Origin: Sphingobacteriia bacterium
GTDB taxonomy: Bacteria > Bacteroidota > Bacteroidia > Chitinophagales > Chitinophagaceae
Assembly: GCA_017304675.1 (NCBI GenBank)
Contig: JAFKLS010000017.1
Location: forward strand, 310,001 to 374,000
DNA length: 64,000 nt
Direction of reading: 5' to 3'
The notes beneath the pieces are model-generated. The model worked only from the letters and a program-made list of their open reading frames with translations. It was not told the origin of the DNA and did not search any database. The position numbers and the translations under genes are program-made. Of this stretch, positions 1 to 64,000 are shown piece after piece. Each line of letters begins with the position of its first letter. The first letter of the stretch is position 1.

Positions 1-2281
1 TATAGTTATGATTAAAAATACCCAATGCAGCAGCAGAATCTGTTGCCTGTAAGGTTTGGCTTTGTGTATAGGCAAGCGTTGTAGCAAAGTTCAGGTTAGA
101 CTTTGGATGCTTGAGCGGAAAGCCATAATTGAAATATCCGTTTATATTATAAGTGCCGTTCAGATTGGTGTAGGTGGTGGTTTTTCCACCATTTGCTTTT
201 TGAATCACTTTTGCCTGTATATCGTTAGTAACCGTACTGGCATTAATGGTTGCAAATATTACACGTTGCGTTAGGGGGTCGAAAGAATTGTATAATGCAC
301 GAATAGAATGCGTAAACTGTGGACGAAGATCAGGGTTACCCATTTGAAAATTAATAGAATCGGTAGTAGTGGCAATGGGTTGCAACTGACTTACAGAAGG
401 CTGTCCCGTCCTTCCATTATAAAAAAAGCGCAACGCTTTTGTTCTGGTAAAATTATAAATAAAATTAGCCGATGGGGTGAAGTTTACATAGTTACGAGAT
501 ACCAGCACATTTTTGGTAATATTATTACTACTTAAATCGGTTAACTGTATGCCGCTGCCCACATTAAAGTTGTATTTGGATTTTTGCAGTCGGTAACTCA
601 GTGTAAAATTATTAGAGTTAGCCAGGTATTTATAAGAATTGCTGAACAGGCTATCGAATTTATTGTAACTTTTAGAAGTGTTATCGTAACGGTAAGTATC
701 GTTAATGGAGTTATTCTCGTTGTGCGAATAATTATACCTTAATTCCAATACCTGGTTTTTACCTATTGGCTCAGTATAAGATAGTGTTGGGCTAAGTGTA
801 AACGATTTGGTGGTATCGGTATAATATTGGTTAATGGTATCTACCTTGGCAATAGGTTTATAAAAGGTATTAATGGCATAATTGTATCCGTATCCCTGAT
901 TTTGGTTGGTTGAAAAATTCAGGTCGAGTGAAATGGTTCTAAACCTTTTGGCAAACTTATGACGTAGCTGCAAGTTTGCACCATTAATGCTGTACCCGCT
1001 GTTAAAACTGTATGTATTGGTTGTAGACCCGTTTATTGGAATGCCTTTAATTCCACCGGTGGTTGATGTAACGGATGATGAACTGGGTGTACTGTTTTGT
1101 ATGGTGATGTTGGGCCGGAACACCAAAGAGTTCACAGAATCTAATTTAGATTCCAGGTTGAAATTGATGCGATGATTTTGTACATGCGCAATACTGTTAG
1201 ACTGGCTATTATTGAAAGTAGAAGAATCTGCGGAGATAATATTCTGCGTTGCACTTTGCTGATCTACAACAGTTCTCTGGTTGTTGTAAAAATAACTGCC
1301 GGATATATCGGTATTCTTTCCCCAGCTATCCCGATAATTCAAACCGGCATCCCAGGTAGTGGTAATACCCGATGCATTGTTGCCACCTGTACCACCAATA
1401 CTGATATTGCTTCTGCCACCGCCTATATTCTGAGAAGTAAAATTTTGCTTATTAATATCGTTGCCCTCGCCTATGAGCGATAGTTGCTGGTTACCCTTAA
1501 AACGGTTTATACTAATATTGTTATTATAAGTATCATTGGAACCGGCCCCTAATACAGCTTTACCGAAATAGCCTGTACTCTTATCTTTTCGGGTAGTAAT
1601 ATTAATGGTCTTTACCCGGTTACCATCATCAAAGCCGGTGAATTTAGATTGATCACTCAGGTCATCAAAAACCTGGATTTTATCAATCACATCCGGAGGG
1701 AGGTTTCTTGTAGCCAAACGCGGATCATCTCCAAAAAATCTTTTCCCATTTACCAGTACTCTCTGAACAGCTTCTCCCTGTGCTTTTACATTACCGCTTT
1801 TATCTACATCTATACCGGGTAGTTTTTTCAGCAGGTCTTCGGCCACAGCATTGGGTTTCGTTTTAAAAGCAGAAGCATTAAACTCAATGGTATCTTTTTT
1901 TACCTTAATAGGTGCATCTTTTACTACAACGGTAGGCAAATCGTTCTCTTCCGGCTTCATATATACCACTCCCATTGCAAACAGGGGGTTGTCTTTAGAG
2001 AGGTTAATATTTTTAACATAGGTGGCATATCCCTGAAAAGAAATATGCAAAATATAACTGCCGAATTTTATACCCGTCATTTCAAAACTACCATCCTCTT
2101 TTGCTAAAGTGTATTGCGCTAATGAAGAATCGTTAGGATTGGAAATTGTAATGGAAGCGCCTTTCAGGGATTGCTTACCTACTGTGTCTATTAATTTACC
2201 TTTAATAGTACCGCTATTTTGTGCAAAAGAGATTTGTATAACTGCAATCCAAACAATAATAAACGCTGAATAATATTTCAT
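1..2281 (-). CDS. Outer-membrane beta-barrel / TonB-dependent receptor, 3' end outside window
   Basis: Reading the minus strand from the ATG at 2281 gives about 760 codons with no stop before the window edge, so the C-terminus is missing. A signal peptide ending near FAQ (residues 1-21) is followed by a carboxypeptidase-regulatory-like beta-sandwich (about 22-105), a plug-like domain (about 125-230, with LLKKLPGIDVDKSG and VLVNGKRFFGDDP), and a long Asn/Ser/Tyr-rich region typical of outer-membrane strands. This order matches the Bacteroidota outer-membrane beta-barrel family related to TonB-dependent receptors. Substrate unknown; no SusD partner is adjacent. A near-match to the -7 box (TTAGTTTG, 2301-2308) lies upstream on the same strand. 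Confidence 0.88.
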   Translation of the reverse strand, partial: MKYYSAFIIVWIAVIQISFAQNSGTIKGKLIDTVGKQSLKGASITISNPNDSSLAQYTLAKEDGSFEMTGIKFGSYILHISFQGYATYVKNINLSKDNPLFAMGVVYMKPEENDLPTVVVKDAPIKVKKDTIEFNASAFKTKPNAVAEDLLKKLPGIDVDKSGNVKAQGEAVQRVLVNGKRFFGDDPRLATRNLPPDVIDKIQVFDDLSDQSKFTGFDDGNRVKTINITTRKDKSTGYFGKAVLGAGSNDTYNNNISINRFKGNQQLSLIGEGNDINKQNFTSQNIGGGRSNISIGGTGGNNASGITTTWDAGLNYRDSWGKNTDISGSYFYNNQRTVVDQQSATQNIISADSSTFNNSQSNSIAHVQNHRINFNLESKLDSVNSLVFRPNITIQNSTPSSSSVTSTTGGIKGIPINGSTTNTYSFNSGYSINGANLQLRHKFAKRFRTISLDLNFSTNQNQGYGYNYAINTFYKPIAKVDTINQYYTDTTKSFTLSPTLSYTEPIGKNQVLELRYNYSHNENNSINDTYRYDNTSKSYNKFDSLFSNSYKYLANSNNFTLSYRLQKSKYNFNVGSGIQLTDLSSNNITKNVLVSRNYVNFTPSANFIYNFTRTKALRFFYNGRTGQPSVSQLQPIATTTDSINFQMGNPDLRPQFTHSIRALYNSFDPLTQRVIFATINASTVTNDIQAKVIQKANGGKTTTYTNLNGTYNINGYFNYGFPLKHPKSNLNFATTLAYTQSQTLQATDSAAALGIFNHNY

Positions 2282-2479
2282 TACAATAACAATTGTTTTG
2301 CAAACTAACTGAAACTATAGTTAAAAAGATAATGAATCGGCTAACCATTTTAAAACATAGGCAAGACAGTTATAATGTTAAATCTACCGAAAAGAGAAGG
2401 TTTTCCCCGAAATTTACACGTAATACAAACAACGGAATTGCAAAAACCAATGTCATTAAAGTTGTAACCGACTGCATAC

Positions 2480-5089
2480 ATGAAACGTTTTATTTTATTC
2501 ATTTTTTTTCTAACCTGTATTTCTGCTGCTTATGCTATACACATTAAAGGTGGGTGGATACAGTACACTTACAAAGGCGCTACCAGCAATGCAGCGAATA
2601 AATCTGATTATATTATAACTATTTATGTTTTCAGAAGCTGTGTAAACAGTGGCCCCATGCCTTCTGCTGTAGGTGTTTACGATGCAAAAACCAATGTAAA
2701 TGCTGTTACGGTTAATATTGGCTCTGCAGAATTTGTACTTAGCAGTATTGCAGATAAAAAAAGTTTTGACCCCTGTATTAATAACCCTCCCAGTGTGTGT
2801 TACCAGGTATATTCTTATAGTACCACTGTTTCTTTGCCAAACAATACCAATGGTTATATCATTGCTGCCGAAGATGCCAACAGGGTATCCGGTATTGTAA
2901 ATATTGCCAACTCCTCCGCCACCGGCATTTGTTTTACGGCAACCATACCGGGAACAGTTAGTGGAAACGATTATCATATTAATTCCAGCCCTTATTTTGA
3001 ATTTAGGGACACAGCAATCATTTGCTATGGTTCTTCCTTTTCTTACCAGGTAAACGCAACCGATGCAGACGGAGATTCTTTAAGCTATGCTTTTGGCAAT
3101 GGTTTAAACGGTAAACCAACATTAACATCGCCCCCATATAGTCCGTTAAGTTATATATCGCCATACAGTGGTACCCAGCCATTAGGCAGTACCGTAACAA
3201 TAGATCCTTCTACCGGGCTTATTTCGGGCACGGCACCCAATATAACAGGAGAATTTGTAATTGCTGTATATGTAACAGAATGGCGCGATGGTGTAAATAT
3301 TAACACGACGAAAAAAGAGCTTCAAATTAATGTGGCTAACTGTACATTAACATCAGCCAATCTAAAACCTGTTTACATTAATTGTACAGATTACAGTTTT
3401 ACTTTTCAGAATGAAAGCAGCTCGATTATAAGTTCTTATTTGTGGGATTTTGGGGTGCCGGGTTCTTCACCTCCGGCAACCTCAACCAAAGCTACACCTA
3501 CATGGACATATAAAGACACAGGCACTTACACCTTAAAATTGCTTGTAGCTAATAACGGTGGCTGCAAAGATTCTGCAACTGCTAAAGTGAAAGTGTATCC
3601 TAAATTCATAGCCTCTTTTATAACAGATGGCGTATGTTTTCAAGCACCTGTTATATTCACAGATAAAAGTACAGCCACTTTTGGCGATATTATTTCCTGG
3701 TCTTGGGATTTTGGAGACCAAGCGGTAACCACAGGCACTTCTTCTCTGCAAAATCCAGTGTACGCCTATAGTAAACCGGGTAGTTATACTGCTTCTTTAA
3801 ATATTACCAGTAGCAAAGGGTGCACCTCCAGTTACTCTACCAATATTACTGTAAACGATAAGCCTTACTTGCACTTACCTTTTACAGATACCCTTATTTG
3901 CAGTATAGATAGTTTACCTTTTACCATTCAAACAGCCGGAACTCCCGTTTGGACACCCAATAGTAATATCACCGATATACATTCTACTAACCCTATTGTT
4001 TTTCCCAAAGACACTACGGTTTATAAAGTGGTGGTTACAGATAAAAGTTGTGTGGATAGTGCCACTATAACGGTTAATGTATTACAGTTTATCTCAGTAA
4101 AATTTGTTGCAGATACGTTTATGTGCAAAACAGACAGCATAACACTTAAACCTATTAGCTATGCTCTTAGTTATGCCTGGAAAGAAACATCAAATACCAA
4201 TTCGCTTAATAACTATTTCATAAAAAACCCTAAAGCTTCGCCAGCCCAAACAACAACTTATTATGTTAAGGCCAACCTAGGTTATTGCCAGGACAGTTCT
4301 AAGATAACAGTGTACGTAGACCCTTATCCCACTGCCAATGCCGGGGCCGATACGATTATTTGTTTTGGCAGCAGAATACAACTAAATGCAAGCGCTACAG
4401 GATCGGCTTTTATATGGAACGCCGCCAATACACTGTATAAAAGCAATACGTTAAACCCTATAGCCGGCCCGTTATCTACCACCAGCTACATTTTAACTGC
4501 TAAGGGAACTGCATATTGCCCCAAATCAATATCAGATACCATTACCATTTCTGTAATACCTATGCTCCCCATTAATGCCGGAAGAGATACAAGTGTTGTT
4601 ATTAATCAACCCTTACAATTAAAAGCCACCGGCGATACCACACTCAGCTATCAATGGTACCCGCAAACAGGGCTTAACAATCCTTTCATTTATAATCCCG
4701 TTGGTATTTACAGTAGTACAGATCCTGATTCTATCAAGTACACTGTTAAGGTGAGTTCTAAAGAAGGGTGCTATAATACAGATGATATTTGGGTAAGAAT
4801 TTATAAGAGCAATCCTGATATATGGGTACCCTCTGGTTTTACACCCAATAACGATAACAGAAACGATATTCTGAAACCTATATTGGTAGGCGTTACGCAG
4901 CTGCATTTTTTTAATATATACAACAGGTGGGGCCAGTTAATTTTTTCAACCAGTACCCCCAATAAAGGATGGGACGGTACTTTCAACGGTGTTCAACAAA
5001 GCAATGGTACTTATATATATACTGCAGAAGGAGTAGATTATATGGGGAACACCATCTCCAGAAAAGGCACTGTTGTATTGATACGATAA
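2480..5089 (+). CDS. PKD-repeat secreted protein with type IX secretion type B sorting domain
   Basis: An 869-aa exported protein. It begins with a signal peptide (MKRFILFIFFLTCISAAYA) and ends with the gliding-motility-associated / T9SS type B C-terminal domain, about residues 780-869, recognisable from VPSGFTPNNDNRND, FNIYNRWGQLIF and GWDGTFNG. Two PKD-like folds with WDFG motifs sit at about 294-372 and 375-456; further Ig-like segments follow to about 770, many with paired cysteines. By family knowledge it would be carried across the outer membrane by the type IX system and act at the surface as an adhesin or scaffold. It is divergent from the receptor to its left and ends at a strong shared terminator. 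The ligand is unknown. Confidence 0.87.
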   Translation: MKRFILFIFFLTCISAAYAIHIKGGWIQYTYKGATSNAANKSDYIITIYVFRSCVNSGPMPSAVGVYDAKTNVNAVTVNIGSAEFVLSSIADKKSFDPCINNPPSVCYQVYSYSTTVSLPNNTNGYIIAAEDANRVSGIVNIANSSATGICFTATIPGTVSGNDYHINSSPYFEFRDTAIICYGSSFSYQVNATDADGDSLSYAFGNGLNGKPTLTSPPYSPLSYISPYSGTQPLGSTVTIDPSTGLISGTAPNITGEFVIAVYVTEWRDGVNINTTKKELQINVANCTLTSANLKPVYINCTDYSFTFQNESSSIISSYLWDFGVPGSSPPATSTKATPTWTYKDTGTYTLKLLVANNGGCKDSATAKVKVYPKFIASFITDGVCFQAPVIFTDKSTATFGDIISWSWDFGDQAVTTGTSSLQNPVYAYSKPGSYTASLNITSSKGCTSSYSTNITVNDKPYLHLPFTDTLICSIDSLPFTIQTAGTPVWTPNSNITDIHSTNPIVFPKDTTVYKVVVTDKSCVDSATITVNVLQFISVKFVADTFMCKTDSITLKPISYALSYAWKETSNTNSLNNYFIKNPKASPAQTTTYYVKANLGYCQDSSKITVYVDPYPTANAGADTIICFGSRIQLNASATGSAFIWNAANTLYKSNTLNPIAGPLSTTSYILTAKGTAYCPKSISDTITISVIPMLPINAGRDTSVVINQPLQLKATGDTTLSYQWYPQTGLNNPFIYNPVGIYSSTDPDSIKYTVKVSSKEGCYNTDDIWVRIYKSNPDIWVPSGFTPNNDNRNDILKPILVGVTQLHFFNIYNRWGQLIFSTSTPNKGWDGTFNGVQQSNGTYIYTAEGVDYMGNTISRKGTVVLIR

Positions 5090-5104
5090 CAGGTTGCAGC
5101 AAAT

Positions 5105-5141
5105 AAAAAAAGGCGATGAGGGGTACTCATCGCCTTTTTAT
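5105..5141. terminator. Bidirectional intrinsic terminator
   Basis: Stem AAGGCGATGAG / CTCATCGCCTT with a GGGTA loop, flanked by A-runs on the left and T-runs on the right. It lies between two converging genes and can serve both. Confidence 0.85.
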
Positions 5142-5154
5142 TTATCGTAGTGAA

Positions 5155-8100
5155 TTAGAAATTATACTTAACACCTAACTGACCTTGCCAGCGTGAGTTG
5201 ATAGGATCAGCAGTATAATAATGTCCTGCAGAACCAACTGCACCACTCGGATTCAGGAAGTTGAAAGTTGGAATATAACCTGTAGAAGGTGCACCAGGAG
5301 CTTTACCGTTTGCATCGTTAACAAATTTCAGGAAGTTAACAGTATAGTTGTTAACGTTGGTAACGAAGTTAATATGCCCCCAATCGTTGTTAATTAAGTT
5401 CAACACATTAAATACATCAAGACTAACCTGTATTGATTGCGATTTGTGAGATTTACTTAATTTAAACTCATGCATCAATTTCATATCAAGGTTATGATTC
5501 CAAGGTGTACGCAAGCCATTTCTTTCTGCATATTGCCCCCTTCTCTTGCTTAGGTATTTATCGTTTCTGATGAAATTATCCAAATCTGCCCATTGTTGTG
5601 CGGCTGAATAAGAAACACCATTTAAAGTATAAGAAGCCAGGTTGATGTCAGAAATATTGTTTGGAATATAAGGAAGATCTGCATTGTTACCTGCGTTATT
5701 GAACGGACCGCTTACATAGATTACAGAGTACGGGCTACCTGACTGGCCAGAGTAGAAGAATGCCAGTGAAGTTGAATTCATATCATTCCACAACATTTGC
5801 CCGCTGATAGTACCAACAATCCTATGCCTTAAATCGAAGTTAGAATAAGATAATGCTGCGTTCTCCATGCTGATAGCAGGGTTTACTTCGTAGTTAGACT
5901 GCCATGAGTTACGGATACCATTGGCAATATCTTTACTCATACCATAAGTGTAGGCAGCGCTCCAGTTCAGGTTAAATAAATGGCTACCCACTTTAATATT
6001 GTTGGTTGTTTTACTAATCTGCGCAGTAGCATTATATCTGAAACCTTCGCTGGTATTTTTCAGGTGGTAAACATTAGAATAAGAACCATTCAGTTTTCCA
6101 CCAACATAAACAGGAGATAATGTTGGCCCAGTAGAGAAATATTGGGTAGAGTCTTTAATATTTATTTGTTGAAACTTCACATCGTTAATCACTTTGGTGT
6201 ACATGAAGTCAACTGTTAACTTATAACCTTTACCAAACTTGTAGTCAAAAGCAATATTACTTCTCCAGATAGTTGGTAATTTAAATTTATTATCAACAAT
6301 ATCTACCTCTCTTGTTGAGCTTGCAGTAGGGCCCATGTATTTGCTTACAGTATCTTTTAAGCTATTGGGGTCAACAGCAAGCGGAACATATTTGCCCGGC
6401 TTTGTATCAATATTTCCATATACATTACCATTTAATGTATAACCATAACCTAACCAGGCAAAAGGTACTCTTCCGATAAACACACCGCTACCGCCACGCA
6501 ATACCAGTTTGCCATCGCCTTTAATATCATAATTAAATCCTACTCTCGGAGAAAAGGTTGGTGTACCAAGCCATTTTCCATTCAGGTCTTTAAAAGAAGT
6601 ATGCGTATAAGTAGGGTTTGCTGAAACATAATCAGCCATATTATTTAAAGCTGGGTCAATTGGAGGATTAGAACCTGTTGTTGAATAATCGATTCTAATG
6701 CCCGGAGTGATTTTGAAATTCTTATTCACTGAAATTTCATCCTGCGCGTAAGCACTTAACAAATACACATTATAAGGATAAGGTGCATTGTTATATAAAT
6801 AGTCTCTTGAATTTGGATATTTGGTAGGATCCAAAGTAAAGGCGCTGCGTATACGTGAAGGAACATCGTTTAAGAAGTTGGTTAAACTTCCATACTGCCA
6901 ACGGCCATTCCAAGAATTCACAAATCCGTAAGAAAGGTCGTACACTTCGTTATGGGTACCAATGGTGAATTTATTGATGCCTTTGGTTAAGGTAAGGTTA
7001 TCTGTAATTTCGAAAGTAGACTGCTTCATATTATAAATAGAAGCCTCTCTCCAAGAACCTACCCAAACATTCTCTGAACCATAAGTAATATCCATGAAGG
7101 GTCCAAGTTTTCCGGGAAAATCTCTGTATTCGTGTACTTTGATATAGCTAACAATTAACTGGTTGTTTACATCGTTAGACAGTTTGGATTTTAATTCTGC
7201 CGCCAGGTTAAGGTTGTTGGTATATTGGGTAAAGTCTGTAGAACCAAACTGGAAGTTTGTAGATGTTCTTTCCAGGTTATTACCCCAACCTTTAGTATAA
7301 ATACCACGTATGGTTAATGTACTGCTCTTGCTCAGGTTAAAATCTAAGCGGCCAAAATATTTATTACTGTTGGTAAATATTTTATAAGCACCTTGGTAAA
7401 CACCTGCATCGTAACCCTTTCCTGCTAATTGATTATAAATAGAGGTGGCGTCAGCAAGTGTTAGGTTTTGGCCTGGATCGCCAATATTATAAAACGTAGG
7501 TTCCTGTCTTCTTGTTTGTTCATAGTTGAAAATAAAGAACACTTTGTTTTTTACAATCGGTCCGCTAACGGTAGCGCCGTATTGGTAATCATAAAAGTCT
7601 GAACCGATTGATTTTTTCTGTCCGTCAACACTTTTACCTACTAATACCTGGTTGCGTCCATAACCGTATATAGAACCATGAATATCGTTGGTACCGCTTT
7701 TAGTAACCGCATTTACAGAACCGCCGGTAAAGTTTCCTAATTTAACATCGTAGGGAGACAACTGTACCTGTACTTCCTGAATTACATCTATACTATATGG
7801 ATTGGTACGTGTACCGGCACCGGCAGCACCACTTTGGCCACCACCACTCACACCACCAAAAGAGTTACTGAAACCAATGGCATCATTGTTTATGGCACCA
7901 TCAATCGTAATATTATTATAACGGAAATTACTTCCTGCAAAAGAGTTATTATTAGACTGCGGTGTCATTCTCGTAAAATCAGATAAGCTTCTTCCCAAAG
8001 TAGGCAATGTTTGTAATTGTTTACCTCCAATAGTGGTAGCACCGGCAATAGCCTTTTTACCACCTGCCGTAACGGTAACTTCTTTTAATTCTGTAGTGCT

Positions 8101-8427
8101 GTTTCTTAACACCACATTTAAATCCGGGTTAGCACCTAATGTTAAATTAATATCACCATAAACTTCTTCTTTAAAACCAAGGTTAGATATTTTAATTGTA
8201 TAAGGGCCTCCGGGTTTCAGGTTAGGAATAGCAAACAAGCCCCTTTTGTTGGTTTGAGCTGTTACTGTGAAGCCTGTTGGTTCATGTTTTACTGCAATAA
8301 TTGCTCCGGGGATGATTGCTCCTTTTGTGTCTGTAACACTACCTGTTAAAGTAGCGGCAGTTTCCTGGGCAAAACCATGTAACGATAGTACCAGAATCGT
8401 TACAATAGAGAGTAGTTTTTTAAACAT
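5155..8427 (-). CDS. Oar-like TonB-dependent receptor with carboxypeptidase-regulatory domain
   Basis: Large outer-membrane receptor, about 1090 aa. The start chosen is the ATG at 8427 (MFKKLLSIVTILVLSLHGFAQ), which gives a clean signal peptide; a longer reading would put nine charged residues before it. A carboxypeptidase-regulatory domain (about 20-110, GSVTDTKGAIIPGA) is followed by a plug domain (about 120-240, with the SGTNDIHGSIYGYGRNQ region) and a beta-barrel to the C-terminal VKYNF. This layout is typical of Oar-type receptors of Bacteroidota and myxobacteria, whose substrates are mostly peptides or unknown. No SusD partner lies nearby. A near-match to the -7 box (AACCTTTG, 8452-8459) precedes it. 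Confidence 0.9.
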   Translation of the reverse strand: MFKKLLSIVTILVLSLHGFAQETAATLTGSVTDTKGAIIPGAIIAVKHEPTGFTVTAQTNKRGLFAIPNLKPGGPYTIKISNLGFKEEVYGDINLTLGANPDLNVVLRNSTTELKEVTVTAGGKKAIAGATTIGGKQLQTLPTLGRSLSDFTRMTPQSNNNSFAGSNFRYNNITIDGAINNDAIGFSNSFGGVSGGGQSGAAGAGTRTNPYSIDVIQEVQVQLSPYDVKLGNFTGGSVNAVTKSGTNDIHGSIYGYGRNQVLVGKSVDGQKKSIGSDFYDYQYGATVSGPIVKNKVFFIFNYEQTRRQEPTFYNIGDPGQNLTLADATSIYNQLAGKGYDAGVYQGAYKIFTNSNKYFGRLDFNLSKSSTLTIRGIYTKGWGNNLERTSTNFQFGSTDFTQYTNNLNLAAELKSKLSNDVNNQLIVSYIKVHEYRDFPGKLGPFMDITYGSENVWVGSWREASIYNMKQSTFEITDNLTLTKGINKFTIGTHNEVYDLSYGFVNSWNGRWQYGSLTNFLNDVPSRIRSAFTLDPTKYPNSRDYLYNNAPYPYNVYLLSAYAQDEISVNKNFKITPGIRIDYSTTGSNPPIDPALNNMADYVSANPTYTHTSFKDLNGKWLGTPTFSPRVGFNYDIKGDGKLVLRGGSGVFIGRVPFAWLGYGYTLNGNVYGNIDTKPGKYVPLAVDPNSLKDTVSKYMGPTASSTREVDIVDNKFKLPTIWRSNIAFDYKFGKGYKLTVDFMYTKVINDVKFQQINIKDSTQYFSTGPTLSPVYVGGKLNGSYSNVYHLKNTSEGFRYNATAQISKTTNNIKVGSHLFNLNWSAAYTYGMSKDIANGIRNSWQSNYEVNPAISMENAALSYSNFDLRHRIVGTISGQMLWNDMNSTSLAFFYSGQSGSPYSVIYVSGPFNNAGNNADLPYIPNNISDINLASYTLNGVSYSAAQQWADLDNFIRNDKYLSKRRGQYAERNGLRTPWNHNLDMKLMHEFKLSKSHKSQSIQVSLDVFNVLNLINNDWGHINFVTNVNNYTVNFLKFVNDANGKAPGAPSTGYIPTFNFLNPSGAVGSAGHYYTADPINSRWQGQLGVKYNF

Positions 8428-8608
8428 AAGTTGAACTTTTGATTTTCGATGCAAAGGTTCAAGCGATATGTTAACGAATTGTTACGCTAATGTTACGAGC
8501 ACATTAACAAAATGTCACACAAAATTGGTTTTTTGAAATATCCCCCTATCACCAATATTAATTAATTATTAACTTTCTTTAATTTAGTGATGCATGGGGC
8601 ACTCCGTT

Positions 8609-8616
8609 TACATTTG
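8609..8616 (+). promoter_or_regulatory. Bacteroidota -7 box TACATTTG before the DUF47 gene
   Basis: Perfect match to the TANNTTTG -7 consensus, 21 nt before the preferred start codon. The -33 element is weak (TTAGTG about 19 nt upstream). Confidence 0.6.
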
Positions 8617-8637
8617 TAAAAATTGAAACAACCAATT

Positions 8638-9285
8638 ATGGGCATTAACAGTATAGGCAAAATCTTTATGCCTAAGAATAAGGTTTTTTACGAGTTATTT
8701 GAACAAGTTGTTGATACTGTGGCAGAAATGGGCGGCCTTTTAAAAAAACTCGTTGCCGAACCTGATTATGATAAACGTGCAGCAATTATTAAACAGATAG
8801 AAGACCTGGAACACAGGAACGATGATCATACCCATAGGATTTTTACAGAACTGGGAAGAAACTTTATCACTCCTTTCGATAGGGAAGACGTACACTATCT
8901 GGCTACTTCTTTAGACGATATTGCCGATTTTATATATGCCTCCGCTAAAAAGATCAACTTCTACCATGTTAACCCCAATGATAGCGGCATTCAAAAACTT
9001 ACAGACCTGATAGAACAAGGTTCTGCAGAAATAAAAATTGCGGTGTATGGTTTAAGGGATATGAAAGATCTTAGAAAAATGACCGAAGCCCTTGTAAAAG
9101 TGAACAGTGTTGAAAACCAGGCAGACGATGTTTTTGATTTGAGTATAGAACGTTTGTTTGAAATGGAAAACGATGCCAAAGAAGTAATAAAAAAGAGAGA
9201 AATTTATCAGGTGCTGGAAATAGCCACCGATAAATGCGAAGATGCGGCCAACGTAATAGAATCTATCATTATTAAATACGCCTAA
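8638..9285 (+). CDS. DUF47 / PhoU-like Pit accessory protein
   Basis: A 215-aa cytoplasmic, largely helical protein of the DUF47 (PhoU-like) family. The ATG at 8638 (MGINSIGKIFMPKNKVFYELFEQ) matches the usual start of this family better than the upstream in-frame TTG. Acidic and His-rich helical motifs such as EDLEHRNDDHTHRIF and FDREDVHYLATSLDDIADF resemble the metal-binding helices of PhoU proteins. The family is usually encoded directly before a Pit phosphate permease, as here (100 nt gap), and is thought to modulate it. The gap contains a heptanucleotide repeat array. Confidence 0.9.
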   Translation: MGINSIGKIFMPKNKVFYELFEQVVDTVAEMGGLLKKLVAEPDYDKRAAIIKQIEDLEHRNDDHTHRIFTELGRNFITPFDREDVHYLATSLDDIADFIYASAKKINFYHVNPNDSGIQKLTDLIEQGSAEIKIAVYGLRDMKDLRKMTEALVKVNSVENQADDVFDLSIERLFEMENDAKEVIKKREIYQVLEIATDKCEDAANVIESIIIKYA

Positions 9286-9348
9286 TAAGTTATGCACTGT
9301 TGAATTGTGGATGATAAAGCACTTACAAAAACGCTTTCTTATCAAAAT

Positions 9349-9378
9349 TCATAACTCATCGTTCATAATTTATAACTT
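9349..9378. repeat. Heptanucleotide tandem repeat (TTCATAA type)
   Basis: Successive 7-nt units ATTCATA, ACTCATC, GTTCATA, ATTTATA fill the gap just before the permease start codon. Degenerate, but the 7-nt period is clear and belongs to the same class as arrays elsewhere in the window. Confidence 0.6.
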
Positions 9379-9384
9379 TTCAAT

Positions 9385-10398
9385 ATGGTTACGCTCCTAA
9401 TTGTCATTATAGCATTAGCATTTGTTTTTGATTATATTAATGGGTTTCATGATGCGGCCAATTCTATTGCCACTATCGTTTCAACCAAAGTTTTAACCCC
9501 TTTTCAGGCAGTATTGTGGGCAGCCTTTTTTAATTTTTCAGCTTTTTTTATTTCGAAATATTATTTTGGCGGGTTCGGCATTGCCGATACCATCTCTAAA
9601 AGTGTTAGCATTGCGCATGGAGATCCGCTGGCGCTTTACGTAATTTTAGCAGCCCTTCTGTCTGCCATTACCTGGAACCTTATTACCTGGTGGTTTGGAA
9701 TACCATCCAGCTCTTCCCATGCTTTAATAGGAGGTTTAATCGGTGCCGCAGTAGCGCATTATCATACTTTTTCTGTAGTGAATGGATCTAAAGTTCTTCC
9801 TATCATTTCCTTCATTGTGTTTGCGCCATTTATAGGTATGATCATCGCATTTTTTATCACGGTTCTTATTGTACATATTTGTAAACGCAGCAATCCTTAT
9901 AAGGCAGAAAAATGGTTTAAAAGATTACAACTGGTATCTTCTGCATTATTCAGCATAGGGCATGGTGGTAACGATGCGCAAAAAGTAATGGGTTTAATAG
10001 GAGCAGCCATGGTAGCCAGCAATTATATAGATACTGTAAAGGATATTCCTGATTGGGTACCAATTTCCTGTTTTCTTGCTATTGGTTTAGGCACTATGAG
10101 CGGTGGATGGAAAATTGTAAAAACAATGGGCACACGCATTACTAAAGTAACCCCTTTAGAAGGTGTAAGCGCAGAAACTGCCGGAGCCTTAACACTATTT
10201 ATTACAGAACACTTTAAAATACCTGTAAGCACTACGCATACCATTACCGGTTCTATTATAGGTGTTGGTGCCACTAAGAGGTTAAGTGCCGTTCGCTGGG
10301 GCGTAACCGTTAACCTGCTTTGGGCATGGATATTAACCATACCTGTTTCCGCTGCAATGGCCGGGTTATTTTTTTATATCATTCGCTTATTTATTTAA
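9385..10398 (+). CDS. pit: Inorganic phosphate transporter, Pit family
   Basis: A 337-aa polytopic inner-membrane protein, about ten hydrophobic segments, of the PHO4/Pit family. The two inverted family signatures are visible: GFHDAANSIATIVSTKVL near residue 20 and GHGGNDAQKVMGL near residue 192, plus PVSTTHTITGSIIG toward the C-terminus. Pit proteins take up phosphate, often as a metal-phosphate complex, with protons or sodium; the coupling ion cannot be told from sequence. The length is in the normal range for bacterial Pit proteins. It follows the DUF47 accessory gene and is probably co-transcribed with it. Confidence 0.92.
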   Translation: MVTLLIVIIALAFVFDYINGFHDAANSIATIVSTKVLTPFQAVLWAAFFNFSAFFISKYYFGGFGIADTISKSVSIAHGDPLALYVILAALLSAITWNLITWWFGIPSSSSHALIGGLIGAAVAHYHTFSVVNGSKVLPIISFIVFAPFIGMIIAFFITVLIVHICKRSNPYKAEKWFKRLQLVSSALFSIGHGGNDAQKVMGLIGAAMVASNYIDTVKDIPDWVPISCFLAIGLGTMSGGWKIVKTMGTRITKVTPLEGVSAETAGALTLFITEHFKIPVSTTHTITGSIIGVGATKRLSAVRWGVTVNLLWAWILTIPVSAAMAGLFFYIIRLFI

Positions 10399-10452
10399 CA
10401 GGTTCATTTTTTATAGCAACTATAAATTACTTTTACGGTAATAAAGTTTACC

Positions 10453-11505
10453 ATGAAAAAGATTTTAGTTACAGGTGGCTGCGGGTATATAGGCTCTCAT
10501 ACAATAGTTGATTTACTGGAGAATGGTTTTGATGTTATTTCTGTAGATGACAACTCTCGTTCTACAAGATATGCTTTGAGTGGTATTGAAAAAATTACCG
10601 GTAAAAAGATTAAAAATTATACTGTTGACTTAAAGAGTTTTGATGACCTCTACGCTATTTTTCAGGAACATGAAAATATAGAAGGCATTATTCATTTTGC
10701 CGCTTATAAAGCTGTAGGCGAAAGCGTTGCCGCCCCCTTGTTGTACTATGAAAACAATATGTTTGGGTTGATCAATCTTTTAAAATGCGTTAAAGAATTT
10801 AGTATTCCTCATTTTGTTTTCTCATCCTCTTGCACAGTATATGGCAATCCCGATATTATCCCTGTTACAGAACAATCCCCTACTAAACCTGCCGAAAGCC
10901 CATATGGCGCCACCAAACAAATGGGAGAAAGAATCATTCAGGATTTTTCGGCGGTAGAAAAAACAAAATCTATTTTACTCAGGTACTTTAACCCGGTTGG
11001 TGCTCACCCTTCTAATGAGATTGGTGAATTGCCATTGGGCAAACCAATGAACCTGGTTCCCGCCATTACACAAACAGCTATTGGCAAATTGCCTAAAATG
11101 TTAGTGTATGGCAATGATTACGATACACGAGATGGCTCCTGCCTGAGAGATTACATTCATGTTTCAGATATAGCACATGCACATACACTGGCTATTCAGT
11201 ACCTCATTAATCAAAAGAACAAAACCCAGTGCGATATTTTTAACCTGGGTACAGGCAACGGCGTTACAGTTTTAGAAGCTATTAAAACCTTTGAGGAAGT
11301 AAGCGGTACAAAATTAAATTATGAAATTGGCCCCCGCAGGGCCGGAGATGTTATTGCTATTTATGCCAATAACGATTGCGCCGTACAAGAGCTTGGCTGG
11401 AAAATACAGTTTGGCTTGAAAGATATGATGCAAACAGCCTGGGCATGGGAGCAAAAACTAAAAAAAGAAGAGAACCTAATAAAGCAGCAGGCGGTTTTAA
11501 ATTAA
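10453..11505 (+). CDS. galE: UDP-glucose 4-epimerase
   Basis: A 350-aa short-chain dehydrogenase/reductase of the extended type. It interconverts UDP-glucose and UDP-galactose for galactose use and for envelope polysaccharides. The NAD-binding glycine motif TGGCGYIGSH occupies residues 7-16, the serine loop SSSCTVYG is near 125-131, and the catalytic YxxxK pair is Y151/K155 (YGATK). The motif RYFNPVGAHPS and the C-terminal GTGNGVTVLEAI region are typical of GalE. Full length for the family. It stands alone between the phosphate permease and the carB half gene, with small gaps on both sides. Confidence 0.94.
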   Translation: MKKILVTGGCGYIGSHTIVDLLENGFDVISVDDNSRSTRYALSGIEKITGKKIKNYTVDLKSFDDLYAIFQEHENIEGIIHFAAYKAVGESVAAPLLYYENNMFGLINLLKCVKEFSIPHFVFSSSCTVYGNPDIIPVTEQSPTKPAESPYGATKQMGERIIQDFSAVEKTKSILLRYFNPVGAHPSNEIGELPLGKPMNLVPAITQTAIGKLPKMLVYGNDYDTRDGSCLRDYIHVSDIAHAHTLAIQYLINQKNKTQCDIFNLGTGNGVTVLEAIKTFEEVSGTKLNYEIGPRRAGDVIAIYANNDCAVQELGWKIQFGLKDMMQTAWAWEQKLKKEENLIKQQAVLN

Positions 11506-11568
11506 CTTCCTCTGAATAAGCATAATAGATTTTTGCAAAAAATAACGTGCAAAAAAGTATGGCTGCCT

Positions 11569-11576
11569 TACATTTG
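11569..11576 (+). promoter_or_regulatory. -7 box TACATTTG before the carB half gene
   Basis: Perfect TANNTTTG match 15 nt before the ATG, suggesting that the half-length carB gene has its own promoter rather than being a decayed fragment. The -33 region is poorly matched. Confidence 0.6.
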
Positions 11577-11591
11577 CACAATTTGTAAAAA

Positions 11592-12785
11592 ATGAGCAAG
11601 ACACTTTCATCCAACGAGTCTATCCCATCTTCCAGGAAAAAAATTGTTGTTTTAGGGAGCGGACCAAACAGAATTGGCCAGGGTATTGAATTTGATTATT
11701 GTTGCGTACACGGGTTACTGGCCATAAAAGAATGCGGTTATGAAGCCATTATGGTGAACTGTAATCCTGAAACCGTTTCTACAGATTTTGATATGGCCGA
11801 TAAACTGTATTTCGAGCCGGTGTATTGGGAGCATTTATGGGAGATTATTGAACTGGAAAAACCCGAAGGTGTTATTGTTCAATTAGGTGGCCAAACAGCA
11901 TTGAAACTTGCCAAACGTTTACACAATAAAGGCATTAAGATAATAGGCACTTCTTTCGATAGCATGGATATAGCCGAAGACAGAGGCCGCTTCAGCGATT
12001 TATTAAAAGAGTTGAATATTCCCTACCCGCAATATGGAACTGCATATACTGCAGAAGAAGCTATTGATGTTGCCAACAAAGTAGGTTATCCCGTATTGGT
12101 AAGGCCAAGTTATGTATTGGGCGGTCAGCGAATGAGGATTGTAATTAATGACGATGAGGTGGAAAAAGCAGTGATTAGTTTATTAAAACATATTCCGGGT
12201 AATAAAATTCTGATAGACCATTTTCTGGACCGTTGCCAGGAAGCTGAGGTAGATGCCATTTTTGATGGTGAGAATTTTCACGTAATGGGTGTAATGGAGC
12301 ATATTGAGCCAGCCGGTATTCATAGCGGAGACAGTAATGCAGTATTACCTGCCTTTAACTTAACACCATTGGTAGTTGAAACCATGGAATATTACAGCGA
12401 AAAAATTGCAAGGGCTTTAGACATTAGGGGGCTTATCAATATTCAATTTGCCATTAAAGATGGTAAAGTGTATGTAATTGAAGCCAATCCAAGAGCCAGC
12501 CGCACCACTCCTTTTATTGCAAAAGCCTACCAGATACCGTATTTAAACATTGCTACCAAAATAATGTTAGAGGCTGCTAAACTTACCGATTTTACATTGG
12601 AGAAAAAACTGGATGGCTACGCTATTAAAGAACCGGTTTTCAGTTTTAATAAATTCCCCGGCGTTAATAAAGAGTTAGGCCCTGAAATGAAAAGCACCGG
12701 AGAAGCTATCCGTTTTATTAAAGACCTGAGAGATCCTTATTTCAGAAATTTATATAAAGAAAGAAGTATGCATTTAAGCAAATAG
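11592..12785 (+). CDS. carB: Carbamoyl-phosphate synthase large chain, C-terminal synthetase half only
   Basis: A 397-aa protein that aligns by eye with the second synthetase domain of CarB (residues about 555-940 of the usual 1073-aa protein). Diagnostic stretches are VVLGSGPNRIGQGIEFDYCC, MVNCNPETVSTDFDMAD, VRPSYVLGGQRM, MEHIEPAGIHSGDS and FNKFPGVNKELGPEMKSTGE. This half phosphorylates carbamate in the synthesis of carbamoyl phosphate for pyrimidines and arginine. The N-terminal half is not next to it: the upstream gene is galE. The C-terminal MGS-like allosteric domain is also missing, since the protein stops soon after the GPEMKSTGE motif. ATP-grasp residues look intact, so it is probably one subunit of a split enzyme. 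Confidence 0.9.
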   Translation: MSKTLSSNESIPSSRKKIVVLGSGPNRIGQGIEFDYCCVHGLLAIKECGYEAIMVNCNPETVSTDFDMADKLYFEPVYWEHLWEIIELEKPEGVIVQLGGQTALKLAKRLHNKGIKIIGTSFDSMDIAEDRGRFSDLLKELNIPYPQYGTAYTAEEAIDVANKVGYPVLVRPSYVLGGQRMRIVINDDEVEKAVISLLKHIPGNKILIDHFLDRCQEAEVDAIFDGENFHVMGVMEHIEPAGIHSGDSNAVLPAFNLTPLVVETMEYYSEKIARALDIRGLINIQFAIKDGKVYVIEANPRASRTTPFIAKAYQIPYLNIATKIMLEAAKLTDFTLEKKLDGYAIKEPVFSFNKFPGVNKELGPEMKSTGEAIRFIKDLRDPYFRNLYKERSMHLSK

Positions 12786-12809
12786 CAGTTTTAGCTGTTA
12801 TTTGCTTAA
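12774..12809. terminator. Bidirectional intrinsic terminator between carB half and response regulator
   Basis: Stem TTAAGCAAATAGCAG / CTGTTATTTGCTTAA with a short TTTTAG loop, between converging genes; the left arm overlaps the end of the carB reading frame. Confidence 0.75.
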
Positions 12810-12810
12810 A

Positions 12811-13473
12811 TTACTGGTTTATGGCATAACCGTTTTTAACGGCAAAAATGGCCAGCTCCTGCCTGCTGTGAACATTTAATTTTTTGTATAGAGAATCTCT
12901 GTAATCTTCTACGGTTCTTGCACTCACAAACATTTTTTCAGCGATCTCTTTATACGAAAGATCTGTACAGGCCCACTTTAAAAACTCTCTTTCGTTCTGG
13001 CTGAAAGAATAATCTGTTGCCGCAAGGTCTTTATTAGAATGCATGGCTTCTACCATATCATTCAAATGGGTTTGCGGTAAATAATAGTTGCCTTTTAACA
13101 AAGATTTTAATGCCTGGTAAAGATCATCGGGTTCCAGGTTTTTACTTAAAAATCCTTTTGCCCCGCTCCTGATTATTTTGCTGATACTTACACCGTCATC
13201 ATCACTGGAAATAGCCAATACTTTTATTTGCGGATAATTTTTCTTTAACCACTCTGCAACGGCAAAACCATCCATATCCGGCATTTTAATATCCAGCAAA
13301 ATAATATCCGGGATTTTACCGGTTTTAAAATATTGCATTAATTCTTTCCCACTGCCTGCTTCAAAAATTACTGTAAACTCATCATAAGCTGCTATATAGT
13401 TAGCTAAAGCTTTGCGAAACATCGCATGATCGTCAATTAAAATTAATTGGTATATACTTTTAGGGCTTGCCAC
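12811..13473 (-). CDS. NarL/FixJ-type response regulator with LuxR helix-turn-helix
   Basis: A 220-aa two-domain regulator starting at a GTG. The receiver domain (about 8-125) has the acidic pair DD at 14-15, the phospho-acceptor D61 (LLDIKMPDMDG) and a lysine in GAKGFLSKNL. The C-terminal LuxR-type helix-turn-helix (about 150-215) contains DLSYKEIAEKMFVSARTVEDY. It would be phosphorylated by a cytoplasmic kinase and bind DNA as a dimer. The kinase gene directly upstream on the same strand is 24 nt away, so the pair is almost certainly one operon. Target genes are unknown. Confidence 0.92.
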   Translation of the reverse strand: MASPKSIYQLILIDDHAMFRKALANYIAAYDEFTVIFEAGSGKELMQYFKTGKIPDIILLDIKMPDMDGFAVAEWLKKNYPQIKVLAISSDDDGVSISKIIRSGAKGFLSKNLEPDDLYQALKSLLKGNYYLPQTHLNDMVEAMHSNKDLAATDYSFSQNEREFLKWACTDLSYKEIAEKMFVSARTVEDYRDSLYKKLNVHSRQELAIFAVKNGYAINQ

Positions 13474-13497
13474 TATAACTAATTGTTATTTAATTTA

Positions 13498-14304
13498 TTA
13501 GGACAAAGGTAACTCAATTTTAACTGTTGTACCAAGCCCAATTCCGCTTTGAATATCCAAGTCTGCATTAATTTGAAATGCCCTTTTATATAACCCGGTC
13601 AGTCCAATACCATCCGAACCACTACTTTTTTTTCTTGCCTCTTTAACATTAAAGCCAACGCCATTATCTACAACCGACATAACAAATTTATTTTCCGAAG
13701 GGGTTAGCAATTTAATCAATACCCTGCTTGCCCGGGAATGCGCAATTACATTACCCATAATTTCCTGGAACATTCTAAAAAGATACACAGTATGTTTCTC
13801 TTCTAACAGAACATTGTCTGAAGTTTCTTTTTCAATGGATATTTCTATATTAGATGATTTTTTCAATAAATATGTTTCAAATTGAATTGCTTCTGCAAGG
13901 CCTATATTCACCACTCTGTCAGATTTTAAACTATGCGAGGTAAACCTGATCTCGTTAATCACTTTACCCATTTCAACAACAATTTCATTCAGTGTTTCTT
14001 TTGTATAATCTTCTTTGGTTTGTCTTGCTAGGGTAACCAGCATCAATTTGCAGGCATTAAGACTATTTTTAATTTCATCGTGTAACTTATCTGCAATTTG
14101 AGAAAGTGTTTCTTCCTGCATTTCCAGTTGCGCCTCATTAATTCTTTGCTCCAGGCCCAAACGCATATCTGCAATTTCTTTTTGAAATTGTTGCTGCCTT
14201 TTGGTGTATTTGTAGGTAATATAAAATAGAAAGGTAACAAAAGCAAGCCCAAGAACACCGCCTAGGAAGATAACGAATTGGATTTCTGAATTTGCGTTTG
14301 ACAT
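13498..14304 (-). CDS. NarX/DesK-like sensor histidine kinase with one N-terminal membrane segment
   Basis: A 268-aa kinase. One hydrophobic helix (about 10-30) is followed by a charged coiled coil (about 35-68), the phospho-acceptor helix with H75 (ADKLHDEIKNSLNACKL), and an HATPase domain with DNGVGFN and GIGLTGLYKRA. It has no periplasmic sensor domain, so input must come from elsewhere. Its ATG lies 43 nt inside the end of the gene for a 7-TM protein, which implies translational coupling and suggests that the 7-TM protein supplies or modulates the signal. The downstream LuxR-type regulator is the likely partner. Confidence 0.9.
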   Translation of the reverse strand: MSNANSEIQFVIFLGGVLGLAFVTFLFYITYKYTKRQQQFQKEIADMRLGLEQRINEAQLEMQEETLSQIADKLHDEIKNSLNACKLMLVTLARQTKEDYTKETLNEIVVEMGKVINEIRFTSHSLKSDRVVNIGLAEAIQFETYLLKKSSNIEISIEKETSDNVLLEEKHTVYLFRMFQEIMGNVIAHSRASRVLIKLLTPSENKFVMSVVDNGVGFNVKEARKKSSGSDGIGLTGLYKRAFQINADLDIQSGIGLGTTVKIELPLS

Positions 14305-14951
14305 ACAAATGCAATACTAAACATTGAATATAATACAATATTAGTAATTGTGATGAAAATGCTTATACCATTATAAACGATATTTGGTAAATGTGAAATA
14401 AAATTCGTTAGCCCAAAAACTGCAAAAGTGGATGTGTAAAAAAACAGTAACCCTGAGCATACCCAAAATGACGGCTGATTCTTTAGAGTTGTTGAACTTG
14501 GATACAGCATTAACTCGTAGAAGTAATACAACAAAAAGCTAATGATAAAAAAGCACCCTAATGAATAAGACATGGATGAAAAAGAGCCGCTTTTACCCTG
14601 GAGTAAGACATTGTTTGTGAATCCAAGTAATCCATAAATGACAATAACAATAATAAGCCACATCTTAATTATCTTTTTTCTCACAAAACTTCTGATCAAG
14701 TACAAATAAAAGCAGAATTCAAGAGTAAGGTAATTATTATAGAGAATAACATTTAGTTCTCTTTTCAAATAAACAGTAAACAATAAGCCAAGGATTTCAA
14801 CACATACTGTGACTACTAAAAACAAAGTCAGTATTTTTAGAGGCTTATCCTTAATTTTTCTATAAGAAGATATACCTATAAAAAAGCTAATGATTTCAAA
14901 TAGAATAGTTAGGTTCGCAAATTGAAATATAATCTCAAGAATCTTTTTCAT
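14262..14951 (-). CDS. Unknown 7-TM membrane protein coupled to histidine kinase
   Basis: A 229-aa protein with about seven hydrophobic segments (roughly residues 8-28, 40-62, 67-88, 93-113, 125-147, 160-182 and 190-215) and no recognised domain. The first gene of a three-gene minus-strand unit, it overlaps the kinase gene by 43 nt. Family not recognised. The layout (7 TM, then a kinase with a single membrane anchor, then a regulator) makes a membrane sensor role plausible, but this is inference from context. A transcription-terminator-like hairpin lies within 40 nt upstream of its start, so its expression may depend on read-through or on a promoter within the hairpin region. Confidence 0.75.
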   Translation of the reverse strand: MKKILEIIFQFANLTILFEIISFFIGISSYRKIKDKPLKILTLFLVVTVCVEILGLLFTVYLKRELNVILYNNYLTLEFCFYLYLIRSFVRKKIIKMWLIIVIVIYGLLGFTNNVLLQGKSGSFSSMSYSLGCFFIISFLLYYFYELMLYPSSTTLKNQPSFWVCSGLLFFYTSTFAVFGLTNFISHLPNIVYNGISIFITITNIVLYSMFSIAFVCQTQIQKSNSLSS

Positions 14952-14954
14952 AAT

Positions 14955-14988
14955 GAAAAATGCTCCCTAAAATTAGGAGCATTTCTTA
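14955..14988 (-). terminator. Terminator-like hairpin just before the 7-TM start codon
   Basis: Stem AAATGCTCC / GGAGCATTT with loop; on the minus strand it ends in a T-run (ATTTTT) only a few nt before the ATG at 14951. It fits as the terminator of the 163-aa gene, or as an attenuator for the signalling genes. Confidence 0.7.
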
Positions 14989-15026
14989 TGCCGAAAAGCA
15001 AATGTTTCAGTGTTTGTAAAGAATTT

Positions 15027-15518
15027 TTAAATAACTGCTGTTTCTTTTTTAGCCTTATCGAAAATAGATATACCAATTTCAAAATCATCGAATGTATTGG
15101 TATCCTGTTGCTGACAAGCTGGTGGGCATAATCTACCAGCATTGTATGCTAAAATATCAGCACCTTTATCTGTTTGAACGTAAATATCTCTATTTCTGTT
15201 AGAGCCATCTGCATATACTTTCTGCTTAGTACCAACCATCACTAATGTTTGCAGGCCGATATATTCAGGGCGATGAGCCGTTTCTTCGTCATAAGAGGCA
15301 AAATAAAATTTCAAGCCGTCTGCACCGTGCATTTTTGCTTCTTCAATAAATGCTTCTAATTCTTCAATGCTCCACCATGCACTTAAAGAATCTTCTTTAC
15401 CTAATCTCTCACTATTATGTACCCATCTTTCTTGTTTGTAGTTGCGGGTTACTTTTTCAACATGGTTTGTGTTTACACGTTTTCCAACTTTTAGGGGTTT
15501 TGGGGCGATTGTTATCAT
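15027..15518 (-). CDS. Conserved-looking 163-aa protein of unknown function
   Basis: Cytoplasmic-looking, no signal peptide or membrane segment. Features visible: a basic N-terminus (PKPLKVGKRVNTNHVEKVTRN), a WWSIEELEAFIEEAKMHGADG segment that reads as a helix, a central FYFASYDEE, and a CPPAC cysteine pair near residue 131 that could bind metal or form a disulfide. I do not recognise the family. Codon use and composition resemble the neighbours, and the reading frame has its own terminator, so it is a real gene. It precedes the 7-TM/kinase/regulator unit on the same strand, which may or may not be functional linkage. Confidence 0.75.
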   Translation of the reverse strand: MITIAPKPLKVGKRVNTNHVEKVTRNYKQERWVHNSERLGKEDSLSAWWSIEELEAFIEEAKMHGADGLKFYFASYDEETAHRPEYIGLQTLVMVGTKQKVYADGSNRNRDIYVQTDKGADILAYNAGRLCPPACQQQDTNTFDDFEIGISIFDKAKKETAVI

Positions 15519-16012
15519 GGCTTAACAGTTTTTAAAATAAATAATGATTTTTTATCGGATATCGACAGTGTGAAATTATTTTCTACTTTATTAATAGCCA
15601 ATGAATTGTGATTGATTTTCAATTAATTATAAATAGTGATAATCTGTAACCGTTTGATTGGTGGAAATTTGTATAAATCAACGGGAATAAATACCGTTTA
15701 TTTCGCATTTTTTTTCCGCTTTATACCGGTGTTAATTGCCCGTTATTTTCCTGTGTATTTTGCCATAATAAACGCACAAAAATCCCGTTCCAAAAACTGA
15801 ACACAGAATTTAATAATCTGCCCAATGCTTGTGATATTAGTAGCAGGTTAGCAAAAAAGGGCCGTTTTTATATATCCAATATCTGAACAAAAACCCTCCC
15901 TTCTAATGTCCTCAAAAGTTTTTCAGAAAAGCCTATGAGGGCATTTTTACCTTTAAATATAAGGCTCAACAGCTATATATTACCATCTGTAATCGTAACA
16001 ATGCTGTAATAT
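15519..16012. other. 494-nt gene-free divergent intergenic region
   Basis: AT-rich, between the 163-aa gene (minus) and comEC (plus). No open frame of interest and no perfect TANNTTTG box; a GAAATTTG near-match lies near 15667. The one clear structure is the terminator-like hairpin listed separately near its right end. Confidence 0.6.
15905..15949 (+). terminator. Terminator-like hairpin in gene-free region upstream of comEC
   Basis: Stem AATGTCCTCA / TGAGGGCATT (one G-U pair) with an internal smaller stem, followed by TTTTTA. No coding gene precedes it on the plus strand, so it could end a small RNA or act as a leader attenuator for comEC. Confidence 0.5.
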
Positions 16013-18103
16013 ATGATGCCTGCTGCCGATACCTGGAAGCGAATTCCTATCATTCGTCTTTTACTACTTTTTGTAGTAGGAATCATTGTTCATTTTTACA
16101 TGAAACTTCCGTTGTTTTTTTACGGAGTATTATGTATGCTATCAGCCTGCTTGTGGTTGATATATCAAATTTTACCACTTTCATACCAGTTCTCAAATGC
16201 ATGGATGAAAGGCATCGGCATCCTTTTTATTTTCTTTTGCACCGGTGCTTTTGTGTGCCATATCTCTCTACCAGCTAATCAGAAAAATAATATTTGCAAT
16301 GTCTACACAAAGGGAGACAAAGTTTCTATTGTTCTTTTAGACAAACCTGTTGAGAAGAATAAACGTTTTAAAGTGCTTGCACGGGCAGAAAGTGTAGAAC
16401 ATAATAGCACTATTACGAAAGTTACAGGCAACGTGATCGTTTATTTTAGAAAAGATAGTTTCACAAATAATCTTGCCTGCGGAAGTACATTAATTGTTTC
16501 TGCTCCGTTACAACCTATACATAATTCAGGGAATCCGGGAGCTTTTAATTACGAACAATATTGCCTGTTTCAGAATATTGCTTATCAAACCTTTTTAAAT
16601 AAAAGAAATTATTCAGTACAGCCCACAATGCAATACATGCCATTGTTGCAAGCAGTTTTGCAGGCCAGGGATGCCGTATTGAATATTTTGCAAAAACATT
16701 TTACAAACAGGAATGATCTCGGCATTGCAGAAGCATTGTTAATAGGTTACAGAGAAGACCTGGATAAAGACATTGTTCAGGCATACAGTAATACAGGAGT
16801 GGTACATATTATTGCCATTAGTGGTTTACATCTTGGAATGATTTACGGGCTGCTACTTTTTCTTTTCAAACCGTTTGATAAAATAAGGCTGTTCCGTATT
16901 ATAAAACCATTGTTTGTACTCAGTATTCTCTGGGGGTTTACATTTATTGCCGGTGCCGCACCCTCTATAACCAGGAGTGCCATTATGTTTAGTTTTATTG
17001 TTACAGGCGAATTGTTTAACCGAAAAACCTCCATTCTCAACAACCTTGCTGTTTCTGCATTTTTTATACTATTGTTTGCTCCATTCAGTTTATGGGATGT
17101 TGGGTTTCAATTAAGTTATGCTGCAGTGCTAAGCATCGTATTATTCAGCCATACAATAGAAAAAGTATTTTTCATACGCAATAAAATTCTGCATCATTTA
17201 TGGCAATTAAGCGCTGTTACTATTTCGGCTCAAATACTTACAATGCCTTTTATCTTATATCACTTTCACCAATTCCCTAACCTTTTTTTATTGTCGAACC
17301 TGGTAGCAGTGCCTTTATCGGGGTTTATTTTATACGGAGAATTATTATTGCTGGCCATAAGCTTTATAAGCACGCCTTTTACAAATTTTATTGCCTCTTG
17401 CACAAGCATACTGATAGAATGTCTTAACAAGTTTATCTTATTTATGGACAGCCACCCCAATGCATCCTGGAACGGAATTTCTATTTCCATCTTTCAAGCC
17501 ATTGCATTAACATTTATATTCATCGGCTTCTTTACATGGGTCTTTTATAAAAATAAAAAACAATTGTGGGTGTGTTTATCCTTTGCAACATTGTTTTGCA
17601 TGGCAAGGGCTATTGATTTTATAGAAAAACAACAGCAACATAAACTTATTGTATTTAATGTTCCCAGCCACTCTGCCATAGATATTGTTGAAGGGAGAAG
17701 AGCTGTATACAATGGCGATAAGGTTGTGATGGAAGATAATTTTTTACGAAATTTCCATTTACAGCCATCCAGGATACAATACCGCTATACATTATCAGAT
17801 TCACTTTATTCAACTATTATCACCAGGCATTATATTACCACACATAAAAAAACAATATTACTTATTGACGATTCATTTCCAACTTCAAAACCAACAACCA
17901 AAATACAGGCAGCAGCAGTAATTTTAAAACAAAATACAAGTGTAAGCCTGGCTGCACTTTCTTCGTTTATAGCATGCCCTCTGTTTATTGCAGATGCAAG
18001 TAATATGCCCTGGAAAATTAACCGATGGAAAAAAGAAGCCGAAAAGTTACATTTGCGGCTCCATTCAGTAACCGATCAAGGGGCATTTGTAATGGAACTA
18101 TAA
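16013..18103 (+). CDS. comEC: ComEC/Rec2-family DNA-uptake channel protein
   Basis: A 696-aa inner-membrane protein. N-terminal membrane helices lead into a DUF4131-like soluble region (about 80-200), then the ComEC competence core (about 235-500) with the hallmark ALLIGYREDLDKDI and HIIAISGLHLGMIYGLL motifs and many membrane helices. After residue 520 a soluble tail of about 170 aa follows, but the HxHxDH metal motif of the metallo-beta-lactamase domain seen in firmicute ComEC is absent. By family knowledge the core transports single-stranded DNA into the cytoplasm during transformation. No other competence gene is adjacent. It ends 37 nt before purH, in a segment that carries a repeat element. 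Confidence 0.88.
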   Translation: MMPAADTWKRIPIIRLLLLFVVGIIVHFYMKLPLFFYGVLCMLSACLWLIYQILPLSYQFSNAWMKGIGILFIFFCTGAFVCHISLPANQKNNICNVYTKGDKVSIVLLDKPVEKNKRFKVLARAESVEHNSTITKVTGNVIVYFRKDSFTNNLACGSTLIVSAPLQPIHNSGNPGAFNYEQYCLFQNIAYQTFLNKRNYSVQPTMQYMPLLQAVLQARDAVLNILQKHFTNRNDLGIAEALLIGYREDLDKDIVQAYSNTGVVHIIAISGLHLGMIYGLLLFLFKPFDKIRLFRIIKPLFVLSILWGFTFIAGAAPSITRSAIMFSFIVTGELFNRKTSILNNLAVSAFFILLFAPFSLWDVGFQLSYAAVLSIVLFSHTIEKVFFIRNKILHHLWQLSAVTISAQILTMPFILYHFHQFPNLFLLSNLVAVPLSGFILYGELLLLAISFISTPFTNFIASCTSILIECLNKFILFMDSHPNASWNGISISIFQAIALTFIFIGFFTWVFYKNKKQLWVCLSFATLFCMARAIDFIEKQQQHKLIVFNVPSHSAIDIVEGRRAVYNGDKVVMEDNFLRNFHLQPSRIQYRYTLSDSLYSTIITRHYITTHKKTILLIDDSFPTSKPTTKIQAAAVILKQNTSVSLAALSSFIACPLFIADASNMPWKINRWKKEAEKLHLRLHSVTDQGAFVMEL

Positions 18104-18175
18104 GCCCCTGCAGAGGAGAATTATAATTAAAATAAAAATTATGGCAAATTCTAACACCCCTTCAGGGGTTGGGGG
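18104..18175 (+). repeat. Short palindromic repeat element at the comEC-purH junction
   Basis: The right end CCCCTTCAGGGGTTGGGGG (18157-18175) matches 16 of 19 positions of the element end in metH (60551-60569). A possible left end (GCCCCTGCAGAGGAG) starts right after the comEC stop. The element spans the gap and encodes the first codons of PurH. The left boundary is uncertain. Confidence 0.55.
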
Positions 18176-19691
18176 CAAACAAATTCAATCTGCCCTGATA
18201 TCCGTTTTCTATAAAGATGGTATTGACACTATTGCAAAAAAACTGCACAGTTTAGGAATCATCATTTATTCAACAGGGGGAACACAAAAATTTTTGGAAG
18301 ACAACCACATTCCCTGCATTCCTGTTGAGAATTTAACAACCTATCCATCCATTTTGGGCGGGAGGGTAAAAACACTGCACCCTGTTGTATTTGGGGGCAT
18401 TTTAGGCAGGCGATATGAAGAGCAGGACCTACAGGAAATGAAGCAATTTAATATTCCTGAAATTGACCTGGTGATTGTTGATTTATACCCATTTGAAGAA
18501 ACCCTGAAAAATACATCAGAAGAAAAACTGATTATTGAAAAAATTGATATTGGCGGGCCAAGCATGATACGTGCCGCTGCCAAAAATTTTAAAGATGTGG
18601 TAGTGGTGGCAGCAAAAGAAGATTATGCTTCTTTAGAAAATTTATTGAACGAACAGAGTGGCTCAACAACTATTGAGCAACGTAAAACATTTGCCTCAAA
18701 AGCATTTCAGGTGGTAATGAATTACGATATTGCCATTAACAATTATTTTAACCCAGAAAATACCGCAACGCAAACCAATACTGCCAAACAAGTATTGCGT
18801 TACGGAGAAAACCCCCATCAGCAGGCAACATTTTTTGGTAACCTGGGCGAACTCTTTACTCAACTAAATGGCAAGGAGCTTTCTTATAACAACCTGGTAG
18901 ACGTTGATGCAGCCGTACAATTGATTGGTGAATTTGAAAACGGAACGGCAGAAAAAACATTCGCCATTATTAAACATACCAACGTTTGTGGAATTGCACA
19001 AAGAAACGCTGTAAAAGAAGCATGGGATACTGCGCTGGCAGGAGACCCTGAAAGTGCTTTTGGAGGCGTGCTCGTTTGCAACGGAGTTATTGACCTTACT
19101 ACCGCTAACGCCATTAACGAAATTTTCTTTGAAGTATTAATTGCACCTTCTTTTAATGCAGATGCTCTACAGGTTTTGAAGAGCAAGAAAAACAGGATTT
19201 TACTTGAATTGAAAACGGAGAAGCTAACAGTGAAAAATCAAAGTAAAACAGTTTTAAATGGCATTTTATCTCAACAAACTGATGAAGGCAATTATGCAGA
19301 ATGGAAAGAAGTAGGCGGAAGGCAAACATCTGCCGAAGAAAAGGCAGATCTTGAATTTGCAAACATTGTTTGTAAACATTTAAAAAGTAATGCCATTGCA
19401 TTGGTAAAAAACAAGCAACTGATAGGTAAGGGTTGCGGGCAAACATCCCGTATAGATGCATTACGCCATGCCATTGAAAAAGCCAATCAGTTTAAATTTG
19501 AATTAAACGGGGCAGTATTGGCAAGCGATGCCTTCTTTCCGTTTAACGATTGCGTACAAATAGCACATGCAGGGGGCGTGCAAGCATTTATTCAACCTGG
19601 CGGCTCTATCAGAGATAAAGACAGTATTGATTATTGTGTAACCAATAATTTGGCAATGGTTATTACAGGCACAAGGCATTTCAGGCATTAA
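18141..19691 (+). CDS. purH: Bifunctional AICAR transformylase / IMP cyclohydrolase
   Basis: A 516-aa enzyme for the last two steps of IMP synthesis: formyl transfer from 10-formyl-tetrahydrofolate to AICAR, then ring closure. The N-terminal MGS-like cyclohydrolase domain (about 15-150) shows ALISVFYKDG, STGGTQKFLED and LGGRVKTLHPVVFGG. The transformylase domain (about 155-516) shows RYGENPHQQATF, AIIKHTNVCGIA and a C-terminal VITGTRHFRH. The first 13 residues (MANSNTPSGVGGK) are not normal PurH sequence: they are translated from a repeat element. The next gene converges on it across a strong terminator. Confidence 0.95.
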   Translation: MANSNTPSGVGGKQIQSALISVFYKDGIDTIAKKLHSLGIIIYSTGGTQKFLEDNHIPCIPVENLTTYPSILGGRVKTLHPVVFGGILGRRYEEQDLQEMKQFNIPEIDLVIVDLYPFEETLKNTSEEKLIIEKIDIGGPSMIRAAAKNFKDVVVVAAKEDYASLENLLNEQSGSTTIEQRKTFASKAFQVVMNYDIAINNYFNPENTATQTNTAKQVLRYGENPHQQATFFGNLGELFTQLNGKELSYNNLVDVDAAVQLIGEFENGTAEKTFAIIKHTNVCGIAQRNAVKEAWDTALAGDPESAFGGVLVCNGVIDLTTANAINEIFFEVLIAPSFNADALQVLKSKKNRILLELKTEKLTVKNQSKTVLNGILSQQTDEGNYAEWKEVGGRQTSAEEKADLEFANIVCKHLKSNAIALVKNKQLIGKGCGQTSRIDALRHAIEKANQFKFELNGAVLASDAFFPFNDCVQIAHAGGVQAFIQPGGSIRDKDSIDYCVTNNLAMVITGTRHFRH

Positions 19692-19715
19692 TTCAAAAAA
19701 AGAAGCTTTTCAATA

Positions 19716-19755
19716 AAAACACCCTTCCGTTTTATAAGAACGGAAGGGTGTTTCA
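19716..19755. terminator. Bidirectional intrinsic terminator after purH
   Basis: Near-perfect stem AAACACCCTTCCGTT / AACGGAAGGGTGTTT with a short TTATAAG loop between converging genes. Confidence 0.88.
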
Positions 19756-19783
19756 TTTAATACCCTGATTTATACAAAATGCA

Positions 19784-21157
19784 TTAATGCTTACTTTTCT
19801 CCTGCCACATTTGATTGAATGTTTTTGAACCGAAATTCAAATCTGCACGGTTCTTCGTCCACGCAGTGAATATTTTATTTACAATCCTGTTTTTCAATTT
19901 ACCGCTTCCCATATTCATCATCTTCCTGTTCAACATGGCAGCTTTCCATCCTTTCCAGGCCAATCTTTCCGCCAATATACTGGTACCTTCCGCAACTGCT
20001 TCATACCTGTTTTCTAACAAAAGCTCGTGCAGGCTTATTCTCATTGGGCAAACTTCGGTACAATTACCACAGAGAGAAGAAGCATAACTTAAATGTTTAT
20101 AATCATTTATTTTTTTTAGGTGTGGGGTGATAACGCTGCCTATTGGCCCGCTGTAAGTTGTTTCGTAAGCATGGCCGCCAATATTTTTATATACCGGGCA
20201 GGCATTTAAACAAGCGCCGCAACGAATACAATATAAGGCCTCTCTGGTTATTGGGTTGGCCAGTAAATTGGTTCTTCCATTGTCTAAAAGAATAACATAC
20301 ATTTCTTCCGGCCCGTCTGTTTCGTTGTCTTGTTTTGGCCCGCTAACAATCGTGTTGTACGAAGTAATTTTTTGCCCTGTTCCATAAGTTGCCAGTAAGG
20401 GCCAAAACAAGCCCAGATCGTTAACAGAGGGAATCATTTTTTCAATGCCAACAATTACAATATGTGTTTTAGGCCAGGCACAGCTTAAGCGTGCATTCCC
20501 TTCATTTTCTGTAACAGCTATCGCGCCAATATCGGCAATAATAAAATTGGCTCCTGTAACACCCACTTCTGCCTGCAGATATTTTTCACGAAGTTTTTGT
20601 CTTGCAATCAATGTTAACTCTTCAGGAGATAAACCACCGGGAACACCCAGTTTATCTGCAAACAAACGGGCAATATCTTCCTTACTTTTATGCATGGCTG
20701 GTGTTACAATGTGATAAGGAGGTTCACCATCGAGTTGTTGAATATATTCGCCCAAATCTGTTTCAACACTTTCAATACCGTTATCTTCCAAATATTTATT
20801 CAGGTGAATTTCTTCGGTAACCATACTTTTGCTCTTTACCAACGTACTGCAGTTTTTTGCTTTACATATTTTTCCCACTTCTTCTAAAGCCTGTGCTGCA
20901 TCTTCTGCCCAAATTACCCTGGCACCACGGGCAGTAATTGTTTTTTCAAACAGTTCTAAATGTTTATCCAATTGCTCAATAGCTCTCCACTTAATATTTT
21001 TTGCCCTTTCTCTTGCAAGCATTACATTATCAAACTGGGCTTTGCCCAAGGGCACAGTTGCATTGTATTTACCAATATTGAAATTGATCTTTCTGCGATG
21101 ATCCAGGTCGGCAGCCTTAATGGTGCTTTTTGCTATAAATGAAGAGGCATTGCTCAT
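19784..21157 (-). CDS. lutB: LutB/LldF-type iron-sulfur protein of lactate oxidation
   Basis: A 457-aa protein of the LutB/YkgF family, the iron-sulfur subunit of the LutABC L-lactate oxidation complex. A DUF162-like N-terminal part (about 60-300, with VTGANFIIADIGAIAVTENEGNARL) is followed by two cysteine clusters: C310, C313, C316, C320 (CIRCGACLNACP) and C363, C366, C370 (CGNCTEVCP), typical of two 4Fe-4S sites. LutA and LutC, normally next to it, are not present on either side: downstream is a DUF3109 gene and upstream is purH. The partners may lie elsewhere, or the protein may serve another oxidase. A degenerate heptanucleotide array precedes the start. Confidence 0.88.
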   Translation of the reverse strand: MSNASSFIAKSTIKAADLDHRRKINFNIGKYNATVPLGKAQFDNVMLARERAKNIKWRAIEQLDKHLELFEKTITARGARVIWAEDAAQALEEVGKICKAKNCSTLVKSKSMVTEEIHLNKYLEDNGIESVETDLGEYIQQLDGEPPYHIVTPAMHKSKEDIARLFADKLGVPGGLSPEELTLIARQKLREKYLQAEVGVTGANFIIADIGAIAVTENEGNARLSCAWPKTHIVIVGIEKMIPSVNDLGLFWPLLATYGTGQKITSYNTIVSGPKQDNETDGPEEMYVILLDNGRTNLLANPITREALYCIRCGACLNACPVYKNIGGHAYETTYSGPIGSVITPHLKKINDYKHLSYASSLCGNCTEVCPMRISLHELLLENRYEAVAEGTSILAERLAWKGWKAAMLNRKMMNMGSGKLKNRIVNKIFTAWTKNRADLNFGSKTFNQMWQEKSKH

Positions 21158-21165
21158 AAATAAAA

Positions 21166-21203
21166 ATGAATTGTAAATAATAAATATTGAACAATGATAA
21201 TAT
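21166..21203. repeat. Degenerate heptanucleotide repeat upstream of lutB
   Basis: On the minus strand the units read TATCATT, GTTCAAT, ATTTATT, ATTTACA, ATTCATT. The period of seven is visible but the composition is AT-rich, so chance contributes. Confidence 0.4.
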
Positions 21204-21251
21204 GCTACTTGAAACGCCGTTTGGTTTATTTGCTTTCCTTAGACTTTATAC

Positions 21252-21833
21252 TTATTTTTTCAATTGCTCTGCAGCAGCTTCCAAGCCTTCATAAAATATT
21301 TCTCCATATTGTCTAATGATGGCTTCCTTTAAAAATTTATACACAGGCATTTTTAATTTTTTTCCCAACAAACATGCCGGGTTACATAAAGTTTCTCTCG
21401 GTTCGTAATTAACAAACTCTATTTCTGCATCTTGTTTACTCTTAGAAATCTTGATAGGGTATAAATGGCAACTGATTGGTTTCTTCCATTTTAATTTACC
21501 ATCGTAATAAGCCTGTTCAATTGCACAAAGAATAACACCTTTCTTATCTCTGAAGCCATAAGCACAGATACCACTGCCAATTGTTGGAGTTACCCAGCCA
21601 AACTCTTTGTCGTAAATATATTTTCCTTTTCGTTCTACTTCTTTAATGCCTTCCCCGGTCATATAAGGTTTTATCACTTCAAATTCATTTGCAAGAATAT
21701 CCAGCTCCTCTTTTGTTAAGGGGGCGCCTGCATCACCTTCTTCACAGCAACCACCTTTACATTTTGCCAGGTCGCAAACAAATTGTTCCTGCAATACCTC
21801 GTCGCTCACAAGTTTATTGTCAATAGCAATCAT
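21252..21833 (-). CDS. DUF3109 family protein
   Basis: A 193-aa cytoplasmic protein of the DUF3109 family, common in Bacteroidota and without assigned function. It is rich in cysteines at conserved-looking places: C20, C25, C29 and C30 (CDLAKCKGGCCEEGDAGAP), then single cysteines in GSGICAYGF, GVILCAIEQA, KKPISCHLYPI and ETLCNPACLLG. The pattern resembles metal- or cluster-binding proteins such as the YkgJ-type CxxxCxxCC family, but binding is inference. It sits downstream of gldD with an 18-nt gap and is probably co-transcribed with the gld genes. Confidence 0.85.
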   Translation of the reverse strand: MIAIDNKLVSDEVLQEQFVCDLAKCKGGCCEEGDAGAPLTKEELDILANEFEVIKPYMTGEGIKEVERKGKYIYDKEFGWVTPTIGSGICAYGFRDKKGVILCAIEQAYYDGKLKWKKPISCHLYPIKISKSKQDAEIEFVNYEPRETLCNPACLLGKKLKMPVYKFLKEAIIRQYGEIFYEGLEAAAEQLKK

Positions 21834-21851
21834 TCGTAATTTTTTACAAAG

Positions 21852-22547
21852 TTAATGAGCCTTCCACTGAAAAGTGTTAATCAAATGCAGCATATCTTCT
21901 TTTAAGAATCGATTTACCGGGGCTAAAGAATCTGCATTGGGTGTAGCATCAAAATACAAAGCGCCGCGCAAAAAATGCCTTACAGAATCGGTGAGTAAGA
22001 ATTGATTGGCTGTTGCTGCATCGCCGCCAATTCTAAATGCCGTTCCACTAATACCATGTATTGTTTTAAAAACACTATCTTCTATTGAGATTGCTTTACT
22101 GCTATGTTTATACGTGAGCTCGTAAGAGCCGTTAACCAGTTTATCAAGTGTATTAACAGCTACAGAATCTATATAAACGCCTTTGCCGGATTTTATTTTG
22201 TAAGTGGCTTTGCCGCCAATAATATTGTAGCTTATATAAATTCTTCCGCTAAACTGGGGGAAATCTATATTAATCCACCAAGGATTTTCCGGACTCTCAC
22301 CAAAGAAACTGGTATCTTTTACAATGTTTGCATATGCAGGATATTCGAAACTATAAGGATAGCCCGGTTGATTAAAAAGCAGGTATTTTTTTTCGGGAAA
22401 ACTTATCTTAAAGTAGCCTTTTGGTTTTGCAGTAAATGTACTGTTGCAGGAAAAGAAGACTATAGACCACAGACCATAGACCATCGTTTTTTTAAACCCT
22501 GACAATTTATTATTGCCTTTTGCTTTTTGCCTTTTGCTCATTCTCAC
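21852..22547 (-). CDS. gldD: Gliding motility lipoprotein GldD
   Basis: A lipoprotein of about 230 aa required for gliding and type IX secretion in Flavobacterium by family knowledge. The GldD body is recognised from KPKGYFKISFPEKKY, FEYPAYANI, WWINIDFPQFSGRIYISY and the C-terminal RHFLRGALYFDATPNADS. The lipobox is FFSC with the modified cysteine near residue 34. A GTG at 22547 overlaps the gldE stop by two nt; an ATG at 22541 is equally possible. Unusually, the N-terminus is made of repeat DNA: the ATG lies in a heptanucleotide array (22514-22541) and the hydrophobic core MVYGLWSIV is encoded by a second array (22458-22485). Confidence 0.88.
   Translation of the reverse strand: MRMSKRQKAKGNNKLSGFKKTMVYGLWSIVFFSCNSTFTAKPKGYFKISFPEKKYLLFNQPGYPYSFEYPAYANIVKDTSFFGESPENPWWINIDFPQFSGRIYISYNIIGGKATYKIKSGKGVYIDSVAVNTLDKLVNGSYELTYKHSSKAISIEDSVFKTIHGISGTAFRIGGDAATANQFLLTDSVRHFLRGALYFDATPNADSLAPVNRFLKEDMLHLINTFQWKAH
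22458..22485. repeat. Heptanucleotide array GACCATA type inside gldD
   Basis: Four units: GACTATA, GACCACA, GACCATA, GACCATC. On the coding strand they encode the hydrophobic core of the GldD signal peptide. Confidence 0.8.
22514..22541. repeat. Heptanucleotide array TGCCTTT type covering the gldD start
   Basis: Four units: TGCCTTT, TGCTTTT, TGCCTTT, TGCTCAT. The last unit contains the complement of an ATG start of gldD; the others encode its basic SKRQKAKG leader. Confidence 0.8.
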
Positions 22548-23869
22548 TCTTCCGTTTGCGGTTTAATGGTAACTTTTATTTTATTAAGCCTTGTTCGTTC
22601 TGCTTCCAAAACAGTGAAATCAAAATCACCGGAACTTACTACCTGGTTAACAACAGGTATTTCTCCGGCTATTTCTAAAACTAGCCCGGCAAGTGAATCA
22701 CTCTCCCCTTTTACAATATCAAAAGTATCGGCACTTAATTGCATTATTTTGCAAACATCGTTAATCATGGTTCTGCCTTCAAACACATAATTGTAATCAT
22801 CAATTTTGTTGTGATTAGATTCTTCATCATCAAATTCGTCTTTAATATCGCCTATCACTTCTTCTAAAATATCTTCCAGTGTTACAATACCACTGGTACC
22901 GCCAAACTCATCTACCACAACTGCAAAATGAATGTGTTTGCTTTGAAACTCTCTTAACAGGTCTTCTATCAGTTTCTGTTCATGCACAAAGTAAGGTGGG
23001 CGAATTAATTTGTGCCAGTCAAAGCTGTCTGTTTCCTCAATATACGGAATAAGGTCTTTGGTATGAATGATACCTGTTACTTCATCAAGATCATCTTTAT
23101 AAATAGGAATACGACTATAGTGTACTTCGCGTACTTTTCCCATAACTTCTTTAAAGGACGATTCATAGGCAATACCGCTAACATCTAACCTTGTTTTCAT
23201 TATTTGTTTAACCGTAATGTTTCCAAACTTCAAAATACCTTTTAAGATATTTTTTTCATTTTCATTCGTTCCCGTATCGGTAATATCAATGGCGTGATAC
23301 AGCTCCTCGTTGGTAATGGTGGTATTATTTTTTTTCGATAACCTTCTTTCAATAATATCGCTGTATTTCACAAGGCTTTTACTTAACCTTTTAAAGAGGT
23401 ATTGAATAAACTCTATAATAGGGGCCATTTCCTTTGCAAAGCGAATATTGTTCTGTGCCGCCAGTATTTTAGGCATTACTTCGCCAAATAATACCAATAA
23501 AAAAGTAACTGCTACAACTTTTATTAAAAATTCTATCCATTCAAAAGCAGTACCGAACTGAAAGAGTTCATCAATTAAAATATTAGAGATAATAATAATG
23601 GCAATATTAATAAAGCTATTGGCTATTAATAAAGATGCCAGTAATATTTTAGGTTGATCCAGCAGAAAGAGGATCCGTTTGTATGACTGTTGTTGCTTGG
23701 TTTTTAAAAGATTGATGTCTTTATACGTTAAGGAAAAGAAAGCAACCTCAGCTCCGCTGATAATAAAAGACAGAAATAATAAACACAATAACAATACAAT
23801 CAGTACTGTTGTGCCTTGTGTATTAATGGTACCTGGAAATATATCTATCAAAACCGAGTGATAATCCAA
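22544..23869 (-). CDS. gldE: Gliding motility-associated protein GldE (CNNM/CBS family)
   Basis: A 441-aa membrane protein of the CNNM/CorC-like class. An N-terminal CNNM domain with about four hydrophobic segments (about 20-190) is followed by two CBS motifs (about 205-330, with VKQIMKTRLDVSGI and FAVVVDEFGGTSGIVTLEDI) and a C-terminal transporter-associated domain (about 345-440, YNYVFEGRTMINDVCKIM). GldE is encoded directly before GldD in Bacteroidota and supports the gliding machinery. The only available start is a TTG at 23869, because a stop lies six codons upstream. It overlaps the gldD start, so the two are translationally coupled; ssb lies 64 nt upstream. Confidence 0.9.
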   Translation of the reverse strand: MDYHSVLIDIFPGTINTQGTTVLIVLLLCLLFLSFIISGAEVAFFSLTYKDINLLKTKQQQSYKRILFLLDQPKILLASLLIANSFINIAIIIISNILIDELFQFGTAFEWIEFLIKVVAVTFLLVLFGEVMPKILAAQNNIRFAKEMAPIIEFIQYLFKRLSKSLVKYSDIIERRLSKKNNTTITNEELYHAIDITDTGTNENEKNILKGILKFGNITVKQIMKTRLDVSGIAYESSFKEVMGKVREVHYSRIPIYKDDLDEVTGIIHTKDLIPYIEETDSFDWHKLIRPPYFVHEQKLIEDLLREFQSKHIHFAVVVDEFGGTSGIVTLEDILEEVIGDIKDEFDDEESNHNKIDDYNYVFEGRTMINDVCKIMQLSADTFDIVKGESDSLAGLVLEIAGEIPVVNQVVSSGDFDFTVLEAERTRLNKIKVTIKPQTEE

Positions 23870-23933
23870 TCTGATTTGTTTTAATTAGCAATAGCAGCTT
23901 TTCAGCAACGCAGCAAATGTATTTAAACTAATC

Positions 23934-24365
23934 TTAAAATGGCAAGCTTTCGCTGCTATCTGTATCTGTTATCGGCCCGTTTGGGTCATCGCCCATAAAG
24001 CCTTCCATATTTTCTCCACCGTTATGGCCATCTGTTCGTTTGTCTAACATAATCAGATTATCGCCTACTACTTCCGTAGCAAATTTTTTATTCCCTTCCT
24101 TATCTTCCCAACTCCTGGTGCGTAATCTGCCTTCAACATAAATTAAACTGCCTTTATGCAAATATTTTTGAGCAAGCTCTGCCAATCCACGCCACAGAAC
24201 AACAGTATGCCATTCTGTTTGAGAAACCAGCTTACCGTTTCTGTCTTTATATGTTTCAGTGGTAGCTAATGGAAATTTTGCAACAGCAATATTTCCCTCC
24301 AAATGTTGCAATTCCGGGGTTTTACCCAAATTACCAATCAACATTACTCTGTTTACGCCTCTCAT
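23934..24365 (-). CDS. ssb: Single-stranded DNA-binding protein
   Basis: A 143-aa SSB. An OB-fold (about 1-110) begins RGVNRVMLIGNLGKTPELQ and contains WHTVVLWRGLAELAQKYLHKG and VEGRLRTRSW. A short Gly/Asn/Asp linker leads to the acidic tip SSESLPF, the usual partner-binding tail. The protein coats single-stranded DNA in replication, repair and recombination. The ssb-gldE-gldD order is a conserved Bacteroidota arrangement. Confidence 0.95.
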   Translation of the reverse strand: MRGVNRVMLIGNLGKTPELQHLEGNIAVAKFPLATTETYKDRNGKLVSQTEWHTVVLWRGLAELAQKYLHKGSLIYVEGRLRTRSWEDKEGNKKFATEVVGDNLIMLDKRTDGHNGGENMEGFMGDDPNGPITDTDSSESLPF

Positions 24366-24484
24366 ATGCTATTATTTTAAGTGCATGAATGATTTGCTGT
24401 TCTTAAAATTAGCTTTTTTTCAATAAAATTCAATCCTGCGCAAAATTTTATATTACGGATAACTTTTTACCGTTTGTTACCTTA

Positions 24485-24907
24485 CTAAGGTTTAATAAGT
24501 ACAATGGTACCGGCAATGATTAATAAAGCACCTACTATAAGTTTAGGTGTAATGGGTTCTTTTAATAAATAGTACGAGAGCATAAATGTTACCAGAATGC
24601 TTCCTTTGTCTATTGTAGAAAGCACCGAAACATTGGCTGTACGCATGGCTTTAAAGAAAAATATCCAGTAAACAGCAGTAGCTACACCGGCGAGTATAAA
24701 CCAGAACAAAGCTTTCTGTGGAATAGCTTTTACATTTTTCAATGCGCCGGAAGCAATGGCGTTAAGAGCTACAATTAAAAACAGGATGCCTGTTCTTATT
24801 AATAATGCAATGTTCTCATTGGCATCTTTCATGCCCATTTTGGCAAAAACCAAAGCAGCACCACCTGTTAGTGTAGATAGAATTGCATAAAACATCCATG
24901 GTTGCAT
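24485..24907 (-). CDS. EamA-family small transporter (single DMT repeat)
   Basis: A 140-aa membrane protein with five hydrophobic segments, matching one EamA repeat rather than the usual two (about 300 aa). Typical features are FAKMGMKDANENIALLIRT at the N-terminus and LSYYLLKEPITPKLIVGALLIIAGTIVLI at the C-terminus. Single-repeat EamA proteins are found in Bacteroidota and probably work as dimers. The substrate is unknown; the family exports amino acids, nucleosides or other metabolites. Separate from the ssb-gld unit by 120 nt. Confidence 0.85.
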   Translation of the reverse strand: MQPWMFYAILSTLTGGAALVFAKMGMKDANENIALLIRTGILFLIVALNAIASGALKNVKAIPQKALFWFILAGVATAVYWIFFFKAMRTANVSVLSTIDKGSILVTFMLSYYLLKEPITPKLIVGALLIIAGTIVLIKP

Positions 24908-25180
24908 ATAAATAAATTAGGATTAAGAGTTGGTTTTGGTAATCAAAAATAGCCTCCATTCATCACTTTATAAAACCATTTATACTTTACTGATTAAAAA
25001 ATATTTTTATTAATTTATTGATTATCAATTATTTAAGATAATTATAGAACTACATCACAACCTATTACTAAAAAAAACTTGGTACTTTGTGTTGCATAGT
25101 ACTAAAAAATACCCATCTTTGTGTTGTCAATCGATAAACAGAACATCGAAAAAAAATTTAAAACAATTAAAAATACTTTT

Positions 25181-25372
25181 ATGAAGCTTGAAAAAAACAT
25201 GTTTACCAACCTGAATAAAACAGAAGTAAACGAATTAACAAAAGAAGTTAAAGAAACCATTGCTTTAGATTATCAGGCCCAGGCGCCAAAAGCAGCATTT
25301 TGTGTGGCAGATTTATGGAACATACAAAAGATGAAAAAAGTAAGAGCCTACAGGAGAGAAATAATAGGCTGA
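25181..25372 (+). CDS. Small conserved-looking protein, about 63 aa, unknown function
   Basis: The ATG at 25181 gives MKLEKNMFTNLNKTEVNELTKEVKETI and a C-terminal basic half with ADLWNIQKMKKVRAYRR. An upstream GTG would add 20 lysine-rich residues. The xLWNIQ...R.RR ending recalls small Bacteroidota proteins found next to regulators, but I cannot name the family. A 7/8 match to the -7 box (CATCTTTG, 25114-25121) with TGTTGC about 19 nt upstream lies before it, which would favour a leader of about 55 nt. It precedes the PadR regulator and could be part of the same operon. Confidence 0.6.
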   Translation: MKLEKNMFTNLNKTEVNELTKEVKETIALDYQAQAPKAAFCVADLWNIQKMKKVRAYRREIIG

Positions 25373-25454
25373 GAAATAACATTATTAACGGCCTGCCATG
25401 CTGCCTGTCTTTAACCACTGCACAGTATGGCACACCAACCAAAAACGCCAGATT

Positions 25455-25820
25455 ATGGATATTCAAAACACTCAAAGTCAAATGCGGAAGGGCGTACTGG
25501 AGTTTTGCATTTTAAGCATTATTAAAAAAGGGGAGGTTTACCCAAGTGATATTGCCGAACAAATGAAAGCTGCCAATTTAAATATTCTGGAAGGTACACT
25601 GTACCCTTTGTTAACAAGATTAAAAAATGCAGGCTTTTTAACTTACAGATGGGTAGAAAGCAGTAGCGGCCCGCCCCGAAAATATTTTGTGATGACCGAT
25701 AACGGCCTGGAGTTTTACCTGGAATTGGAAAAAACCTGGAAAGAGCTTGCTGATGCAGTAAACGCTATTACAAATAATCAGGGTATAACGGTTATCCAAG
25801 AAAATACCTCCCAACCTTAA
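25455..25820 (+). CDS. PadR-family transcriptional regulator
   Basis: A 121-aa winged-helix regulator starting at ATG 25455 (MDIQNTQSQMRKGVLEFCIL). The PadR domain covers residues 10-100 with ILEGTLYPLLTRLKNAGFL and the wing SSSGPPRKYFVMTDNG. PadR proteins repress nearby genes and respond to ligands or envelope stress. It ends 19 nt before the PspC-domain gene; PadR-PspC pairs are common in Bacteroidota, where PadR probably controls the operon. The signal is unknown. Confidence 0.9.
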   Translation: MDIQNTQSQMRKGVLEFCILSIIKKGEVYPSDIAEQMKAANLNILEGTLYPLLTRLKNAGFLTYRWVESSSGPPRKYFVMTDNGLEFYLELEKTWKELADAVNAITNNQGITVIQENTSQP

Positions 25821-25839
25821 CCAAATAAAAGAACTGATC

Positions 25840-27990
25840 ATGAAAAAAGTAATCAATATAAATTTCCAGGGCCGTGTGGTTCCTATTGAGGAATCTGCGT
25901 ACGACGTATTGAAGAAATATGTTGATAGCCTCCGCAATTTCTTTGCAAATGAAGAAGGGCGTGATGAAATTATCAATGATATAGAAAGCCGGATAGGAGA
26001 ATTATTTGCCGAAACCTTAAAAAAAGGTAGTACCTGTGTTACCGATGATGATGTGAACAGGATTATTGCCAGCATGGGACGGCCTGAAGATTTTGAAAGT
26101 GAAGAATCGAACGTTAAATCTCAGCTTAGTGGAGAAGAACAGTCTGCACATGCTGAAAATACCACTGCACCTGCAAGCAATGAACCGCGCAGGTTGTACA
26201 GAGACGAGAACAACAAGATTTTAGGCGGTGTTTGTAGTGGTTTGGCAAACTATATGAACATAGATTCGGTAATCTTAAGAATTCTCTTCGTAATCTTCAT
26301 CGGCATTACGTTCGTGCCTTATTTAATCCTGTGGGTTGCTATTCCCAGCAGTGCCACCAAAGTAATTGGCTCTCCCAGGAAAAGGCTGTTTAGAGATGCA
26401 GAAGATAAAATAATTGCAGGTGTGTGCAGCGGCTTGGCCAAATATTTTGGTATTAGCGTATGGTTACCGCGAATATTGTTTTTATTACCATTTATTTCTC
26501 TTGCATTTAAATTCGGTAGATGGGGATGGTGGAATTTTCCGCACTTTTTATCATTCTCATTCAGCCCCGGCTCCCTGTTCGTATATATCATACTATGGCT
26601 TATAGTTCCCGAAGCAAAAAGCGCTTCGGACAAATTAGAGATGAAAGGTGAAAAAGTAGATCTCAACAATATTAAAAATACCATTCAAAGCGATCTGGAA
26701 GGTTTTGGTAAAAGAGCGGAACAGTTTAGTAAAGAAATGGGTACCACTCTTACTGAGAAAGGTAAACAATTCAGTGCAGAAGCATCAACCGTAGCTAAAA
26801 GAAGTGGTAGAAGCCTGGGCGATATTATAGTACTAATCTTTAAAATATTCGCTTACTTCATTTTGGGTGTTATTGTATTTTCTGTTGTAGTATCCTTATT
26901 TGCCATTGGCGTTGCCTCTACCGGAGTATTACCTGCATGGCAATATGTTTTTAACGATGGATGGGAAAATATTTTAGCATGGGGAACACTCGTATTGTTT
27001 ATCTGGGTTCCGGTATTGGGCATCATTACCTTTATCTTCCGCAGGATTGCCAAAATAAGAAGTAACAGCAATATCATCCGTTATTCATTTTTAGGATTAT
27101 GGTTACTGGGTTTGTTCTGCTTCATCAGCCTGCTAACCTCCCTGCGCAACGATTTCCGTTATAGCAACCATCCCGAAGAAATAAATGTGCCTTTAAAAAA
27201 CAGCAGGATAAATAAGCTGGAACTTACCATTCCGCCTCATGCAAAATACCTGAGCAAAAGAAGCTGGTTAAAATTTGAACCTTTTGCAGCCATAGATGAC
27301 GATACTATTTACGTACAAAATATCCGTATACATATTGTTAAATCCAATACAGATACTTTTAAAATAGGAATGCTAAAAACAGCGAATGGCAGAAGCCGGG
27401 CAGAAGCCGATGAAACAGTAAGCAAGATCAATTACAACATTACACAAATAGATTCTTTATTAGAGTTCGATAAAGGCATTGCACTGTCTCCAACACAAAA
27501 ATTCCGTAATCAACACATCTCTTTTACTGTATACGTACCCGTAGGCAAGAAAATAAGAATCAGCGATGATATTGGCTGGGATAATAATGTACATGTAGGA
27601 TTTAATTGGGATGATGATGATTGGGATTGGAGATTTTACTCAGATGTTAAGCGTGAAAGCTGGAGGCCTAATATTGAATACTTAATGACTGAAAAGGGGC
27701 TGCAAAGAGTAGACAAGTATGCCGATGATGATAATGGCAACAGTGCAGACTTAGACAATACCATTAATGAACTGAAACAAAAGAAAGAAGAATTACAAAA
27801 GCAAAAAGAACAAAAACTGAAAGAACTGGAAAACATAGACAAAGAACTTAATCAGAAAGCAGATACCACCAAGTACCGCTACCAGCCTGATGCACCTAAA
27901 AAAAGCAGTACACCCAAAACAGTATCTACAGCATACATAAGAGAAGCCACTTTTAATATGCATAACATTATTATGGCAAGAGTTTTTTAA
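25840..27990 (+). CDS. Membrane protein with two PspC domains
   Basis: A 716-aa protein. Residues 1-100 form a cytoplasmic acidic domain (INDIESRIGELFAETLKKG). Two PspC domains follow: about 115-170 (LYRDENNKILGGVCSGLANY) and about 183-260 (LFRDAEDKIIAGVCSGLAKYF), both with membrane helices. More helices lie near 330-355, 375-395 and 405-425, then an extracytoplasmic beta-rich region (about 440-620), and a Lys/Glu coiled coil (about 645-680). PspC proteins take part in envelope stress responses in other bacteria. Context with PadR suggests a stress-responsive membrane unit. The C-terminal half has no recognised family. Confidence 0.88.
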   Translation: MKKVININFQGRVVPIEESAYDVLKKYVDSLRNFFANEEGRDEIINDIESRIGELFAETLKKGSTCVTDDDVNRIIASMGRPEDFESEESNVKSQLSGEEQSAHAENTTAPASNEPRRLYRDENNKILGGVCSGLANYMNIDSVILRILFVIFIGITFVPYLILWVAIPSSATKVIGSPRKRLFRDAEDKIIAGVCSGLAKYFGISVWLPRILFLLPFISLAFKFGRWGWWNFPHFLSFSFSPGSLFVYIILWLIVPEAKSASDKLEMKGEKVDLNNIKNTIQSDLEGFGKRAEQFSKEMGTTLTEKGKQFSAEASTVAKRSGRSLGDIIVLIFKIFAYFILGVIVFSVVVSLFAIGVASTGVLPAWQYVFNDGWENILAWGTLVLFIWVPVLGIITFIFRRIAKIRSNSNIIRYSFLGLWLLGLFCFISLLTSLRNDFRYSNHPEEINVPLKNSRINKLELTIPPHAKYLSKRSWLKFEPFAAIDDDTIYVQNIRIHIVKSNTDTFKIGMLKTANGRSRAEADETVSKINYNITQIDSLLEFDKGIALSPTQKFRNQHISFTVYVPVGKKIRISDDIGWDNNVHVGFNWDDDDWDWRFYSDVKRESWRPNIEYLMTEKGLQRVDKYADDDNGNSADLDNTINELKQKKEELQKQKEQKLKELENIDKELNQKADTTKYRYQPDAPKKSSTPKTVSTAYIREATFNMHNIIMARVF

Positions 27991-28064
27991 ACTTGGTTGA
28001 AGTTGGGAATACAGTACCTTTTTCCGTTCTCGGTAAGAGGTACTCCCTTTCAAAATATTTTACC

Positions 28065-28535
28065 ATGAAAATAATAACACCTGCAACAATTGCTTTTATT
28101 ATAGTCCTCTCTTTTACTACAAGCCAAAGCATTGCACAAAAAAATGAGGATACTAAAAATCTATACACAGAAATTGTTGCCTTAGACAGTATATTCTTTC
28201 ATGCATATAATACTTGTAACCTGAAAATACAGGCGGCCTTTTATTCAGACAGTATTGAGTTTTATCATGATAAGGGTGGTTTTTCCACTTCTAAAAAAGA
28301 CCTGCTGGCTGCTACAGAAAAAAATATCTGCGGAAAAGTTACAAGAGAGTTAATTAAGGGAAGTATTGAAGTATCGCCCATACCGGGTTATGGTGCTGTA
28401 GAAATAGGCGAGCACCGGTTTCACAACAACCAGGAACCGGAAGCTAATCAAAGACAAACAGGCAGCAAGTTTGTAATTATCTGGCACCAACTGAAAGACA
28501 GGTGGGAGATTGCCAGGGTAATCAGTTTACATTAA
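28065..28535 (+). CDS. Exported NTF2-like (DUF4440-type) protein
   Basis: 156 aa from the ATG at 28065, which begins a signal peptide (MKIITPATIAFIIVLSF...IAQ). The mature part reads as an NTF2-like/DUF4440 fold: a helix with LDSIFFHAYNTCNL, then AAFYSDSIEFYHDKGGF and a C-terminal FVIIWHQLKDRWEIARVISL strand. Such domains act as small-ligand binding or enzymatic cups, but no function can be assigned. A longer frame starts just after the PspC gene, yet its first 24 residues lack signal-peptide character. Confidence 0.8.
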   Translation: MKIITPATIAFIIVLSFTTSQSIAQKNEDTKNLYTEIVALDSIFFHAYNTCNLKIQAAFYSDSIEFYHDKGGFSTSKKDLLAATEKNICGKVTRELIKGSIEVSPIPGYGAVEIGEHRFHNNQEPEANQRQTGSKFVIIWHQLKDRWEIARVISLH

Positions 28536-28553
28536 CCAGCAAAACCATTTCAT

Positions 28554-28928
28554 ATGAAACATATCCTGCTTAACTGTTTGCTGCTGCTTACATTATTCTC
28601 ATCATGCAGGCATCACAATCATAACATTAGCATCTCTGTTAAAGACAGGGAAGAAGACTACCAGTTTTCTGCAACTTATCATAAAAGCGCTACAGCCAAG
28701 GTTCAGTATTATATCAACCAGCACATCAGTCCTTCGCACATATTCGAATCAGTTTCTGATGATATAGATGCAAGTACCGAATTAAAAGACGGCACCAGGT
28801 TTTATATTAAATCGCATCCGGGTTACCTGAAAATTAAATTAGACAAAGAATCTAATTCAGAAGCGGCTTATTTGCGTATTAAAGAAATGTGCAATGGCAT
28901 TAAAACAGAATTAACCACAGATCGTTAA
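28554..28928 (+). CDS. Small putative lipoprotein, unknown function
   Basis: A 124-aa protein with a lipoprotein signal peptide (MKHILLNCLLLLTLFSSC, lipid cysteine at 18) and a His-rich RHHNHN after it. The rest has a mixed alpha/beta pattern (VQYYINQHISPSH, FYIKSHPGYLKIKLDKE) with no recognised family. It follows the NTF2-like gene by 18 nt and ends the PadR-PspC unit before a terminator, so it may share that regulation. Confidence 0.7.
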   Translation: MKHILLNCLLLLTLFSSCRHHNHNISISVKDREEDYQFSATYHKSATAKVQYYINQHISPSHIFESVSDDIDASTELKDGTRFYIKSHPGYLKIKLDKESNSEAAYLRIKEMCNGIKTELTTDR

Positions 28929-28951
28929 CCATTATTTTTATTCCGTTTTCA

Positions 28952-28983
28952 GAAGCAGCTCTTACAAGGGCTGCTTTTATTTT
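28952..28983 (+). terminator. Intrinsic terminator
   Basis: Stem AAGCAGC / GCTGCTT, followed by TTATTTTTT; ends the unit that starts near PadR. Confidence 0.75.
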
Positions 28984-29003
28984 TTCTGCGAGGCACTTAC
29001 ACT

Positions 29004-29011
29004 TATTTTTG
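29004..29011 (+). promoter_or_regulatory. -7 box TATTTTTG before gcvT
   Basis: Perfect TANNTTTG match, 22 nt before the GTG start of gcvT. Confidence 0.6.
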
Positions 29012-29033
29012 CAACTCAATAAAACACACGATT

Positions 29034-30110
29034 GTGATTAAGAACACTCCATTTACACAAAAGCACATGGCATTAGGAGCAAAAATGGCTCCGTTTGCAG
29101 GCTATAACATGCCCATTAGTTATTCCGGTATTAATGATGAACATGCCACTGTTAGAAATAATGCAGGTGTATTTGATGTGAGTCATATGGGAGAGTTTAT
29201 TTTAAAAGGGGAAAACGCATTAGAATTAATTCAACGTGTTACCAGTAACGATGCTTCAAAACTTACCGATGGAAAAGCGCAGTATAGCTGCCTGCCCAAT
29301 GAAGAAGGAGGTATTGTAGATGACCTGATTGTGTATTGCATTGAAGAAAACAAAGTATACATGCTGGTAGTGAATGCAAGTAATATTGAAAAAGACTGGA
29401 ACTGGATTTCTGCAAGAAACACGAACAATGTTGAAATGCACAACATAAGCGATAAAACCTGCTTACTGGCCATACAAGGGCCCAACGCCACAAAACTGTT
29501 GCAGCCGCTTACCGGTTTAGATATTATGAACCTTAAATATTACACATTTGTAAAAGGGGCTTTTGCAGGCGTAGAGAACGTAATAATCAGCGCTACAGGA
29601 TATACAGGTGCCGGAGGAATAGAAATTTATTTTGAAGATAAAGATGATGATGCTTTAAAAATATGGGATGCAATTGCCGGTTTGGGAATTAAACCAATTG
29701 GGCTTGGAGCAAGAGATACACTACGTTTAGAAATGGGCTATTGCTTATACGGTAACGATATTAACGATACCACTTCGCCATTGGAAGCCGGTTTAGGATG
29801 GATTACCAAGTTTACTAAACCATTTACAGCAAAAGCCATTTTAGAAAAACAAAAAACAGAAGGCATTCACAGAAAGTTAGTTGGATTTGAAATGTTAGAA
29901 CGCGGCATTCCGCGCCATGATTATATTATTAAAGATGCAGCAGGTAATATAATAGGAAAAGTTACCAGCGGTACACAGGCTCCTTCTTTAAACAAAGCAA
30001 TAGGGCTTGGTTATATAGACCTAAAACATGCTGCGTTGGATAGTGAAATATTTATAGACATCAGGAATAACCCTGTTAAAGCCAAAGTGGTTAAATTTCC
30101 TTTTGCATAG
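29034..30110 (+). CDS. gcvT: Aminomethyltransferase (glycine cleavage T protein)
   Basis: A 358-aa folate enzyme starting at GTG ([23 protein letters not shown]). It releases ammonia from the aminomethyl group carried on lipoyl-H protein and forms methylene-tetrahydrofolate. Family landmarks are [12 protein letters not shown], the [19 protein letters not shown] folate region, [34 protein letters not shown] and the C-terminal [20 protein letters not shown]. Length is normal. It is the first gene of a tight three-gene unit with rlpA (5 nt gap) and comB. The H and P proteins of the system are not in the window. Confidence 0.95.
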
Positions 30111-30115
30111 AACAA

Positions 30116-30511
30116 ATGAATAAAAAAATTTCTGTTTTCCTGGCTATGGCACTTATTGTAAGTGCCTGTCATAGAAGAAGCGTTCCCTCAACCCTTCCCG
30201 GAGAAGGCAGGGTTGAAACAGAAACAGGTATTGCATCTTTTTATGGAGATGAATTCAATGGTAGAAAAACAGCAAGCGGGGAAGTGTTCAATCAATCTAA
30301 ATTAACAGCAGCGCATAAAAAAATTGCTTTCGGCACAATTGTTAAAATAACCAACCTGTCTAACAATAAAACAGTTACGGTGAAAATAAACGATAGAGGC
30401 CCCTTTGTACACGGAAGAATCATAGACCTGAGCAAAGCCGCTGCCAGGCAAATTGACCTGATTGCCCCCGGAACCGCAAAAGTAAAAATAGAATACAGGA
30501 AGAAAAACTAA
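30116..30511 (+). CDS. rlpA: RlpA-like septal lytic transglycosylase, lipoprotein
   Basis: A 131-aa lipoprotein (lipid cysteine C18 in LIVSAC) with one double-psi beta-barrel domain: [21 protein letters not shown], then [16 protein letters not shown] and [22 protein letters not shown]. The GRKTASGE and NDRGP motifs are those of RlpA enzymes, which cut glycan strands lacking stem peptides in peptidoglycan. The SPOR domain found in E. coli RlpA is absent, which is common for short RlpA forms. Sits between gcvT and comB with almost no spacing. Confidence 0.9.
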
Positions 30512-30512
30512 C

Positions 30513-31247
30513 ATGAGCAATAAACCACAATTACATACCATTATATCCCCGCGTCTTTTAGATATTTATGATGTGAGCAACAGTATTGTTGTAATCATAG
30601 ATGTATTCAGAGCCACCTCTACCATTGCCACAGCGCTCTATAATGGCGCTGCCAAAGTAATTCCGGTTGATGCTGTAGACAAATGTATTACCATTGGCAA
30701 TGCCACACCCAACAGCATTACAGCAGGTGAGAGAGACGGAAAAGTAATTGAAGGTTTACAATATGGCAACTCTCCTGCCGAATACCCCAGAAGTTTTGTT
30801 GAAGGAAAAACATTGGTGCTTACCACTACAAATGGAACCAAGCTATTACATATGGCCTTACAAAAAGGTGCCAGCAATATTGTAACAGGCTCCTTCCCCA
30901 ATCTTGACGCGGTTTGTAATTATCTTATTAAACAAAATAAAAATGTGTTTCTTGGCTGCTCGGCCTGGAAAGACCGGTTTAACCTGGAAGATACTTTATT
31001 TGCCGGTGCTGTTATTAACAGGGTAAAACAACATTTTACTATTCATTGCGATGCAAGCCTTATGGCAGAAGAAATGTATTTGCAACATAGAGGAGATATG
31101 AAAGCATTTATTCGTAAAACAACACACTGGCACCGGTTGGCACAATATGGATTAGAAAAAGATTTGGAATACTGTGTTACAGAGAATGTTGCCAATATTC
31201 TTCCACTTTACAAGGAAGGATCTTTAGTAATCGGGTACAATGAATAA
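30513..31247 (+). CDS. comB: 2-phosphosulfolactate phosphatase family protein (ComB-like)
   Basis: A 244-aa protein of the ComB family, recognised by VVIIDVFRATSTIATALYNGA, ERDGKVIEGLQYGNSP, LVLTTTNGTKLL and FLGCSAWKDRFNLEDTLFAGA. In methanogens ComB removes phosphate from 2-phosphosulfolactate in coenzyme M synthesis; many bacteria that do not make coenzyme M carry it, and the substrate there is not settled, so sulfolactate metabolism is only a possibility. Starts 1 nt after the rlpA stop, so co-translated with it. Confidence 0.88.
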   Translation: MSNKPQLHTIISPRLLDIYDVSNSIVVIIDVFRATSTIATALYNGAAKVIPVDAVDKCITIGNATPNSITAGERDGKVIEGLQYGNSPAEYPRSFVEGKTLVLTTTNGTKLLHMALQKGASNIVTGSFPNLDAVCNYLIKQNKNVFLGCSAWKDRFNLEDTLFAGAVINRVKQHFTIHCDASLMAEEMYLQHRGDMKAFIRKTTHWHRLAQYGLEKDLEYCVTENVANILPLYKEGSLVIGYNE

Positions 31248-31429
31248 TGCATATGAGGCATTTACACTTACCTAATTAATACAAGCATATTATTTTTTTC
31301 AACCGGGCAAAACCTGTAAAGGTAACAATTTCCCGTGTAAGCAACATCTTACCAAATCATTAAAATCTTTGGTTTAAACAATTCTTCCACAAAAGATATT
31401 TTCTTCAAAAAATCTGCATTTCATTCCTT

Positions 31430-31437
31430 TATTTTTG
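31430..31437 (+). promoter_or_regulatory. -7 box TATTTTTG before the SNF2 gene
   Basis: Perfect TANNTTTG match, 24 nt before the start codon of the helicase. Confidence 0.6.
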
Positions 31438-31461
31438 CAGATTAACCTTTTTTGAAATAGC

Positions 31462-34400
31462 ATGGCATTACCGTACCTGATTAAGTTTATTTATAATAAC
31501 GGAGTGGAAGAAGTGATTCGTCGTGGTAAAAAAATTCACAGCACAGGCAATGTTGAATTGATTGAATACGATGATCTGATGGGCAGTATTGTATTCAGGG
31601 TAAAAGATGACAGTTACAATACTTTCTATAAAATTTATTTATCCAATTATAAAGATGAGAAAAACCTCTCCATCAGGTGTACCTGTCCTTATAATTTAAG
31701 TGAAGTTTGCCGGCATAAAGCGGCGGCCCTGTTTCAATTGCAGGAATTGCTCGATAAAAATTTACTGGGCGATAAAGAAATGGTTTATAACCAAAAGCAT
31801 ACTGTTGTTAAAATGAAACAACTGGATCTGAAAATGATCAAAATGCTTTCATCATCAGAAATTTTTACTGCTGCAGAAGAATTCCTGAGAAGCAATAAAG
31901 CCAATATACTGGAAGCAATAGATGAAAAAGTAATAGCAGAAGTTGATTATAACAATAAGGTTTGGAAAGTAATCATCAGGAAAAACGAGGAGCGGAATTT
32001 TGATACGAGTTGCGACGACGAAAGCGAAACAGCACACCCGCTCTGTACACAAAAAGTAATTGTGCTGTTACAGTTGTTAAATAGCTATGGCCCAAATTAT
32101 TTTGACAGTATTAGAAACTGGGATGCTGTTAAAAACAAATTACTTTCTGTTTATGGCTATTCGCTGAATGATGATCTTACCGGAAAATTTGAATTTACTT
32201 ACCAGGAAGGAAGGCCCTTTTTAAGAGTATTAGACAGCTCTATTAAGCGGATAGTGTCTCCTGCTAATGCAACCGATTTTAAACCGAAACCCGTTTTAGC
32301 GGAAATAGCCACTGCTCCCAGCATTACACATACACCTGCAGAAATTGCAGAAGTTGCCCAAAAGCCTACACTAAAACTTGGGCTGGTAATTACTTCAGGC
32401 AAGCCGCAGTATCCCTATATACAGATAGAAGCAGTGCAGGGAGAGATTAACGATAATTTTGATAAGTATACCGGCAAAGTTGAAAAATTAGACCTGAATA
32501 AATTCATCAACACAGAGCCTTTCAGTGAAGATGATAAAATATTGCTGCAACAAATAAGGAAATTACTTCCTGCTGAAATAACAAAATACCTGAACAGAAA
32601 TTCTCCCTTTAGTGGTTTTTGGGAAAATATTATACAACAGCATGATGATGATTTACCTGAAGAAACAAGGCACCTGATAAACGAATACCTTCATCCAAAA
32701 TTCAAAAAACTATTTACAGAACTGGCAGAAAGTAATTTCAATTTTTTTCTGCCCGAAAATAAAAACTTCATAACAGCCAACCTGCAAAAGGCAGACCTTG
32801 CCATACAAAGCATCAGTCCGGAATTTTCCATTGAATATATAAACGATCACTATGAAGTAAGCTGCTTTGTAAAAATTGGTTTTACCAATACCAATATTGC
32901 AGAGAATGAGAGTGGCTCGCCCGTTCTGTTTCAGCATAAAACAGAATTTTATAATTGGGGCAGAACCGAAGATATTATGCTGGTTGAAAAATTTTTACCA
33001 ACCGGCAAACTCATTATCAACTCGGCAGATTGGCCCGGGCAATTACAGCAATTCATTTTGCCGCTTGCCAAAGAATACAATGTGCAGTTTGGTAACTTGC
33101 AAAAAGAAGAAATTAAAGACGAAACACCTGTAATGAAAATGTTGCTGAAAGAAAAAGGTGAATACCTTTTATTTCAACCGGTGTTTACTTATCGCGGCTA
33201 CGATGTGAGGATGGGCGATAAAGAAAAAATAGTACTGCCGCTTGCCGACAGGTTGTTGGTAATTCAAAGAAATATAGAAGTTGAAAAAGAGCTGGTAAAG
33301 AAAATTGAGAACCTGCATTCGCAATTTATCCGTCCACAGGAAAGTGATACCCTTGCTTTAAGAGGCGCCGAGGTTTTAAAAAACAACTGGTTTTTCCTTT
33401 TTGTAGATGCAGTAAAAGAAATGAACATTCAGGTTTATGGTTTTGAAGCATTGAAAAATTTCAGGTTCAACACAGCAAAACCTTCTACAAAAATATTCAT
33501 CAGCAGCCATACCGATTGGTTTGATGCAAAAATTGAAATACAATTTGGCGAACAAAAAGTTACGGTTGCAGATGTAAAAAAAGCATTGGCCAACAAACAA
33601 CAATTTGTTCAGTTACAAGATGGCACATTGGGCATTTTACCCGAAGAATGGATAAGAAAATACTCCTTATTGTTTAAGGTAGGAGAAGGTAAAATCAGCA
33701 ATATGAAGCTGAGTAAATACCAGTTTAGTGTTATTGAAGATCTGTACAACCAAAGAGATGAAGAGGAACTATTTATTCAGTTGGAAGAAAAATACGAAAG
33801 GCTTAAAGATTTTGACACTATTAAAAAAGTGGCAGCACCGGAACATTTGCAACCCATTCTAAGGCCTTATCAGGAAAGCGGCTTTCAATGGTTGAATTAT
33901 TTATGTGAAGTACAATGGGGCGGTATATTGGCAGACGATATGGGTTTGGGTAAAACCGTTCAGGCACTTGCTTTTCTACACTATCTTAAAGTAGAAAAAA
34001 AACAACTGAAAGCACTGGTGGTTTGCCCTACCACTTTAATGTTTAACTGGCAGAACGAGATACAAAAATTCACTCCTTCTCTCAGCTTTTATGTACACCA
34101 CGGCGGGGCAAGAGACCACGAAAATATTACCAACAAAAACAATGATGTAATCATTACAACTTACGGAACATTAAGAAGCGATATTAAACAATTTGCAGAT
34201 GTTGATTTTGATTATGTTGTTCTTGATGAAAGCCAGGCTATAAAAAATCCTAACAGCAAAGTTGCCAAAGCTGCCTGCATATTAAAAGCTAAAAACAGGT
34301 TATGCTTAAGTGGTACACCTCTGCAAAACAATACTTTCGACATATTTGCTCAAATGAATTTCTTAAACCCGGGTATGCTGGGTAGTATTGAATTCTTTAA

Positions 34401-35253
34401 ACAGGAATTTGCCGTACCCATTGATAAGTTTGGAGAAAAAGAACAAAAAGAGCACTTGCGCAAACTATTATTCCCGTTCATTTTACGTAGAACCAAAGAA
34501 CAGGTGGCACAAGATTTACCGGAGAAACAGGAGATGATTCTGTTTTGTGAAATGGATAATGAACAAAGGAAGATTTACGATGCATACCGTAATGATTACC
34601 GGGATAAAATTTTAGGTGTTGTACAGGAACAGGGCATTCAAAAATCGCAGCTTACCATTTTACAGGGCCTTATGAAACTGCGGCAAATATGCGACAGCCC
34701 GGCCATTATGAAAGAACAGAGCGGGGAGAAATACCCAAATGCGTCTGTTAAACTTGAAGAATTAGGCAGAGAGATCACAGAAAATATAAGCAATCACAAA
34801 GCGCTTATATTTTCCCAGTTCCTGGGAATGCTTGCACTGATAAAAGACAAAATGAGGGATCTTGGGGTAGATTACGAATATTTCGATGGCAGCACCACCG
34901 CCCAGGAAAGAGAAAGGGCCATCACTCGTTTTCAGAATGATGAGCATTGCAGGGTGTTCTTAATTTCATTAAAAGCAGGCGGAGTAGGGTTAAACCTTAC
35001 AGCGGCAGACTATGTATACATTGTAGACCCTTGGTGGAATCCTGCTGTAGAACAACAGGCTATAGACCGTACACACCGTATTGGGCAAACAAAAAATATT
35101 TTTGCCTACCGGATGATCTGTACCGATACCGTTGAGGATAAAATTTTAAAATTACAGGACCGCAAGCGTGCTTTGGCTAAAGACCTCATTACAGATGATG
35201 AGGGATTTGTAAAGTCGCTTACAAAAGAAGATGTAGAATATTTATTCAGTTAA
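31462..35253 (+). CDS. SWIM-type zinc finger SNF2/Rad54-family helicase
   Basis: A 1263-aa ATP-dependent DNA translocase. The N-terminal SWIM zinc finger has C73, C75, C83 and H85 (CTCPYNLSEVCRH). A long middle region (about 120-790) has no clear motif. The SNF2 core follows: Walker A with K831 (DDMGLGKT), Walker B DESQ at 922-925, LSGTPLQNN, and the second RecA lobe with SQFLGMLALIK, SLKAGGVGLNLTAADYVYIVDPWWNP and DRTHRIGQ. SWIM-SNF2 proteins are widespread in bacteria, often without known role; chromatin-like remodelling of protein-DNA complexes is the usual suggestion. It is a single gene with its own promoter box and terminator. Confidence 0.92.
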   Translation: MALPYLIKFIYNNGVEEVIRRGKKIHSTGNVELIEYDDLMGSIVFRVKDDSYNTFYKIYLSNYKDEKNLSIRCTCPYNLSEVCRHKAAALFQLQELLDKNLLGDKEMVYNQKHTVVKMKQLDLKMIKMLSSSEIFTAAEEFLRSNKANILEAIDEKVIAEVDYNNKVWKVIIRKNEERNFDTSCDDESETAHPLCTQKVIVLLQLLNSYGPNYFDSIRNWDAVKNKLLSVYGYSLNDDLTGKFEFTYQEGRPFLRVLDSSIKRIVSPANATDFKPKPVLAEIATAPSITHTPAEIAEVAQKPTLKLGLVITSGKPQYPYIQIEAVQGEINDNFDKYTGKVEKLDLNKFINTEPFSEDDKILLQQIRKLLPAEITKYLNRNSPFSGFWENIIQQHDDDLPEETRHLINEYLHPKFKKLFTELAESNFNFFLPENKNFITANLQKADLAIQSISPEFSIEYINDHYEVSCFVKIGFTNTNIAENESGSPVLFQHKTEFYNWGRTEDIMLVEKFLPTGKLIINSADWPGQLQQFILPLAKEYNVQFGNLQKEEIKDETPVMKMLLKEKGEYLLFQPVFTYRGYDVRMGDKEKIVLPLADRLLVIQRNIEVEKELVKKIENLHSQFIRPQESDTLALRGAEVLKNNWFFLFVDAVKEMNIQVYGFEALKNFRFNTAKPSTKIFISSHTDWFDAKIEIQFGEQKVTVADVKKALANKQQFVQLQDGTLGILPEEWIRKYSLLFKVGEGKISNMKLSKYQFSVIEDLYNQRDEEELFIQLEEKYERLKDFDTIKKVAAPEHLQPILRPYQESGFQWLNYLCEVQWGGILADDMGLGKTVQALAFLHYLKVEKKQLKALVVCPTTLMFNWQNEIQKFTPSLSFYVHHGGARDHENITNKNNDVIITTYGTLRSDIKQFADVDFDYVVLDESQAIKNPNSKVAKAACILKAKNRLCLSGTPLQNNTFDIFAQMNFLNPGMLGSIEFFKQEFAVPIDKFGEKEQKEHLRKLLFPFILRRTKEQVAQDLPEKQEMILFCEMDNEQRKIYDAYRNDYRDKILGVVQEQGIQKSQLTILQGLMKLRQICDSPAIMKEQSGEKYPNASVKLEELGREITENISNHKALIFSQFLGMLALIKDKMRDLGVDYEYFDGSTTAQERERAITRFQNDEHCRVFLISLKAGGVGLNLTAADYVYIVDPWWNPAVEQQAIDRTHRIGQTKNIFAYRMICTDTVEDKILKLQDRKRALAKDLITDDEGFVKSLTKEDVEYLFS

Positions 35254-35362
35254 CCTTTTCATTACAATTCGTTCACATTTTCTTCATTTATATGCAAGAG
35301 ATTTGGTGTCTGAAGCTTGAGTTCATAGCAAATGAGCAAATAGAGTACAGTAGATTTCAGCG

Positions 35363-35390
35363 GCCTCTATTTTTATAGGGGCTTTATTAT
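35363..35390 (+). terminator. Intrinsic terminator after the SNF2 gene
   Basis: Stem GCCTCTAT / ATAGGGGC with a TTTT loop (one G-U pair), followed by TTTATTATT. Confidence 0.65.
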
Positions 35391-35431
35391 TCACACAACC
35401 TAATGTTTTTCAAAAATAGTTTACCTACCGT

Positions 35432-36478
35432 TTATTCTTTTTTACCATCTAATGTAAAGCCTATGGTAGTACCAACATCAATTTTACTGCGTGCATGAAT
35501 AGTTTGTCGGTGTGCTTCAATAATGTGTTTGCAAATAGCAAGCCCCAAACCGGTTCCGCCAACATTACGGCTCCTGCCCCTGTCTGTTCTGTAAAATCTT
35601 TCAAAGATGCGGCTCAGGTGTTCTTCTGCAATACCAATACCATCGTCTCCAATCTCTATCAATACATGTTTACCGTCTGTATTGTACACACTGGCTACGA
35701 TATTTCCATTTTGTTTACCGTATTTAATGGCATTGGTAACCAAATTGGTAATTACCTGCCTTATTTTTTCCTTGTCTGCAAAAACAACAATAGGGGCTTC
35801 GCATCCTTTTTTAATAGAACATTTAATCTCTCTTTTGGTGCTTTTAATAGAGAGTTCTTCATAGACTTCTTTAATCAGGTCCTGAATAACAAAATTCTCT
35901 TTGTACAAAGGCTGCTCGCCACTTTCTAATCTCGATATTTCGTCCAGGTCGTTTACCAGGTTAACCATACGGTCTACGTTGCGTGCCGTATTCTCCAGAA
36001 ACCTTTTATTTACGTCAGGGTTATCTAATGCACCATTCAGTAACGTATCTACATAACCTTGTATAGCAAAAATGGGTGTTTTAAATTCGTGTGCCAGGTT
36101 TTGCAAAAACTCTTTCCGGTATGCTTCATTTTTCTTTAGCAGTTCTATTTCTTCACTTCGCTGCTCAGCCCATTTCTCAACATCTTCCCTTACTTCATCA
36201 ATACCCTTTTGCGGCAGAATATATTTATAATACGTTTCTTCTCTTTTACTGGCCTTGGTTTGGTATATGAATTTATAAATGAGTTTTATTTTCCGGTAGA
36301 TAAACCATTCCAACACAAATCTTATTAAAAAATAACTGCCTACAAATACTATACATGCTGTAATAGCAGCAAACCACCAGGTTTCAACAATATAAAAACC
36401 AATACCTATGGGAACGGACAGGAATAGTGCCGTTAATGCGGATAATTGTTTGGGAGATAAGTTTTTGGGTTTGAACAT
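35432..36478 (-). CDS. PhoR-like sensor histidine kinase
   Basis: A 348-aa kinase with two close hydrophobic helices (about 12-32 and 35-58), a linker coiled coil (about 85-120), HisKA with the phospho-acceptor H130 (LAHEFKTPIFAIQGYVDTLL), and an HATPase domain with NAIKYGKQNG, GDDGIGIAEEHLSRIFERFYR and GTGLGLAICKHIIEAH. No periplasmic sensor domain is visible, since the two helices are almost adjacent. It lies downstream of an OmpR-type regulator with a 39-nt gap that consists largely of a heptanucleotide array. The pair resembles PhoR/PhoB of Bacteroidota, but the signal is not shown by sequence. Confidence 0.9.
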   Translation of the reverse strand: MFKPKNLSPKQLSALTALFLSVPIGIGFYIVETWWFAAITACIVFVGSYFLIRFVLEWFIYRKIKLIYKFIYQTKASKREETYYKYILPQKGIDEVREDVEKWAEQRSEEIELLKKNEAYRKEFLQNLAHEFKTPIFAIQGYVDTLLNGALDNPDVNKRFLENTARNVDRMVNLVNDLDEISRLESGEQPLYKENFVIQDLIKEVYEELSIKSTKREIKCSIKKGCEAPIVVFADKEKIRQVITNLVTNAIKYGKQNGNIVASVYNTDGKHVLIEIGDDGIGIAEEHLSRIFERFYRTDRGRSRNVGGTGLGLAICKHIIEAHRQTIHARSKIDVGTTIGFTLDGKKE

Positions 36479-36486
36479 GGATACGA

Positions 36487-36517
36487 AGCTAATAGCTTTT
36501 AGCCAATGGCTGTTGGG
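36487..36517. repeat. Heptanucleotide array GCTAATA type between kinase and regulator genes
   Basis: Units GCTAATA, GCTTTTA, GCCAATG, GCTGTTG, then GGCTATA. It fills the space between the regulator stop and the kinase start and includes a small palindrome AGCCAATGGCT. Confidence 0.75.
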
Positions 36518-37195
36518 CTATAACTCAAACTTATACCCAACGCCTTTAACAGTTGTAATGCAATCTAAACCAAGCTTCTGGCGAACTTTTCTAATATGTA
36601 CATCAATGGTTCTGTCTCCAACAATAACATCTGTACCCCAAACCTGAGATAATATTTCGTTGCGCAGGAATACACGGCCCGGTTTTGATGCTAACAGGTA
36701 CAACAACTCAAATTCTTTTTTCGCAAGCACTACTTCACTATCATCTACAATCACTACAAATTTTACCGGATCTATTTGTATGTTGCCGATTTTAAGGGTT
36801 TTACCTTCTTCTTTATTAATCCTGCGAAACAAAGCATTTACCCTGCTTACCAGCACTTTTGGGCTTATTGGTTTACTTACATAATCGTCTGCCCCGGTTT
36901 CAAGGCCTTTTATGTGGGAAGTTTCATCGCTCAATGCCGTTAAAAAAACAATTAATGTATCCTGAAACAAAGGTTGTGTTCTCAAATACTGGCATACTTC
37001 CACGCCTGTTTTTTTAGGCATCATAATATCCAGGATAATCAGGTCCGGATTCAATTGTTTGGCTCGTTCAATTGCCTCATTACCATCTTTTGCTGTATAA
37101 ATCTCATACCCTTCTTTAGCCAGGTTGTATTGTATGATCTCTACAATATCCGGCTCATCGTCTGCTATCAAAATTCGCTTGGCTGGTATTTCCAT
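36518..37195 (-). CDS. OmpR/PhoB-family response regulator
   Basis: 225 aa from the ATG at 37195 (MEIPAKRILIADDEPDIVEI). The receiver domain has DD at 12-13, phospho-acceptor D56 (IILDIMMPKKTG), T/S in LTALSDE and K in DYVSKPIS. The C-terminal winged helix (about 130-225) shows LTxKEFELLYLLASKPG-like sequence (VLAKKEFELLYLLASKPGRVF), then GDRTIDVHIRKVRQKLG and VKGVGYKFE. Probably phosphorylated by the kinase encoded downstream. A perfect -7 box (TATTTTTG) lies 19 nt before the start. Confidence 0.93.
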   Translation of the reverse strand: MEIPAKRILIADDEPDIVEIIQYNLAKEGYEIYTAKDGNEAIERAKQLNPDLIILDIMMPKKTGVEVCQYLRTQPLFQDTLIVFLTALSDETSHIKGLETGADDYVSKPISPKVLVSRVNALFRRINKEEGKTLKIGNIQIDPVKFVVIVDDSEVVLAKKEFELLYLLASKPGRVFLRNEILSQVWGTDVIVGDRTIDVHIRKVRQKLGLDCITTVKGVGYKFEL

Positions 37196-37214
37196 GATTA
37201 ACAATAAGTTTACA

Positions 37215-37222
37215 CAAAAATA
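37215..37222 (-). promoter_or_regulatory. -7 box TATTTTTG of the regulator-kinase operon
   Basis: Perfect TANNTTTG on the minus strand, 19 nt before the start codon; CTTG about 18 nt upstream fits a -33 element. Confidence 0.6.
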
Positions 37223-37301
37223 ATCTTACCTGCAAATCATCAAGCAGAATATTATTATGTAATTGTTAAGTTGAATGCGGCCTTTTACAGTGTATTGGCA
37301 G

Positions 37302-37309
37302 TATTTTTG
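37302..37309 (+). promoter_or_regulatory. -7 box TATTTTTG of the 719-aa exported protein
   Basis: Perfect TANNTTTG match, 15 nt before the start codon; divergent from the regulator promoter. Confidence 0.6.
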
Positions 37310-37324
37310 TTCTGAATAACAGGC

Positions 37325-39484
37325 ATGAAGAAAAATTTTACGTTACTACTATTTATTGTTTGGGGGTTACAGGCCTGGGGGCAATCTGACTTAAACACGT
37401 TGAATATCCCGCAAATGCGGCAGATTTTTCACGATAACATTGTTAAAAGTCAAAAAGAATTACTTACCTCCCTTGGAGGCAACGGAAAAATTTTTAACGC
37501 TACAAAAGACATAGACCTTAACCTGCAGTTTACCCATAGCATTGTATATACTATTGACAAACTCAGGTATACAGTAGAGACTAAAACAGGTTTTACCGAG
37601 AACGACAAGTACAAATGGTTAAGAAGCATTAACGATATGCTTGTGTATTTTACATTGGCTATAAAACAAAAAAACATCGATGCCACTTCGGTTACAGACT
37701 ATATTAATGCCTACAAAGCATGCATGCAATTAGACAGCAGGGATGAAAGCATACTCCCGGTAATTGAAAAAAATGAAATAGAAATCATTTCCTTACTACT
37801 CAGCAATTTTGCCTTCCGGGAAAATACAGGCTATAAAGCGAGTAAAGATGCGCTCATATACAAAACCTGTACCCGCTACCCCGATAATATTCTGAACATT
37901 ATTTCTCAAAACCTGCAATACGAGAAAGCAGATTCTTTTTTAGCCGTTTCGGCATACAGAAACCCTGAAAAGTTTTATGATTATGCTGCAGCACAAAATG
38001 CACTCGCTAAAAAAATAAAATCTGTAAACGAACCTCTTGTAAAAACCATTGCACAAATGGCCTCTATGCCTACAGGAAGGGTTTATTTTCCTTTTCTGGA
38101 TGAAATATACAGGAACAAACTTTCAATAGATTCTATAGCAAAAGCTGGCGACGATGCCTACCAATACTATCGTTTACTGGTAAGTACCGAAATAAAATAT
38201 GCAGGCCGTATGAAAAACGGCGATACCCCTTTTGTAAAACAAGTACTCACCGATAAACTGAGAGATAAAGCAGTGGATTTTTATATTGATGAGATTAATG
38301 CCCTGCATGATGAAAAATCCGATGCCGTAAGATTTAAAATTTTAGAAGCCCTTACACCGCAACAACTTTACTATTTATGCGTATTAGGTGAAGAAGAAAT
38401 TTACACAAGCAGCTATCTGGGCGTTTATAAAAGAATTTTTGAAAGATTACAGCCCGGCGGAGCCGATAGCTTGTTAGCCTCTGTGAACGATGATTTTTAT
38501 AAAAAATTTATACGCATGGCTGCTGCTTATAATAAATTATCGGACCTCTTGCAACGGATGGATAAGGTTTTTGCTGAAAACCTGATGCAGCGTTTTGTTG
38601 ACGGATTGGACAAGAATAAAACGTTGGAAGATGCCGTAGATGTAGCAGACTCGTACGCCAGTATAACAGATTCTACCATTAGAAAGAATATGCAAACCAG
38701 GGTTGCTTATAACCTGCAAAAAGCAAAAGCCACCACCAATAAAAGGGCAACTGTTATTTACGATATTCTTAATACTATTTTTCAGTCGGGCAATAACAAC
38801 GATCTTATTGCAGGGATGCCGATATATACCATGCCTGCTGCTAATTTAAAGAACGAACAAGGGCGAATCACTATGTTGCAGTTCTTTTATGGTGATAAAG
38901 ATGGCATGAACGTTTTTAATGCCTTCATCAATACTTTTAACAATGGTAATTGGAGAAGGACTGATAAGGGCGAATGGATTGAAGTGTCGTCTGTTAAAGG
39001 AACGCCCATAACCATTTATGCCAATAAACCTCTTGATGAGTTAAAAGACCTAGACGCCCAGGCACAGGAGCACCTGTTAACCTATTTAGATAGCATGAAC
39101 ATAAAACCTACCGTGGTAATACACAGGGGGCATAGTTACTATGTTAAACAAACCATTCAACAATTACCCTCTTCTGCAAAAGTTGTTTTATTGGGTAGTT
39201 GCGGTGGTTACCATAGTTTAAACGATGTATTACATACATGCCCTGATGCGCATATAATAGCATCTAAACAGGTAGGCACAGGCGTTGTAAACATTACGCT
39301 TATTAACGCTATAACCGAAACACTCCGTTCCGGAAAAGATCTTAACTGGCCACAGATTTGGAAGCAACTAGATACACGTTTTAAAGGCGATGTAAAAGAA
39401 AAATTTGATGATTATGTACCGCCGCATAAAAATCTCGGAGCCATTTTTATTATGGCTTATAAAAAGCAAATACAATCTCCTTAA
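37325..39484 (+). CDS. Exported protein with putative caspase-like (clan CD) C-terminal domain
   Basis: A 719-aa protein with a signal peptide (MKKNFTLLLFIVWGLQAWGQ). Residues about 20-490 are mostly helical without a known domain. From about 500 the pattern changes to alternating strands and helices: ITMLQFFYGDKDG, GTPITIYANKP, a helix, PTVVIHRGHS with H600 and H603, a short helix, then AKVVLLGSCGGY with C626, and AHIIASKQVGTGVVN. A hydrophobic strand ending in HxGH and the next strand ending in a Cys before Gly is the signature of caspase-fold (clan CD) peptidases such as gingipains and CHAT domains. The assignment is inference by pattern. It would act in the periplasm or outside. Ends overlapping the stop of the converging MBL gene. 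Confidence 0.6.
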   Translation: MKKNFTLLLFIVWGLQAWGQSDLNTLNIPQMRQIFHDNIVKSQKELLTSLGGNGKIFNATKDIDLNLQFTHSIVYTIDKLRYTVETKTGFTENDKYKWLRSINDMLVYFTLAIKQKNIDATSVTDYINAYKACMQLDSRDESILPVIEKNEIEIISLLLSNFAFRENTGYKASKDALIYKTCTRYPDNILNIISQNLQYEKADSFLAVSAYRNPEKFYDYAAAQNALAKKIKSVNEPLVKTIAQMASMPTGRVYFPFLDEIYRNKLSIDSIAKAGDDAYQYYRLLVSTEIKYAGRMKNGDTPFVKQVLTDKLRDKAVDFYIDEINALHDEKSDAVRFKILEALTPQQLYYLCVLGEEEIYTSSYLGVYKRIFERLQPGGADSLLASVNDDFYKKFIRMAAAYNKLSDLLQRMDKVFAENLMQRFVDGLDKNKTLEDAVDVADSYASITDSTIRKNMQTRVAYNLQKAKATTNKRATVIYDILNTIFQSGNNNDLIAGMPIYTMPAANLKNEQGRITMLQFFYGDKDGMNVFNAFINTFNNGNWRRTDKGEWIEVSSVKGTPITIYANKPLDELKDLDAQAQEHLLTYLDSMNIKPTVVIHRGHSYYVKQTIQQLPSSAKVVLLGSCGGYHSLNDVLHTCPDAHIIASKQVGTGVVNITLINAITETLRSGKDLNWPQIWKQLDTRFKGDVKEKFDDYVPPHKNLGAIFIMAYKKQIQSP

Positions 39485-40119
39485 GCCAGGAAAGGATTAT
39501 TGTTTTTTTCATAGCCGATGGTGGTGGTTATTCCATGTCCCGGATACACTTTTGTTGCATCGGGCAGCACAAAAAGTTTTGTTTTAATACTATTCAACAA
39601 AGTGGCATGATCGCCTCCTGGTAAATCTGTTCTGCCTATACCCATATTAAACAAAACATCTCCGCCAATTACAAAACCCTGCTCTTCATTATAAAAACAA
39701 ATACTGCCGGGGCTATGGCCCGGGGCAAGAATAATTTGCAGCCTGTCTTCTCCTAATGTTACCCAATCTCCTTGAGCTAAAAAATGCAAAGGGCCTTCGT
39801 AATTTTCAAAAGGCATTCCCCATTTTAAGCCAGATTGCTGTGCCCGTTCTAAAACAGGTTGTTCTTTTTCATGAATATATAATTCAAGCCCATACTGTTT
39901 ATGTATCCATTTATTACCAAAAACATGATCTAAATGGCAATGAGTATTTAAAAGCTGTATAGGGGTTAACCCCTGGGTTTGTAAAAAAATTTTTAACGTT
40001 TCCTGCTCAGCGCTAAAATAACAACCGGGATCTATAATGAGTGCTTGGCCCTTTTCGTTGTATAAAACATATGTATTTTCCTGAATAGGACTAAAAGTAA
40101 AAACTTTAACGGTAATCAT
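39481..40119 (-). CDS. MBL-fold metallo-hydrolase, glyoxalase II-like
   Basis: A 212-aa single-domain metallo-beta-lactamase-fold protein. The metal motif THCHLDH has H60, H62, D64 and H65; further ligands are in APGHSPGS (near H133), GGDVLF (D near 154) and YPGHG (H near 194). The family includes hydroxyacylglutathione hydrolases and relatives with thiol-ester or sulfane substrates; Bacteroidota often lack glutathione, so the substrate is open. Its stop overlaps the end of the neighbouring convergent gene by 4 nt. No obvious promoter box. Confidence 0.9.
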   Translation of the reverse strand: MITVKVFTFSPIQENTYVLYNEKGQALIIDPGCYFSAEQETLKIFLQTQGLTPIQLLNTHCHLDHVFGNKWIHKQYGLELYIHEKEQPVLERAQQSGLKWGMPFENYEGPLHFLAQGDWVTLGEDRLQIILAPGHSPGSICFYNEEQGFVIGGDVLFNMGIGRTDLPGGDHATLLNSIKTKLFVLPDATKVYPGHGITTTIGYEKNNNPFLA

Positions 40120-40253
40120 AACTGCAATTTAGAGCTTTAATAATGTTTAAATACCTAATTTTATTCTATAGTAGTAAGGATGGGCCGTGCAAATCAATAA
40201 CCTTTTTGCTGATGAATTAGCTTTACCTATACTCAATATAAATAAGAAGGGAT

Positions 40254-43200
40254 ATGCAAATAAAAAGATGGAAGAACCAGCTCATGATGCTTGTGTGTGT
40301 GTTTCCTTTATTGGTTAGTGCACAGGTGAATACGGTTGAATACGGTAAAAACAGGATACAGTATAAAAAATTCAAGTATAAATTTTATCAATCCCCCAAC
40401 TTTAATATATATGTTGGCCAGGGAGGAACAGAGTTAGGCAAATTTGTTTCTCAGGTTGCAGAAGAAGAACTGCCACAACTTGAAACATTTATGGAGTACT
40501 CCTTACAACGAAGAACCAATATTGTTGTATATAACAGTTACGATGAGTATAAACAAAGTAATATTGGATTAGATCTCGACTGGCAGAATGCCGGCGGTTT
40601 AACCAAACTGGTAAATAATAAACTTGTTGTTTATTTTGATGGCAACCACGAGCATTTAAGAAGAAGCTTACGGCAGGGAATTGCCAGGGTGTTAATGGAA
40701 AACCTGTTGTTTGGCGATGATATTGGCGAAGTGGCCAGCAATGCTGCCCTGTTAGATCTGCCCAAATGGTTAACAGATGGTTACATTGAATATGCAGCAG
40801 AAAACTGGAGCACTGCATTAGACGATGAATTAAAGAGTGCCATACTTAGCGGCAACTACACCAAATTTTATCAATTTGCTTTTAACAAGCCAACCCTTGC
40901 CGGGCATGCGTTCTGGTATTACATTTCTGAAAAATATAAAAAAGAGAATGTAACTTATCTTTTATACCTGGCCAGGGTATACAAGAATCTCAACACTGCT
41001 GCCGAAAAAATTTGCAAGAAAAAATTTAAAGAAGTCTTGGCAGATTTTATGGCCTATGAACAAGATAGGTATTATAAAGATATACGCCAACGCCGTAACG
41101 CTCCAAAGGGAACATTAAGTGTGAGTGAAGATGTAAGCAAGAACGATTACTACCGTTTTCAGGCAAACCCTAACCCAAAAAATAACAACTATGCAGTGGT
41201 AGAATTTAAAAAGGGGGTTTATAAAGTTAAATATGTTGAAAATTTTTACGATACCAAAATACTATTAGATAAAGGGGTAAGAACACATTGGGGAGATATT
41301 AATCCGAATTATCCTATACTCGCCTGGGATGTAAAAGGAACAAGATTATTGGTTATTTATTTTGAAGCAGGTAAAACCAAAATGTTTGTATACGATGTAA
41401 TTGCCAAATACAAAAGGTTTAAACAGGAGATAACAGGTTTTGAGCAAGTGCTCGATGCCTCCTTTATGCTGGATGCCAATACTTTGGTAATGAGTGCGGT
41501 TAAAAACGGGCATCCTGATATTTTTATTTACAAAATTGATGAGCAAAAAACAACACAGCTTACCAACGATGTGTATTCAGACCTTAATCCCACTTTCGTA
41601 TCATTCCCCAACCGAACAGGTATCATATTTGCATCTAATCGCCCTTCACCGGATGCACCAAGCAATGATACCGTATTGCCCAGCCGTTACAGGTATAATG
41701 TTTTCCTTATTGACCTGTTAAACAACTCTAAAGTAAAGCAGATAACACAGCTTACCAATCTTAAGTATGGCAACGCCTCTTACCCCATGCAATACAATAC
41801 CAATCACTTCACTTATGTATCAGACGAAAATGGTATTGGTAATCGTTGGGCCGGATTTTTCTCTACAAAAAGAACTGGTTTAGACACGCTGTATTATGTA
41901 GGTGATGAATTATTAAGAAATCCTGCACCCAAAGAATTAGACTCTGCATTAATCGCATGGAATAAGCAGGAAGCCGATAGCATCAGCTATTTTCAGGTAT
42001 ATAAAGATTCTACCTACAGCTTTCCAATTACCAATTACCAAAGCTCACTGTTAGAATCAAGAATTGCCGGCAACAACGGGCAGGTAAGTGAAACCCGCAG
42101 AGAAGGAGATTATAAATTTTTGTACAAGTTGAAGGTAAATGAAGATGCTCTTAACAAGCGCAATGTGAACCCCAAGCCTACAGAGTACATGAAGAGCATA
42201 ATCAATACACAGAAAATAGCAGAAGGTAAGGCAACAGTGTACAATAAAAATAATGTTGCAGATACTTCTTCTAAAAAGAAAGCCATTTTTCAATCAGAAT
42301 TTGCAGACGAAAAGCCGGATACATCTCTAAAATCCAATGCACAGTCCGTTAACATTGCATCATATAAAAAAACATGGCTGCAGAAAACAAAACTGTATGA
42401 TTATAGAATGAAGTTCAGTGCCGATTATATTTTAAGTGGCCTTACCAACAATGTTCTTGTAAATCGTTATCAACCTTATAATGGTGGTTCAGGCCCTATT
42501 CAATTAAACGATGGCAACAACCTGAACTGGAGTTTCAGAGTGGGCGTTTCCGACCTATTTGAAGATATTAAATTTGTTGGCGGTTATCGTTTCGGATTAA
42601 ACTTAACAGATAAAGATGTTTTTTTCTCCTTCAAGAATTTGAGGAGAAGGCTTGACTGGCAGGTAACTTACTACAGAAGCAAGGTTTCTAATTATTTTCC
42701 TGCAGGTGGTTATGACAACGCCCTATATACCAATTTATACCAGGGAACCATCTCTTACCCTTTTGATGAAACAAGAAGTATAAGGCTTACTGCCGGTTAC
42801 AGGAGTGATAGAGGCGTGCTTAAATCTCAGGATCAGGCATCTTTAATAGCGCCGGATACCATTGCAAGATATGCATTGGCAAGAATAGAATACGTGTACG
42901 ACAATACCATTAATCCCACCACCAATATTTACAATGGCTTAAGATGGAAAGTGTATTTAGACATTAACCGGCCTGTTGGCGGAACAGGCGGCTCTAATAA
43001 AAGCACATATAATTTAGGGTTTGATGCCCGCAATTATGTAAAGATTTACCGCAACTTTATTTGGGCTACTCGTGCTGCTGCCGATTTTAGCTGGGGCACC
43101 CAAAAAATAGTGTATTTCTTAGGCGGGGTTGATGGATGGATATCACCCAGGTTTATTAATGGGAACCAGCCTGCCGCCGATCAGAACTATGCATTTCAAT

Positions 43201-43613
43201 CACTCGCAATTAACATGCGTGGCTACAATCAGAATATAGCTAACGGAAACAATGCAATGGTCATGAACAGTGAGTTGCGCCTGCCCGTTTTCACTACTTT
43301 ATTCAACAAGCCCATTAACAACGCCTTTTTACGAAATTTTCAATTGGTACAGTTTATTGATTTAGGTACTGCATGGAATGGAAAATATAATGCATTAGAA
43401 CGCCCAAGTGAACTTTATGGAACCAATAATGGCTCTAATCCTATTACCGTACGTATTAAAGCTGGTGGTATCGGGCCCTTTGCCGGTGGATACGGCTTTG
43501 GTGCACGCAGTACCCTTTTGGGTTATTTTTTAAGAGCAGATATTGGCTGGCCAATGAGAGGAGTATTCAGGGGCCCAGCCCAATTTTATTTTGCAATGGG
43601 GTTAGATTTTTAA
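40254..43613 (+). CDS. Large outer-membrane protein: peptidase-MA-like N-terminus, TolB-like propeller, beta-barrel
   Basis: 1119 aa with a signal peptide (about 1-24). Residues about 45-290 resemble a peptidase-MA-like gluzincin fold (LPKWLTDGYIEYAAENWS matches the usual W-L-x-E-G-x-A-E-Y region), but the HExxH zinc motif is missing: its place is held by RQGIARVLM. Residues about 290-560 have TolB/WD-like repeats (LTNDVYSDLNPTFVSFPN, IIFASNRPSPDAP). The C-terminal third reads as a beta-barrel (SADYILSGLTNN, GYRFGLNLTDKDVFF, RADIGWPMRGVFRG) ending in aromatic F. Likely a surface or outer-membrane protein with an inactive protease domain acting as a binding module. Function unknown. Confidence 0.75.
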   Translation: MQIKRWKNQLMMLVCVFPLLVSAQVNTVEYGKNRIQYKKFKYKFYQSPNFNIYVGQGGTELGKFVSQVAEEELPQLETFMEYSLQRRTNIVVYNSYDEYKQSNIGLDLDWQNAGGLTKLVNNKLVVYFDGNHEHLRRSLRQGIARVLMENLLFGDDIGEVASNAALLDLPKWLTDGYIEYAAENWSTALDDELKSAILSGNYTKFYQFAFNKPTLAGHAFWYYISEKYKKENVTYLLYLARVYKNLNTAAEKICKKKFKEVLADFMAYEQDRYYKDIRQRRNAPKGTLSVSEDVSKNDYYRFQANPNPKNNNYAVVEFKKGVYKVKYVENFYDTKILLDKGVRTHWGDINPNYPILAWDVKGTRLLVIYFEAGKTKMFVYDVIAKYKRFKQEITGFEQVLDASFMLDANTLVMSAVKNGHPDIFIYKIDEQKTTQLTNDVYSDLNPTFVSFPNRTGIIFASNRPSPDAPSNDTVLPSRYRYNVFLIDLLNNSKVKQITQLTNLKYGNASYPMQYNTNHFTYVSDENGIGNRWAGFFSTKRTGLDTLYYVGDELLRNPAPKELDSALIAWNKQEADSISYFQVYKDSTYSFPITNYQSSLLESRIAGNNGQVSETRREGDYKFLYKLKVNEDALNKRNVNPKPTEYMKSIINTQKIAEGKATVYNKNNVADTSSKKKAIFQSEFADEKPDTSLKSNAQSVNIASYKKTWLQKTKLYDYRMKFSADYILSGLTNNVLVNRYQPYNGGSGPIQLNDGNNLNWSFRVGVSDLFEDIKFVGGYRFGLNLTDKDVFFSFKNLRRRLDWQVTYYRSKVSNYFPAGGYDNALYTNLYQGTISYPFDETRSIRLTAGYRSDRGVLKSQDQASLIAPDTIARYALARIEYVYDNTINPTTNIYNGLRWKVYLDINRPVGGTGGSNKSTYNLGFDARNYVKIYRNFIWATRAAADFSWGTQKIVYFLGGVDGWISPRFINGNQPAADQNYAFQSLAINMRGYNQNIANGNNAMVMNSELRLPVFTTLFNKPINNAFLRNFQLVQFIDLGTAWNGKYNALERPSELYGTNNGSNPITVRIKAGGIGPFAGGYGFGARSTLLGYFLRADIGWPMRGVFRGPAQFYFAMGLDF

Positions 43614-43628
43614 AAAAACACCCTTTCA

Positions 43629-43662
43629 TAAAAAGAGCCCCTATTTCCGGGGCTCTTTTTAT
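43629..43662 (+). terminator. Intrinsic terminator
   Basis: Stem AAAAAGAGCCCC / GGGGCTCTTTTT with a TATTTCC loop and a T-run. Confidence 0.88.
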
Positions 43663-43741
43663 ATTCTACCAAACATCATAACATTATTTTAAGCATTACC
43701 CTAAAATATACTAACGGTAAAATACTCATTAACACATCTTA

Positions 43742-43749
43742 TATCTTTG
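43742..43749 (+). promoter_or_regulatory. -7 box TATCTTTG before the DUF5686 gene
   Basis: Perfect TANNTTTG match only 8 nt before the ATG, so the transcript may be leaderless or nearly so. Confidence 0.55.
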
Positions 43750-43757
43750 CAATACTT

Positions 43758-46253
43758 ATGCAGCAAAGCTACCAGAGACTTTATTTATTATTATTTGTGT
43801 TTATAGTTTACGTTACTAACAGTTTTTCCCAATCAAAAATAATTTCGGGCATCATTAAAGACAAACAAAGCGATGAGCCGATTCCTTATGCCTCAGTTCA
43901 ATTGTTTATTGCAAAGAAGGGAGCACTCTCAGACACCACCGGAAAATTTATATTGCCCATAGATCAATGGTTTGATAAAGACACCATACTGATAAGCAGC
44001 GTAGGCTATAAAATAATTCGCATACCATTATCTTACCTTAAAGACAGCAGTTTTATAGTACTGAAGCTGGAAGTATTGCCACCGCAATACGAAGCCGTTG
44101 TAAAAACAAAATACAACAGGGCACTCTGGTTTTGGAAAAAGATCATGAAAAACAAGCCTCTGAACGATAGAGCCAAGTGGGATAATTATAGCTATGAGAT
44201 TTATAATAAACTGGAGATAGACCTTCAAAACATAAAGAAAGAAAAAATTGCCAAAAATGCATTTTTAAAGCCATTGAACTTTGTATTGGATTATGTGGAT
44301 TCTACATCGGAAGAAAAACCTTTTCTACCCGTATACCTTACAGAAACTTTATCTGATTATTATTACCAGAAATCACCAAAAAGAATAAAGGAAAACATAA
44401 AAGCCACTAAGGCAGACGGTATTGATAATGAAAGTGTGATAAAGAATCTCGGCGGAATGTATCAAAACATAAACGTATACGACAATTTCATTCCCGTTTT
44501 TGATAAGAACTTCATCAGCCCGTTTAATGAGCGGGCCGATAACTATTACAATTTTAAATTATTAGATACCCAATATCTTAACAAGAAAAGGTTGGTACAT
44601 TTTAAATTCACTCCAAAAAGAAAAGGAGAAGATGTTTTCGATGGAGATTGCTGGGTACACGATACTACTTTCGCCATTCAGAAAATAACATTAAGGCCTT
44701 CTACAGATGCCAACATTAACTTTATTGGCGGTTTATCCATCATTCAGGAATATAAGCTTATCAACGATACTACCTGGTTTTTGTATAAAGACAAGTTTGT
44801 AGCAGATATTGTACCGTTTGGCAAGAATAAAGTGGCAATGAAAGGAAGAAAAACAGCCACCTATAAAAACATATTGCTAAGCTCAGATTCTGTAACAAAA
44901 GTGTTAGCTCAAAATAAGCTACAGGAAGAGATACACTTATTGCCCAATAACCTGTACCGGCCAGATTCGTTCTGGATAAAAAACAGGCATGAAGAGCTAA
45001 GCAAAAGCGAAGCAACCGTTTACAAAGTATTAGATACACTCGATAAAAATCCAACATTTTTATATTACAGGAATATTGTAAATTTCATAGCCACCGGAAC
45101 AAAAGATATTGGCAATATTCGTATAGGGCCCTGGTATTATTGGTTAAGCGCTAATAACTGGGAGGGTACACGGTTAAGGTTTGATGTATCTACCAATACC
45201 GGTTTTAACAAACATCTTTATTTGCATGGGTATGGTGCTTATGGGTTTAAAGACGGTGCATTAAAAGGTAAACTGGAAGCCAAATATCTTTTTAATAACA
45301 ACCCCTGGAGCTATGTACAGCTCAGTTATCGCAACGATCTTGATTTTGGGCAGGTATATTTTGATCAGCTCGGTACAGATAATATTTTGGCAACCATCTT
45401 CAGGCGACCAAATATTCCCTTCAAATTTCAGCGATCAGAAGAGTATAAAATGGAATATTACCAGGAAACCAACTCAGGGTTTCATTTTGGCATTGCAGCA
45501 GGCAGTAAACAGTTTGAAGCATTAGAAAATCTGCCTACCAAAAATTATTTCCCGGTAAACAACGGATACATCCCTTTAAAAAGTTTTGAAACGCAACTGC
45601 ATTTACGATTCGCTTTTTTAGAGAGATTTATAGAAGATAATTTTTTACGCATTAGCCTGGGCAGCGATTATCCTATTGCAGATTTTCGTTACACGCATGC
45701 ATTTCCAGGCGTGTTTAACGCTGCCTATGAATACGATAAGATAGATTTCTCTTTGTCAGACTATATTAAAGTCTCTCCTTATGGTACTGTTTACTGTAAT
45801 CTTTTTGGGGGAAAAGTATTTAACACACTGCCTTACCATTTTCTGAACATCATACCCGGCAACGAATTATATTATTACAACAGGTATGCTTTTAATCTGA
45901 TGCGGCGTTTCGAATTCTTAACCGATCAATATGTTGGTTTTAATGTTGAACACATGATTGGGAACGGCTTATTTAAATTTATACCGCTTACAAGAAAATG
46001 GAAGTTCAGGCAGTTTTGGAGCGCCAAGGGTGTTGCCGGTAATTTAAGCGATGAGAACAAAGCACTTAATTTTGTTGGCAATTATCCTTTTCATACGTTA
46101 GATGGGAAAATGTATCTGGAACTGGGAACAGGCATAGATAATATATTTAAACTTTTCAGGGTAGATTTTGTATGGCGTGTAACCCCCAACAACCTGCCCA
46201 ACGATCCGGCCACCAAATTTGGGGTATTTGGCAGTTTCCGCTTATCTTTTTAA
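43758..46253 (+). CDS. DUF5686 family outer-membrane protein with carboxypeptidase-regulatory domain
   Basis: 831 aa with a signal peptide (about 1-25, ending NSFSQ). A carboxypeptidase-regulatory-like domain (about 27-112, ISGIIKDKQSDEPIPYASVQLF and DTTGKF) is followed by the DUF5686 region, recognisable from ALWFWKKIMKNKPLNDRAKWDNYSYE-type sequence, FKFTPKRKGEDVFDGDCWVHD and a C-terminal barrel (FEFLTDQYVGFNVEHMIGNG, FRVDFVWRVTP) ending FGSFRLSF. The family is common in Bacteroidota outer membranes and has no assigned function. Its stop overlaps the stop of the converging CoA-binding gene. Confidence 0.88.
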   Translation: MQQSYQRLYLLLFVFIVYVTNSFSQSKIISGIIKDKQSDEPIPYASVQLFIAKKGALSDTTGKFILPIDQWFDKDTILISSVGYKIIRIPLSYLKDSSFIVLKLEVLPPQYEAVVKTKYNRALWFWKKIMKNKPLNDRAKWDNYSYEIYNKLEIDLQNIKKEKIAKNAFLKPLNFVLDYVDSTSEEKPFLPVYLTETLSDYYYQKSPKRIKENIKATKADGIDNESVIKNLGGMYQNINVYDNFIPVFDKNFISPFNERADNYYNFKLLDTQYLNKKRLVHFKFTPKRKGEDVFDGDCWVHDTTFAIQKITLRPSTDANINFIGGLSIIQEYKLINDTTWFLYKDKFVADIVPFGKNKVAMKGRKTATYKNILLSSDSVTKVLAQNKLQEEIHLLPNNLYRPDSFWIKNRHEELSKSEATVYKVLDTLDKNPTFLYYRNIVNFIATGTKDIGNIRIGPWYYWLSANNWEGTRLRFDVSTNTGFNKHLYLHGYGAYGFKDGALKGKLEAKYLFNNNPWSYVQLSYRNDLDFGQVYFDQLGTDNILATIFRRPNIPFKFQRSEEYKMEYYQETNSGFHFGIAAGSKQFEALENLPTKNYFPVNNGYIPLKSFETQLHLRFAFLERFIEDNFLRISLGSDYPIADFRYTHAFPGVFNAAYEYDKIDFSLSDYIKVSPYGTVYCNLFGGKVFNTLPYHFLNIIPGNELYYYNRYAFNLMRRFEFLTDQYVGFNVEHMIGNGLFKFIPLTRKWKFRQFWSAKGVAGNLSDENKALNFVGNYPFHTLDGKMYLELGTGIDNIFKLFRVDFVWRVTPNNLPNDPATKFGVFGSFRLSF

Positions 46254-46615
46254 TACTGGCCGGTGCTTAACAATACCAATGTACATGCTTCCATAGCCAA
46301 TATGCCGTTTTCTTCTGCCAGCTTTTTTAAAGCTGTATTCTCTGTACCGGGATTGAATATGATTCTTCTGGGGTGCAGTTGCATTAAATAATCGTAGTAC
46401 TCGGGCTGATGCTGTGGCCCAATGTATAAGGTAACTGTATCTATATGTTCCCCTTGTGGGAGAGTGGTTACAATGGGTGTACCTTCTATTATACCGGCTT
46501 TTTTGGCAAAAGCAATTACCGGGAAATGATGCGCCTTTAATCTTGCTACAGCCAAATAACTGTAACGTGTTTTATTCTCTGAAGCACCTATTACCAGTGT
46601 TGTTCCTTCAATCAT
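46250..46615 (-). CDS. CoA-binding domain protein (YccU-like)
   Basis: A 121-aa Rossmann-type protein of the CoA-binding domain family: TTLVIGASENKTRYSYLAVARL at the N-terminus, VTTLPQGEHIDTVTLYIGPQ in the middle and RRIIFNPGTENTALKKLAEENG toward the end. Such small proteins bind CoA or nucleotides and may be regulatory; the E. coli relative is YccU. The role is unknown. Single gene, convergent with the DUF5686 gene. Confidence 0.88.
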   Translation of the reverse strand: MIEGTTLVIGASENKTRYSYLAVARLKAHHFPVIAFAKKAGIIEGTPIVTTLPQGEHIDTVTLYIGPQHQPEYYDYLMQLHPRRIIFNPGTENTALKKLAEENGILAMEACTLVLLSTGQY

Positions 46616-46764
46616 GTTATAAAGTTAGCACAATAGATATCAGGAGTTGCATTAAAAGTTTAAGGTAGATTTACAAAATAAATGACTACTGTTTTTGAAT
46701 TTATAAAATTTAATCTCTAACTTTCATCAATCATCTAATCACCCAAAAATTCAAATAATTTTTT

Positions 46765-47265
46765 ATGGCAAAAGCTAAGAAAAAAGCAGCCAAAAAAACT
46801 GTAAAAAAAGCTACTCCCAAAAAAGCTGTAAAGAAAGCTGTAAAAAAAACGGCACCTAAAAAAGTAGCGAAAAAAGCAGCACCCAAAAAGACTGTAAAAA
46901 AAGCAGCACCCAAAAAAGCTGCAAAAAGCCCCGTTAAGAAGGCTGTAAAAAAGGCCGCATCTAAAAAAGTTGCACCTAAAAAAGCGGTGAAAAAAGCAGC
47001 ACCCAAAAAAGCTGTAAAAAAGGCTGCACCTAAAAAAGTTACAAAAAGCCCCGTTAAGAAGGCTGTAAAAAAAGTAACACCAAAAAAAGTGGTGAAAAAA
47101 GCAGCGCCCCCAAAAGCGGTATCTAAAAAAACAAGTAAGCCAAAAACAAAGCAGGCACCTCAGGAAGAAGTGGTTGTTATTGAAGAAATAATTATTGCAG
47201 AACCTATACCTGTAGTAGAAATACCGGTTGTAAATACACCCGAAGCAGATACAGATTCTTTATAA
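46765..47265 (+). CDS. Lysine/alanine/proline-rich histone-H1-like protein
   Basis: 166 aa. Residues 1-130 are short repeats of the KKAAPKKAVKK type, strongly basic and without hydrophobic core, like the C-terminal tails of eukaryotic histone H1 and bacterial H1-like nucleoid proteins. From about 131 the composition switches to an acidic, Val/Ile/Glu-rich tail (APQEEVVVIEEIIIAEP... ) ending ADTDSL. Such proteins bind DNA and compact it. The basic part is encoded by near-identical AAAAAAGC/ACC units, so recombination between repeats could change its length. A good terminator follows. The acidic tail is the odd part and could modulate DNA binding. Confidence 0.8.
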   Translation: MAKAKKKAAKKTVKKATPKKAVKKAVKKTAPKKVAKKAAPKKTVKKAAPKKAAKSPVKKAVKKAASKKVAPKKAVKKAAPKKAVKKAAPKKVTKSPVKKAVKKVTPKKVVKKAAPPKAVSKKTSKPKTKQAPQEEVVVIEEIIIAEPIPVVEIPVVNTPEADTDSL

Positions 47266-47287
47266 AATATTACTGCATATACCATTT

Positions 47288-47326
47288 TAATCCCCCGGAG
47301 ATAATACCCGGGGGATTATTGTTTTT
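47288..47326 (+). terminator. Intrinsic terminator of the histone-like gene
   Basis: Stem AATCCCCCGG / CCGGGGGATT with a short AT-rich loop, followed by ATTGTTTTT. Confidence 0.88.
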
Positions 47327-47577
47327 ACGTTTACCGCCGTTTTATTCCATTCGCAGGGAAAAAAATATAGTTTACAGAATACCACTTTTGGCAGCCATTT
47401 TTTAGATGCATCTTTATGGTGTTGAAAGGAAATAATAAAAGAAAAGATTAAAGCAAGAAGTTCCGTTTTGATAATTCACTTTATCCTAAAATCCGGTGTT
47501 CTTGAAAAACATGATAATCCATATCCTAAAAATATTTAGCAAACCTTTTTTCAGTGTTTAGAGGTATTAAGGTAAAC

Positions 47578-47606
47578 GGGCGGCAATTCTTTGCTGCCCT
47601 TTTAAT
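47578..47606 (+). terminator. Orphan terminator-like hairpin upstream of the kinase
   Basis: Stem GGGCGGCAA / TTGCTGCCC (one G-U pair) followed by TTTTAATT. No coding gene lies between it and the previous terminator, about 250 nt upstream. Confidence 0.6.
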
Positions 47607-47691
47607 TATATGTAAATATGACGAATATCATAAGAGAAGTGCTTAATACTTTTAAATTTAAATACGTTGTTTAAAAAGCCTGCTGTTGCTT

Positions 47692-50600
47692 ATGAAAAGC
47701 ATTAATATTAAATATTTAACAGCGATTACCTACCTGATGGTAATAACGGTCTTTATTGTATTGTTTTCCGTTGTTTCCAAGAATTTTATAGTGACTGTTA
47801 AGCTTAATGAACAATCTGGCAGATACCTTTCGTATAGTTCAGGGCTGGGTACCCTTGTAGAAAACTTAAGTTATTTAAATTCTGTAGAACGTGGTTTCTT
47901 CACTCAAAAAAAAGATACTTACTTACAGTTATTCCCGAGCGTTAAAGAAAAGTGCATGACCGCTGCCGATACGTTCGTATCCAGAAGCAAAGCCATAGAT
48001 TACCAATTATCCGCAACCGTAGCACTCACCAATACCATTAAACAAAGAATAGAATATACAACCGCTATTTACAATGCCTTTATTAAAAAAAATCAGAAAC
48101 ATGCTGAAACTCTTTTTACTGAAGGCAGAGGTAATGAGTTAATGCTCGTTATAAAGGAACAGTTTCAAAAACTTTTTTATCATGCAAATAGTGATTATAA
48201 ACAGTTTAACAGATTAGAAAATAAAAATGCAGAAAGCATTGAGCAAAACTTAATTCTGTTTGGCCTTATCGGGTTTGTTTTAATCAGCTTCTCTCTTTTT
48301 ATTACCGGTAAAGAGAATACGGAATTAAAAATGACCATCAAGCACAATAAAATGATGGCCAATACTATCAATTCTATTTCTGAAACTATCTTAATAGCAG
48401 ACCTTAATAGAAAAATTTTATATCTAAACCCTGCTGCAGAAAAGTTTTTTAAAAAGAAAAGAGGAGAAATATTAGGGCTACCTATAGAAAAAGCAATTGG
48501 TGCAATACGAGATAACACACAGGTTGAAGAATTATTTAATAAGGTTTTGAACGATGGTTATATTAGTTCGCAGGGTGTTATTAAAATGCCTGACAACGCT
48601 TTAAGGAATATATATTTTCATCTTTCACTTATAAAAGACGATCAAAACAAGCCGATAGGTTTCAGTGCACGGATAAATGATTTAATTGACTTAAAGAAAC
48701 AGGTTACACTAAAAAATCAATTAGACCTGTTATCAGAAAATTCATTCGATCCTGTAATCACCGTAGATACACAGTATAATATTACCCAATGGAACAAGGC
48801 CGCCAAAGAAGCATACGGTTATACGCTTGAACAGGTTTTGTATAAGCCTGTTGAGCAATTTGTTTACTCTGATTCGTACAATAAAATACGCCATCAGGTA
48901 CGTAAAGAATTGGAGTTGGCGGGCTATTGGCAAGGGCAAATAGAAGTATATGATAAAGATTATACCATTAGAACGGAGTTGGTTACTATAAATGCATTGA
49001 GAGATGAAGAAAATAACCTGTATGGTTATTTCGGTATCCATAAAAATATTACCAGCGAAATACGCCTAACCAATCAGTTAAAGTCTTTTAATGAAAATCT
49101 AAAATCGGCAATTGAAGAAAAAACAAAAGAGCTTACTGAAAAAAATGCCAGGTTAAATGCTATTTACGAATCAAACCCCGTATACCTCATTGAATTAGAT
49201 AGAAACGGAATGATTCAAACATTGAATAAATCCAGAGTGGCGGATGCCAATATTAAAGAACAATTTATCGGGAAATATTTTGCAGATATGGTAAATACCA
49301 GCCGGGCAGACATTAATACCGTAATACAAGATATTTTTTATTCGAGAAATACCGCCATCATGCATTTCGATTTTGTTGCTTCCGATAATAACAGGTTTGT
49401 GGCGGTATGCTATTTAGCCCCCGTTATTCAAAATAATGAAGTAGTTTCTGCATTGGCAGCTTTGCTAGATGTTACCAAAGAAAAAGAGAAAGAAGAGGAA
49501 GCAAACGAGTTAAAAGAAATTATAGACTCTTCTATTGCATTGGTAAGTTATACGGATAAGAATGGTAAAGTGCTCTATAGAAACAAAGCTTTCAAAAAAA
49601 TAAAGCCGATGATTAACGGTACTTATTCTGTAAGCCCTGCAAAAAAATCAACAGGCGATATAGGTTTCGCAAGTTTTGAGCAGGCATTGGAATATGTACG
49701 GAATCATGGCTATTGGATTGGCGAAAATGAATTGATTAGCGAGAATGGTGAAGTAGTGCATATTTTACAAAGCATTAAAGCACACAAAAACAAAAACAAT
49801 GAAATAATAAAATACTCAACAACGGCTATTGATATTTCTGAGTTAAAAAAGAAAGAAGAACAAACAAAAAAACTGGCAAGCATTATTAACCAGTCTAGTG
49901 CCTATTTCAAAATAACCGACATTCACGATCACATCATTTTTATCAATGATGCTTTAAAAAAGGCTTTGGAAATTGATGGGCATGATAATGTTGCCAATAG
50001 TTCTTTTTCCGAGTTTTACAACAAAACTGCCCCTACATTTGACGATAATTCCATGAATGTAAAACCGGAACTGATTCAAACCGGGTTCTGGCAGGGTGAA
50101 ACCTATTTTAAAAGCAAGCACGGGAAAATAATACCTGTACTTAAAGCGCAGGTGTTACATAAAGATAAAAAAGGAAACCCATCTTATATTTCTACAACAG
50201 CGCTCGATTTAACCATTCAAAAAGAAAAAGAAAATGAGTTGGTGAAAATGAATGGCGAACTATTAGAGCTGTACAACAGGTTACAGGAAATAAGAGAAGA
50301 AGAAAGAAATGAAATTGCCAGGAATATTCATGACGACCTTGGGCAGTACCTTACTATGCTAAAATTTAATGCATCGTGGTTGAGAGATAATTTGAAAGAC
50401 CAGGATATTAAGACCATGCAAACAGTTAACAGCCTACTATTATATGCACAAAACACAATAGATGCCAGCAGAAGGTTAATGAATAATCTGCATCCGAATA
50501 TGTTAGAGAATATTGGATTAATTCCAACGCTGCAATGGCATATTCAAACATTCAGTCAGTCTACCGGTATAGATGTTGTTTTACATACACAATCAAAACA

Positions 50601-50925
50601 GTTCAATTTCTTTGAAAAAGTAAACCTTTGCATTTATCGTGTTTTACAAGAAAGCTTAACCAATATTCTCCGTTACGCCAAAGCTACCAAAGTAGATGTA
50701 AACATTGCCTATGAAAACAACCAGTTAAATATGAGTATTGAAGACAATGGCATTGGCTTTGAAACCAGCAAAGTGGATTCGTCTCATCACCATGGCTTAA
50801 AAAGTATGAAAGAATGGGTTTTTGCACTCGGAGGAAAATTTAATATCATATCGGCACATAACCAGGGAACCATTATTAAAATAAAACTTCCTAATGTACT
50901 GGAAAGAGATAACCTTATCTCTTAA
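47692..50925 (+). CDS. CHASE3- and multi-PAS-containing sensor histidine kinase
   Basis: 1077 aa from the ATG at 47692 (a TTG two codons upstream is less likely). Two membrane helices (about 8-33 and 186-207) enclose a CHASE3-like helical sensor (about 35-180, with NSVERGFFTQKKDTYLQLF). Four to five PAS domains follow: about 220-330, 345-460, 490-600, 605-715 and 725-840. A DHp/HisKA_3 helix carries H880 (RNEIARNIHDDLGQYLTMLK), then an HATPase domain (EDNGIGFETSK, HHHGLKSMKEW). Such kinases integrate several signals and usually pair with LuxR-type regulators. No regulator gene is next to it, so it is an orphan in this window. Confidence 0.88.
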   Translation: MKSINIKYLTAITYLMVITVFIVLFSVVSKNFIVTVKLNEQSGRYLSYSSGLGTLVENLSYLNSVERGFFTQKKDTYLQLFPSVKEKCMTAADTFVSRSKAIDYQLSATVALTNTIKQRIEYTTAIYNAFIKKNQKHAETLFTEGRGNELMLVIKEQFQKLFYHANSDYKQFNRLENKNAESIEQNLILFGLIGFVLISFSLFITGKENTELKMTIKHNKMMANTINSISETILIADLNRKILYLNPAAEKFFKKKRGEILGLPIEKAIGAIRDNTQVEELFNKVLNDGYISSQGVIKMPDNALRNIYFHLSLIKDDQNKPIGFSARINDLIDLKKQVTLKNQLDLLSENSFDPVITVDTQYNITQWNKAAKEAYGYTLEQVLYKPVEQFVYSDSYNKIRHQVRKELELAGYWQGQIEVYDKDYTIRTELVTINALRDEENNLYGYFGIHKNITSEIRLTNQLKSFNENLKSAIEEKTKELTEKNARLNAIYESNPVYLIELDRNGMIQTLNKSRVADANIKEQFIGKYFADMVNTSRADINTVIQDIFYSRNTAIMHFDFVASDNNRFVAVCYLAPVIQNNEVVSALAALLDVTKEKEKEEEANELKEIIDSSIALVSYTDKNGKVLYRNKAFKKIKPMINGTYSVSPAKKSTGDIGFASFEQALEYVRNHGYWIGENELISENGEVVHILQSIKAHKNKNNEIIKYSTTAIDISELKKKEEQTKKLASIINQSSAYFKITDIHDHIIFINDALKKALEIDGHDNVANSSFSEFYNKTAPTFDDNSMNVKPELIQTGFWQGETYFKSKHGKIIPVLKAQVLHKDKKGNPSYISTTALDLTIQKEKENELVKMNGELLELYNRLQEIREEERNEIARNIHDDLGQYLTMLKFNASWLRDNLKDQDIKTMQTVNSLLLYAQNTIDASRRLMNNLHPNMLENIGLIPTLQWHIQTFSQSTGIDVVLHTQSKQFNFFEKVNLCIYRVLQESLTNILRYAKATKVDVNIAYENNQLNMSIEDNGIGFETSKVDSSHHHGLKSMKEWVFALGGKFNIISAHNQGTIIKIKLPNVLERDNLIS

Positions 50926-50928
50926 AAA

Positions 50929-50962
50929 GAACGCCACATAAAAGTTTATGTGGCGTTTGATA
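50929..50962. terminator. Bidirectional intrinsic terminator
   Basis: Stem AACGCCACATAAA / TTTATGTGGCGTT with almost no loop, between converging genes. Confidence 0.85.
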
Positions 50963-50978
50963 TTTTAACTGAAGTATT

Positions 50979-52610
50979 TTATATCATCATCCGTAACGGC
51001 TCTTCCAATAAAGATTTCAGCGTTTGTAAAAAAGCAGCGCCCGTAGCACCATCTACTACTCTGTGATCGCAGCTTAATGTTACTTTCATTATATTTCCCG
51101 GAACAATTTGCCCGTTCTTTACAACAGGTTCCTGAGAAATACCGCCTACTGCCAAAATACAGGCATCCGGTGGATTGATGATTGCAGTAAACTGATCAAT
51201 ACCAAACATTCCTAAGTTAGAAATAGTAAATGTGCTGCCTTCCCAATCTGCAGGTTGTAATTTTTTATCCTTGGCTTTTTGAGCATACTCTTTCACCTGA
51301 ACAGCTATCTGGCTAAGGCTTAATCCATCCGCAAAACGAACAACCGGTACTAATAATCCTTCATCAACAGCAACAGCCACTCCTATGTTTACATGGTGGT
51401 TAATCCGTATTTTATCGCCCAACCAACTGCTATTTACTTTAGGATGTTGTTTTAAGGCAACGGCAGTTGCTTTCAGCACCATATCGTTAAAACTAATCTT
51501 TACTTTACTTACCTCATTCAGTTTAACTCTTGCTGCAACAGCCGCATCCATATCTATGCTCATTGTTAAATAAAAATGCGGGGCAGTAAATAAGCTTTCA
51601 CTTAAACGGCGGGCAATGGTTTTGCGCATTTGCGAAACCGGAACTTCTTCAAAAGAAACTACGCCTGCAGGTACACTTACTGTTGTACTGGCTATACTTG
51701 TACTGGCTGCTGCTGGTTTTACATCTGCAGAAGCAGTTGCTTTATAATTATCTATATCGGCTTTAATAATTCTTCCATTATCGCCGCTTCCCTGTACATA
51801 TTTTAAATCAATTCCTTTTTCGGCAGCTACCTTTTTAGCCAGAGGAGAAGCCAGTATTCTTCCCTCATTAACTACTGTAATTTGCTGGCTATCGGTTACC
51901 GGTACAGTTGTTTCCTGCTGTTTAGCAGCAACTTCTTCCTTGGTGTCTATAGTTTTCGCACCAGAGCCCGCTTTTACAGCTGCAACAATTGCATTCACGT
52001 CTAACCCCTGTTTGCCGATAATGCATAACAAATCATTCACCAATATTTTTTCACCCGCCTTTGCACCCTGGTATAATAACACGCCATCTTTATAGCTTTC
52101 CAATTCCATGGTAGCTTTATCCGTTTCAATATCTGCCAGTACCTCTCCTTTCTTAACGGTGTCTCCAATATTTTTATGCCATGCAGCAATAACACCTTCG
52201 GTCATGGTATCGCTCAATCGTGGCATTAATACAACTTCTTCCATAGAGCTTACATCAATGGATGAAGCTGATGATGCAGCCGGAGCCGGGGCTGCTGTTA
52301 CTGAAGCCTCCTGTTTAGAAGCAACTGCACCACTATCGTTATGCTTTGCAACCAATGCACTAATGTCTTCCCCTGCATTGCCAATAATTGCCAACAGGTC
52401 ATTCACCTGAAGTTTGCCGCCCTTTTCAGTTCCAATATGCAATAAAGTTCCGGCTTGGTAACTTTCTAATTCCATGGTAGCTTTATCTGTTTCAATTTCG
52501 GCAAGTAAATCGCCTTTTTTAACAGCATCACCAACTTTTTTATGCCATGCAGCAATAACACCTTCGGTCATGGTGTCGCTTAGTCTGGGCATTAATATCA
52601 CTTCGGCCAT
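50979..52610 (-). CDS. aceF: Pyruvate dehydrogenase E2 (dihydrolipoamide acetyltransferase), two lipoyl domains
   Basis: 543 aa. Two lipoyl domains start at residues 1 and about 122, each with the lipoylated lysine in ETDKATMELES (K43 and K165); the two are alike at the DNA level as well, as if duplicated. Ala-rich linkers, an E3-binding domain (about 251-292, RILASPLAKKVAAEKGIDL, GNGRI-like GDNGRIIKADID) and a catalytic domain (about 315-543, with SFNDMVLKATAVAL and the active-site DHRVVDG) follow. It transfers acetyl groups to CoA in the pyruvate dehydrogenase complex. The E1 genes are not adjacent. A heptanucleotide repeat lies just upstream of its start. Confidence 0.94.
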   Translation of the reverse strand: MAEVILMPRLSDTMTEGVIAAWHKKVGDAVKKGDLLAEIETDKATMELESYQAGTLLHIGTEKGGKLQVNDLLAIIGNAGEDISALVAKHNDSGAVASKQEASVTAAPAPAASSASSIDVSSMEEVVLMPRLSDTMTEGVIAAWHKNIGDTVKKGEVLADIETDKATMELESYKDGVLLYQGAKAGEKILVNDLLCIIGKQGLDVNAIVAAVKAGSGAKTIDTKEEVAAKQQETTVPVTDSQQITVVNEGRILASPLAKKVAAEKGIDLKYVQGSGDNGRIIKADIDNYKATASADVKPAAASTSIASTTVSVPAGVVSFEEVPVSQMRKTIARRLSESLFTAPHFYLTMSIDMDAAVAARVKLNEVSKVKISFNDMVLKATAVALKQHPKVNSSWLGDKIRINHHVNIGVAVAVDEGLLVPVVRFADGLSLSQIAVQVKEYAQKAKDKKLQPADWEGSTFTISNLGMFGIDQFTAIINPPDACILAVGGISQEPVVKNGQIVPGNIMKVTLSCDHRVVDGATGAAFLQTLKSLLEEPLRMMI

Positions 52611-52863
52611 AACATTAATTAAATTCGAATTTAGAAATGTGAATTACGAAGTTTTTGGGGTAACGAGCCAAGTGCCATTAGCGGCTTTTGTTGCGTCGCA
52701 CACTTCAACTTTGGTAACTCTCCTGCTCAATTTTTGAGCCGTGAAATTAATGCAATTTGCATTTGCAGCAAGAAGTGTTTTTTAGCGACTATTTTCCAAC
52801 AAAAACCCGAATAAAAATTCGGGTTACAATTTTTCTTAAAATCAAAAAATATAGTAGCTCTTT
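52611..52863. other. Intergenic region with heptanucleotide repeat, between icd and aceF
   Basis: 253 nt. Apart from the repeat, there is a palindrome-rich TGCAATTTGCATTTGCA stretch near 52750-52767; no gene. Confidence 0.5.
52621..52651. repeat. Heptanucleotide array AATTCG type upstream of aceF
   Basis: Units AAATTCG, AATTTAG, AAATGTG, AATTACG in perfect seven-nt register, in the gap before the E2 start. Confidence 0.65.
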
Positions 52864-54318
52864 TTATTGGCCCTGAGCCAGACTGTAAGCTTTTTTATCG
52901 CCCCAGGCATTCAATAATTCAAGAGAGCATATCTTAAAATCGCCACTTAAGCTTACATATAAACCAATTATATCCTGTTGGTTCAGTGTTTCGCCGTCAA
53001 TACTTTCAAATCGGGCATTATACTGGTTTACAAGGTTGGTAAACCTGCTTCCGGTAGGCCAAACCTGTGTTCCCCGGTTGCTTATGTTCACCAATTTAAA
53101 CTTTACGCCTGCATGGCGCTGGCATTTTTTGGCCAATACCTCAGGCTGTACATTACTTTCAATAAACATATCAACCCCCACAATTCTTTCTTTAATAGTT
53201 TCCTGGCTTTCCATCATCGCATTGGCATCTAAATTTACCACCGTACAGCTACTGGGTATATTGTGCAGCTCCGGTTTTGCATTCTGCAACGGTTTTTTAC
53301 CAAAATTGCCAATAATAGCACCTGCAAATTCGGTAGTATTTAATGCCGGGGTTGATTTATCGCCGAAATCTCCGGTATGTATGCCACTTTCTAATGTATA
53401 CAATAAGGCATTTTCAATAAGGGAAGCATTTTCCATTAAACCTAAATGTTGTAACATGCCAATACCGCTTAACAGGAGTGCAGTGGGGTTGGCAATATTT
53501 TTACCGGCAATATCGGGAGCTGTTCCATGTACTGCTTCAAATATGGAAATATGATCTCCAACATTGGCACTGGGGGCAAATCCTAAGCCTCCTACCAATC
53601 CGGCACAAAGGTCGCTTACAATATCTCCCTGTAGATTAGTGAGTACCACTACATCAAACAGGTCTGGCCGGGTAACCAGTTTCATACACAGGTCGTCTAC
53701 AATTACATCATCGGCTTTTAGTTCAGGGTATTCTTTCGCCACTTCATAAAACACTTCTAAAAACAGGCCGTCTGTAATCTTCATAATATTGGCCTTATGG
53801 CCACAGGATATTCTTCTTGCGCCTTTTTTTCGTGCCATTTCAAAAGCATACTTAATAACCTGGTGGCTTCCCGGACGGGTAATAAACCTGCGGCTAAGGG
53901 CCACATCTCTTGTAAGCATGTGCTCTATACCGCCATAAGTATCTTCAATATTTTCACGAACAATTGTAACATCAATTGGAATGCCGGCTTTGCTAAAAAC
54001 GGTATCTACACCATGCAATGTTTGAAATGTTCTTTTGTTGGCATAGGTATTCCATGTTTTACGTGCCGTAACATTTACGCTTTTAACGCCTTTTCCTTTG
54101 GGCGTTTCCATGGGGCCTTTAAAGAGTATGCCCAAAGATTCAATGGTATGTTGTGCTTCAGGTGTCATGCCATTGCTGTAGCCTTTATCAAAAACCCATT
54201 TACCCATTTCCACAAACTCGTATTCCAAGGGCACTTTTGCGGCATTAAAAATGCTGAGAACGGCATCCATAATTTCTGGTCCTATTCCATCTCCTTTGGC
54301 TACTGCAATTTTTGTCAT
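52864..54318 (-). CDS. icd: NADP-type isocitrate dehydrogenase with C-terminal extension
   Basis: 484 aa from the ATG at 54318 (MTKIAVAKGDGIGPEIMDAV), preferred over the upstream in-frame start. It oxidatively decarboxylates isocitrate to 2-oxoglutarate in the TCA cycle. Motifs: VRENIEDTYGGIEHML, NIMKITDGLF, DDLCMKLVTRPDLFDVVVLTNLQGDIVSDL, and EAVHGTAPDIAGKNIANP. The C-terminal extension (about 345-484) is like that of Thermus-type enzymes of about 496 aa; this type is usually NADP-dependent, but cofactor is inferred. A perfect -7 box lies 18 nt before the start. Confidence 0.93.
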   Translation of the reverse strand: MTKIAVAKGDGIGPEIMDAVLSIFNAAKVPLEYEFVEMGKWVFDKGYSNGMTPEAQHTIESLGILFKGPMETPKGKGVKSVNVTARKTWNTYANKRTFQTLHGVDTVFSKAGIPIDVTIVRENIEDTYGGIEHMLTRDVALSRRFITRPGSHQVIKYAFEMARKKGARRISCGHKANIMKITDGLFLEVFYEVAKEYPELKADDVIVDDLCMKLVTRPDLFDVVVLTNLQGDIVSDLCAGLVGGLGFAPSANVGDHISIFEAVHGTAPDIAGKNIANPTALLLSGIGMLQHLGLMENASLIENALLYTLESGIHTGDFGDKSTPALNTTEFAGAIIGNFGKKPLQNAKPELHNIPSSCTVVNLDANAMMESQETIKERIVGVDMFIESNVQPEVLAKKCQRHAGVKFKLVNISNRGTQVWPTGSRFTNLVNQYNARFESIDGETLNQQDIIGLYVSLSGDFKICSLELLNAWGDKKAYSLAQGQ

Positions 54319-54336
54319 ACAAGCGATTTTAGGTTG

Positions 54337-54344
54337 CAAAAATA
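54337..54344 (-). promoter_or_regulatory. -7 box TATTTTTG of icd
   Basis: Perfect TANNTTTG on the minus strand, 18 nt before the ATG; supports the shorter start. Confidence 0.6.
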
Positions 54345-54457
54345 AGGTCGGCAACGTTTGCGTTTGTTAAATTTCTTTATATCACATCTGCATTATTTTA
54401 TGTATCTATATTTACGGGTACAATCGCTTTGCTTATCTTTATATCATCGTATAATTT

Positions 54458-54844
54458 ATGGTCTCCAAAATATCAGAAGGCGTAGAAATTAGTGTAGAAA
54501 CTTTTTATCAGTCGGATTACAGTAATCCGATGAACCATGAATTTATGTTTGCTTACAGGATAACCATCGAAAACCATAATTCTTTCAGCCTGCAACTATT
54601 GCAGCGCCACTGGTATATTTTCGACAGTAACGGAGAGCACAGAGAAGTGGAAGGTGAAGGTGTTGTGGGGATACAGCCGGTGATTAAGCCGGGAGAACAG
54701 TTTCAATACGTGAGCGGCTGTAACTTAAAAACGGAAATGGGCAAAATGCAAGGTTATTATACCATGGAAAACCAGAACAATAAACAAAAATTCAATGTTA
54801 AGATACCTGCTTTTGAAATGGTGGTACCTAACAAATTGAATTAG
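54458..54844 (+). CDS. apaG: ApaG domain protein
   Basis: A 128-aa protein with the ApaG fold, an immunoglobulin-like beta-sandwich. Landmarks are VSVETFYQ-like EISVETFYQSDYSNP, FAYRITIENHNSFSLQLLQRHWYI, EGEGVVGIQPVIKPGEQFQYVSGC and MQGYYTMENQNN. The GxGxxG-type stretch VEGEGVVGIQP is conserved in the family. ApaG is linked to cobalt/magnesium resistance in enterobacteria; its role in Bacteroidota is not known. It converges with gldB. Confidence 0.94.
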   Translation: MVSKISEGVEISVETFYQSDYSNPMNHEFMFAYRITIENHNSFSLQLLQRHWYIFDSNGEHREVEGEGVVGIQPVIKPGEQFQYVSGCNLKTEMGKMQGYYTMENQNNKQKFNVKIPAFEMVVPNKLN

Positions 54845-54880
54845 AGCCTACCTTTTTAAAACTCATTTTTTATACACTTA

Positions 54881-55888
54881 TCACGGTTTATATTTTGCTT
54901 CATTGAATATTTGTTGTGCCGGTGTTTGTAACAAATCGGGCAATGTTTTATTCTTATTTTTCTCCATCCACTTTTTTACAATCTGTAACCCGGTAAACTG
55001 TCCAATAAACCCCGGAGCAGTATTACTGAGTTCCGGCGTACCGGGGCCTTCTGTTACATAAATAGCAATCTGTGATGGCTCTGTTTCATATAACAAATTG
55101 TTTTGAACAAAAAAGGTCCAGATATTTCTTTCATTGTTTAAACAATCTTCATACTGTTTTTTTGTATAGCTATTTTTAAGCGTATCTGCCGTATATGGCA
55201 TAAATGCATCTAATAAATAGGCTCTTTTGCCCGCTTCTATTATACGTTCTATCAGTGGCCTGCCAAGGCTCTTATCAGGATATATATCTTCAATAATATT
55301 CTTCACACAGTTTACGGCAATAAAAGGTTCTGCAAAGGTTCTGGATTTATAAGCCGGGTACACCTGGCTAATATATTCTGACTGGTAAGCAGGGTAATCT
55401 TTCCCTAAGTAAGATTGTAAGCCTATAGCCATGCCAGAGCTGGTTAGTGCGCTGGCAATACCATCGAAAGGTCCAATAAATGTAATAAGGGCTGTGGGCA
55501 ATTTATAACCGGGAAAATAATAATGAATAAATTGAAAGCTTTGTTTTACCTGTTTTTCAACTGCGGCAAAGGAAGCATACTGCCGTTGGCTTTCGTAATA
55601 CACCTCCTTATACCCTTGCTTAAAAAGCAGGATATTTTTAATAACACTGTCTTTCTGCGGTATAGAGCCAAGTATATTGTACAGATAATCGTTAATGAAT
55701 GCGGGATATTTTTTCTGCAATGAATCAATTGCTGCCTGCGGCCGGGTGGTATCTAATTTAAAAAAATCCTGTTCAAAACGCTCAACCGAAAGGTTCACAG
55801 CAATTTTATCTACATTCGGAATCGCCTTCTTTTCCTTGCAGGCCAATGCACCAATTAACAAGATAGCTGTAACTAATTTCCTCATCAT
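54881..55888 (-). CDS. gldB: Gliding motility lipoprotein GldB
   Basis: 335-aa lipoprotein (lipid cysteine C17 in LIGALACKEKK). The body fits GldB: VERFEQDFFKLDTTRP, LQKKYPAFINDYL, HYYFPGYKLPTALITFIGPFDG and a C-terminal SNTAPGFIGQFTGLQIVKKWMEKN. GldB is essential for gliding in Flavobacterium. The partner gldC is not adjacent here. nadE is divergent on the other side, and a gldB-nadE neighbourhood is common in Bacteroidota. An alternative start one codon downstream is equally good. Confidence 0.88.
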   Translation of the reverse strand: MMRKLVTAILLIGALACKEKKAIPNVDKIAVNLSVERFEQDFFKLDTTRPQAAIDSLQKKYPAFINDYLYNILGSIPQKDSVIKNILLFKQGYKEVYYESQRQYASFAAVEKQVKQSFQFIHYYFPGYKLPTALITFIGPFDGIASALTSSGMAIGLQSYLGKDYPAYQSEYISQVYPAYKSRTFAEPFIAVNCVKNIIEDIYPDKSLGRPLIERIIEAGKRAYLLDAFMPYTADTLKNSYTKKQYEDCLNNERNIWTFFVQNNLLYETEPSQIAIYVTEGPGTPELSNTAPGFIGQFTGLQIVKKWMEKNKNKTLPDLLQTPAQQIFNEAKYKP

Positions 55889-55984
55889 TATGCGAATTAC
55901 ATAAATAATATTTAATTAAAGGGGCAGTTGCTAAATTTTCACAAAGCATTTATTCAATTCAGCACAAATTGTGAACTTAGCGTT

Positions 55985-57667
55985 ATGAAAATTTTCCTGG
56001 CACAGCAAAACTATCACATAGGCAATTTCGAAAACAATGTTGCCAAGATTGTTTCTGCAATTAATGAGGCAAAAAAACAGGGTGGCGATATAATTGTCTT
56101 TAGCGAGATGAGTGTTTGTGGATACCCGGCAAGAGATTTTGTTGAGTTTAGTGATTTTATTGATAAATGTTACGAAAGTATTGACATCATCAAACAACAT
56201 GCAGACACGATTGCGGTGCTGGTGGGCTCACCTGCACGAAATCCGCTCTCTGAAGGCAAACGATTATTCAATGCCGCTTTTTTCCTGTACGAAAAAGAGG
56301 TGAAAGCAGAGATTCATAAAACATTGTTGCCCACTTATGATGTATTTGATGAATACCGGTATTTTGAACCTGCATATGATTGGAATGTGATAGCGTTTAA
56401 GGGAAAAAAATTAGCCGTTACCATTTGTGAAGACATCTGGAATTTGGGCGATAATCCGTTGTACAGAATTTGCCCGATGGATCATTTGATGGAACAACAA
56501 CCCGATGTTATGCTGAATCTGTCTGCTTCTCCGTTCGATTATACACATGATGAAGACAGAAAAGCAGTGATTAAATCGAATGTTGTGAAATATAAACTGC
56601 CGATGTTTTATTGCAATGCAATGGGTAGTCAAACAGAGATTGTTTTCGACGGCGCTTCTTTGGTTTTTGATAAACATGCCAATTTAATAAAAGCATTACC
56701 CATGTTTAAAGAAGCATTGGTAGGTGTTGAATTGAATGATGACGGAACCATTGATGCACCGATTATTGAACCCGCAAGCCGTGTACCCGATAAAGAATTA
56801 AATCCTGCAACACTTGAAGAAAATCTTAATATAGACCAAGTGTACGATGCATTGATCTTAGGCATCCGAGATTATTTTTCAAAAATGGGTTTTTCAAAAG
56901 CCATTCTTGGAAGCAGCGGTGGGATTGACTCTGCGGTAACATTGGCAATAGCCTGTGATGCTTTGGGTGCGGAAAATGTGCATGCTATTTTATTGCCATC
57001 GCCTTATTCTACCGACCATTCCGTGAACGATGCAGTTGAATTAAGTAAGAACCTTGGTAATCCTTATGAGATTATTCGTATTAACAATGTGTATGAAAAC
57101 ATGCTTGCAACGGTACAGCCTGTTTTCAAAGATTTGCCTTTTTCGCTGGCAGAAGAAAATATGCAAAGCCGCATAAGAGGTAATATATTAATGGCTATTG
57201 CCAATAAGTTCGGGTATATCTTGTTAAACACTTCCAACAAAAGTGAACTTTCAACTGGTTATGGAACATTATACGGAGATATGGCCGGCGGCTTAGCCGT
57301 ATTGGGAGATTGCTATAAGTTACAAGTATATGCTTTGGCTAAATATATCAATCGCAATAAAGAAATCATTCCGAATAATATTATTGAAAAAGCACCAAGT
57401 GCAGAATTGAGGCCTAATCAGAAAGACAGTGATAGTTTACCGGATTATTCCATTTTAGATAAAATCCTGTATCAATACATAGAAAAAAGATTAGGGCCCG
57501 ATGAAATCAAACAACAAGGTTTTGATGCTGCGTTGGTTGATAGAACGCTGAAACTCGTAAACACCAATGAATACAAGCGAAATCAGTTTTGCCCCATCAT
57601 CAGAATTTCACCAAAAGCTTTTGGCGTTGGGAGAAGGGTTCCGATAGTGGGGAAATATTTAAGTTAA
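55985..57667 (+). CDS. nadE: Glutamine-dependent NAD+ synthetase
   Basis: 560 aa from the ATG at 55985 (MKIFLAQQNYHIGNF), which starts the nitrilase domain properly; the upstream frame adds a non-homologous leader. The N-terminal glutaminase has the E-K-C triad in VFSEMSVCGYPARD, HKTLLPTYDVFDEYRYF and TICEDIWNLGDN. The C-terminal synthetase has the PP-loop LGSSGGIDSAVTLAIACDALG and the KSELSTGYGTLYGDMAGG motif. It amidates nicotinic acid adenine dinucleotide with ammonia taken from glutamine, the last step of NAD synthesis. Confidence 0.95.
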   Translation: MKIFLAQQNYHIGNFENNVAKIVSAINEAKKQGGDIIVFSEMSVCGYPARDFVEFSDFIDKCYESIDIIKQHADTIAVLVGSPARNPLSEGKRLFNAAFFLYEKEVKAEIHKTLLPTYDVFDEYRYFEPAYDWNVIAFKGKKLAVTICEDIWNLGDNPLYRICPMDHLMEQQPDVMLNLSASPFDYTHDEDRKAVIKSNVVKYKLPMFYCNAMGSQTEIVFDGASLVFDKHANLIKALPMFKEALVGVELNDDGTIDAPIIEPASRVPDKELNPATLEENLNIDQVYDALILGIRDYFSKMGFSKAILGSSGGIDSAVTLAIACDALGAENVHAILLPSPYSTDHSVNDAVELSKNLGNPYEIIRINNVYENMLATVQPVFKDLPFSLAEENMQSRIRGNILMAIANKFGYILLNTSNKSELSTGYGTLYGDMAGGLAVLGDCYKLQVYALAKYINRNKEIIPNNIIEKAPSAELRPNQKDSDSLPDYSILDKILYQYIEKRLGPDEIKQQGFDAALVDRTLKLVNTNEYKRNQFCPIIRISPKAFGVGRRVPIVGKYLS

Positions 57668-57714
57668 CTCTGAAAAATATTTTTCATTTTTACTGTTGAA
57701 TTTTTTCATTTGAA

Positions 57715-58329
57715 ATGCAACTACCCTCTTCTCTTTTAGAAAATGCCGTCAATCAATTTGCCAAACTGCCTGGTATTGGCAAAAAAACTGCTTTACGTTT
57801 AGTATTGCATTTATTGAAGCAAGATGTAAACGATGTTCAATTCTTTGGGGAAACGATTGCCAAAATGAGGAGGGATATTCGTTTTTGTCAACGTTGTTTT
57901 AATGTAAGCGATGGAGATATTTGCAGTATTTGCAGCAATAGTATGCGTAATCAGCGGCTGATTTGCGTTGTTGAAAATATTCGTGATGTTATTGCAATAG
58001 AAAGTACCCAGCAATTCAATGGCACCTATCATGTATTAGGGGGCATTATTTCTCCTTTAGATGGGGTTGGGCCGGATCAATTAAACATTGAATCACTTGT
58101 TGCGAGAGTTGAAAAAGAACAAACAGAAGAGATCATTTTTGCACTCAGCCCCAACATACAGGGGGATACCACCATTTATTATATTCAGAAAAAGGTTCAT
58201 CACCTCCCTTGTAAAATTACTACCATAGCCCGTGGCATAGCTTTTGGCGGCGAACTGGAATATGCAGATGAAATGACCCTTGCAAGAAGCCTCACCAACA
58301 GGTTGCCCGTACAGCAATACGTTAAATAA
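57715..58329 (+). CDS. recR: Recombination protein RecR
   Basis: 204 aa. A helix-hairpin-helix start (FAKLPGIGKKTALRLVLHLL), a four-cysteine zinc finger (CQRCFNVSDGDICSIC), a Toprim domain (LICVVENIRDVIAIE, GGIISPLDGVGPDQL) and the C-terminal Walker-B-like part are all present, as in normal RecR. It acts with RecO and RecF in gap repair. It follows nadE by 47 nt. Confidence 0.95.
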   Translation: MQLPSSLLENAVNQFAKLPGIGKKTALRLVLHLLKQDVNDVQFFGETIAKMRRDIRFCQRCFNVSDGDICSICSNSMRNQRLICVVENIRDVIAIESTQQFNGTYHVLGGIISPLDGVGPDQLNIESLVARVEKEQTEEIIFALSPNIQGDTTIYYIQKKVHHLPCKITTIARGIAFGGELEYADEMTLARSLTNRLPVQQYVK

Positions 58330-58362
58330 ATTTCTTTTATCGAAAAAATTGAATCGTACACC

Positions 58363-58390
58363 TAAAGCTCAAAACCTGTTTTCGGCTTTA
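58363..58390 (+). terminator. Hairpin after recR
   Basis: Nested stem TAAAGC-AAAAC / GTTTT-GCTTTA with two internal bulges. Only a weak T-run follows, and a promoter box overlaps its 3' end, so termination is uncertain. Confidence 0.45.
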
Positions 58391-58396
58391 ATTTTG
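58389..58396 (+). promoter_or_regulatory. -7 box TAATTTTG before the YceI-domain gene
   Basis: Perfect TANNTTTG match, 13 nt before the ATG, overlapping the hairpin after recR. Confidence 0.55.
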
Positions 58397-58409
58397 GCAA
58401 AAGTTATTT

Positions 58410-59246
58410 ATGCTGTTTAAACTAATGAAAGAATTACCCTGGATGTTTGCCATTGCCGGCATCTTGTGGTTAATAGTAGTGGTTATCGTTTACAAAAACT
58501 TCAAAAAAAGATCAGGTAGTTTTTTCGCAAAACATAGAACGAGCATTATTGCCATTATTGCAGCAGTGGTTTTAACGGTAACAGACATTTGGTTGTTTGT
58601 TCAATACATTCCTACACATTTCAGAAAAGAAATGCAAGCCGAGCCGGCAACCATTTCAGAAAAAGAGATTGCCGCAGAACTACAGCCAGCCGATTCATCT
58701 GCTAAACCAGGCTCTTCTGGTTTAAAAAACGATTCCGTTCAAACCAATATCAAAAAAGATTCTGTAGAAAAAGTGTATACAGATAACAAAACAGCTATCC
58801 GCTTTCTTTCCAGTACGGCATCGGAAGATATAGAGGCAAAAAATAACAATGCCACCAGTATATTCAACGCCTCTAATGGTAAGATCACTTTTATTGCACT
58901 AATCAAAAATTTTCATTTTGAGAATGGATTGATGCAAGACCACTTCAATCAGCCAGAATATATGAACAGTGCAGCTTTTCCTAAAGCAACTTTTAAAGGA
59001 AATATAGCCAATTTCAATGCTTCGCAACTCAGTGTAAACGGAAATTACCCTGTAACAGCAACCGGTAATTTAACCATACATGGCGTTACCAAACATGTTG
59101 AAGCAGCAGGAACTTTAACCGTTTCAGGAAAAAATATCCACTTAAAAAGCAACTTCAAAGTTCATGTGCAGGATTATGGAGTTGATGGCAGTGAAGTGGC
59201 GGATCAACTGGATATAACAGTTACAGCAGCTTACCAGCAACCATAG
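58410..59246 (+). CDS. Membrane-anchored YceI-domain protein
   Basis: 278 aa. Two N-terminal membrane helices (about 10-30 and 45-67) are followed by a Ser/Asp-rich linker (about 75-130) and a YceI-like lipocalin-type domain (about 135-278), with FNASNGKITFIALIKNFHFENGLMQDHF, FPKATFKGNIANF, VTATGNLTIHGVTKHVEA and SNFKVHVQDYGVDG. YceI folds bind polyisoprenoids or other lipids in the periplasm; here it would be tethered to the inner membrane. The ligand is unknown. Confidence 0.88.
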   Translation: MLFKLMKELPWMFAIAGILWLIVVVIVYKNFKKRSGSFFAKHRTSIIAIIAAVVLTVTDIWLFVQYIPTHFRKEMQAEPATISEKEIAAELQPADSSAKPGSSGLKNDSVQTNIKKDSVEKVYTDNKTAIRFLSSTASEDIEAKNNNATSIFNASNGKITFIALIKNFHFENGLMQDHFNQPEYMNSAAFPKATFKGNIANFNASQLSVNGNYPVTATGNLTIHGVTKHVEAAGTLTVSGKNIHLKSNFKVHVQDYGVDGSEVADQLDITVTAAYQQP

Positions 59247-59274
59247 AATCATGTCCTATTAATAAATACTTTAT

Positions 59275-59282
59275 TACATTTG
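59275..59282 (+). promoter_or_regulatory. -7 box TACATTTG far upstream of metH
   Basis: Perfect TANNTTTG match 173 nt before the start codon, so the metH transcript would have a long structured 5' leader. Confidence 0.5.
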
Positions 59283-59286
59283 CATT

Positions 59287-59436
59287 TCAGGTGGATTTGT
59301 TTATTGTTCAACCTGTACAAAAATTAGAACTAATAAACGTTAAGCAGCTACTGCATTTATTGCCTCACTTACGTTTATCAGTTTAATTTATTGATTGAAA
59401 ATATTTACCCCGACAGCGATTGTAAATCCTGTCGGT
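59287..59436 (+). promoter_or_regulatory. metH 5' leader with three possible hairpins, unassigned
   Basis: Inverted repeats CAGGT/ACCTG (59288-59316), ATAAACGT..ACGTTTAT (about 59332-59377) and CCGACAG/CTGTCGG (59410-59435). A leader of about 165 nt before a methionine synthase gene is a place where SAM or cobalamin riboswitches occur, but I could not match the conserved cores of either class. Confidence 0.4.
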
Positions 59437-59455
59437 GGTTATAAAATTATAACTG

Positions 59456-60475
59456 ATGGCAAGCATTCAACAAGAATTAGAAAAAAGAATTTTGGTGATT
59501 GACGGCGCAATGGGCACTATGATACAGCGCCATAAATTGCAGGAAGCAGATTATAGGGGCGAACGTTTTAAAAACTGGCATGTTGACGTGAAAGGCAATA
59601 ATGATCTGTTGTGCATCACCCAACCGGAAATCATTATTGGCATTCATTTGCAATACTTAGAAGCCGGTGCAGATATTATTGAAACAAATACGTTCAGCAG
59701 TACAACAATTGCAATGGCCGATTATGAAATGCAGGAGTTTGCTTACGAATTAAATGTTGCGGCAGCACAATGTGCAAGAGAAGCCGTTAAAAGATATTAT
59801 TCAAATCAGAAATCAGAAATCAGAAATCAGAAATTCGTTGCCGGCTCTATTGGCCCATTGAATAAAACATTAAGTTTATCTCCCGATGTAAATAATCCCG
59901 GCTATCGTGCATTAACATTTGATGAAGCCGCAACAGCATATTACGAACAAATAAAAGGTTTGGTAGAAGGTGGTGTTGATTTGATTTTGATTGAAACCAT
60001 CTTCGATACACTGAATGCTAAAGCTGCCATCTTCGCTGCAAAAAAATTCTTCAGAGAAAGTGGTAAAGAACTTCCAATCATGATCAGCGGAACAATTACC
60101 GATGCAAGCGGAAGAACATTGAGCGGACAAACATTGGAAGCTTTTTACATTTCTGTCGCTCACGCTAATCCATTAAGCGTTGGTTTGAATTGTGCTTTGG
60201 GTGCACAGGAAATGAGAAGTCATATTGAAGAGCTTTCACAAATTGCATCTTGTTATACATCTGCCTATCCAAATGCTGGATTGCCGAATGCCATGGGTGA
60301 ATATGATGAGCAACCGCATCAAACAGCACATTTCATTGAAGACTGGGCTAAAGAGGGATTTGTAAATATTGTAGGTGGTTGTTGCGGCACAACGCCTGAT
60401 CATATCAAACACATTGCAGAGCAAGTAAAAAATGTTCAACCGAGAAAATTACCTGTTGTAGAAGAAACCCTCTAA
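59456..60475 (+). CDS. metH: Methionine synthase, homocysteine-binding half
   Basis: 339 aa corresponding to the homocysteine S-methyltransferase domain of MetH (usually residues 1-330 of about 1200). Landmarks: [62 protein letters not shown]-like [24 protein letters not shown] and the zinc ligands in GLNCALGA and [11 protein letters not shown]. The zinc cysteines are intact. A perfect AATCAGA x 4 array encodes an insertion [10 protein letters not shown] before VAGSIGP. The protein ends at [10 protein letters not shown], where the last two codons and the stop come from a repeat element; in one-piece MetH the sequence runs on into the pterin-binding domain. Confidence 0.92.
59804..59831. repeat. 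Perfect heptanucleotide array AATCAGA x 4 inside metH
   Basis: Four identical copies of AATCAGA in a row, inside the reading frame; total 28 nt, so gain or loss of one unit would shift the frame. Confidence 0.9.
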
Positions 60476-60573
60476 ATCTCCCTAAGGGGAGGCTTATAAA
60501 AAAAGTTTTATTAATGCAAAAAGATTTTCAAAATACAATAAACAAAAATTCCCCTTTAGGAGTTAGGGGTATT
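60467..60573 (+). repeat. Short palindromic element splitting metH
   Basis: About 107 nt. Left end CCCTCTAAATCTCCCTAAGG... with hairpin CTCCC/GGGAG; right end CCCCTTTAGGAGTTAGGGG (60551-60569). The two ends are related as inverted copies. Between them lies an AT-rich core. It looks like a REP- or MITE-type element without a transposase. Confidence 0.65.
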
Positions 60574-63249
60574 AAACCTTATTTGCGTTTATCAGGTTTA
60601 GAACCTTTGATCGTTCGTCCGGAAACCAATTTTGTGAATGTGGGAGAAAGAACAAATGTTACCGGTTCTAAAAAATTTGCACGTTTAATTAAAGAAGGGA
60701 ATTTTGAAGAAGCATTAAGTGTTGCTCGTCAGCAGGTAGAAAATGGTGCGCAGATTCTAGATATAAATATGGATGATGCATTGCTCGATGGTAAACAGGC
60801 AATGGTTACTTTTTTAAATCTTTTACAAAGCGAACCTGATATTGCGAAGATCCCCATCATGCTTGATTCTTCAAAGTTTGAGATCATTCAAGAAGGATTG
60901 AAATGTGTGCAGGGAAAATGTGTGGTGAATTCCATCTCCATGAAAGAAGGAGAAGAAAAATTTATTCAGCAAGCACAGATATGTAAAGATTTTGGTGCTG
61001 CGGTGATTGTAATGGCATTCGATGAAAACGGGCAGGCAGACACATTAGAAAGAAGAGTAAACATTTCTGAAAGGGCTTATCATATTCTAACAACAAAAGT
61101 TGGTTATCAACCGGAAGATATCATTTTCGATCTCAACATTTTTGCAGTTGCAACAGGTTTGGAAGAACATAATAATTATGGTGTAGATTTTATTGAAGCA
61201 ACTCGCATCATTAAACAAAAACACCCACTCGTAAAGATTAGTGGTGGTGTAAGTAATTTATCTTTTTCGTTCAGAGGTAATGAGCCTGTTCGCGAAGCCA
61301 TGCATTCTGTATTCTTGTATCATGCCATCAAAGCAGGAATGGATATGGGTATTGTGAATGCAGGGCAATTAGTGGTGTACGATGAAATTGAGCCGCAGTT
61401 AAGAGCGTTGTGTGAAGATGTTATTTTAAACAGAAACAATGCTAACAACGAAGCAACAGAAAAATTAATTGCATTTGCAGAAACTGTAAAAGCAAAAGGG
61501 AAGGTTGATGTAAAAGATGAAGCATGGAGAAATGAACCTGTTGAAAAACGTTTGGCACATGCACTTATAAATGGTATTACAGATTATATTGAAGCAGATA
61601 CCGAAGAAGCCCGTTTAAAATATGCTCGCCCATTAGATGTTATTGAAGGCCCTTTAATGGATGGAATGAATGTAGTGGGTGATTTATTCGGTGCAGGAAA
61701 AATGTTTTTACCGCAAGTAGTAAAAAGCGCCCGTGTAATGAAGAAAAGTGTTGCAGTGCTTACTCCGTTCATTGAAGAAGAAAAGAAAAAAAATCCGAAT
61801 GCGCAGAAAGGCGGTGCTGCCAAAATTTTATTGGCTACTGTTAAAGGCGATGTACATGATATTGGTAAAAATATTGTTGGTGTAGTATTAGGATGTAACG
61901 GCTACGATATTATTGATCTTGGTGTGATGGTTCCGGCAGATAAAATTTTAGATACGGCACAAAAAGAAAATGCAGATATTATTGGCCTTAGTGGATTAAT
62001 CACACCATCGTTAGATGAGATGGTACATATTGCCAGAGAAATGCAGAGAAGAAATATGCAACAACCGCTGCTAATCGGCGGTGCAACCACCTCTCGTATG
62101 CATACCGCCGTAAAAATTGCTCCGGAATATAAACAAGGTGTAGTGCATGTTTTAGATGCAAGTAGAAGTGTTACTGTTGCCGGAAGCTTATTGAATAAAG
62201 AACAAAAACAGTCTTTCTTAAATGATAGTTATACTGAGTACAAGAAACTGAAAGAGAATTTTGATAACAAGAAATCTGTAAAGCAATACATTAGTTATAA
62301 AGATGCGCTGAATAATAAAATGAAGATAGATTGGGATAGTTACCAACCGGTGCAACCACAATTTACAGGCATAAAAGTAATAACAGATGTTGTTGTAAAT
62401 GATCTCAGGAATTATATAGATTGGAAGCCTTTTTTTATTGCATGGGAAATGCATGGAAATTTTCCGGCGATATTAAACGATAATTTGATTGGCAAAGAAG
62501 CAACAAAATTGTATAACGATGCCAATGCTTTATTAGATAAGATTGCTGCCGAAGAATGGTTAACACCTAAGGGTGTTATTGGTTTCTGGGAAGCGGTTTC
62601 TGAAAATGATTCTGTACTTGTGAAAAGTGAAACATCAAATGTAAAATTGGAATTCCTTCGCCAACAAATTCAAAAAGCAAGTAATCAACCGAATTTATCA
62701 TTGGCAGATTTCATCAAACCCAAAGACCAGAGACCAGAGACCAAGGACTATCTTGGTTCCTTTGCAGTTAGTATTCATGGCATTGAACAACATATCAAAA
62801 ATTTTGAAGCCAGTTATGATGATTATAATAAAATTATGTTGCAGGCATTGGCTGATAGGTTAGCAGAAGCTTTTGCAGAATACTTGCATGAAAAAGTGAG
62901 AAAAGAATATTGGGGTTATGTGAAAGATGAGCGTTTAACGAATGAAGATTTGATTAAAGAACAATACCAGGGAATTCGTCCGGCACCGGGTTATCCAGCC
63001 TGTCCTGATCATACAGAAAAATATAAATTATTCAATTTGTTAAATGCAACGGAACATGTGGGTATTGTATTAACTGAGTCATTGGCAATGTACCCTGCAG
63101 CATCGGTATGTGGTTGGTATTTTAGCCACCCTAAAAGTCAATATTTTGGTATTGGTAAAATTACGAATGACCAGTTGGAAGATTATGCAAGAAGAAAAGA
63201 TACAAGTGTTGAAGATACAGAGAAATGGTTGAGGCAGAATTTGGAATAG
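60514..63249 (+). CDS. metH: Methionine synthase, pterin/cobalamin/AdoMet half
   Basis: 911 aa corresponding to the rest of MetH: pterin-binding domain (about 25-290, [33 protein letters not shown]), cobalamin cap (about 315-410), B12-binding domain with the DxHxxG ligand ([12 protein letters not shown], about 448) and the AdoMet reactivation domain with [12 protein letters not shown] (about 830). The ATG and the first 20 residues ([20 protein letters not shown]) are encoded by a repeat element, then normal MetH sequence begins ([11 protein letters not shown]). It works with the first half to transfer a methyl group from methyl-tetrahydrofolate to homocysteine. A GACCAGA array codes KDQRPETKD in a surface loop. 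Confidence 0.93.
62725..62751. repeat. Heptanucleotide array GACCAGA type inside second metH gene
   Basis: GACCAGA, GACCAGA, GACCAAG, GACTAT. Same unit type as the array in gldD; encodes KDQRPETKD. Confidence 0.8.
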
Positions 63250-63280
63250 GCAACACATACGTCTTTTGAATCTTTAAATA

Positions 63281-63317
63281 AAAAAGAGGGCGATTAAATA
63301 ATCACCCTCTTTTTTAT
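63281..63317. terminator. Bidirectional intrinsic terminator
   Basis: Stem AAAAAAGAGGGCGATT / AATCACCCTCTTTTTT with one mismatch, between the converging metH and SusD genes. Confidence 0.82.
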
Positions 63318-63340
63318 TTTTTATCATGTGTTCAACACCA

Positions 63341-64000
63341 TTAATAGTTCGCATTCTTAACCGCTGCGCTTCCTGCTGCAGGAGGGTTTTTTACGATTTC
63401 ATCGGCCGGAACATCCCAATAATCCATAAAATTGTAATTGATCGTAGCATTGGTGTATACATTCTTGTTATAGATGATTGTACAACCATATCTGCCACCA
63501 CCATTTGCAATAGGATAAGTCCAACCCCATCTTCTTGCATCATAATAAGAGAGGCCTCTGAATGCTAATGCAGCCATTCTTTCCATAGTTAATTCATTCA
63601 TTGCCCCTGTTAAACTTGTAATAAGGCCAGATACTGCTGGAATACCTGCACCTTGTGACACTCTTACTTGATCTATATAAGCTAAACCGGGAGCAATATT
63701 ACCTGTTCTAATATTTGCTTCTGCTAGCATTAATGCATTTTCTTCATATGTTGGCCCAATATAAATTTCTAATTTTCCAACTTGTCTGGAGCCCAAAATA
63801 GGAATGCCAGTTAACCCTGCTGTGACGCCATCCACTAAGCTCCAGCGAGTACTATTTGTATTAGCATCCCCATAAAAAGTACCACTAGAAGTAGAGAAGT
63901 TTGCAAGCCTGTTATCTCCTGTTTTAAAAGATTGAACCAAACGCTCACTTACTTTATAAGTAGTTGTTTGATTACTTGATGCGCATAAGCCAGCAACAGA
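63341..64000 (-). CDS. SusD/RagB-like nutrient-binding lipoprotein, C-terminal part
   Basis: About 220 codons of the C-terminal part; the frame stays open to the window edge, so the N-terminus lies outside. SusD landmarks are YIGPTYEENALMLAEANIRTGN (the usual YAEAxLxxAEA helix), a DQVRVSQGAG stretch, NELTMERMAALAFRGLSYYDARRWGW and the C-terminal DYWDVPADEIVKNP. SusD proteins sit on the outer surface and deliver glycans or peptides to a SusC-type TonB receptor, which would be expected further right, upstream on the minus strand. Confidence 0.9.
   Translation of the reverse strand, partial: SVAGLCASSNQTTTYKVSERLVQSFKTGDNRLANFSTSSGTFYGDANTNSTRWSLVDGVTAGLTGIPILGSRQVGKLEIYIGPTYEENALMLAEANIRTGNIAPGLAYIDQVRVSQGAGIPAVSGLITSLTGAMNELTMERMAALAFRGLSYYDARRWGWTYPIANGGGRYGCTIIYNKNVYTNATINYNFMDYWDVPADEIVKNPPAAGSAAVKNANY

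Follow-up and report, generated by a model that had tools for sequence, protein, structure and literature searches.

The gldD locus and its repeat-built 5' end

The window, i.e. the whole stretch of 64,000 nucleotides that was analysed, carries the genes gldE and gldD on its minus strand, with gldE as the upstream partner of gldD. The GldD product scores 197 bits against TIGR03512, above the equivalog cut-off of 120 bits. Two tandem arrays with a period of 7 nt were identified at the 5' end of gldD by Tandem Repeats Finder (TRF). The features of the locus are:

22544..23869, minus strand: gldE (TIGR03520, 482 bits)
21852..22541, minus strand: gldD, ATG at 22541-22539 (TIGR03512, 197 bits; PF25593, 191 bits)
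22513..22537, minus strand: heptamer array 1, 3.6 copies of TTGCCTT, 88% match (sense unit AAAGGCA; lag-7 score 12)
22457..22484, minus strand: heptamer array 2, 4.0 copies of AGACCAT, 85% match (sense unit ATGGTCT; lag-7 score 12)
22446..22448, minus strand: predicted lipobox cysteine codon, in IVFFSC followed by N, as read from the sequence

The stop codon of gldE touches the start of gldD, so that arrays at this junction are translated. The position of the gldD ATG just past the gldE stop is the same in all four species of the genus, and an alternative GTG start at 22547 overlaps the gldE stop. Both arrays lie within the first 33 codons and cover most of the lipoprotein signal peptide. Array 1 encodes KRQKAKG, the basic n-region, and array 2 encodes MVYGLWSIV, the hydrophobic core, with a Kyte-Doolittle (KD) value of +1.69. 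The product begins MSKRQKAKGNNKLSGFKKTMVYGLWSIVFFSC-NS. An earlier reading of the sequence alone had placed period-7 arrays here, and TRF recovers them within 1 to 4 bases of the positions that it gave. Its proposal that the arrays encode the ATG, the leader and the core stands for the n-region and the core. It does not stand for the ATG, which belongs to the degenerate edge of array 1 and lies outside any clean unit, nor for the middle of the signal peptide, NNKLSGFKKT, which is non-repeat. In a lag scan of the window, four strong self-match clusters appeared at lag 7, and lags 2 to 6, 8 to 11 and most others had none. The gldD arrays are thus beyond chance.

The lipobox is relaxed (FFS followed by C), with a serine at position -1, and the CNS motif at the cysteine is kept in relatives. 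The predicted lipoprotein signal peptide aligns with those of relatives in its charged n-region, hydrophobic core and CNS motif. The two units of the window were also considered as a fixed mobile sequence, and this was rejected: exact copies are rare elsewhere in the same genome, and exact three-unit copies occur in just 1 to 2 of 197 genomes of the family. In another genus of the family, ATGGTCT, the sense unit of array 2, is repeated perfectly about 18 times in an intergenic region beside hisS (G069, C1:1760484-1760609, L152).

Heptamer arrays recur in the gldD signal peptides of relatives

The comparison of gldD covered the three further species of the genus as well as 80 loci taken from public genomes, with the 120 nt before the lipobox cysteine as the signal-peptide region. 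A lag-7 array was present in 15 of 81 such regions, against 0.3 expected from dinucleotide shuffles, and in none of the mature parts of the same 81 loci. Other lags gave 0 to 2 arrays, except lags 14 and 21. Once lag 14 is counted too, 17 of 82 Chitinophagaceae-type gldD loci carry arrays, nearly all of them from metagenome-assembled genomes. The arrays are concentrated in the signal peptide, with 21 in 10.0 kb of signal-peptide regions versus 8 in 347 kb of flanks, a density about 90 times higher. The relatives thus do not share one conserved, gap-free, non-repetitive signal peptide, the outcome that the sequence-only reading had named as evidence against it; 17 of 82 have arrays, and these are built from other units. 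The units comprise TTGCCTT with GAGTCGG (L026, L029, L030), CTATGGT-like (L018, L023, L028, L044), TCTATCT-like (L009, L011) and AAGTTTC (L081) sequences.

Signal peptides derived from arrays resemble the array-free ones in having a charged n-region and a hydrophobic core, and the start is conserved in the four species, which favors the proposal that repeat DNA serves here as a putative export signal. Hydrophobicity is a little lower in signal peptides with arrays than in those without (2.35 vs 2.72), and given this difference the array-bearing ones may be no more than tolerated. The gldD signal peptide of L024 holds another type of insertion, a near-perfect palindrome (AGACCTGTCAGGTTTTAAAAACCTAACAGGTCT), and several kinds of repeat seem to be acceptable at this site. 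This palindrome was considered as the source of the non-repeat middle of the signal peptide and dropped, as it has few matches in the genus.

Heptamer arrays are distributed throughout the genome

We scanned 800 kb of the genome to which the window belongs (G000) together with the window, i.e. 864 kb. Lag 7 yielded 20 arrays and lag 14 yielded 14, compared with 0 to 3 for the other lags between 4 and 21. At a slightly lower threshold 26 lag-7 arrays were obtained, of which 11 are intergenic, 5 lie in the first 40 codons of a gene, 9 are gene-internal and 1 is C-terminal. Coding arrays thus number 15 against 11 intergenic ones, and 8 against 1 in a sample of a sister genome, G001. The gldD arrays belong to a heptamer phenomenon that extends across the genome and the family rather than being confined to gldD, which goes beyond what had been read from the locus.

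The five N-terminal arrays fall in four genes, all with signal-peptide-like N-termini, and GldD holds two of them. The few cases beyond gldD are a pectinesterase (AFSFLLLAFC), the adjoining pectate lyase (AFSSLLFAF) and a lipoprotein of the transpeptidase/beta-lactamase type (YYFLLFAFYF), each with the heptamer-encoded N-terminal stretch given in brackets. The pectinesterase and the pectate lyase (L129, 7365-9454) share a near-identical heptamer-built N-terminus and belong to different families in their mature parts, as though one gene had received its signal peptide from the other.

The nine gene-internal arrays are in frame within conserved enzymes. Hosts of in-frame arrays in this genome include MetH, methionyl-tRNA synthetase (MetRS), HemC, a UbiD decarboxylase, a methylmalonyl-CoA mutase fusion, DnaX and an ABC transporter. 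Wherever domain borders or solved relatives permit checking (the ABC transporter, an ArgF-type enzyme, MetRS, HemC and MetH), the arrays sit between domains or in variable loops. The array of the ABC transporter lies between its two domains, and that of MetRS between the core and the tRNA-binding domain. Further arrays of the window are:

59803..59834, plus strand: AAATCAG x4.6, inside the N-terminal MetH gene
62720..62743, plus strand: CCAGAGA x3.4, in frame in the second MetH gene, peptide PKDQRPETK
42024..42041, plus strand: short exact array CCAATTA x2.6, inside a 1120-aa open reading frame

Methionine synthase is split in the window into two adjacent genes (59456-60475 and 60514-63249), with an in-frame heptamer array in each. 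Repeats of another kind were observed at 46780-47132, where Lys/Ala/Pro-rich coding repeats with periods of 27, 39, 51 and 120 nt, all multiples of 3, resemble a histone-H1-like or DNA-binding tail. Elsewhere in the same genome, six heptamer arrays lie within 8 kb around heme-synthesis genes (contig C18, L120, 7056-14751), including several inverted pairs such as AAAAGTCAAAACTGTTTTGACTTTT at about 8490. In another genome (G101), contigs C5 and C6 (L144, L145) begin inside long heptamer arrays made of AAAAGGC/AAAAGTC/AAAAGAC mixtures, which suggests that such arrays break assemblies and are undercounted.

Array orientation follows the site in the protein

By sequence logic, a tandem array of 7 nt encodes one cyclic seven-residue peptide in all three frames, because 7 and 3 have no common factor and every frame reads the same seven codons cyclically. 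The peptide is thus independent of the frame, and just the exit frame of the array must be right. The two orientations encode different peptides, and orientation tracks the site in the protein, with hydrophilic peptides in loops and hydrophobic ones in signal-peptide cores. Of 14 arrays in loops, 12 encode a more hydrophilic peptide in sense than in antisense, and all four arrays in signal-peptide cores are hydrophobic. Among the gldD relatives, core arrays have a mean KD value of +1.32 versus -0.75 for n-region arrays (p = 0.0006).

Units turn over between species and are shared between genes

Sister species of the genus, each represented by one genome, carry different units at the same site. 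An example is a loop of ArgH, in which four species have near-perfect arrays of (AAATTCG)n, (GATTCAC)n, (AAATTCA)n and (CCATTCA)n, respectively, with equal array length in the first three. As the unit differs while the length is kept in three of the four species, ArgH points to a frame-preserving turnover and not to switching. HemC has different units in one region in two species, and at an IspG site each of three species has an array of its own and the species of the window has none. Alignments of IspG, MetH and HemC with the sister species reveal loops that were replaced or lengthened, and no clean insertions. The MetH array at 59803..59834 supplants the loop NAETGNTVPKF of three sister species and adds two residues.

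Within one species, units are shared between genes. In G001, exact AAATTCG arrays are found at 10 separate places, all in frame, on the sense strand and in conserved enzymes, against 0, 1 and 1 in the three remaining species, a comparison that is fair for this unit only, since it was picked from G001. The single cases in the other species are located at the start of a carbonic-anhydrase-like gene or upstream of it. Among the consensus units of 34 arrays, 43 pairs are within one mismatch of each other versus 22.6 +/- 3.7 in a composition-shuffled null, and none of 300 shuffles reached 43. This likeness of units and the sharing of AAATTCG argue against purely independent local slippage.

Origin of the gldD arrays

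An explanation of the gldD signal peptide has to cover what is observed: the arrays and their period, their in-frame coding position, their recurrence at gldD, the species-specific units at one site and the sorting of orientation by site. We consider it likely that heptamers slip and spread throughout the genome, filtered by selection on the encoded peptide, and that the signal peptide is one of the sites. A process of this lineage would make, spread and re-homogenize tandem 7-nt arrays throughout the genome, and coding arrays would be kept solely where the encoded peptide fits. A T-rich sense orientation gives a hydrophobic stretch, i.e. a ready-made signal-peptide core, and an A-rich one a charged or polar stretch suited to an n-region, a surface loop or a linker. 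The gldD gene would be a favored site because a signal peptide tolerates changes of length and sequence, and because any array at the junction of the gldE stop and the gldD start is translated. The generating step may be slippage by 7 nt or templated copying, the unit would spread from one locus to another, and GldD is presumably exported by its array-encoded signal.

A more far-reaching form, which we put forward only tentatively, is that an active copying of sequence with a fixed step of 7 nt rewrites unlinked coding arrays to one species-specific unit. It is equally tentative that such copying would often leave the length of an array unchanged and would continuously supply new in-frame peptides, including signal peptides. 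If true, this would amount to genome-wide concerted evolution of coding micro-repeats in a bacterium.

It is rather unlikely that the gldD arrays go back to a single ancient array, inherited vertically and held to its period by local slippage as its unit drifts, a local concerted evolution with no special spread between loci. Such an origin is favored by the period-7 traces that all species of the genus show at the gldD signal peptide, by a clade of five (L016, L022, L026, L029, L030) with arrays in all members, and by the decayed arrays visible below the threshold in L015 and L067; L010 has one as well. However, the 17 array-bearing rows are scattered on the tree of mature GldD, which requires 10 changes, at least 5 of them forced by well-supported branches. 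Decayed arrays escape the detection threshold, on which the tally of gains and losses depends, so that the number of independent origins is uncertain, and fewer origins followed by decay are possible. The sharing of one unit by 10 unlinked genes of G001 is not predicted by local slippage.

An unlikely source is a mobile element composed of inverted heptamer arrays that inserts in frame, in the manner of the Rickettsia palindromic elements (RPEs), with the two gldD arrays as its arms. In-frame presence in unrelated conserved genes was found here, as was a dispersed species-specific unit in G001. Moreover, array 1 of gldD is the reverse complement of array 2 in L009, where the inverted repeat measures 48 nt, and also in L018 and L044; inverted arrays occur likewise at L120 8505, L120 11878 and L109 13327. 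But the window's own two gldD arrays are not complementary and do not form a constant palindromic element, units vary by site, and neither a shared element sequence or length nor a target duplication was seen. The equal length of the ArgH arrays despite different units, and the change of just two residues at the MetH array, also fit poorly with an inserted element. Known RPEs are in-frame insertions of about 150 bp that fall into sequence families (PMC10969869).

Phase variation, in which gain or loss of 7-nt units would switch GldD and gliding on and off as at a contingency locus, had been put forward as conceivable from the sequence and appears very unlikely. Seven is not a multiple of three, and in silico the gain or loss of one or two units leaves products of 5 to 46 aa (12 to 46 aa for one-unit changes), with three-unit steps of 21 nt alone keeping the frame. 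Against this, the arrays are short and degenerate, with merely 3.6 and 4.0 copies at 85 to 88% match instead of many near-identical ones. Like arrays occur in enzymes with little reason to switch (ArgH, HemC, PyrD, MetRS), and the ArgH array keeps its length between species while its unit changes. Furthermore, the gldD reading frame is open in every relative looked at.

It is highly improbable that gldD translation after gldE is controlled by a hairpin of inverted arrays. The inverted repeat of L009 spans the region from the gldD ATG to the lipobox and could suit such a role, but most other array-bearing loci have no inverted repeat between their gldD arrays, and the hairpin was rejected for the gldD of the window, as its arrays are not complementary. 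Chance low complexity or an assembly artefact has a negligible probability, although the genomes are mostly metagenome assemblies, given that enrichment is confined to period 7 and its multiples and recurs in four members of the genus and many independent assemblies, and that the arrays are in frame with a function-dependent orientation.

Significance and comparison with known systems

Signal peptides and loops are usually held to evolve by point change under loose constraint. Here they have been built repeatedly from tandem DNA, in frame, in many genes and in an orientation fitting the site. Under the preferred reading, that of genome-wide heptamer spreading filtered by selection on the peptide, repeat DNA would be raw material for working protein parts, such as export signals and enzyme surface loops, rather than an on/off switch, which offers a concrete and testable route from repeat DNA to working protein. 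It raises the questions of what sets the step at 7 and by what means a unit reaches unlinked coding sites without breaking the frame.

Phase-variable heptanucleotide loci are known, e.g. the repeats upstream of neuO or of HMW adhesin genes, and these have many near-identical copies and measured length variation. The gldD arrays resemble them in being heptamers at the 5' end of a gene with a cell-envelope function, but differ in their few degenerate copies. Heptamer repeats at the start of a gene thus need not imply phase variation.

Heptanucleotide LSSRs of bacteria were reportedly described by Mrazek in 2007, and the STRR sequences of Calothrix are heptanucleotide simple sequence repeats. Related repeats include TAACTGA in Beggiatoaceae, Cyanobacteria and a few Bacteroidetes (PMC4679880), and GGGAATC of Xanthomonas and GGGGATT of Nostoc (PMC4692102). 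Slippage by 7 nt was proposed for heptamers by Mrazek and colleagues, as cited in PMC4679880. The arrays described here share with these repeats the preference for period 7, the short, heterogeneous and dispersed arrays and the species-typical unit, and the genome-wide excess is of the same kind (20 lag-7 and 14 lag-14 arrays, versus 0 to 3 at other lags). Inverted pairs have also been noted in Xanthomonas. In contrast, heptamers of cyanobacteria, Xanthomonas and Beggiatoaceae are mainly intergenic (PMC4679880, PMC4692102), whereas about half of the arrays of G000, and 8 of 9 sampled from G001, lie in frame within signal peptides or conserved genes. A second difference is that the unit at one site varies here between sister species.

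With RPEs the arrays share the presence of repeat DNA in frame in unrelated metabolic genes, where the extra peptide is tolerated; they differ in being tandem heptamers of 20 to 50 nt with no constant element sequence. For heptamers in coding sequences or signal peptides of Bacteroidetes, a search limited to open-access literature yielded just the TAACTGA paper (PMC4679880). Heptamer repeats and in-frame repeat insertions are thus each known, and their combination as found here looks new.
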